A stretch of 32,535 nucleotides of DNA from Eubacterium sp. (GTDB lineage: Bacteria; Bacillota; Clostridia; Lachnospirales; Lachnospiraceae), in NCBI GenBank assembly GCA_017539165.1, contig JAFYHN010000062.1, positions 1 to 32,535 of the forward strand. The letters are read 5' to 3'. Both the position numbers and the translations under genes were made by a program. Numbering within the stretch: the stretch's first letter is position 1; each line of letters opens with the position of its first letter. Below the pieces are notes generated by a model. It ran no database searches, was not told where the DNA came from, and saw nothing but the letters and a program-made list of their open reading frames with translations. Positions 1 to 32,535 of the stretch are shown piece after piece.

Positions 1-82
1 CAGCCCCGCCACTCACCTCCACGTGTTCTGTAGTGTGTCAGTCTTATAAGAAGATAATAACAGAAGGAAAATAGATTAGATA

Positions 83-125
83 GCGAAAGAAAAGAGGGTT
101 TCATGACCCCATCGGTGTCTTTCGC
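83..125 (+). promoter_or_regulatory. Putative hairpin around the start of the ATP-grasp gene
   Basis: GCGAAAGA at 83-90 is perfectly complementary to TCTTTCGC at 118-125. Inside it, GGGT (96-99) can pair with ACCC (106-109). The candidate ribosome-binding site (GAGGG, 94-98) and the upstream ATG (103) therefore lie within the fold. This is seen directly; a role in translational control, or as an RNA thermometer or leader, is inference. I see no clear promoter in 1-82. Confidence 0.4.
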
Positions 126-1425
126 GGAAAGACGGGTTATACATATGAAAGAGCTGGACTTGAGATTCAGACCTGTGATACTCGGTTCTGATATAACAGC
201 TTATTCAATAGCTAGAAGTTTTCATGAAGAATATGGTATCCGGCCTCTGACAATTGGTATGAGTGATTCTGGATATGTTGCGAATTCTTCATTTATAGAG
301 ACATTTACCAGACATGGAATGGATGATCCTGAAGTTGCTTTAGATATGCTTAAAGAAGTAGGAGAGAAGTATAGCTCGGATATGCAGCTTATACTTTTCG
401 GATGTGGCGACTGGTATGTAAGGATCATTATAGAGAATAAAGCACGACTGAGTGAATACTACACAATTCCGTATATAGATAAGGAATTATTTGACAAGAT
501 TGTTGATAAGAATAACTTTTATTCTTTGTGTGACTATCTAGGACTGGATTTTCCGAAGACTTATGTATATAAGTGTGACAGAGCTAATTCCCAAAACGAA
601 GCGTCATCTGAACTCAAATTGATACTTAACTCTCCTTATAATAAAGATATTACATTAGATACGCTTCCGGATTTAGAATATCCTGTTATTGCTAAACCAT
701 CTGATTCTGCTTTATATCATTACACTGAATTTGAAGATAAGAAGAAGGTTTACAAATGCGATTCAAAGGAAGAACTGGTCAACGTGCTGAAAGCGGTTGA
801 CGCTTCCGGATATGATCAGAGCTTCCTTATACAGGATATGATACCTGGCGATGATACTAATCTAAGAGTTCTTACTTGTTATTGTGATAGAAATCACAAA
901 ATGAGATTTGCAGCTTTAGGTCGTACCTTGATAGAGGACCCTACACCTACTGCAATAGGTAATTCTGTTGCTATTATAAACGAAGTTAATACAGAGATTA
1001 TTGAATCAGCAAGAAGATTCCTTGAATTCGTTGGATATACAGGCTTTGCAAGTTTCGATCTTAAATATGATTCAAGGGATAAAAAATATAAGTTTTTTGA
1101 GATAAATGTAAGATTAGGCAGAAGTAACTTCTATGTTACAGGAAGTGGATTCAGCTATGTTAAGTGGATTGTTGATGAGTATGTATATCATAAACTTCCC
1201 GACTGTGAAGTTGCTGATAAGGAATGTCTTTATTCGGTTGTACCTATGCAGGTGATTAAAAAATATGTTCCAGAAGGAGAACTTAAAAAACGTGCATTAC
1301 AACTTTGGAAAAAAGGCAAGTTAGTAAGACCTTTGTTTTATAAAGGTGAGAAAAGCATCATGAGTAAATATTACGCTTATATGAATTATTTTCATTATAT
1401 CGCTAAATTCCGTAGATATTCTTAG
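103..1425 (+). CDS. ATP-grasp carboxylate-amine ligase family protein
   Basis: An ATP-grasp protein, probably forming an amide or peptide-like bond between a carboxylate and an amine through an acyl-phosphate. The N-terminal pre-ATP-grasp segment contains PVILGSDITAYSIARSFHEE. The ATP-binding lobes include YPVIAKPSDSALY and FLIQDMIPGDDTNLRVL, and the metal-binding end is KYKFFEINVRLGRSN, with Glu and Asn in the usual places. D-aspartate ligases of peptidoglycan crossbridges belong to this family, but the substrate cannot be read from sequence. Two starts are possible. ATG 103 has GAGGG four bases upstream. ATG 145 has a poor ribosome-binding site but begins right at the conserved part (MKELDLRFRPVILG) and gives 426 aa. 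The gene sits 44 bp ahead of an asparagine-synthase-family amidotransferase, so the two probably act in one pathway. Confidence 0.75.
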   Translation: MTPSVSFAERRVIHMKELDLRFRPVILGSDITAYSIARSFHEEYGIRPLTIGMSDSGYVANSSFIETFTRHGMDDPEVALDMLKEVGEKYSSDMQLILFGCGDWYVRIIIENKARLSEYYTIPYIDKELFDKIVDKNNFYSLCDYLGLDFPKTYVYKCDRANSQNEASSELKLILNSPYNKDITLDTLPDLEYPVIAKPSDSALYHYTEFEDKKKVYKCDSKEELVNVLKAVDASGYDQSFLIQDMIPGDDTNLRVLTCYCDRNHKMRFAALGRTLIEDPTPTAIGNSVAIINEVNTEIIESARRFLEFVGYTGFASFDLKYDSRDKKYKFFEINVRLGRSNFYVTGSGFSYVKWIVDEYVYHKLPDCEVADKECLYSVVPMQVIKKYVPEGELKKRALQLWKKGKLVRPLFYKGEKSIMSKYYAYMNYFHYIAKFRRYS

Positions 1426-1469
1426 CTGCCTCATTATATGGCAAAAGCCTTGAAGGAGATTAAGACTTT

Positions 1470-3320
1470 ATGTGTGGATTTGTAGGTTTTACTAATTCAA
1501 TCACAGAAAATAAAAGATTTAATGAAACTATTATCAAGTCTATGTCCGAAAAAATAGTTCATAGGGGACCTGAACATGATGGCTACTATGTTGATAGATT
1601 TGTTTCATTAGGATTTAGAGACCTCTCAATATCAGAAGTTGGGAGTAATGGACAACCAATCATAAGCTATGATGGTTCTAAGATACTAGTGTATGACGGT
1701 GAGATCTATAATCATATGGATCTTAGAAAAGAACTTGAAAAGCTTGGATATAAATTTAACACACTATCAGATTCAGAGACAATTCTGGTAGGTTACCAGG
1801 CCTGGGGTAGAGCTGTCTTGAAAAAACTCAGAGGAATGTTTGCATTTGTTATCTGGGATAGCAAAGAAGAGAAGTTTTTCGGAGCCAGGGATATATTCGG
1901 TATTAAACCGTTTTACTATTACTTAAAGAGCAAGACATTTTTATTCGGGTCTGAGATAAAAGCATTCCTGGGACATCCGCAGTTTGAAAAGAAACTGAAT
2001 ATCAGAAAGCTTCCGGATTACCTATGCTTTGAATACATTCCAACAAATGAAACTTTTTTTAAGGATGTATATAAACTATCTCCTGGTACCTATTTTGAAT
2101 ATCAAGATGGTAAAATGACTCTGAATACATATTTTGAGTCTGAATACAATATTGACACCAGTCATAACGAAGATTACTGGGCAGAAGAAATCGATCAGAT
2201 ATTTAAGGATTCTGCCAAAATACATGCCATGACTTCAGATTATGAGGTAGGGTGCTTACTCTCATCTGGTGTTGATAGCAGTTATGTAGTACATGAAATG
2301 AATAAGCATATTGATGTTCAGACATTCTCAATCGGATTCGTCGAAAATGAATATTCTGAGATATCTGATGCTAAGAAATTTGCTGATGGAGAAAAAGTAA
2401 TAAATTACTCAAAAGATGTTTCTGCAGATGAGTTTTTCGAAATTACACCAGATATTATGTACTACATGGATGAACCTCTTCCGAATCCTTCGGCTATACC
2501 TCTTTACTTCTTAACCAAACTTGCCTCCGAGAAGGTCAAAGTTGTTCTTTCGGGAGAGGGTGCTGATGAACTCTTCGGTGGATATAATTATTATCACGAG
2601 CCGCTAGATTTTAAGAACTACATGAAGCTTCCTCAGTTTATGAGGGATGCAAGTGCTTTTGTGGTTGATAAAATGCCGGACTTTCACGGAAAACGTTTTT
2701 TGATGAGAGGAAAATATCCAATCGAAGAGAGGTTCATCAGGCATAATTATGTTTTTAATCGTTCAGAAGTATGTAATGTACTTTCAGAAACGATACCGTC
2801 GAAGGATCCGTCTTATTATACTAAACCATTCTTTGATAAATGTACGGGCTTGGATGACATTTCCAAGATGCAGTATGTTGATATCAGGACATGGCTTCCA
2901 CAGGATATACTTGTGATGAATGACCGAATGAGTATGGCAAATTCTCTGGAACTCAGAGTTCCATTTCTGGATAGAGAAATGCTCAGTATTGCTATGAAAA
3001 TTCCTGTTGAATACAGAGTTTCTCATAATACTACAAAGTATATTCTAAGAAAAGCAGCTGAGAAGAATATATCGACTGAAACGGCTTTTATGGCAAAGAA
3101 AGGATTTGTAACACCACTAAATGATTGGTTGAGACAGGATAAGTATTATAGTATTGTCAGAGATAAATTCACTGGTGATGTTGCAAAAAAGTTCTTTAAT
3201 GTTGACTATCTGCTCGAAATGCTAATGAGTCACAGAGAAGGAACTGCTAAAAATATGAAAAAAATCTGGATGATCTATGTTTTTATACTTTGGTATGAGA
3301 AGTATTTCATTGAGAATTAA
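1470..3320 (+). CDS. asnB: Asparagine synthase (glutamine-hydrolysing) family amidotransferase
   Basis: Transfers ammonia from glutamine to an ATP-activated carboxylate. The first residues are MCGFVGF, so Cys2 is the free N-terminal nucleophile of a class II glutaminase domain (about residues 2-190; RGPEHDG and YDGEIYNH are typical). The synthetase domain has an intact pyrophosphate loop, SGVDSS, at residues 266-271, followed by LSGEGADELFGGY. The length of 616 aa is normal. An AAGGAG site precedes the ATG. Family members make free asparagine, but some amidate peptidoglycan (LtsA/AsnB on meso-diaminopimelate, AsnH on D-Asp crossbridges). The ATP-grasp neighbour makes a modification role plausible but unproven. 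An intrinsic terminator follows 25 bp after the stop. Confidence 0.88.
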   Translation: MCGFVGFTNSITENKRFNETIIKSMSEKIVHRGPEHDGYYVDRFVSLGFRDLSISEVGSNGQPIISYDGSKILVYDGEIYNHMDLRKELEKLGYKFNTLSDSETILVGYQAWGRAVLKKLRGMFAFVIWDSKEEKFFGARDIFGIKPFYYYLKSKTFLFGSEIKAFLGHPQFEKKLNIRKLPDYLCFEYIPTNETFFKDVYKLSPGTYFEYQDGKMTLNTYFESEYNIDTSHNEDYWAEEIDQIFKDSAKIHAMTSDYEVGCLLSSGVDSSYVVHEMNKHIDVQTFSIGFVENEYSEISDAKKFADGEKVINYSKDVSADEFFEITPDIMYYMDEPLPNPSAIPLYFLTKLASEKVKVVLSGEGADELFGGYNYYHEPLDFKNYMKLPQFMRDASAFVVDKMPDFHGKRFLMRGKYPIEERFIRHNYVFNRSEVCNVLSETIPSKDPSYYTKPFFDKCTGLDDISKMQYVDIRTWLPQDILVMNDRMSMANSLELRVPFLDREMLSIAMKIPVEYRVSHNTTKYILRKAAEKNISTETAFMAKKGFVTPLNDWLRQDKYYSIVRDKFTGDVAKKFFNVDYLLEMLMSHREGTAKNMKKIWMIYVFILWYEKYFIEN

Positions 3321-3345
3321 GATTATGATTTATATAACAAGGTCA

Positions 3346-3397
3346 AAAAAACCTAAACATGTTCTGATATATGTGATAGAATGTGGTTAGGTTTTTT
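3346..3397 (+). terminator. Rho-independent terminator after the asnB-family gene
   Basis: AAAAAACCTAA (3346-3356) pairs perfectly over 11 bp with TTAGGTTTTTT (3387-3397), closing a 30-nt loop. The A-run on the left and T-run on the right give a U-tract in either direction. It lies immediately before the next gene, and its loop may hold that gene's promoter. Confidence 0.75.
3354..3382 (+). promoter_or_regulatory. Possible promoter inside the terminator loop
   Basis: An extended -10 (TG at 3374-3375, then A, then TAGAAT at 3377-3382) lies 17 bp downstream of a weak -35, TAAACA (3354-3359, 4 of 6 matches to TTGACA). Transcription would start near 3389, leaving a leader of about 37 nt with the GGAGG at 3412-3416. 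There is little other room for a promoter between the terminator and the next gene. Confidence 0.33.
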
Positions 3398-3425
3398 ACT
3401 TTGTTGTTTGTGGAGGTATTTTCAA

Positions 3426-4820
3426 TTGGGGTATAACGATTTTGTAAAAAAACTCAAAAATCTTGCCTGTATAGTTTCTATCGAGAAAAATTCTGACGGG
3501 ACATTTGGTGAGCCTTGTATAGAGGCTGCAAATAATCTCTATCTTCAGTCTGTCAATGTATCTCCATCTGACTTTGTTCCAAGTCGTCCATATCATGAAT
3601 ATATATACCGTGACAGTAATTTTGAGGCAATGAGTCTCAAATGTATCCGTGACGGAAGAGCTATTCATTCATATGTTGATGCCGAATTCTATAATTCGTG
3701 GATGGACATATATATGATGCCTCTGAACTCAGAAGAGGCTGATAAGGGATATCTGCTTTTCTCATATGAAATGACACCAAAAGCTGAAACAGATAAACTT
3801 ACGGATGTGTCTCCTGAAACAGCTATGCAGGTCATAAGAACAAGTATCAGACTTAGAGAAAATACTGATTTTATGAAGGCTATGGAGCTTATAGTTGAAG
3901 ATATAAGACAGATTTGCAAGGCGAATCGATGCTGTATCCTTCAGACGGATTTTAAAGCCAGAAAATGTTCTATCCTTGGACATAGCATGGTGAGTTCCGA
4001 GAGAGCCAAAAGACTCGAACATTATATAACAGATGATTTCTTTGAGATTGTCGAAGGCTGGGAAGATCTTATAGCCGGAAGCAACTGTTTTATAATACAT
4101 GACGAAAAGGATATGCTTTTAGTAAAAGAAAAGAATCCTGAATGGTATGATTCGTTAAAGTCATATGGAGTCAATAATCTTGTGTTATATCCACTCAGAA
4201 CTAACGGAGAGATAGTAGGATACATATGGGCTACGAATTTCGATATCTCAAATACACTGAGTATTAAGCAGACTCTCGAAGTTACTACATTTATTCTTGC
4301 AGCTGAGATTTCGAATCATCAGATGTTCAAAAGAATGGAAGTCCTTAGTGCTACCGATCTTTTGACAGGCCTCTATAATCGTAACGCTATGAACAACAGG
4401 ATAACCGATATTGTAACAGGTAAAGACTCATTTACTGATGCATATGGCGTAATCTTTATAGATTTAAATGGTCTTAAAGTTGTAAATGACAAAGAAGGAC
4501 ATAATGCCGGTGATCAGCTCCTAAAAGATGCGGCGGTTATGCTTAGAGAAACATTCAAGGATTGCGAGATCTATAGAGTAGGCGGTGATGAATTCCTTGT
4601 TATTGTTCTTGGTCAGTCTGAAGAACAGTTCAATAAACTCGTTGATCAGTTAAGAACTTCATCAGAGAATTCGGATCATGTAAAGGTTGCCATCGGGACA
4701 TGTTTCGGAGATTCTAAGCTAGATATAAGAAAAGCCATGCACTTCGCTGATGAACGTATGTATATTGATAAAGAAGAATATTATAATAAGCATCCTGAAT
4801 GTAAACGAAGGATGCAGTGA
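3426..4820 (+). CDS. GAF-GGDEF diguanylate cyclase
   Basis: Predicted to make cyclic di-GMP from two GTP in the cytoplasm. The start chosen is TTG 3426, nine bases after GGAGG (3412-3416). The upstream in-frame ATG at 3381 lies inside the preceding terminator and has no ribosome-binding site. The 464-aa protein has an N-terminal region without a recognised fold, a GAF-like sensor at roughly residues 130-300, and a GGDEF domain opening with DLLTGLYNRNAMNNR. The catalytic GGDEF motif is intact at residues 386-390 (YRVGGDEFLVIV). The RxxD inhibitory site expected five residues upstream is absent (FKDC there), so simple product inhibition is not expected. No transmembrane segment is obvious. manC follows after 33 bp, so the two may be cotranscribed, which would tie c-di-GMP to polysaccharide supply. 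Confidence 0.85.
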   Translation: MGYNDFVKKLKNLACIVSIEKNSDGTFGEPCIEAANNLYLQSVNVSPSDFVPSRPYHEYIYRDSNFEAMSLKCIRDGRAIHSYVDAEFYNSWMDIYMMPLNSEEADKGYLLFSYEMTPKAETDKLTDVSPETAMQVIRTSIRLRENTDFMKAMELIVEDIRQICKANRCCILQTDFKARKCSILGHSMVSSERAKRLEHYITDDFFEIVEGWEDLIAGSNCFIIHDEKDMLLVKEKNPEWYDSLKSYGVNNLVLYPLRTNGEIVGYIWATNFDISNTLSIKQTLEVTTFILAAEISNHQMFKRMEVLSATDLLTGLYNRNAMNNRITDIVTGKDSFTDAYGVIFIDLNGLKVVNDKEGHNAGDQLLKDAAVMLRETFKDCEIYRVGGDEFLVIVLGQSEEQFNKLVDQLRTSSENSDHVKVAIGTCFGDSKLDIRKAMHFADERMYIDKEEYYNKHPECKRRMQ

Positions 4821-4853
4821 ATATAACAAACTTTAGGGAAGGATTTTACTTAA

Positions 4854-6191
4854 ATGAATATTGTACTTTTATCCGGAGGTTCGGGAAAGCGTCTCTGGCC
4901 TCTCAGTAATGACATCAGATCTAAGCAGTTTATCAAGATATTTAAGAAACCCGAAAATTCAAAGGGTAATCCCGAAGATATATATGAATCAATGCTACAG
5001 CGTGTATATCGCCAGATTAAGACGGTAGACAGTGATGCAACGGTTACGATTGCAACTAGTAAGTCTCAGGTTTCTGCAATTCATAATCAGATTGGAGCTG
5101 ACGTTGGAATCAGTGTTGAACCTTGCCGTAGAGATACATTTCCTGCAATAGCTCTAGCTACTGCGTATCTTCATGATGTACAGGGAATCGGCCTTGATGA
5201 AGTGGTAGTCGTATGTCCAGTTGATCCATATGTTGATGATGAATATTTTGAGGCACTCAACAAACTTAGTGAACTCGCGGAGCAGGATGTTGCTAATCTT
5301 GTTCTGATGGGAATTGATCCGACATATCCAAGTGCAAAATATGGATATATCATTCCTTCTACGAAGGATCAGGTTTCGAAGGTCGATACATTTAGAGAGA
5401 AACCTGACGAACCAACTGCTCAGAAGTACATCGACCAGGGTGGACTCTGGAATGGTGGTGTATTTGCATATAAATTAAGATATGTTTTAGACAGAGCACA
5501 TGAACTTATCGACTTTACGGATTATGCAGATCTGTTTTCAAAATACGAAACCCTGACAAAGATCAGCTTTGACTATGCGGTTGTTGAACACGAGAAAGAT
5601 ATTGCTGTTCTAAGATTCGCAGGAGAGTGGAAAGATCTTGGTACATGGAACACTCTTAGTGAAGCGATGGATGAAAATGTCATCGGTGAGGGAATCCTAA
5701 ATGAAGAGTGTTCAAATGTGCATGTTATCAATGAGATGGGCGTTCCTATTCTTGTTATGGGAATCAAAGATGCAGTTATAAGTGCGTCAACTGACGGTAT
5801 CCTCGTTTCTGACAAAGAGCAGAGTGCAGCTATAAAACCTTTTGTTGATGAAATAAATCAGCAGGTTATGTTTGCTGAAAAGAGTTGGGGTACATACAAG
5901 GTTCTCGATGTTGAAGAAGAGAGTATCACAGTTAAGATAACCCTTAAAGCTGGGCAGCATATGAACTATCACAGCCATGAACGTAGAAATGAAGTCTGGA
6001 CTATAATCAGTGGAACTGGTAAAACTATCGTTGATGGAATGGAGCAGCCTGTTAAACCGGGAGATGTTATAACTATGGATGCTGGATGTAAGCATACTGT
6101 TATAGCTGATAGTGAGCTTCAGATTATTGAAGTGCAGCTTGGTAAAGGGATTACGGTTACTGATAAGAAGAAGTATGAGCTTAATATATAG
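4854..6191 (+). CDS. manC: Mannose-1-phosphate guanylyltransferase (GDP-mannose pyrophosphorylase), with C-terminal cupin
   Basis: Makes GDP-mannose from GTP and mannose-1-phosphate. The N-terminus carries the nucleotidyltransferase signature SGGSGKRLWPLSND with RSKQF close behind. Further motifs are FREKPDEPTA and GLWNGGVFAYKL. The C-terminal roughly 110 residues form a cupin (YHSHERRNEVWTIISGTG, then KPGDVITMDAGCKHTV), as in the bifunctional ManC/AlgA type. Because a separate class I isomerase gene lies just downstream, the cupin may be structural or partly redundant. The length of 445 aa is close to the family norm. The start follows GGGAAGGA by about 10 bases. A related hexose-1-phosphate nucleotidyltransferase is the main alternative. 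Confidence 0.85.
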   Translation: MNIVLLSGGSGKRLWPLSNDIRSKQFIKIFKKPENSKGNPEDIYESMLQRVYRQIKTVDSDATVTIATSKSQVSAIHNQIGADVGISVEPCRRDTFPAIALATAYLHDVQGIGLDEVVVVCPVDPYVDDEYFEALNKLSELAEQDVANLVLMGIDPTYPSAKYGYIIPSTKDQVSKVDTFREKPDEPTAQKYIDQGGLWNGGVFAYKLRYVLDRAHELIDFTDYADLFSKYETLTKISFDYAVVEHEKDIAVLRFAGEWKDLGTWNTLSEAMDENVIGEGILNEECSNVHVINEMGVPILVMGIKDAVISASTDGILVSDKEQSAAIKPFVDEINQQVMFAEKSWGTYKVLDVEEESITVKITLKAGQHMNYHSHERRNEVWTIISGTGKTIVDGMEQPVKPGDVITMDAGCKHTVIADSELQIIEVQLGKGITVTDKKKYELNI

Positions 6192-6200
6192 TTTTTTCAC

Positions 6201-6397
6201 AGCATTCTAATTCGCGCATGTTAGAGCATGTATGCTCAGCATCGCTTTCGCTCATGGCGGGCTCTCCCGAACGGACCACTTCGCTTACGCTACGTTTGCT
6301 AAGCTCTCACGTCGTCTTCGACTCGTGAATCGCTAAGCACCGCGACCCTTATGGCATCGCGTACACGCTCTAACATGTTCGCTTCATTTCGAATGCT
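6201..6397. repeat. GC-rich hairpin intergenic element (MITE- or REP-like)
   Basis: The ends are inverted copies of each other: AGCATTC (6201-6207) with GAATGCT (6391-6397), and CATGTTAGAGC (6217-6227) with GCTCTAACATG (6367-6377). Inside, two copies of GCTAAGC (6298-6304 and 6332-6338) can pair with one mismatch around a smaller CACG/CGTG hairpin. Base composition departs sharply from the AT-rich surroundings: 30 of 50 bases in 6251-6300 are G or C. No open frame with a credible start is present. It fills nearly all of the manC-manA gap. No target-site duplication is evident. Confidence 0.6.
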
Positions 6398-6463
6398 CGC
6401 AATAATGACATATAAGTGAGTTAAATATATTAAGCTAGTTTAAATAGAGAAAAAGGATTGGAA

Positions 6464-7456
6464 ATGGCAAGTCTTCCTTTATTACTTAAACCTGCCGCAA
6501 AGGATTATATCTGGGGTGGAAGCAGGTTGAATGATGATTTTGGTAAAAATATAAATATGTCTCCTTTGGCTGAAACTTGGGAGTGTTCTACGCATCCTGA
6601 CGGTACTTCAGTTGTGTCGGGTGGAGCGTATGACGGAGTGTTACTTAGTGAAGTTTTGAAGTATCATCCGGAATATCTTGGTATTCATCCACTGCTTATT
6701 ACAGCTGGTAAACCTGAACTCCCGATACTTATTAAGTTTATAGATGCCAAGAGTGACCTTTCCGTGCAGGTTCATCCTGATGATGAATATGCTTTAAAAA
6801 ACGAAAATAGTCTCGGTAAAACTGAGATGTGGTATGTCCTCGATGCTCGTCCGGGTTCTAAACTTGTTTATGGATTTAATCAGGATCTTAACGAAGAAAT
6901 AGTAAGACAATCAATAGAAGAGGGAACGATTGAAAAGTTTCTGAATCACGTATCGGTTCATAAGAATGATCTGTTTTTTATAGAAGCAGGAACTGTACAT
7001 GCAATAGGTGCTGGAGCTCTTATTGCCGAGATACAGGAAAATAGTAACCTTACATATCGTATCTATGATTACAATAGAAAAGATAAAAATGGAAAAGAAA
7101 GAGAACTTCACATAGATAAGGCTCTTAAGGTTGCAAATCTTAAATCATCTGCTATACCTAGACAGCCGATGAGAGTTCTCAGATATAGAAACGGATGTGC
7201 CAGCGAGCTTCTGACGCGGTGCAAATATTTCCAGGTTGAGAGACTGCTTCTCAATACAGAAATTCACCGAAATCTGACAGATTTTCAGACAAAACAAAAT
7301 AGCTTTCAAGTACTACTTTGTACTGAAGGATGTGGCATAATACTCGGCGAAAATGTGGCTTTACATTTCTTTAAAGGCGACTGTATCTTTATTCCGGCCG
7401 ACAGTATACCGCTCAAACTTCATGGGAAAGCTGAGTTTTTAAATATTTCATGCTAA
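6464..7456 (+). CDS. manA: Mannose-6-phosphate isomerase, class I
   Basis: Interconverts fructose-6-phosphate and mannose-6-phosphate, feeding GDP-mannose synthesis with the upstream manC. The short bacterial type I form (330 aa) is recognised by LKPAAKDYIWGG at the N-terminus, VQVHPDDEYA (zinc ligands Gln102 and His104), KTEMWYVL (Glu121) and IEAGTVHAIGAG (His179), then the conserved IAEIQENSNLTYRIYDYNR. The start chosen is ATG 6464, seven bases after AAAAAGG. A TTG two codons upstream sits too close to that site. A phosphomannomutase, needed between ManA and ManC, is not in this window. Confidence 0.92.
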   Translation: MASLPLLLKPAAKDYIWGGSRLNDDFGKNINMSPLAETWECSTHPDGTSVVSGGAYDGVLLSEVLKYHPEYLGIHPLLITAGKPELPILIKFIDAKSDLSVQVHPDDEYALKNENSLGKTEMWYVLDARPGSKLVYGFNQDLNEEIVRQSIEEGTIEKFLNHVSVHKNDLFFIEAGTVHAIGAGALIAEIQENSNLTYRIYDYNRKDKNGKERELHIDKALKVANLKSSAIPRQPMRVLRYRNGCASELLTRCKYFQVERLLLNTEIHRNLTDFQTKQNSFQVLLCTEGCGIILGENVALHFFKGDCIFIPADSIPLKLHGKAEFLNISC

Positions 7457-7473
7457 AGAAGAGGAACTAAACA

Positions 7474-8184
7474 ATGGAATGGATATTATTATTTAATGGG
7501 ATATCACCATATCTGTATTTTTTTATAATGACAAAACTATATGAGTATGATTCGACTAAAAATCCGAATTTTAAAGTTTACATTATCGCGTTTATCATTC
7601 AATTGATAATAACTACAATTTTAAGTATTAATTCAAAGAATAAAAGACGACTTGCAAAAGTTACAATGATAAATAAATTAGTTCAGATTCCGTATTTTAT
7701 ATTTTTCTTTTTGTTTTCTATAATGGCTGTTATGGTTGGAATGGGATTAATGGGAATTGGCCTTATATTTATTCCATTCCTTATAGCTATAGATTTCGGG
7801 GTTTTCTTAAGTACAGTTATACCGGAAGAAGCTTGTACGATAAGACTCTACACGGAAAAACATATTACATTTGGTAGTTTTCTGTTTTACATTATTGGGA
7901 ATTTCATCTATGTTTTAGATATCATTCTTTCTGTTATGATATTTAAAGATTTTAAGCGCGGAGAAGAACGTAGTAATATGGCTGCATCGCAGATGAGTGG
8001 ACCTTATATGCAACCGAACGCACATTACGTTCCGCAGCCAACCCAACAGTTCAACAGCCAATATAATCCACAATATAATACGCAATATAATCCACAACCA
8101 AATCCTGATTATAATCAGCAAAACAGTCAACAGTATTATCAGTATAATTCGCAGAATGATCAAAATATGAATAATTTACAATAA
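7474..8184 (+). CDS. Multi-pass membrane protein with Q/N/Y/P-rich C-terminal tail, unknown function
   Basis: I do not recognise a family. The first 165 or so residues contain four or more hydrophobic segments: near residues 5-18, about 29-45, a long stretch around 70-115 that could cross twice, and about 128-155. The last 70 or so residues are low complexity, rich in Gln, Asn, Tyr and Pro, and include three back-to-back four-residue units QYNP/QYNT/QYNP at residues 196-207. The gene follows manA by 17 bp with an AGAGGAA site, so it is probably cotranscribed, and it ends at a strong terminator. The tail could be a disordered or adhesive segment; this is inference. Confidence 0.7.
   Translation: MEWILLFNGISPYLYFFIMTKLYEYDSTKNPNFKVYIIAFIIQLIITTILSINSKNKRRLAKVTMINKLVQIPYFIFFFLFSIMAVMVGMGLMGIGLIFIPFLIAIDFGVFLSTVIPEEACTIRLYTEKHITFGSFLFYIIGNFIYVLDIILSVMIFKDFKRGEERSNMAASQMSGPYMQPNAHYVPQPTQQFNSQYNPQYNTQYNPQPNPDYNQQNSQQYYQYNSQNDQNMNNLQ
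8059..8094 (+). repeat. Three tandem 12-bp in-frame repeats
   Basis: CAATATAATCCA, CAATATAATACG and CAATATAATCCA follow one another without gaps and encode QYNP, QYNT and QYNP in the membrane protein's tail. Such arrays can gain or lose units by slippage without changing frame. Confidence 0.75.
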
Positions 8185-8231
8185 AAGAAAGCTGGCAGCC
8201 GAGAATATCTCAGTTGCCAGCTTCTTTAAAA
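8185..8231. terminator. Bidirectional intrinsic terminator between convergent genes
   Basis: AAGAAAGCTGGCA pairs with TGCCAGCTTCTT (one bulged A), extended inward by GAGA/TCTC around a three-base ATA loop. T-runs flank the stem on both strands, so it can end the plus-strand membrane protein gene and the minus-strand ugd gene. Confidence 0.85.
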
Positions 8232-8269
8232 AACAAAAAACAACAAAAGCAAAACAAAAGTCATTCAGA

Positions 8270-9784
8270 CTAATCGCGTCTGAATAGATCTCTAGTATAT
8301 ACCTTTTCTTCAACATCATCAAGTGCAGAATCATAACGATTTGCAATTATGCATCCACACATCTTCTTAAAACGCTTGATATCATTAACAACTTTGCTTC
8401 CAAAGAATGTAGAACCATTCTCAAGGGTTGGCTCATATATAACAACTGTAGCGCCCTTAGCTTTGATTCTTTTCATGACACCCTGGATAGAAGACTGACG
8501 GAAGTTATCTGAATTAGACTTCATAGTCAGACGATAAACTCCGACAACTACATTCTTCTCCATATCGGACTTGTAATTGTTATCATCACTGTAGCTATAG
8601 TACTCAGCCATCTGAAGAACTCTATCTGCGATAAAGTCTTTTCTAGTTCTATTACTTTCAACGATAGCTGTCATCATGTTCTGAGGGACATCACTGTAGT
8701 TAGCAAGAAGCTGCTTTGTATCCTTAGGCAGGCAATATCCGCCGTAACCAAATGATGGATTATTGTAGTAGTCACCAACACGAGGATCAAGGCAAACACC
8801 TTTGATTATAGATGCTGTATCAAGTTCCTTAACCTCAGCATATGTATCAAGCTCGTTAAAGTATGAAACTCTCAGTGCAAGATATGTGTTTACGAATAAC
8901 TTTGTAGCCTCGGCTTCAGTATATCCCATGAAAAGCGTTTCAACAGGAGACTTTATTGCGCCCTGCTGCAGGAGTGAGGCAAATGTCATTGCAGCTTTAC
9001 GTGTTCCCTCATCACATCCAACGATGATTCTTGATGGGAAGAGATTATCATAGAGAGCTTTCGATTCACGAAGGAATTCAGGGCTGAAGATGATATTCTT
9101 TGCGTGATACTTTTCTCTGACATGCTCTGTATATCCAACAGGGATAGTTGACTTAATTATGATAGTAGGTTTATTCTTCTTTGTCTTTGTAGAATCCAGA
9201 ATGAGTTCGATAACAGACTCAACAGCTGAACAGTCAAAGAAGTTTTTCTTTGGATCATAGTTAGTAGGGGCAGCAATAATAATGAAATCAGCATTTTTAT
9301 ATGCGCTTGCTCCATCAGTAGTTGCAACAAGATTAAGCTGTCTCTTGCCTTCTTTAGCTTCAGCAAGATATTTTTCTATATAATCATCCTGGATAGGGGA
9401 TATATAATTATTTAACTTTTCAACTTTCTCTTCGATTATATCTACAGCAGTAACTTTGTTATGCTGTGAGAGAAGAACTGCAAGTGAGAGACCAACATAA
9501 CCTGTTCCTGCGACAGCGATCTTATATGACTTTGCTTCGTCAGAAGAGTTTTTATCATCAGATACATTTTCTTCTGCAATCATCATATCTGCATAATTGA
9601 AGTTAAGTGCTTCAGATAGAGCCTGTAGCTGATCTACTGATGGCGTATATTCACCTGCTTCAAGCTTACTGATAAGTGAACGGTTAATTCCAGTCATTTT
9701 TCCAAGTTCTGTTTGAGTTATCTTTGCTGCTTTTCTTTTAGAAGTAACAGTAGAAGATAAGATCTCAAGAGATAATTTTTTCAT
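8270..9784 (-). CDS. ugd: UDP-glucose 6-dehydrogenase fused to an N-terminal XRE-type HTH
   Basis: Oxidises UDP-glucose to UDP-glucuronate with two NAD+. Residues about 86-504 match the short E. coli-type Ugd throughout: GTGYVGLS (NAD loop, 93-98), [33 protein letters not shown] with catalytic Cys350, and the ending VYTRDLF. Ahead of this is an XRE/Cro-like helix-turn-helix (about residues 14-66: [22 protein letters not shown], then [15 protein letters not shown]), joined by an acidic linker (about 70-85). The frame is continuous, so this is a real fusion, and the normal enzyme length is about 390 aa. The ATG has AAAGGGG seven bases upstream. A strong promoter and two direct repeats lie in the leader, which suggests self-regulation. 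Enzyme call is very sure; DNA binding is inferred. Confidence 0.93.
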
Positions 9785-9793
9785 TGATAAACC

Positions 9794-9814
9794 CCTTTCG
9801 TATAACCTTTCGTA
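9794..9814 (-). promoter_or_regulatory. Two direct repeats in the ugd leader, candidate operator
   Basis: On the minus strand TACGAAAGG occurs twice (9806-9814 and 9794-9802) with a 12-bp period. Both copies lie just after the predicted transcription start, and the proximal one overlaps the ribosome-binding site of ugd. A repressor bound here would block transcription; the HTH of Ugd itself is the obvious candidate, by inference. Confidence 0.4.
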
Positions 9815-9831
9815 AATACTATATAGATTGG

Positions 9832-9859
9832 ATTATAACAAACCAAAACAAATAGTCAA
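9832..9859 (-). promoter_or_regulatory. Sigma-A-type promoter of ugd
   Basis: Read on the minus strand: TTGACT (-35, 9859-9854), a 16-bp spacer, then a perfect TATAAT (-10, 9837-9832). Transcription would begin near 9825, about 40 bases before the ATG at 9784. Confidence 0.72.
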
Positions 9860-9986
9860 GCAAAATGTTATTAATAAATGCATATTCATAACAATATGTA
9901 CGCTATTAATCAGAATTGTGTCACTATCAGTAACCATATCATTCCAAAAGTCGAAATATTAGATTTTGCACAAATAAAATTTTAGG

Positions 9987-10015
9987 TTGTATATTCACTT
10001 CATTTTTTATATGAT
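9987..10015 (+). promoter_or_regulatory. Likely promoter of the aldolase gene
   Basis: TTGTAT (9987-9992), a 17-bp spacer and TATGAT (10010-10015) give a leader of about 50 nt before the ATG at 10076. An alternative pair, TTGCAC near 9966 with TATATT 18 bp later, is also possible. This promoter may serve mutS and later genes as well. Confidence 0.45.
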
Positions 10016-10075
10016 ATATAAGTTAAAAAAGAAATGAAAAAAAGCTTATAAAAATACACTTGGAGATTAATATAT

Positions 10076-11647
10076 ATGGGAAAAGTATATCTTCTTGATT
10101 GCACCTTAAGAGATGGCGGTTATGTAAATGACTGGCGGTTTGGAGAGGAAACAATCAAAGGATTTGGAAGAAAGATTGCAAATACCGGAATAGAAATGTA
10201 TGAGGTTGGATTCCTTAAGGGAGAAGAATATGATCCTGACAGATCTATATTCCCTGACATCCAGTCTATATCTGGAGTTATCACACCTAAGTTTGAAGGA
10301 ATGAAATATGTTGCTATGCTTGATATGAGTGCACCTATTCCTCTTGAGAGAATCACTCCTTTTGATGGAACTTCTATCGATGGTATCAGAATTATATTTA
10401 AAAAAGATAAGATAGACGAAGCTTATAAGTACTGTGAGCGAATTCAGGAACTTGGATACTTCATATCAGTAAACTTTGTTGGTACCGATCTTTATACAGA
10501 CAAAGAATTCATTGAAGGAATCGAACGTTTTAATAAACTTCATCCTTTTGCAATGTCTATTGTTGATACTTTTGGTCTCATAAAGAGAAAGCATTTCCTT
10601 CGTCTTGCCTATCTAGCAGACAGCAACATGGCGGATGGAACTGCACTTGCTTATCATGCTCATAACAATCTTCAGCAGGCATTTGGTAATGCCGAAGCTC
10701 TCGTGGAAATGAATCTGAAACGTGACCTTATCATAGATGCATGTGTATTCGGTATGGGCCGTGGTGCCGGCAATCTTAACCTCGAGCTTTTTGCTGAATA
10801 TATGAATGAGAATTATGATACACATTATAAGATCAAGCCCATGCTTGAGATAATGGATGAATATCTTAATGACATTTATAGGACAAAATTCTGGGGATAT
10901 TCACTTCCTCTATATCTTTCAGCAACAAATAATTCACATCCAAATTATGCAATATATCTTGCTGAGAAGAATACACTTACTGTAAAAGCTTTCGATGAAC
11001 TGCTTCAGAGTATTCCTGATGAAGATAAGGCTAAGTTCTCCAAGGAGAAAGCAGAACAGTACTATAGAAGTTATCAGGAAAACTATATTAATGACAGCGA
11101 TGTTGTAAATACTCTTTCTGAACAGTTGGCTGACAAGAATGTTCTTGTTCTGGCACCTGGAAAAACACTTTCATCACATGCTGATGCTATCAGGAACAAA
11201 ATAGATGATAATACGATTGTTATATCTGCTAACTTTATTGCTAGTGACTTTAATCCTGATTTTGTTTTTAGTAGCAACATGAGACGTTACATAAAGATAC
11301 AAGGCAAAACTGATGCACGTTGTATCATCACATCAAACATGAAAGAAGCTACTTCTTATGATGTAATGGTCAACTTCGCAAGTTATGCTTCTAAATATTC
11401 TGAAATCATTGACAATTCGGTGCTCATGCTGCTTAAACTTCTTGCTTCTGCAGGTGTTAAGAATGTAATGATAGCCGGAATGGATGGATATACTGAAAGT
11501 CAGGATATCGCTTACTTCAGCAGTGAGCTTCAGTTTGATTTTTCTAAGGAAGCAAATGAGAGAAATGCTCTTATCTCGAAAGAGCTTATAAATATTAGAA
11601 AGACGATCAACTTCGAATTTATTACACCAACTATTTACGACATTTAA
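10076..11647 (+). CDS. DRE-TIM metallolyase (HMGL-like aldolase) with C-terminal Rossmann-like domain
   Basis: The first 280 or so residues are a TIM-barrel aldolase of the HMGL / 4-hydroxy-2-oxovalerate aldolase group. Residues 7-15, LDCTLRDGG, supply the catalytic Arg12 and metal-binding Asp13, and AYHAHNNLQQ supplies the metal-binding His194 and His196. VFGMGRGAGNLNLE is typical of the barrel's end. From about residue 352 a second domain starts with NVLVLAPGKTLSSHADAIR, a glycine-containing phosphate-loop-like start seen in Rossmann folds, and runs to the C-terminus. There is no partner acylating dehydrogenase, so this is not simply the meta-cleavage enzyme. Such two-domain aldolases may serve polysaccharide or secondary sugar metabolism, and the divergent ugd fits that. 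Substrate unknown. mutS begins 14 bp later. Confidence 0.75.
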   Translation: MGKVYLLDCTLRDGGYVNDWRFGEETIKGFGRKIANTGIEMYEVGFLKGEEYDPDRSIFPDIQSISGVITPKFEGMKYVAMLDMSAPIPLERITPFDGTSIDGIRIIFKKDKIDEAYKYCERIQELGYFISVNFVGTDLYTDKEFIEGIERFNKLHPFAMSIVDTFGLIKRKHFLRLAYLADSNMADGTALAYHAHNNLQQAFGNAEALVEMNLKRDLIIDACVFGMGRGAGNLNLELFAEYMNENYDTHYKIKPMLEIMDEYLNDIYRTKFWGYSLPLYLSATNNSHPNYAIYLAEKNTLTVKAFDELLQSIPDEDKAKFSKEKAEQYYRSYQENYINDSDVVNTLSEQLADKNVLVLAPGKTLSSHADAIRNKIDDNTIVISANFIASDFNPDFVFSSNMRRYIKIQGKTDARCIITSNMKEATSYDVMVNFASYASKYSEIIDNSVLMLLKLLASAGVKNVMIAGMDGYTESQDIAYFSSELQFDFSKEANERNALISKELINIRKTINFEFITPTIYDI

Positions 11648-11661
11648 GACTGAGGGGAATT

Positions 11662-14325
11662 ATGATAGACAGAGATAAACTATCTCCGATGATGAAACAT
11701 TATCTGGATACAAAGGATGCTTACCCGGATTGCATCCTTTTTTACCGATTAGGTGATTTTTATGAGATGTTCTTTGATGATGCGGTAAATGTATCTCGAG
11801 AACTTGAACTAACACTGACTGGTAAGGACTGCGGACTCGAAGAGAGAGCACCGATGTGCGGAATTCCTTATCATGCAGCAGAAGTATACATATCTAAACT
11901 TATTGAAAAAGGCTTTAAGGTGGCAATCTGTGAACAGGTTCAGGATCCCAAATTAGCCAAGGGCCTTGTTGAACGAAAGGTCATCAGAGTAGTTACGCCT
12001 GGTACTAGTATAGGGGATAGTTCTCTTTCCGAAGATAAGAACTGTTTTATCATGTGTGTTCATGCTCCTTCTGCTAAGGGACCATTTGGTGTGGCTGTAT
12101 CTGATATATCAACCGGAGAGTTTTTATGTTCATCAGTCATTACTTTTGAAAAAGTTATCGATGAGATCATAAAATATCAGCCAAAGGAACTTTTGTATGA
12201 TAAAAAATCCGAAACAGTAAACAATAAATATTTTATGTCAACTATAAAAGAGATTTCAGATAATTTATCCATCACAATCAGTGAAGTTCCCGATTATTAT
12301 TTTAATCTTGAAACTACGACTTCATATATTGAAAAGCAGTTTTCTGTTTCCGGACTAGAAGGACTGGGGCTAAGAGATATTCCTGACGCTGCATCCGCAG
12401 TAGGAGCACTTCTTACATATCTTTACGAAACTCAGATGAGTTCACTTGAGCAGATAAATTCTCTTAAAATATATCATTCTGACGAATTTATGGTTATTGA
12501 TTCTTCGACAAGAAGAAATCTTGAACTTACAGAAACGATGAGAGATGGTTCAAAGAAAGGTTCACTTCTCTGGGTACTTGATAAGACTAAAACGGCGATG
12601 GGCGCGCGTCTTCTTAGAAGTTTTATTGAAACTCCGCTTATGAGTATTCCTGCTATAGAAGACCGACTTGATGCGATAGATTCTCTAAATGTAAATGTTA
12701 TCTCTAGGGATGAGATGAGAGAGTATCTTAGTTCTATCTATGATCTTGAGCGACTAATGACGCGAATATCTATGAGAACAGCAAATCCAAGAGATCTTCT
12801 TGCATTTAAGACTTCTCTTGAATATCTTCCATTCATAAAACAGCTTCTTTCTGAAATGAGTGGAAAAATCTTTACAGATATGTCCAGTGATTTTGATACT
12901 TTGAATGACATTCATGATCTTCTTGAATCTGCAATAGATGAGGATGCGCCAATAACTGTTCGTGAGGGTGGCATTTTCAAGCAGGGTTATAATGAGATTA
13001 TTGATAACTATAGAGATAAAAAGGTTAATTCCAAGACTCTTCTTGCTGAGATTGAGAATAAAGAGCGTGAAGCAACCGGGATTAAGAATCTTAGGATAAA
13101 GTTTAACAGGGTATTTGGATACTTTCTGGAAGTTACTAATTCGTATAAGAATCTTGTGCCTGATTATTTCATCAGAAAGCAGACGCTTACAAATGCTGAG
13201 CGTTTCACTACAGACGAACTAGCCAGACTTTCTTCCGAGATACTAAGTGCAGAAGAGAATCTGTATGGACTCGAATATGATGAATTTGTTCTTCTTAGAG
13301 ACAAGTTATCCCTCGAAACTGCAAGAGTACAGAAAACAGCTGGATATATAGCACTGACTGATGTTCTTGCATCACTTTCAGTTGTTGCTTATAAGAACAA
13401 TTTCGTTAGACCTAATCTAAATACCGATGGTGTTATTAGTATCACCAACGGAAGACATCCTGTTATTGAGAAAATGCTTAAACTTGGCGATTTTATTCCA
13501 AATGATACATTTTTAGATAATCAGGGTAACAGAATAATGATCATAACCGGACCCAATATGGCCGGTAAATCTACTTACATGAGACAAACTGCTCTTATCT
13601 GCCTTATGGCTCAGATTGGTTCATTTGTCCCTGCTGATAAGGCAGATATCTGTATATCCGACAGGATCTTTACAAGAGTCGGAGCAAGTGATGATCTCTC
13701 ACAGGGGCAGTCGACATTTATGGTTGAAATGAGTGAAGTGGCAAATATCCTTCGAAATGCCACTAAGGACTCTCTGATAATCATGGATGAGATAGGAAGA
13801 GGTACTTCTACATTTGATGGACTTGCCATAGCATGGTCAGTTGTTGAATATATTGCTGATAAGGATGCACTGGGTGCCAAGACACTTTTTGCTACACATT
13901 ATCACGAGCTTACAACTCTCGAAGACAAGCTTTCTTCTGTAAATAACTATTCAATAGCTATAAAACATGATGGAGACAGTCTTGTATTCCTGAGAAAGAT
14001 AATTCATGGTGGTGCAGACCGTTCATATGGTATTGAAGTTGCTGAACTGGCTGGCGTACCTTCGGTAGTAACAGAAAGAGCTAAAGAGATATCGGCATAT
14101 CTTGCTGATGAAGATATAACAGGACGTTCCAGAGAAATGGATGTAGTTACCAGTCATAGTAAGAGTGTAAAAACTGCTGATAAAGACACTCCTGGACAGC
14201 TTTCTTTATTCGCAAGCACAGAAGAGATGAATATAGCAAGCGAGTTAAAGAATATGGACCTCAATAACATGACTCCGGTCAAAGCTCTTCTATATCTTCA
14301 GGAACTAAAGGAAAGATTAAACTAA
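11662..14325 (+). CDS. mutS: DNA mismatch repair protein MutS
   Basis: Recognises mismatches and small loops and recruits MutL. The N-terminal mismatch-binding domain is present, with FYEMFFDDA carrying the Phe-x-Glu motif and GIPYHA following. The ATPase has Walker A GPNMAGKST (from residue 630), Walker B MDEIGRGTSTFDG and the switch ATHYHELT. The length of 887 aa is normal. A strong GAGGGG site precedes the ATG by five bases. mutL follows after 10 bp, so the two are coupled. The C-terminal segment ends in the expected helix (PVKALLYLQELKE). Confidence 0.98.
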   Translation: MIDRDKLSPMMKHYLDTKDAYPDCILFYRLGDFYEMFFDDAVNVSRELELTLTGKDCGLEERAPMCGIPYHAAEVYISKLIEKGFKVAICEQVQDPKLAKGLVERKVIRVVTPGTSIGDSSLSEDKNCFIMCVHAPSAKGPFGVAVSDISTGEFLCSSVITFEKVIDEIIKYQPKELLYDKKSETVNNKYFMSTIKEISDNLSITISEVPDYYFNLETTTSYIEKQFSVSGLEGLGLRDIPDAASAVGALLTYLYETQMSSLEQINSLKIYHSDEFMVIDSSTRRNLELTETMRDGSKKGSLLWVLDKTKTAMGARLLRSFIETPLMSIPAIEDRLDAIDSLNVNVISRDEMREYLSSIYDLERLMTRISMRTANPRDLLAFKTSLEYLPFIKQLLSEMSGKIFTDMSSDFDTLNDIHDLLESAIDEDAPITVREGGIFKQGYNEIIDNYRDKKVNSKTLLAEIENKEREATGIKNLRIKFNRVFGYFLEVTNSYKNLVPDYFIRKQTLTNAERFTTDELARLSSEILSAEENLYGLEYDEFVLLRDKLSLETARVQKTAGYIALTDVLASLSVVAYKNNFVRPNLNTDGVISITNGRHPVIEKMLKLGDFIPNDTFLDNQGNRIMIITGPNMAGKSTYMRQTALICLMAQIGSFVPADKADICISDRIFTRVGASDDLSQGQSTFMVEMSEVANILRNATKDSLIIMDEIGRGTSTFDGLAIAWSVVEYIADKDALGAKTLFATHYHELTTLEDKLSSVNNYSIAIKHDGDSLVFLRKIIHGGADRSYGIEVAELAGVPSVVTERAKEISAYLADEDITGRSREMDVVTSHSKSVKTADKDTPGQLSLFASTEEMNIASELKNMDLNNMTPVKALLYLQELKERLN

Positions 14326-14335
14326 GGATAATACT

Positions 14336-16405
14336 ATGATTCACGTACTTGATCAACATACAATAGATAAGATAGCAGCAGGTGAGGTTATCGAAAGACC
14401 TGCTTCAGTTGTAAAAGAACTTGTAGAGAATTCTATTGATGCTGGAGCTTCAAGAATTACGATTGAGATAACCGATGGCGGAACTTCCATGATACGTGTT
14501 ACAGATAATGGATCTGGAATAGAAGAATCCGATATCAGAAAAGCATATCTCAGTCATGCCACAAGTAAGCTTGATAATGTTGACGATCTTATGAATATAG
14601 TCTCTCTTGGATTCAGAGGAGAAGCACTCTCAACTATAGCTGCTGTATCAAAAGTTGAAATGGTAACTAAAACTCATGATGCTTTAACAGGTATCAAATA
14701 TGAGATACATGGTGGCAAGGAGATTAATTATCAGGAGATTGGAGCAACTGACGGTACTACAATCATTTCCAGGAATCTCTTCTTTAATACACCAGCAAGA
14801 CTCAAGTTTCTAAAGTCTAACATGACGGAAGCTTCTTATATCAATGACTTTGTTACTCATATTGCACTAGCAAATCCTGATGTAGCAATAAAGCTTATCT
14901 CTGGTGGTAAGACAATAGTTGATACAAATGGAGATGGAAGATTAAGAGAGACAATCTATTCTCTTTTCGGAAAAGAGATAACTAAAGGGCTTCTCGAAGT
15001 GAACTACAAAGGTCAGATAGACGATAATGATATAACTATAATCGGATATATCGGGAAACCTTATCTTTCCAAGGGTAATAGAAGTTTTGAGAATTACTTT
15101 ATAAATAAGAGATATATCAAGAGTGCTGTAGTTAACAGAGCTATCGAAGAAAGTTATAAGACTCATATAATGCAGCACAAGTTTCCATATACGGCACTTT
15201 TTATAGACGTGCCGCCATTTATGGTGGATGTAAATGTCCATCCGGCCAAAAGAGAATTCAGATTTGATAATGAGAGTGCTTTATTCAAAGCAGTATATCA
15301 TGCAGTTAGTGATGCTCTCAGTAACAAGGAATTGATTCCTGAATCTACGTACACAGAGAAACTGAAAAAAGATTCTTTGTCAGCTCAGGCTCCAACACCA
15401 ACACCAGCTTCAACTACTTTTGCTTCGTCAAAAACAGAGCCTAGTGTGAAATCAGAACAAAAATCTGAACAGAAATCTGAACTTAAATCCGAGTTACATA
15501 GTACACAAACGGTAAATGAACCTAAAACAGTAGCAAAAACATTAGATTATAAAATGGTCGAAGAAACCAGAGAAGTACGACGACCTTATAACAGCACAGA
15601 CAGCTTCTCGATTCTGGAAAGTATTCTTCCGAAAGAATACAGGGATAAACTCAAAGAATCTGATTCACAAAAGTCGAATATGGAAGATTCGAAGGAAGAA
15701 TCAAAGGAAGAACATTCAAAGGACGAACATGAAGCTATACGTGAACCTATCTCTACACCACTTAAGAAGGGAACATATCAGCAGGAAGAACTTACTGAAA
15801 CAAGATATCTTTCCGAAGAGGCACGTGAGAAACACAAGATCATAGGACTGGCATTTGACACTTACTGGATTACGGAATATGATAACTGTCTGTATCTGAT
15901 GGATCAGCACGCTGCGCATGAGAAAGTTAATTACGAAACGTTCATGGAGGAATTCAGAAACAGAAAGATTCTTTCACAGAATATCTATCCTCCGATGGTC
16001 ATTAATCTATCTTCCAGAGAGAAGAATGCTATAATGAACAACATCGAATATCTTAATAAGACAGGATTCGAAGTAGAAGATTTCGGTGGAAATGACGTTA
16101 AACTCTCTGCAGTTCCTGCAAATCTTCTTGGACTGGGAAGTAGAGATGTATTCATGGAACTTGCCGCATACCTGGCTGATGAAGTGACCGGTGTAACTGA
16201 AGATATATTTGTACATAAGATAGCAACCATGGGATGTAAGGCAGCAGTTAAAGGTAATCAGAAGATAACCGTCCAGGAAGTTGAAACTCTTATGGACAGG
16301 CTTATGTCTCTGAAAGATCCTTATACATGTCCTCACGGACGACCAACTATTGTAAAAGTTACTAAAGACGAAATGGATCGTAGGTTCAAACGTATTGTAA
16401 ATTAG
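14336..16405 (+). CDS. mutL: DNA mismatch repair protein MutL (endonuclease type)
   Basis: MutS-activated ATPase and nicking endonuclease. The GHKL ATPase domain starts with IAAGEVIERPASVVKELVEN (catalytic Glu31) and has FRGEAL and the ATP-lid motifs. The C-terminal domain carries the metal-binding DQHAAHE (residues 523-529), GCKAAVKGNQ and CPHGRPT (from 665), the signature of MutL in bacteria without MutH. Between them lies a long, Ser/Glu/Lys-rich linker (about 340-480) with near-repeated SEQK/SELK units. 689 aa is on the long side because of this linker. The ribosome-binding site TAAGGA overlaps the mutS stop codon. Confidence 0.97.
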   Translation: MIHVLDQHTIDKIAAGEVIERPASVVKELVENSIDAGASRITIEITDGGTSMIRVTDNGSGIEESDIRKAYLSHATSKLDNVDDLMNIVSLGFRGEALSTIAAVSKVEMVTKTHDALTGIKYEIHGGKEINYQEIGATDGTTIISRNLFFNTPARLKFLKSNMTEASYINDFVTHIALANPDVAIKLISGGKTIVDTNGDGRLRETIYSLFGKEITKGLLEVNYKGQIDDNDITIIGYIGKPYLSKGNRSFENYFINKRYIKSAVVNRAIEESYKTHIMQHKFPYTALFIDVPPFMVDVNVHPAKREFRFDNESALFKAVYHAVSDALSNKELIPESTYTEKLKKDSLSAQAPTPTPASTTFASSKTEPSVKSEQKSEQKSELKSELHSTQTVNEPKTVAKTLDYKMVEETREVRRPYNSTDSFSILESILPKEYRDKLKESDSQKSNMEDSKEESKEEHSKDEHEAIREPISTPLKKGTYQQEELTETRYLSEEAREKHKIIGLAFDTYWITEYDNCLYLMDQHAAHEKVNYETFMEEFRNRKILSQNIYPPMVINLSSREKNAIMNNIEYLNKTGFEVEDFGGNDVKLSAVPANLLGLGSRDVFMELAAYLADEVTGVTEDIFVHKIATMGCKAAVKGNQKITVQEVETLMDRLMSLKDPYTCPHGRPTIVKVTKDEMDRRFKRIVN

Positions 16406-16408
16406 ATT

Positions 16409-17476
16409 ATGAAGAAACTTATTATATTAACAGGACCGACTGCTGTCGGAAAAACAGATCTTTCTATTAATCTCGCCAAAGCACTAAATGGCGAGATTAT
16501 TTCTGCTGACTCGGCTCAGGTTTATAAGGGGCTTGATATAGGAAGTGCTAAGATAACTGAAGAAGAGATGGATGGTGTTCCTCATCATCTGATAGATGTC
16601 TATGATGCGAACTTCTCTTTTGATGTAACTGTATTTCAGAGAGATGCGAAACGTCTTGTCGATGAGATAACAGCACGTGGTCATATACCTATAGTAGTTG
16701 GTGGTACTGGGTTTTATATTCAGGCACTTCTATATGATATAGATTTTACGGATGAAGACTCAGTTATCGAAGGAAATGACTCAAAAGAGCAGATTGAAGC
16801 TGAACTAACTTCTATTTCAGAAGATCCGGATATCCTTCATGACAAACTTCGTGAAGTTGATCCAGTATCAGCCGAAAAGATTCATAAGAACAACATTCGA
16901 AAAGTAATCAGAGCTTTGGAATTCTACAAACTTCACGGTTATCCTATATCTCAGCATAATGAAAATGAACGTAAGAAAGAAAGCGCGTACGACAGTCTGT
17001 ATTTTGTTCTCAATATGAATAGAGATAAGTTATATGACAGGATTAACAGAAGAGTAGATATAATGAGAGATTCGGGTCTTGTCGAAGAAGTCGAGCATCT
17101 GCTTTCTGAAGGGGTACTTCCAACAGCAACATCAATGCAGGCTATCGGATATAAAGAGATCATTGAAGCTATCATGATCTTATATAAGAACTACGATACA
17201 TCAAAAGGTAAATGTACAGAAATAGAAAGTAACAAAAATCTAAAAGTATTTCTTTCTTCAGATATTTATAAACTTAACATTAAAAATTCAGAAGAGTATA
17301 AAACTCTGATGGACATTGCATTTGAGAAGATAAAACTCAATACTCGTCACTTTGCAAAGAGACAGTTGACATGGTTCAGAAGAGAGAAAAATGTCATCTA
17401 CCTTGATAAAGACGAGATGACCGAAGATGAAATACTAGAAAAGATACTATCATTAACCAAAAACAAGGAGTTATAA
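16409..17476 (+). CDS. miaA: tRNA dimethylallyltransferase
   Basis: Adds a dimethylallyl group to adenosine 37 of tRNAs that read codons starting with U. The P-loop GPTAVGKT is at residues 9-16; SADSAQVYKGLDIGSAK and VVGGTGFYIQALLYDI follow, and TRHFAKRQLTWFRR is near the C-terminus. At 355 aa it is about 40 residues longer than usual. The extra length is an insertion of roughly 30 residues near 253-290, between KEIIEAIMILYK and DIAFEKIKLNTRHFAKRQL. The start is three bases after the mutL stop with no strong ribosome-binding site, suggesting translational coupling. Confidence 0.95.
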   Translation: MKKLIILTGPTAVGKTDLSINLAKALNGEIISADSAQVYKGLDIGSAKITEEEMDGVPHHLIDVYDANFSFDVTVFQRDAKRLVDEITARGHIPIVVGGTGFYIQALLYDIDFTDEDSVIEGNDSKEQIEAELTSISEDPDILHDKLREVDPVSAEKIHKNNIRKVIRALEFYKLHGYPISQHNENERKKESAYDSLYFVLNMNRDKLYDRINRRVDIMRDSGLVEEVEHLLSEGVLPTATSMQAIGYKEIIEAIMILYKNYDTSKGKCTEIESNKNLKVFLSSDIYKLNIKNSEEYKTLMDIAFEKIKLNTRHFAKRQLTWFRREKNVIYLDKDEMTEDEILEKILSLTKNKEL

Positions 17477-17478
17477 GA

Positions 17479-18792
17479 ATGGAACAGTCATTAAAAGAAT
17501 TCTATATACAGAACGGAATATCCGAGAAAGTATTCGACTTCTGCAAGGATATTGAAGCATCTTTGATGCCACGCTATGAGAAGATAGACAGAATTGCAGA
17601 GTTGAATCAGGTCAAGGTTTTAAGCGCTATGCAGGAATGCAGATTGGCCGAAGAACACCTGGCCGGAACTACCGGATACGGATATAATGACACAGGTCGT
17701 GAGACTCTGGAGAAGATATACGCAAAGGTATTTCATACTGAGGATGCTCTGGTTAGGCAGCAGATTACCTGTGGTACTCATGCTCTTACAGTTGCACTTG
17801 CCGGAAATACACGTCCGGGAGATGAGATACTGTCTGTAGCCGGATCGGTTTACGACACTCTTCAGGGTGTCATTGGGGTCAGAACCGAGAAGGGCAGTCT
17901 TGCAGAATATGGTGTAACCTATAAACAGGTTGATCTTGTTCTTGATGAAAACAATAAACCATTTAAAGATAAAGATATCTGGGATTATGATGGAATTCGT
18001 AATGCCATAAGTGACAAAACACGAATAGTTGAGATTCAACGTTCACGTGGTTATGATACAAGACCTTCACTTTCGGTAGAACAGATTGGTAAAGTGATAA
18101 GTTTTATTAAGAGTATCAAGCCTGATGTGATCGTTATGGTCGATAACTGTTATGGTGAGTTTGTTGAAGCTATAGAACCCGGTGATGTTGGAGCTGATAT
18201 GATAGTCGGCTCACTTATCAAGAATCCGGGAGGTGGAATCGCACCTATCGGTGGATATATCTGTGGAACAAAGGAATGTGTAGAGAATGCCGCAGTGAGA
18301 CTTATCACTCCAGGGCTTGGAAGAGAAGTTGGAGCATCTCTTGGACTTACAGCTCAGTTTGCTCAAGGGCTATTCCTTGCTCCAACTGTAACAGCATCTG
18401 CACTTAAAGGCGCTATATTTGCTGCCAGCGTATTTGAAAAGCTCGGATATGATGCACTGCCAAATGCAACAGAAAACAGACACGATATAATCGAGGCAGT
18501 GACATTTGGCAAGCCTGAGCTTATAGAGGCTTTCTGCGAGGGAATTCAGGCCGCAGCTCCGGTTGACAGTTTTGTTAAGCCGGTACCTTGGGCTATGCCG
18601 GGATACGACAGTGATGTTATCATGGCTGCAGGTGCATTTGTTTCTGGTGCATCTATTGAACTTTCAGCAGATGCTCCTATGAAAGAGCCTTATGCCGTTT
18701 ACTTCCAGGGCGGTCTTACATATCCGCATGCCAAGTATGGTATTATGCTTTCATTACAGAAAATGGTAGATAAAAATCTTGTAATGTGGTAA
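17479..18792 (+). CDS. ynbB: PLP-dependent methionine gamma-lyase-family protein (YnbB / aluminium-resistance family)
   Basis: A fold-type I PLP enzyme of the family long labelled 'aluminium resistance protein' and now methionine gamma-lyase-like. The cofactor lysine is Lys248 in MIVGSLIKNPGGG. TTGYGYNDTGRETLEKIYA and ITCGTHALTVALAGNTRPGD form the N-terminal and cofactor-phosphate regions, and MVDNCYGEFVE holds the Asp that contacts the PLP ring. The length of 437 aa is normal. AAGGAG lies at the 3' end of miaA, two bases separating stop and start, so translation is coupled. The true substrate is not established for the family. Confidence 0.88.
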   Translation: MEQSLKEFYIQNGISEKVFDFCKDIEASLMPRYEKIDRIAELNQVKVLSAMQECRLAEEHLAGTTGYGYNDTGRETLEKIYAKVFHTEDALVRQQITCGTHALTVALAGNTRPGDEILSVAGSVYDTLQGVIGVRTEKGSLAEYGVTYKQVDLVLDENNKPFKDKDIWDYDGIRNAISDKTRIVEIQRSRGYDTRPSLSVEQIGKVISFIKSIKPDVIVMVDNCYGEFVEAIEPGDVGADMIVGSLIKNPGGGIAPIGGYICGTKECVENAAVRLITPGLGREVGASLGLTAQFAQGLFLAPTVTASALKGAIFAASVFEKLGYDALPNATENRHDIIEAVTFGKPELIEAFCEGIQAAAPVDSFVKPVPWAMPGYDSDVIMAAGAFVSGASIELSADAPMKEPYAVYFQGGLTYPHAKYGIMLSLQKMVDKNLVMW

Positions 18793-18802
18793 AATTTATC
18801 AC
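18786..18802. promoter_or_regulatory. Near-perfect 17-bp palindrome ahead of radC
   Basis: GTGGTAAAATTTATCAC is a palindrome with a single mismatched pair apart from its centre. It overlaps the stop codon of the YnbB-family gene and lies 46 bp before the radC start. It could be an operator or chance in AT-rich sequence; it does not resemble the Gram-positive LexA box. Confidence 0.25.
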
Positions 18803-18847
18803 TATGTTCTTTTCTGCATTAAAGAGGCTGTGTTAGAAGGAGAACAT

Positions 18848-19540
18848 ATGAACAATTTAAGAATTATTGACATGGCTGAAAATGAAAAGCCAGTCGAAAA
18901 GCTGATGCAATACGGAGTAGAAGTATTATCTGACGCCGAACTATTGGCCATTATTCTTCGTACAGGTACAAATGATACCAGTGTCATTAATCTCGCCCAG
19001 AAGGTACTGAATAATCATCCTGTACACAAAGGTCTCCGAGGACTTAACTATCAGGATGTAATGATGCTGATGGAGATTCCTGGAATTGGAAGTGTGAAAG
19101 CTTCTCAGATCAAGGCAGTTGCCGAGATATCCAAAAGGATGTCAACTGAAGGCGCAAAAGGAAATGTACGTTTTGATAATGCATCATCAATAGCTGACTT
19201 CTTTATGGAAGAGTGTCGATATCTGCAAAAGGAGAGAGTTTACGCTTTGTTTCTTAACACTGCAAATTCACTTCTGTATAAACTTCAGATTTCTGAAGGC
19301 AGTGTCAATAGAAGTATTGTTTCTCCAAGAGAACTCTTTAAAGAAGCTCTTAGACACGATGCTACCCAGGTTGTGATCATTCATAACCATCCATCCGGAG
19401 ATGCTACTCCAAGCGACATTGACATCATGCTTACCAAGAATATTTTTGATATGGGAATTCAGCTTGGAATCCCCCTTATTGATCATATCATTATAGGAGA
19501 TGGTGTATATACCAGTCTCAGAGAACAAAACTTGATGTAA
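18848..19540 (+). CDS. radC: RadC family JAMM-domain protein
   Basis: Contains a helix-hairpin-helix (IPGIGSVKASQIKAVAE) and a C-terminal MPN/JAMM metalloprotein domain with HNHPSGDATPSDID, supplying His179, His181, Ser189 and Asp192. The biological role of RadC is uncertain; an old claim of DNA repair has not held up well. The start used is ATG 18848, preceded by AAGGAG (18837-18842); a GTG six codons upstream lies before that site. It gives 230 aa, the usual length. radC next to mre genes is common in Firmicutes. Confidence 0.94.
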   Translation: MNNLRIIDMAENEKPVEKLMQYGVEVLSDAELLAIILRTGTNDTSVINLAQKVLNNHPVHKGLRGLNYQDVMMLMEIPGIGSVKASQIKAVAEISKRMSTEGAKGNVRFDNASSIADFFMEECRYLQKERVYALFLNTANSLLYKLQISEGSVNRSIVSPRELFKEALRHDATQVVIIHNHPSGDATPSDIDIMLTKNIFDMGIQLGIPLIDHIIIGDGVYTSLREQNLM

Positions 19541-19549
19541 GGAAGAAAT

Positions 19550-20401
19550 ATGAAATTCGATTACAAAAAAGATATCAGTCCTAAATATTTGCTTGTATTC
19601 TTTTCTGCTATATGCATAGTACTTATTCTTCTTTCGGCTTTTTTTCCACAGACACTTAAGTCAGTCAGGAATATAACCGGAAAGCTTATAACTCCTATGC
19701 AGCAGGGAGTAAATGATGCTGCAAGCTTCGTATATGACAAACTCGAAGTATTCGGTGACGTGAAAAAACTAAAAAAAGAGAATGAAAAACTTACAAACGA
19801 AGTTAAAGATGTCAGATCAGAGCTTGATAAACAGCAGGCTGAACTTGTCGAACTTCAGGAACTCAGAGATATGTATGATCTTGATCAGCTATATCCTGAT
19901 TATAAGAAAACTGTAGCTCGTATCTTTTCTGTAAATACAACTCGATGGTTTAATGAATTCTATATCAGTAAAGGTCTGAACAATGGCGTTTATGAAGGAT
20001 GTAACGTTATGAGTGATGATGGTCTGCTTGGTATAGTTGTTGAATCATATGATAATTATGCTAAAGTTCGTGCAATTATCGATGACAGAGCGAATGTAAC
20101 CGGTGAAATAGGAAATACCGGATATATCTGTAATGTAGAGGGAAGTCTTCAGACTATGGAAGAGGGCTTTCTCTACGCTACAGACATAGATAAAAGTGCA
20201 ATCATCAATATAGGTGACAAAGTTGTTACATCTAGTGTTTCAGATAGATATCTTTACGGTATAACCATTGGTTATGTGTCAAGTTTATCTCAGGATTCCA
20301 ACAATCTGACACAGACAGCCAAGATAACACCTACTGTTAATTTTAGTGATATTAAGGACGTTATGGTTATACTTGACAGAAAACAGGAAGTGAACTATTA
20401 A
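19550..20401 (+). CDS. mreC: Rod shape-determining protein MreC
   Basis: Elongasome scaffold anchored in the membrane, facing outward, that activates PBP2/RodA. One transmembrane helix lies at residues 12-33 (LVFFSAICIVLILLSAFF), then a coiled coil of about 70-105 rich in Lys, Glu and Leu, then the beta-barrel-like region, with GLNNGVYEGCNVMSDDGLLG typical. 283 aa is normal. It begins nine bases after radC. mreB, usually located between radC and mreC, is absent here. Confidence 0.94.
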   Translation: MKFDYKKDISPKYLLVFFSAICIVLILLSAFFPQTLKSVRNITGKLITPMQQGVNDAASFVYDKLEVFGDVKKLKKENEKLTNEVKDVRSELDKQQAELVELQELRDMYDLDQLYPDYKKTVARIFSVNTTRWFNEFYISKGLNNGVYEGCNVMSDDGLLGIVVESYDNYAKVRAIIDDRANVTGEIGNTGYICNVEGSLQTMEEGFLYATDIDKSAIINIGDKVVTSSVSDRYLYGITIGYVSSLSQDSNNLTQTAKITPTVNFSDIKDVMVILDRKQEVNY

Positions 20402-20916
20402 TGCGTCGAATAATTACTATATTTATACTTGCTATATTGTCATTTCTTATTCAGAGTGCGATCTTCAGCTATCATAATGTGATGGGTAGCGCTCCGAATC
20501 TTTTACTGATTCTGACGATGTCCTTCGGTATAATGCGAGGCAGAAGAGAAGGACTTCTTGTTGGTGTACTTTCAGGTTTCTTGTATGATATATTCTTTGG
20601 TTCTTTTATAGGCCCATACATGTTACTTTTCATGATCATTGGATATCTGAATGGTGCTTTTCATAAGGACTTTCTTATGGAAGATATCATGCTTCCTGTT
20701 TTTATCATAGCATTTGATGAATTGGTGTTTAACTTAGTGGTATACATCGCTTCATTTTTGTTGCGTAACAGAACTGATCTGGGATTCTATTTTATTCATG
20801 TATTCTTACCACAAGTTTTTTATACGATAGTTGCCACTGTTGTCGTTTATAGATTTAATGTGTGGCTGAACAAATTCCTCAAAAAGAAGGTAAAGGAAAA
20901 TGCGACAACTATTTAA
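20401..20916 (+). CDS. mreD: Rod shape-determining protein MreD
   Basis: Small integral membrane partner of MreC in cell elongation. About five hydrophobic segments are visible, with the family features SAPNLLLILTMSFGIMRGRREG and GFLYDIFFGSFIGPYM. 171 aa is the usual size. Its ATG overlaps the mreC stop by one base (TAATG), and its 3' end overlaps the PBP2 gene by 17 bp, so all three are translationally coupled. Confidence 0.93.
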   Translation: MRRIITIFILAILSFLIQSAIFSYHNVMGSAPNLLLILTMSFGIMRGRREGLLVGVLSGFLYDIFFGSFIGPYMLLFMIIGYLNGAFHKDFLMEDIMLPVFIIAFDELVFNLVVYIASFLLRNRTDLGFYFIHVFLPQVFYTIVATVVVYRFNVWLNKFLKKKVKENATTI

Positions 20917-23752
20917 GGACCTGTATATATCCTTTAAAGAAATAACTCTTGAATATATTAAGAGCCGAGTGTTCCCTGTAACACTCCTTATTATTGTGCT
21001 CTTTATTACTATAATTAACAGACTTTTTACATTACAGATTGAACAGGGAGAGGATTATCTGAAAAGTTTTGAAGTTAGATCTGAAAAAACTCTTACAGTT
21101 GATTCAATCCGAGGAAATATCTACGATGTAAATGGCAACCTGCTTGCTTATAATGAGATTGCCTATACTCTTACATTTGGTAATAGTACAGCTCTTCCTG
21201 AAACCGCAAAGAGTCTTAACATGTCTGAAAACCAGCTTAAAAACCGTATCATTGCCAATACTTATAGTCTACTAAAACAAAATGGTGATGATATCGATTC
21301 TTCTTTTAATATCCGTTACAAAGATGGAAAGTTCTACTATAACATTGAAGGTGTTCAGTTAAAGTACTTTCTCAAGGATGTTTATGAAAGAAACACAATA
21401 AATGATCTAAAACCAGAAGAGGCAAGCGCTACAGCAGAAGAGTCTGCGAAGCGTCTTATGAAGCTTTTTGATATAGGAAATGAATATGACGATATAACTG
21501 CTTATAAGATTCTTTGTTGTCGTTATAATCTTTGGCTCAACAGATATCAGCAGTATGTTCCTGTTGAAATTGCTCACAATATATCTGAAAAGAGTAGAGC
21601 AGCCATTTCCGAGAATAGAGACAATCTTCTTGGTATGGAGATTAAAGTTACCTCTAGTCGCCATTATAATGAGGCTAAGTATTTTTCACAGATAATCGGA
21701 TATGTAGGAAAGGCATCTCAGGAAGATATAGATAATCTGAATGAGAAAGCTGGTGAAGATATATACGACAGTAATGATGTTGTAGGTAAGGAAGGTATTG
21801 AGAGAGTATTCGAACAGGAACTTCATGGTGTTGATGGTGAGAGAACACTGATCGTAGATAATCTTGGTAAAGTATTGGAAGTTCATAAGGATACAGCTTC
21901 TACAGCCGGAAATGACATATATCTGACGATTGATACTGATCTTCAGAAATTCTGCTATGATATGCTTGAGAAAAAACTTGCAACACTTTTGATCGCTCAT
22001 ATTAGCCAGTCTCCTGAAAGTTCAAAAGAAATAATAAGTATAAATGATGTATATTCATCTTTCTTCTTTAACAATCTGATCAAACTTGATCGTATGAAAG
22101 AAGATAATGCATCAGCTCTAGAAAAGAACGTTTATAAGTTATACAAAGATAGACAGAGCAGTGCGCTTGCCTCTATTGAAGGACTTTTAACGAATAATCC
22201 TGTTGCACTAAAAGATCTTGATTCTGAATATAGTGATTATTGTGAATATATCTGTGAGATGCTTAGTTCTGAAGATATCTATAATGTAGAAAATGTCGAT
22301 CAGACATCAGATGAATTCACAGCTTATACATCAGATCAGACGTCTCTTCAGGATTTCCTTCACTATCTTATAAGTGTACAGGCTATTGATGTTACTCCGA
22401 TTGAAAAAGAGAATCAGTACTATGATTCTGATGAAATGTACGATATTCTTATCAAGTTTATTATCGAATATCTACACAAAGATAAAAACTTTGATAAAAG
22501 AGTAATCAAGAATATGGTTCATGAAGGAAGTATATCTGGTTACGATGTTGTTAATCTCCTGTATGATCAGGGCATTCTTAAAAGCGAAGGAGACGCCGAA
22601 TATGAACGCTTTAGGGCAGGTGTTCTTTCTCCGTTCGATTTTATGATCACAAAGATAAAGTCACTTGAAATAACTCCTGGCATGCTCAATCTTTCTCCTT
22701 GTTCCGGTGCAGTTGTTGTAACTGATGTAAACACTGGCGAAGTGAGAGCCATGGTAAGTTATCCAAGTTATGATAACAATATGCTGACCAACAGCGTTGA
22801 TCCAGAATATTTCGAGAAAATCAATGAAGATCCTACAAGTCCTTTGCTTAATAGAGCAACAAATATGAAGATTGCTCCAGGTTCAACCTTTAAACCTATA
22901 TCAGCGATAGCAGGTGTTTCTGAAGGTGTCCTTGGACTGAATGAAATGATCGAAGATCTAGGTGTATTCAAACAAGTACCTACACAGCCTAAGTGCTGGG
23001 CTTATCGTTCTAAACCTTCATTCACGCATGGCTTGCTTGATATACCAAATGCTCTCGATGTATCTTGTAACTACTTTTTCTTTACTGTCGGCTATCGTCT
23101 GGCTACCAGAAATAAAGATAAAGAATACAATGATAACGCGGGTCTTGCCGGACTCAAAAAATACGGAGCTATGTTCGGTTTGACTTCTAAATCAGGAGTT
23201 GAAATATATGAAGCAACACCACATTTTTCAACTCGAGATGCTGTTACAAGTGCGATAGGACAGGGAGAACATAACTTTACGCCTGTTCAGCTTTCAAGAT
23301 ATGTTTCTACCATCGCAAACGGAGGAACTTGTTATAATCTTACTCTAATGAACAAGATAACCGATTATGAGGGAAATGTAGTCAAATCATCACCTCATAC
23401 GATAGCGTCGCAGGTTAATATAGATAGTGCGCTATGGGATTCTGTACATTATGGTATGCGTCTTGTTGTATCAAATGATGAAAGAAATAAAAAGTTTCTT
23501 AATTCACTTAATGTTAATGTGGCCGGTAAAACTGGTACTGCTCAGGAGACCGAAGATAAACCTGATCATGGTCTGTTTATCTCATATGCACCATATGAAG
23601 CACCTGAAGTATCTGTGACAACTGTAATACCTAATGGATATAAAGCTGGTAGTGCGGTCGATCTATCGAGTTTCGTATATGCTTATCTATATGATAAAGA
23701 GGCTCTTAATGATGCTACATTTAATACTTCTGACGGAGATGTTCAAGAATAA
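20900..23752 (+). CDS. mrdA: Class B penicillin-binding protein 2 (elongation transpeptidase), enlarged
   Basis: Cross-links peptidoglycan during elongation with RodA. A single transmembrane helix (about residues 22-42) is followed by the dimerisation domain (RGNIYDVNGNLLAYNE) and the transpeptidase with all three motifs: SxxK at Ser662-Lys665 (APGSTFKP), SxN at Ser722-Asn724 (VSCNYF) and KTG at 877-879 (AGKTGTAQ). At 950 aa it is far above the 600-750 typical of PBP2. The excess is mainly an acidic insertion of some 235 residues (about 365-600), between TIDTDLQKFCYDML and GAVVVTDVNTGEV. The start follows AAGG inside the end of mreD. Confidence 0.94.
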   Translation: MRQLFKDLYISFKEITLEYIKSRVFPVTLLIIVLFITIINRLFTLQIEQGEDYLKSFEVRSEKTLTVDSIRGNIYDVNGNLLAYNEIAYTLTFGNSTALPETAKSLNMSENQLKNRIIANTYSLLKQNGDDIDSSFNIRYKDGKFYYNIEGVQLKYFLKDVYERNTINDLKPEEASATAEESAKRLMKLFDIGNEYDDITAYKILCCRYNLWLNRYQQYVPVEIAHNISEKSRAAISENRDNLLGMEIKVTSSRHYNEAKYFSQIIGYVGKASQEDIDNLNEKAGEDIYDSNDVVGKEGIERVFEQELHGVDGERTLIVDNLGKVLEVHKDTASTAGNDIYLTIDTDLQKFCYDMLEKKLATLLIAHISQSPESSKEIISINDVYSSFFFNNLIKLDRMKEDNASALEKNVYKLYKDRQSSALASIEGLLTNNPVALKDLDSEYSDYCEYICEMLSSEDIYNVENVDQTSDEFTAYTSDQTSLQDFLHYLISVQAIDVTPIEKENQYYDSDEMYDILIKFIIEYLHKDKNFDKRVIKNMVHEGSISGYDVVNLLYDQGILKSEGDAEYERFRAGVLSPFDFMITKIKSLEITPGMLNLSPCSGAVVVTDVNTGEVRAMVSYPSYDNNMLTNSVDPEYFEKINEDPTSPLLNRATNMKIAPGSTFKPISAIAGVSEGVLGLNEMIEDLGVFKQVPTQPKCWAYRSKPSFTHGLLDIPNALDVSCNYFFFTVGYRLATRNKDKEYNDNAGLAGLKKYGAMFGLTSKSGVEIYEATPHFSTRDAVTSAIGQGEHNFTPVQLSRYVSTIANGGTCYNLTLMNKITDYEGNVVKSSPHTIASQVNIDSALWDSVHYGMRLVVSNDERNKKFLNSLNVNVAGKTGTAQETEDKPDHGLFISYAPYEAPEVSVTTVIPNGYKAGSAVDLSSFVYAYLYDKEALNDATFNTSDGDVQE

Positions 23753-23754
23753 AA

Positions 23755-24864
23755 ATGTTAAAGAGATACAATCTGAAATTATACAACTTTATATTATTTT
23801 TCCTTGTTTTGGCTTTGATGATACTCGGAATATTTGTCATTAACAGTGTTGACAAAACATATACGTTTAAACAGGGTATCGGAGTGGCGTTGGCTTTTGT
23901 TATAATGATTATCGTATCATTTATAGATTATCATTTTGTAGCCAAGTTTGCTGTGCCTATCTATATGGCAGGTATTGTTCTTCTGATGCTGGTTCTTGTT
24001 GGAGGTACAAGGGTTAATGGTTCCAGAAGATGGTTTACCATAGCAGGTCTTACATTCCAGCCGTCTGAGCTTGCTAAGATTATAATGATAATCTTTATGG
24101 CAGTTTTACTTAGCAAATTGAAAGAAGATGAGAAAGTAAACACTATAAGAGGAATAGTTGGGTTTGTTTTATTCTGGGCGATTCCTATAGGACTCATATA
24201 TTTGGAACCTGACCTTTCGACATTGCTATGTCTTACTATGGTTCTTTTTACCATGTTATTCCTTGCCGGACTTAGTTATAAACTGATAGGAATTGCACTT
24301 CTAATCCTTATCCCAACATTCAGTTTGTTTATCTGGTATGTACAGAAACCGGATCAGAAACTTCTGTATGAGCATCAGGTAACTCGTATAATGTCATTTA
24401 TCAATCCTTCTGAATATGAAGATGAAACAAGACAGCAGGAAAACTCTGTTATGGCCATCGGTTCAGGTCAGTTGATGGGTAAAGGACTCAATAACGAATC
24501 CGGTGCGACAACCAGTTCAACCAATATTATATCTGAACAGCAGACTGACTTTATTTTTTCAGCTGTAGGTGAATCTTTCGGATTTTTTGGAAGTGTAATT
24601 ATAATTGGAATAATTCTACTGATAGTGTTACAATGTATTCGTGCCGGAAGGCATGCCAGAGACGACGTTGGAAGTTTTATGGCATGGGGTGTCGGATGTC
24701 TATTAGGATATCAGTCGTTTATAAATATTGGAGTTGCTACAAAGATCTTGCCCAACACAGGTATACCGCTTCCTTTCATCAGTTATGGTCTTACTTCACT
24801 TGTCAGTCTGGCTGTTGGAATAGGTCTTGTACTTAATATAAGTTTACAAAAGAGAAGGTATTAG
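23755..24864 (+). CDS. rodA: SEDS peptidoglycan polymerase RodA
   Basis: Polymerises lipid II into glycan strands with the preceding PBP2. It is a polytopic membrane protein (about ten hydrophobic helices) with SEDS signatures: GGTRVNGSRRWF, TFQPSELAKI, SEQQTDFIFSAVGE (containing the conserved Asp) and the C-terminal GIPLPFISYGLTSL. 369 aa is typical of RodA. Only two bases separate it from the PBP2 stop. FtsW is the main alternative, but the mre/PBP2 setting favours RodA. Confidence 0.94.
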   Translation: MLKRYNLKLYNFILFFLVLALMILGIFVINSVDKTYTFKQGIGVALAFVIMIIVSFIDYHFVAKFAVPIYMAGIVLLMLVLVGGTRVNGSRRWFTIAGLTFQPSELAKIIMIIFMAVLLSKLKEDEKVNTIRGIVGFVLFWAIPIGLIYLEPDLSTLLCLTMVLFTMLFLAGLSYKLIGIALLILIPTFSLFIWYVQKPDQKLLYEHQVTRIMSFINPSEYEDETRQQENSVMAIGSGQLMGKGLNNESGATTSSTNIISEQQTDFIFSAVGESFGFFGSVIIIGIILLIVLQCIRAGRHARDDVGSFMAWGVGCLLGYQSFINIGVATKILPNTGIPLPFISYGLTSLVSLAVGIGLVLNISLQKRRY

Positions 24865-24876
24865 TAGGAGGACGTA

Positions 24877-25275
24877 ATGAACATAGTACTTATTGCACAT
24901 GATCCAAAGAAAAAACTTATGCAGAACTTCTGTATTGCATACAGAGGTATTCTCAGCAGACATGATCTGTATGCTACAGATACAACCGGAAGACTCGTCG
25001 AAACAGCTGCTGGATTAAATGTTCATAAGTTTTTGGCAGGTCATTTAGGCGGGGTTGAGCAGATTGCTACACAGATTGAAAGTAACCAGATGGATATGGT
25101 TATATTCCTTCGTGACAATCTTGCAGGTCAGCCACATAATAACGACTATCACAACATTTCCATTCTTTGTGATACATATAATATCCCTCTTGCTACGAAT
25201 GTTGCTACAGCTGAGCTTCTTATAAAGGCTCTTGAAAGAGGTGACCTTGACTGGAGAGCTTTATACCATGGGTAA
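24877..25275 (+). CDS. mgsA: Methylglyoxal synthase-like protein with altered active site
   Basis: By family, converts dihydroxyacetone phosphate to methylglyoxal and phosphate. The fold is clear: IVLIAHDPKKKLM, LYATDTTGRLV (phosphate-binding Thr cluster) and NIPLATNVATAELLI. Against E. coli MgsA the catalytic base Asp71 (GGDQQ) aligns with Val60 here (GGVEQ), with Glu61 beside it, and phosphate-binding Ser65 aligns with Ala54. Residues equivalent to Asp20, Asp91, His98 and Asp101 are kept (Asp9, Asp80, His87, Asp90). It may therefore be inactive, slow, or use Glu61. 132 aa, GGAGG-type site. rodA-mgsA adjacency is common in clostridia. Confidence 0.85.
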   Translation: MNIVLIAHDPKKKLMQNFCIAYRGILSRHDLYATDTTGRLVETAAGLNVHKFLAGHLGGVEQIATQIESNQMDMVIFLRDNLAGQPHNNDYHNISILCDTYNIPLATNVATAELLIKALERGDLDWRALYHG

Positions 25276-26257
25276 ATTTGTAATATATTACATAGTTCTA
25301 ATACTTGCCGCATTGGGTGTGATAGCTCTTTTTATCTTTAATGGTGTACATTTTAGTGATAAATATAATCAAAGTATTATTAACGAGATAACGGTTGATT
25401 CTTCGATGCCTTGTCCAGGACTTGAAGGATACCAGAGCAAGTATGCAGTTATCCCGTATGAAACAGAGATTAAAGAAGATCAGTTTAAGAATGATACATA
25501 CGCAGCTGTTCTTATCGATACTGATAAAAGAATCCCTATTGTTGCTCATAATGCCTTAAGAAGAATATATCCGGCCAGTACTACTAAAGTTATGACCGGA
25601 GTTGTTGTATGTGATGCGATAAGTAGAGGAGAGATAGGTCTTGATGACACTGTGACACTTAAGCATGATATAGAATTTGAAGAGGAAGATGCATTAGCCA
25701 GTGAGCTTAAAGAAGGATATAAGATCACTGTCAGAAATCTTTTATACGGACTTCTCATGAGATCATATAACGATTTTGCTATTATTCTTGCTGAATACGT
25801 TGCAGGTAGTGAAGCTAAATTTGTTGAGATGATGAATCAGAAGGCTTATCAGATTGGTGCTACAGGATGTCATTTTGTAAATCCTCACGGACTTCATGAT
25901 GATGATCATTATGTCACAGCATATGATATGTATCTGATCATGAACGAATCTAGAAAATATGATATTATTAACGAGATAGATTCTTATACATCTTTTACTT
26001 ATTCGTATATTGATGATGAAGGATACATACTTGATGATGATATATCACCAACAAATATGTTCCTTGCCGGAGACTATAAAGTTCCATCTAACATTACCAT
26101 TAAGGAATGGAAGACTGGTACGACTGAAGCCGGCGGTTACATTCTTGCAATGAATGTCGAGATTGATAAGGGCAATTATTTTATATATGTTGCCGATGCA
26201 GTGTCACCTGATGATCTGTATAACAAGATAGGTATGTTATTCAACTATACTAAATAA
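25268..26257 (+). CDS. D-alanyl-D-alanine carboxypeptidase (DacF/PBP5-like)
   Basis: Trims the terminal D-Ala from peptidoglycan stem peptides outside the membrane. An N-terminal hydrophobic anchor or signal (residues 4-25) is followed by the S11 peptidase domain with SxxK at Ser104-Lys107 (PASTTK), SxN at Ser166-Asn168 (RSYNDF) and KTG at 282-284 (EWKTGTTEAGG). The protein is 329 aa and stops soon after the catalytic domain, without the C-terminal beta domain and amphipathic anchor of PBP5, so the N-terminal helix probably holds it. ATG 25268 follows GGAG and overlaps the mgsA end by 8 bp; an upstream TTG inside mgsA is less likely. Confidence 0.9.
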   Translation: MGKFVIYYIVLILAALGVIALFIFNGVHFSDKYNQSIINEITVDSSMPCPGLEGYQSKYAVIPYETEIKEDQFKNDTYAAVLIDTDKRIPIVAHNALRRIYPASTTKVMTGVVVCDAISRGEIGLDDTVTLKHDIEFEEEDALASELKEGYKITVRNLLYGLLMRSYNDFAIILAEYVAGSEAKFVEMMNQKAYQIGATGCHFVNPHGLHDDDHYVTAYDMYLIMNESRKYDIINEIDSYTSFTYSYIDDEGYILDDDISPTNMFLAGDYKVPSNITIKEWKTGTTEAGGYILAMNVEIDKGNYFIYVADAVSPDDLYNKIGMLFNYTK

Positions 26258-26293
26258 GTTATTACCAGCCGTATAATTGATTGAGGAGACGTT

Positions 26294-27727
26294 ATGAGTT
26301 CCAGTAAGAGGAAAACGCGTAGAAACAGCAATATTATAAGAATCAGCAGAGCAGCGAGATTTAACTCTACTCTTGTTATATTTTTTATAATTCTTATTTA
26401 TGTTGTAGCCAGTGTTATAAAGTCTATATCCAAAGAACCTATTACAACATATAAGGTTAGTTCAAGTAATATTAATAACAATATAAAGTGTACAGGTATT
26501 GCTCTCAGAAATGAGAACATGATCAATACTTCCAAATCTGGTTATCTCATTTATTTTGTTCGTGATGGAGACAAGATAAAGAAAGGTGCTTCAGTCTGTA
26601 CTGTAGATGAAACAGGAAATGTTATAACTACTATCAAAGAGGCTGGTGAAAGTGAAGAAGGAAATGCTCTCTTTACAAATGCTGACTATGCCAGTATCAG
26701 AAGTACTATTGATACATACAAGTCTTCATACACAGACGAGACATTTTCTAATCTATACAATTTCAAATCTGCGATAGATAGCAAAGTTATGGAGCTTTCT
26801 TCTCAGGTTATGATGCAGAAGATTAACAGTGGTGGAGCTAAAGTAAGCTCTACACTTGAAAATATTTGTGCAAATGAAAGTGGTGTCATCACATACTATC
26901 TGGATGGATTTGAAAAGAAGACCCCTGAAACACTTTCAGAAGATGATTTTAATCAGAATAATTATAAGAAAAGCTCTCTTAAGTCCGGTGATATTCTTGA
27001 TGCAGGTTCAACTGCATTCAAGATCGTATCTGATGAGAACTGGCATATAGTTTGTCAGATTACTAATGATCAGGCTGAAAAGCTTAAAGAAAAAGATTCT
27101 ATTAGATTTACGATTAACAATTCACCTAATGATATATCTGCTTCATATACCATAGCACAGAGAGAAAATACAAGTTTTCTGATAATACCTCTGAAAAAGT
27201 ATATGGTTGATTACATTGATGAACGATATCTCAGTATAGAGATAATTATAGATGAACATAAAGGTCTTAAGGTTCCAAATACAGCTATTGTTGAGAAGGA
27301 AACATATAAGATTCCTAAAGACTTTATCATTCAGGATAAAGATTCTTCTGCAAAAACTGTTAACGTACAACGTTTTGCAAAGGCAAGCGGAAGTGACGCT
27401 GAACTTTCATCATCTCAGATGACAGCAGTAAAGCTTATAGTATATAAGTCGGATGACGACTATTACTATGTAGATAAAGATGCATTCCAGGATTCAGATA
27501 TCTTATTTGATCCGGGAAATACAAGAAATACTCCAATAATGGCGCTTGAGAGATTTAAGATGCAAGGTGTATATCTTGCAAATGAAGGTATCGCTGAATT
27601 TGTTGAGGGAGAGATAATCATATCTCAGGATGAATTTACGATACTTAATGATGATGGATATTTAAAAGAATTTGATAATATTGTTCTTGATTCTTCTCAG
27701 GTTGAGGAGAATCAGACACTTTATTAA
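26294..27727 (+). CDS. HlyD-like membrane-anchored adaptor protein of a cell-division cluster
   Basis: A membrane-fusion/periplasmic-adaptor-like protein: a basic cytoplasmic N-terminus (SSSKRKTRRNS), one transmembrane helix at about residues 26-46, and a large outside part with lipoyl/barrel-sandwich-type halves (SGYLIYFVRDGDKIKKGASV and, later, YKKSSLKSGDILDAGSTAFKI). It then resembles the C-terminal beta domains of HlyD proteins. No ABC or RND transporter gene is nearby; instead it precedes yggS-sepF-divIVA, so a role in envelope or division is more likely than export. GAGGAG gives a firm start. Function unknown. Confidence 0.72.
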   Translation: MSSSKRKTRRNSNIIRISRAARFNSTLVIFFIILIYVVASVIKSISKEPITTYKVSSSNINNNIKCTGIALRNENMINTSKSGYLIYFVRDGDKIKKGASVCTVDETGNVITTIKEAGESEEGNALFTNADYASIRSTIDTYKSSYTDETFSNLYNFKSAIDSKVMELSSQVMMQKINSGGAKVSSTLENICANESGVITYYLDGFEKKTPETLSEDDFNQNNYKKSSLKSGDILDAGSTAFKIVSDENWHIVCQITNDQAEKLKEKDSIRFTINNSPNDISASYTIAQRENTSFLIIPLKKYMVDYIDERYLSIEIIIDEHKGLKVPNTAIVEKETYKIPKDFIIQDKDSSAKTVNVQRFAKASGSDAELSSSQMTAVKLIVYKSDDDYYYVDKDAFQDSDILFDPGNTRNTPIMALERFKMQGVYLANEGIAEFVEGEIIISQDEFTILNDDGYLKEFDNIVLDSSQVEENQTLY

Positions 27728-27745
27728 GTAGATGAGGCACTTAAA

Positions 27746-28441
27746 ATGTTAATTGAAAATTACAACAAAGTTAGACATGAAATCGATGAGGCATGTAAAA
27801 GAGTAGGACGTGATCCTTCTGAAGTAACACTTATTGCAGTAAGTAAAACAAAACCTCTTGAATGTATTGAAGAACTTGCCGCCGAAGGTGTTATGGAGTT
27901 CGGTGAGAATAAACCTCAAGAACTAAAGAGTAAATATGAAAATGTATCCAGACCGGTACATTTCCATCAGATTGGGCATCTTCAGACGAATAAAGTTAAA
28001 TACATCATTGATAAGGCTGTTCTTATTCATTCCGTTGACAGTGTTCATCTGGCAGAGACGATTGAGAAAGAAGCTGCAAAACACGGTATAACAGCTGAGA
28101 TTCTTATTGAAGTTAATTATGCTGAAGAAGAATCCAAGTTCGGGGTTAAAAAAGAGGAGGTTATACCGCTTATAAAAGAAATCAGTTCTTCATTCGAACA
28201 TGTTCACATAACTGGTCTCATGACTATAGCTCCTTTCGTTGCAAATCCCGAGGAAAACCGCGGAATATTTAAGGGTATGCATGAATTACTACTTGACATA
28301 AAATCCCAAAACATAGATAATATTGACATGAGCGTATTGTCAATGGGTATGACAAACGACTACAAGGTAGCCGTAGAAGAAGGGGCGACTTTGGTCAGAG
28401 TGGGAACAGCTATATTTGGAGAAAGAGATTATAGTATATAA
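27746..28441 (+). CDS. yggS: YggS family PLP homeostasis protein
   Basis: Binds pyridoxal 5'-phosphate and helps buffer the free cofactor pool; it has no known catalytic reaction. It is a single alanine-racemase-like barrel of 231 aa with the cofactor lysine Lys34 in IAVSKTKP, GENKPQELKSKYE, FHQIGHLQTNKVK, and a C-terminal phosphate-binding SMGMTNDYKVAVEEGATLVRVGTAIFG. Its place just before sepF is the same as in many Firmicutes (ylmE). Confidence 0.95.
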   Translation: MLIENYNKVRHEIDEACKRVGRDPSEVTLIAVSKTKPLECIEELAAEGVMEFGENKPQELKSKYENVSRPVHFHQIGHLQTNKVKYIIDKAVLIHSVDSVHLAETIEKEAAKHGITAEILIEVNYAEEESKFGVKKEEVIPLIKEISSSFEHVHITGLMTIAPFVANPEENRGIFKGMHELLLDIKSQNIDNIDMSVLSMGMTNDYKVAVEEGATLVRVGTAIFGERDYSI

Positions 28442-28497
28442 TACGTTATATATGGCTTTCTGCTGTGATTATTATTAAATGATTGGAGAGATACAAG

Positions 28498-29088
28498 ATG
28501 GCAAATGGCAAGAAAAGCTTTCTGGATCATTTCAGAATAAGCGACGACGATGACGATGATTACGAGGATGATGATTACATCTTCGATGATGAAGACGAAG
28601 AATACGAAGAAACTTACAGAAAGAAACGTCCTTCAACACAACCGGTGAAGAGTTCACCATCTAAGGCAGCATTTACACCGGCTCGCGAATCCAAACCATC
28701 TTTTACACCACAGCGTGAAACAAGAAAGATGTTTACTCAGACACAGACAGCAACTGATAAGCTCGTTTCATTTGATGATGGAGCTAGAAGAAGAGCTGGC
28801 GCAAAAGCAACTGGCGAAGTTTTTGTTATAAAGCCTCAGGCTTTTGATGATGCTCAGACTGTTGTTGATTTTATGAAGAAGGGCAAGGTTATTGTAATCA
28901 ACATGGAAGGACTTCAGCTCGAACCTGCTCAACGAATTATAGATTTTATCGGTGGTGCCTGCTATGGTATAACCGGTGAACTTAGAGCGATATCAGCTAA
29001 TATTTTTATAGCTGTTCCGAGTAATATAGAAGTATCCGGTGATCTCAGAGAAGAGATTTTGAGTTCAGCCGGTGGAATTCAGTATTAA
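28498..29088 (+). CDS. sepF: Cell division protein SepF
   Basis: Anchors and bundles FtsZ at the division ring. The C-terminal domain (about residues 100-196) has the conserved EVFVIKPQAFDDAQTVVDF, VIVINMEGLQ and AQRIIDFIGGACYG. The N-terminus begins MANGKKSFLDHFRI, a possible short amphipathic membrane helix, then an unusually acidic tract of Asp/Glu/Tyr (about residues 16-40) and a Pro/Thr/Ser/Lys linker. 196 aa is slightly longer than B. subtilis SepF. ATG 28498 is preceded by GGAGAG; a TTG five codons upstream overlaps that site. Confidence 0.94.
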   Translation: MANGKKSFLDHFRISDDDDDDYEDDDYIFDDEDEEYEETYRKKRPSTQPVKSSPSKAAFTPARESKPSFTPQRETRKMFTQTQTATDKLVSFDDGARRRAGAKATGEVFVIKPQAFDDAQTVVDFMKKGKVIVINMEGLQLEPAQRIIDFIGGACYGITGELRAISANIFIAVPSNIEVSGDLREEILSSAGGIQY

Positions 29089-29169
29089 GGTTATAAAAAA
29101 GAATTTATTATATTAGTTTTGTATATCAATAATTGTCAGACGGCTCATGTGTCGTCGTAGGGGGTAGGG

Positions 29170-29862
29170 ATGTTAACACCTGTTGATATTCAACAAAAGA
29201 GATTTAAACCTGGATTGGGTTTTGATAAAAAAGATGTAACTGCATTTTTTGAAGAGGTCGCACGAAGTTACGGAGAGCTTTATAAATCGAATGCAGAACT
29301 GAAGGAAAGAGTTATAACGTTAACAGATCAGGTTCAGCATTATAAGATTAAAGAAGATGACCTTAATAAAACTCTTCTTCGTGCGGAAAAGAATTCTCAG
29401 GAATCAGTTACTAATGCTGAGAAAAAAGCAAATGCTATCGAGATGGAAGCGAAGGTTCGTGGAAATGAGATAGTAAAAGAAGCTATTCAGGAAAAGGATA
29501 TTCTTGAAGAAGAGATTAGTAAGTTACAGTCTGAATATAATCAGTATAAAACTGATTTTAATCGTTTGATACGTCAAGCTCAGAAATTTCTTCTAGATAA
29601 TGATTTCGATCCTGAATCAGAAGAACGATCCAGAGAATACAGAAGAAAGAAGATGGATGACGAAAATAAAAAATCATCATCCACATTCGGATTTGTTAAC
29701 GAGTCTCAAAGTGGAGGTAATTCCGGAAATAGTTCTCAGACTAGCGAGAAGAAAACCGGACTTAGTATGGCAAGAGATGATAAGCGTAGCAATTCATCCA
29801 ATGTATATGGTTCATCACTTGGCAATCCTTTTGAGGAATTCGGTGAATTTGGAGATTTTTAA
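29170..29862 (+). CDS. divIVA: DivIVA-domain cell division/polarity protein
   Basis: Senses curved membrane and organises division sites or poles. The N-terminal DivIVA domain is clear (LTPVDIQQKRFKPGLGFDKKDV, followed by TAFFEEVARSYGELY), then a long coiled coil to about residue 148 and a disordered Ser/Asn/Gly/Lys tail. 230 aa. The gap from sepF is 81 bp, holding AT-rich sequence with a weak promoter-like pair (TTATTA 29105-29110, AATAAT 29128-29133) and a G-rich ribosome-binding site (GGGGGTAGGG) right before the ATG. ylmG and ylmH, often between sepF and divIVA, are missing. Confidence 0.93.
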   Translation: MLTPVDIQQKRFKPGLGFDKKDVTAFFEEVARSYGELYKSNAELKERVITLTDQVQHYKIKEDDLNKTLLRAEKNSQESVTNAEKKANAIEMEAKVRGNEIVKEAIQEKDILEEEISKLQSEYNQYKTDFNRLIRQAQKFLLDNDFDPESEERSREYRRKKMDDENKKSSSTFGFVNESQSGGNSGNSSQTSEKKTGLSMARDDKRSNSSNVYGSSLGNPFEEFGEFGDF

Positions 29863-29868
29863 TCTTAA

Positions 29869-29905
29869 ACCGGAACACGGGCCAACCTGCTGTTCCGGTA
29901 TTTTT
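29869..29905 (+). terminator. Intrinsic terminator after divIVA
   Basis: ACCGGAACA (29869-29877) pairs perfectly with TGTTCCGGT (29891-29899) around a 13-nt loop, followed by ATTTTT. Only 23 bp remain before lspA, so expression of lspA-rluD needs readthrough or a promoter further upstream. Confidence 0.8.
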
Positions 29906-29928
29906 AGGTAAAAGGAATAATTACATCT

Positions 29929-30414
29929 ATGTTTAGAAAATATATACTGCCAATCATTCTTATCTTAATACTTGCGGCAGTCGATCAATATACTAAATAT
30001 CTTGTTATTCAGAACATAGAATTGAATTCTGAGATTCCACTTCTCGGAGATGTTCTTGTTCTCGGTCATATTCAAAATAAGGGTGCAGCCTGGGGGAGTC
30101 TCGCAGGAAAGACTGTTTTGTTACTGATAATAACAGTAGTTGTTGCAATCTTACTTTGTCGTTTATATCTCAAGATAATAAATAATGATAAATTCAAAAT
30201 AGTTAGATACTGTTTCATATTTGTTCTTGGAGGTGCTATCGGTAACTTGATAGATCGAGTGAGACTTGGATATGTAACAGATTTTATCTATTTCAAGATT
30301 ATAAACTTTCCGCTTTTTAACTTTGCTGACATCTGTGTGACTGTCAGTATGTTTACACTTATTATTCTTTTTGTATTCAAGTACAAAACAGAAGAGCTTG
30401 AGGAATTATTTTAA
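29929..30414 (+). CDS. lspA: Lipoprotein signal peptidase (signal peptidase II)
   Basis: Cuts the signal peptide from diacylglyceryl-modified prolipoproteins in the membrane. Four transmembrane helices are visible. Conserved boxes are AAVDQYTKYLV, IQNKGAAWG, GGAIGNLIDRVRLGYVTDFI with catalytic Asp118, and FNFADICVTV with catalytic Asp134. 161 aa is standard. AAAAGGA precedes the start. The stop overlaps the rluD start by one base (TAATG). Confidence 0.96.
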   Translation: MFRKYILPIILILILAAVDQYTKYLVIQNIELNSEIPLLGDVLVLGHIQNKGAAWGSLAGKTVLLLIITVVVAILLCRLYLKIINNDKFKIVRYCFIFVLGGAIGNLIDRVRLGYVTDFIYFKIINFPLFNFADICVTVSMFTLIILFVFKYKTEELEELF

Positions 30415-31373
30415 TGGATGAACAAACTCTCGATTTCTTTCCTGAATATGATGATATCGGAACCAGAATAGATGCATTTCTGGCCGATAAACTCGAAGAT
30501 ATATCCCGTTCCTATATTCAGAAGCTTTCTCAAAAAGGGAATATATCTGTTATTGATAGTAACGAAGAATCGAAGAGTGTAAAGTCTTCATATAAGATCC
30601 GTGAAAATGATATAATAAGGATAGTCATTCCAAAGCCTGAAAAATTAAGTATTGAGGCTGAGAACATACCTCTTGATATCGTTTATGAAGACGATGATCT
30701 TATAGTGGTTAATAAACCTCAGGGTATGGTCGTTCATCCTGCAGCTGGTAACTATACCGGTACACTTGTTAATGCACTTATGTATCACTGTGGTGATAGT
30801 CTTTCATCCATCAATGGCGTAGAGAGACCTGGAATAGTTCATCGTATAGACAAGGATACAAGCGGACTTCTTGTTGTATGTAAAACTAATCTGGCACATC
30901 AGAACCTGGCTATCCAGTTTGCTGAACATTCTATCAATCGTATATACAGTGCCATCGTCTATAACCATTTTGATGAGGATAAAATGCTTTTTGATGAAGA
31001 GAGAAAGAAATATACCCTTACAGTCAATAAAGCTATTGCCAGAGCAAAAAATGACCGTAAAAAGATGGCTATCGATCCATCGGGCAGGAGAGCAGTAACA
31101 CATGTCTTCCTTATGGAGAATCTTAAGGACAACATGGCATATATAAATTGTAAACTCGAAACAGGACGTACTCATCAGATAAGAGTACATCTTACAAGCA
31201 TAAATCATCCTTTATTAGGGGATCCTGTATACGGACCTAAGAAGTGTCCATATAACTTGGATGGTCAGGCACTTCACGCAGGGACTCTGGGCTTTGTTCA
31301 TCCACGCACAGGCGAGTATATTGAATTTACAAGTCCACTCCCAGAGTATTTTACTAAAATCTTAAACCGATGA
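30414..31373 (+). CDS. rluD: RluA-family 23S rRNA pseudouridine synthase (RluD-like)
   Basis: Converts uridine to pseudouridine in large-subunit rRNA. An N-terminal S4 RNA-binding domain (RIDAFLADKLEDISRSYIQ) is followed by the catalytic domain with YEDDDLIVVNKPQGMVVHP, HRIDKDTSG (catalytic Asp146) and GRTHQIRVHL, and ends after HPLLGDPVYG. 319 aa matches the family. Its placement straight after lspA, with a one-base overlap, is the usual Firmicute arrangement (B. subtilis ylyB). Exact target uridines cannot be told from sequence. Confidence 0.95.
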   Translation: MDEQTLDFFPEYDDIGTRIDAFLADKLEDISRSYIQKLSQKGNISVIDSNEESKSVKSSYKIRENDIIRIVIPKPEKLSIEAENIPLDIVYEDDDLIVVNKPQGMVVHPAAGNYTGTLVNALMYHCGDSLSSINGVERPGIVHRIDKDTSGLLVVCKTNLAHQNLAIQFAEHSINRIYSAIVYNHFDEDKMLFDEERKKYTLTVNKAIARAKNDRKKMAIDPSGRRAVTHVFLMENLKDNMAYINCKLETGRTHQIRVHLTSINHPLLGDPVYGPKKCPYNLDGQALHAGTLGFVHPRTGEYIEFTSPLPEYFTKILNR

Positions 31374-31414
31374 CATTTAAATCTGTTTCTATTTTCAATT
31401 AACGAGGGGTTATT

Positions 31415-32494
31415 ATGGAAGGTGCAGGTCTTGTTCTCGCCGGGGGAGGCGGGAAAGGAATCTATCAAGTCGGTATGATCAAGTCGCTTGCAGCTGCAGG
31501 TCTTCTTGATGATATTGTTGCGGTTTCAGGTACATCAATAGGTAGTGTTAATGCTGTCCTTTTTGCTGAAGGATTAGTCGAAGGAAGACTGGAATACGAA
31601 AAAAGTCTTGCCGGTCAGCAAGCAGAAAATAATGAAGACCTAAAAAGAGCAGCAGCTATCAAACATGCTGTTCAGCAGATGGAAAGTACTTGGGATGACA
31701 TTGACTTCCACGTATTCTTTGATTTTGAAACTGCCAATGTACAGGTAGGTGATAGTCATTTCTCAAGATATGAAACTGAGAAACTGATTGATAAATATCT
31801 CAGCTACGAATTATTTGAGAATGAAAGTGCTCTTCCAACTTATGTTACAAGTGCGCAGTGTCCTCCTAATGTAATAACATATGAGCATATATCAGCAGAA
31901 GAGTATCGTCTACTGACATCTGGTTCTGTCGATGAAACCTATCGAAACTATATTGTTGAATATATGCAGTTAAACAATAAATCAAACGAATATATCAAGA
32001 AAGCTATTCTTGCTACAACAGCACTTCCAGTTATATACAGCCCTGTTACAGTAGATGGAAAACTATATGTGGATGGTGGCGTAAAAGATAACGTTCCTAT
32101 AAAACCATTATATGATATGGGGATCCGACGATTTATAGTAATTGAATTGGATACAGTAAGTGGTATTAAGTATCCTGCACAATACAGCGATGCTGAAATA
32201 ATCGACATTCTACCAAGTCATGAACTTGGAAAACTCATCTCTGGAACAATGAACTTCGACTCTGAAGATAAAGCTATTAAGAAAGAACTTGGAATCAGAG
32301 ACGGAAAAAGATATATCAAGACACTCTTTGAAAAAGATGAATCTTATATTGCCATAGAAAAAGAACTTGCGCTCCGGGATTATAATGACATAATCACACA
32401 GAGAGAGTTCAAGAAGAATTATGATAGGCTTGAGAGTGATATTGAAAGTAGATTTGATTATATTCGGGATATAGAAAATAAATATAAATTTTAG
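31415..32494 (+). CDS. Patatin-like phospholipase family protein
   Basis: A serine acyl hydrolase with the patatin Ser-Asp dyad: oxyanion-hole glycines LAGGGGKG (about residues 8-15), nucleophile Ser41 in GTSIG, and catalytic Asp220 in VDGGVKDNVP. No signal peptide, so it acts in the cytoplasm or at the inner membrane face. The C-terminal third is charged and helical with no recognised domain. 359 aa, start set by CGAGGGG seven bases upstream. The natural substrate (phospholipid, lysophospholipid or other ester) is not determinable. Sequence after its stop (32495-32535) shows nothing identifiable. Confidence 0.9.
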   Translation: MEGAGLVLAGGGGKGIYQVGMIKSLAAAGLLDDIVAVSGTSIGSVNAVLFAEGLVEGRLEYEKSLAGQQAENNEDLKRAAAIKHAVQQMESTWDDIDFHVFFDFETANVQVGDSHFSRYETEKLIDKYLSYELFENESALPTYVTSAQCPPNVITYEHISAEEYRLLTSGSVDETYRNYIVEYMQLNNKSNEYIKKAILATTALPVIYSPVTVDGKLYVDGGVKDNVPIKPLYDMGIRRFIVIELDTVSGIKYPAQYSDAEIIDILPSHELGKLISGTMNFDSEDKAIKKELGIRDGKRYIKTLFEKDESYIAIEKELALRDYNDIITQREFKKNYDRLESDIESRFDYIRDIENKYKF

Positions 32495-32535
32495 AGTTTT
32501 ATGATTCGTTCGTGTAGAAGTATATATGTTCGACA

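Follow-up and report, generated by a model that had tools for sequence, protein, structure and literature searches.

The gene at positions 8270-9784 of the window (the whole 32,535-nt stretch of Eubacterium sp. DNA that was analysed) raises the question of whether an enzyme of nucleotide-sugar metabolism can also regulate its own expression. UDP-glucose dehydrogenase (Ugd) supplies UDP-glucuronate for polysaccharides. Here it is preceded by a helix-turn-helix (HTH) of the XRE type, and a preliminary description of the locus proposed that the enzyme may repress its own gene, as a "trigger enzyme", by binding two direct repeats in its leader, and that it could sense UDP-glucose, UDP-glucuronate or NAD(H). 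The reading favored here, with a probability of about 0.77 on sequence evidence, is that the gene encodes an active Ugd which is at the same time a DNA-binding autoregulator, acting on a 17-bp palindrome in its own leader. The parts of the gene are as follows.

8270..9784, minus strand: HTH-Ugd fusion gene, 504 amino acids, ATG at 9784, stop codon ending at 8270
9599..9739, minus strand: XRE-type HTH, residues 16-62, recognition helix at about 34-42 (Pfam HTH_3, predicted helices, invariant residues)
8273..9523, minus strand: UDP-glucose dehydrogenase part, residues 88-504, catalytic Cys351 (Pfam, structures, alignment)

The fusion is real. The frame is unbroken over 8270-9784, with no stop codon upstream of the ATG as far as 9814. 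HTH_3 matched residues 16-62 (E 1.1e-12, 48.2 bits against a gathering score of 23), and three UDPG_MGDP_dh domains (N-terminal, central and C-terminal) were found between residues 88 and 493, all above their gathering scores, so the joining of an HTH to a complete Ugd in one frame was described correctly. The catalytic cysteine is also present, numbered 351 rather than 350 when counted from the ATG at 9784. Among NCBIfam models, the protein passed the cut-off of TIGR03026 (303.3 vs 189.8 bits), which places it in the nucleotide sugar dehydrogenase subfamily. It reached 511.9 bits with PRK15057, the UDP-glucose 6-dehydrogenase equivalog, below the cut-off of 757, and therefore it is not filed under that equivalog. 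By sequence comparison, the solved structures nearest to the enzyme part were 3phl and 1dli, both Ugd and, as we assume for the organism, of Klebsiella type. For the HTH, the top-scoring solved structure by sequence was the P22 C2 repressor (2r1j, E 2.2e-5), which binds palindromic operators as a dimer. Besides HTH-Ugd itself, no second Ugd was found in the window's genome at E ≤ 0.001; three other matches were weak (22-28% identity) and started in the HTH.

Species genomes were scanned for relatives, of which there were at least 580. The best 80 were kept as loci and are hence selected for the fusion; all of them span the HTH and the Ugd part, with 70-81% identity over the best segment. Most of their host records are named Lachnospiraceae, Ruminococcus or unclassified Clostridia, and the hosts of HTH-Ugd are gut and rumen bacteria. 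In the tree, HTH-Ugd genes from three records, whose titles name Hydrogenedentes, Planctomycetaceae and Erysipelothrix rhusiopathiae, fall within the clostridial ones; these records are perhaps mislabelled bins.

Constraint was found on both halves of the protein. E236, K295, N299, C351 and D355 were invariant in 81/81 fused proteins (the window's and the best 80 of at least 580 relatives), and E240 in 50/50 of the fused homologues in a further alignment (A1). The catalytic roles of these six residues are presumed from the S. pyogenes enzyme, and their retention suggests that the Ugd part is apparently an active enzyme. The preliminary description had named erosion of the HTH recognition residues as a point to look for in homologues; none was seen, R17, Q24, R35, E42, P48, Q52 and L60 being invariant in the same 81/81 proteins, the window's included. 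The linker between HTH and Ugd is the most variable stretch. In an AlphaFold2 model built from 50 fused homologues (mean pLDDT 75.5, pTM 0.59), the HTH was modelled confidently, with a block pLDDT of 88-97 across residues 1-70 and high-confidence helices at 6-19, 24-31, 35-42 (the third) and 50-60. The linker was disordered at 74-83, and confidence in the Ugd part was mixed, being poor at 238-250 and 323-362. The model thus supports the HTH fold, but not the detail of the active site.

In the leader of the window's gene, the following elements were located.

9854..9859, minus strand: -35 box TTGACT (promoter match)
9832..9837, minus strand: -10 box TATAAT (promoter match)
9806..9814, minus strand: TACGAAAGG, copy 1, not conserved
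9794..9802, minus strand: TACGAAAGG, copy 2, overlapping the likely Shine-Dalgarno sequence GAAAGGGG

TTGACT-16-TATAAT is the best promoter match of the region (11/12, with TG ahead of the second hexamer), in agreement with the strong promoter reported initially. The two copies of TACGAAAGG also exist, with an offset of 12 bp, and a 9-mer direct repeat is uncommon in such a leader, arising in 164 of 20,000 dinucleotide shuffles of its 60 nt. Some 9-mer repeat of this kind was present in three of the leaders tested, those of the window, L052 and L079. Conservation beside homologous fusions, the check proposed together with the repeats, gave a negative result: TACGAAAGG occurs in the last 80 nt of 0/80 other fused leaders (best 80 of at least 580), with one mismatch allowed. 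As an operator these repeats were rejected, for this reason and with copy 2 as a likely Shine-Dalgarno sequence.

On reading the leaders of the relatives, a different element was noticed, a 17-bp palindrome of the form TGTYRYTnnnARYRACA. With its 3-nt center, it was present in 38/81 leaders (the window and the best 80 of at least 580) vs 0.35 expected in shuffles, while other spacers from 0 to 8 nt gave palindromes in only 0-1 leaders each; this test required TGT...ACA and at least 6/7 paired arm positions, the TGT/ACA frame having been picked after viewing the leaders. A weight matrix, trained on the same leaders as those counted, gave 116 sites of at least 13 bits in 35.9 kb of leaders vs 13 in the remaining 657 kb. 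At least one such site was present in 67/81 leaders, with two in 27 and three in 11. Ruminococcus albus 8 and Lachnospiraceae bacterium C10 are examples of hosts whose operators are strong. When whole clusters were held out and leaders shorter than 200 nt left out, sites of at least 13 bits were found in 62/80 fused leaders, a set selected for the fusion as noted above, vs 0/46 leaders of unfused Ugd, and 37/50 clusters had at least one site-bearing leader. Within the sample studied, the operator is thus restricted to fused genes. At 13 bits and with the same length limit, the set used for the tree gave 66/83 fused vs 0/45 unfused leaders. Two Ruminococcus genes (L058 and L065) have an operator-like site at +424 inside the fused gene (22.0 and 16.3 bits), which may reflect coding conservation.

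The weight of this contrast depends on ancestry and on gene context. The Ugd-domain tree comprised 130 rows, 84 fused and 46 unfused, with L014 and L215 left out. One starred branch (SH-aLRT 97) holds 82 fused genes and a single unfused one, L091; the fused L149 and L150 fall outside it. The fused/unfused label required 4 changes on the tree vs 37.9 in shuffles, two of them forced by starred branches. L091 sits within the fused clade, where inner branches are weakly supported, and its leader does not contain the family operator; judging from sequence, it probably lost its HTH, and apparently the operator as well. Only two tree-independent pairs match fusion with operator (0.9 the same way), so the 62-vs-0 contrast represents few independent events. 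In addition, a position within an operon is commoner among unfused genes, whose upstream gap has a median of 29.5 nt vs 251 nt for fused genes, and gene context therefore explains part of the difference. Among 391 genomes sampled from the class, a close Ugd (E ≤ 1e-60) was present in 84, and in only 6 of those, the window's own included, did the match start at residue 1. From this sample, 19/71 loci were unrecognised by motif and left out, the fused L176 among them, and L177, which is not fused, was excluded from the fused counts.

An alternative is that the palindromes are the operator of a separate regulator, the fused HTH doing something else or nothing. In its favor, 17/83 fused leaders have no site of at least 13 bits, and sites of at least 12 bits are absent from three of the four recognised fused genes of the class sample (L147, L149 and L150). 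These three genes, together with L064 and L036, are fused genes without the family palindrome, and may use another operator. A separate regulator is at odds with the placement of the sites before fused genes and before 0/46 unfused ones. Nor are the sites in excess in other parts of the genomes. In 12 genomes picked for strong operators, with leader matches assigned by coordinates, the exact pattern gave 37 matches, of which 20 fell in HTH-ugd leaders; the other 17 were no excess over the 24 of a reversed-pattern control. Similarly, with up to one mismatch, the window's genome had 60 matches vs 54 in the control; its four exact matches all fall within ORFs (on C30, C70 and C75, and at 30119-30135 of the window, in ORF 29929-30414). 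A genome-wide regulon was rejected for the pattern tested, weaker or clade-specific sites falling outside this test.

Covariation between operator and HTH also speaks against a separate regulator. Mutual information z-scores were computed for 72 HTH columns over 66 leaders, and residue 36, in the recognition helix, ranked first for operator base 4 and for base 5. The next ranks were columns 34, 38 and 39 for base 4, and columns 38, 39, 28 (outside the helix) and 34 for base 5. Part of the signal is ancestry, since columns outside the helix are the ones that covary with base 6, and one such column, 28, comes fourth for base 5. In the 54 leaders where a majority base could be called, base 5 was G in 33/35 with S36 vs 6/19 without it. 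Among the comparisons listed, tree-independent pairs for residue 36 point in the same direction, too few for significance; for base 4, 3.5 of 5 pairs were with and 0.0 against (median p 0.25). Taken with the counts above, a separate regulator is improbable. One genome carries two HTH-Ugd paralogues (L065 and L066) whose recognition helices differ (NRTMFTRLE and NRSIISRLE), and whose operators differ too (TGTCAC and TGTTGC type).

The position of the sites was compared with predicted promoters, assigned by a permissive rule that 78/81 leaders pass. The proximal site centers at +17 to +44 in 54/55 cases (median +31), with one at +94. Distal entries (n = 51) include 20 at -100 to -104, 10 at -109 to -114 and 6 at -134 to -137. 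The proximal-to-distal spacing is 126-133 bp in 18/32 loci, and nine site pairs are spaced 33 or 36 bp apart. Distal sites as serving a divergent neighbor were rejected, since they are present with either orientation: in leaders with two or three sites, the upstream ORF is co-directional in 20 and divergent in 17. Helical phasing is not claimed, the Rayleigh p of 0.005 for the 32 loci rising to 0.43 when only the 17 distinct spacings are counted, and looping is therefore only a suggestion. The layout resembles that of repressors with main and auxiliary operators, such as gal.

If the palindrome were an RNA hairpin of the 5' leader, acting in translation or attenuation control and not as a DNA operator, it would be expected within the predicted transcript. 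The proximal copy is indeed there, a short way upstream of the Shine-Dalgarno sequence, and could form a 7-bp stem. Against this, 84/112 sites contain one or more inner pairs (positions 4-6) that are not Watson-Crick, G-U among them, although the consensus is retained in both halves, and the distal copies are upstream of the predicted promoter. An RNA hairpin is thus very improbable, and the palindrome is best read as the putative DNA operator of the fused protein.

In the window itself, the case is weaker. Two further elements were found upstream of the promoter.

9919..9935, minus strand: GGTTACTGATAGTGACA, probable distal operator, the single copy of the palindrome that could be recognised in the window leader
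9866..9893, minus strand: TGTTAT-N16-ATAACA, half-site-like arms, read from the sequence

GGTTACTGATAGTGACA scored 14.5 bits with the full matrix, 12.7 bits with its own cluster held out and 11.3 bits with a matrix made without the window (shuffle p 0.0028). Nine sites as strong as this one, itself included, occur in the 32.5 kb of the window, and hence GGTTACTGATAGTGACA alone is suggestive only. No proximal operator was recognisable in the window leader, and the TACGAAAGG repeats lie near that place. The arms of TGTTAT-N16-ATAACA, just upstream of the -35 box, are separated by 11 bp (one helical turn) more than those of the family operator.

These values could mean that regulation has decayed in the window's species, with the operator largely lost and the fused HTH left as a relic, and in the 250-nt leader of the nearest relative, L077, no site exceeded 6.8 bits. 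Against such decay, the window protein retains all seven family-invariant HTH residues, GGTTACTGATAGTGACA is placed where a distal operator is expected, with the shuffle probability given above, and AT-rich variants of the palindrome in its kin L005, L006 and L009 indicate that sites may have shifted instead. Because of these variants, operator divergence in the window's branch is plausible, and decay is considered unlikely. Autoregulation in the window, with one degenerate distal site left, is probable from the sequence, though less firmly supported than for the family. The original proposal that the enzyme may regulate its own gene is well supported for the family through the 17-bp palindrome, and not through TACGAAAGG.

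The neighboring genes give an indication of what would be controlled. In the window, the next gene downstream (7474-8184, plus strand) is convergent, and consequently the HTH-Ugd gene stands alone; this ORF is membrane-protein-like, its C-terminal tail is rich in Q, N and Y, and it matched no Pfam family. The divergent neighbor (10076-11647, plus strand) is HMGL-like in its N-terminal domain, and its C-terminal half matched nothing in Pfam. GGTTACTGATAGTGACA is situated between this gene and HTH-Ugd, and could affect both. In the relatives, a gene of one of three kinds directly follows, within 160 nt, in 48/80 loci (best 80 of at least 580; for example L005, L010 and L013): an NAD-dependent epimerase in 28, a galactokinase-like GHMP kinase in 11 and a second, HTH-less Ugd in 9, counts in which some contigs end early and some genes escape the motifs used. 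Pfam supports epimerase, GHMP kinase, Ugd and nucleotidyltransferase in one example each, and none of these examples reached an NCBIfam equivalog cut-off. Judging from motifs, the epimerase is presumably a UDP-glucuronate 4-epimerase and the GHMP kinase a galacturonokinase. The downstream genes probably form, together with HTH-Ugd, an operon for UDP-uronate supply; if the identities are right, this operon, headed by the repressor, would serve UDP-galacturonate synthesis and salvage. In the window's genome, no more than distant matches were found for the epimerase (30% identity) and the kinase (25% identity).

For the family, an apparently intact active site, a conserved HTH and an operator by the gene's own start support the trigger-enzyme design of the preliminary description. 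In the mechanism proposed, a Ugd dimer would display two XRE heads on flexible linkers, which would bind TGTYRYTnnnARYRACA in the gene's own leader. Protein bound at the main operator near +30 would block transcription, and auxiliary operators are placed some 130 and 163 bp upstream of it. The fused protein would probably repress its own promoter, and in many relatives it would also repress the UDP-uronate supply operon that follows. With a linker that varies and is probably flexible, any ligand would have to act through dimer geometry or oligomer state.

Whether a ligand is involved at all separates two versions of this mechanism. HTH-Ugd may be a simple concentration-dependent autorepressor that senses no metabolite, its enzyme domain only supplying the dimer. 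The variable linker, disordered in the model, argues against rigid coupling between active site and HTH, and no pointer to a ligand appears in the data. Indirect points against it are that it would be odd for such a device to have its head fused to Ugd when a free-standing repressor would do, and that the closest parallels, PutA (PMC5293562) and NadR (PMC12421817), sense ligands. Simple autorepression is given close to an even chance. More tentatively, HTH-Ugd could be a metabolite-sensing autorepressor of the UDP-uronic-acid pool, whose oligomer would bridge operators near +30 and -103 (and -136). Its conformation, dependent on UDP-sugars or NAD(H), would then set how far looping represses an operon that makes and salvages UDP-glucuronate and UDP-galacturonate.

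In a literature search of titles and the beginnings of abstracts, with few subscription journals covered, no earlier description of an HTH-Ugd fusion was found, which leaves its absence unproven. If the reading is true, a nucleotide-sugar dehydrogenase joins the enzymes that bear their own DNA-binding domain, and the one-protein enzyme-repressor is a compact candidate sensor of the UDP-glucuronate pool. The predicted operator, specificity residue and target make the trigger-enzyme idea directly testable, with the unfused relative L091, its head and operator seemingly lost, as a natural comparison.

Among known systems, the closest in kind are PutA and NadR, from which HTH-Ugd differs in enzyme, operator and its private target. 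Stand-alone Ugd (3phl, 1dli; TIGR03026) has the enzyme family and the catalytic residues in common with the fusion, but it has no HTH, and the palindromic operator was present in 0/46 of those sampled in Clostridia. The P22 C2 repressor is alike in its HTH by sequence, but is a phage repressor without an enzyme domain. BzdR, according to its abstract, links an N-terminal DNA-binding domain to a shikimate kinase-like domain whose enzymatic activity is lost (PMC3602430); it shares with HTH-Ugd the XRE type and an enzyme-derived domain, whereas HTH-Ugd keeps the Ugd active-site residues. The trifunctional proline utilisation A protein, PutA, shares the design of an enzyme with a DNA-binding domain (PMC5293562), but it is a flavoenzyme of a different pathway with a ribbon-helix-helix in place of the XRE HTH. 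NadR of Enterobacterales combines an N-terminal HTH with enzymatic domains and represses pathway genes (PMC12421817, PMC7221760). HTH-Ugd likewise has an N-terminal HTH joined to an enzyme, and differs in being a nucleotide-sugar dehydrogenase whose predicted target is only its own gene or operon.
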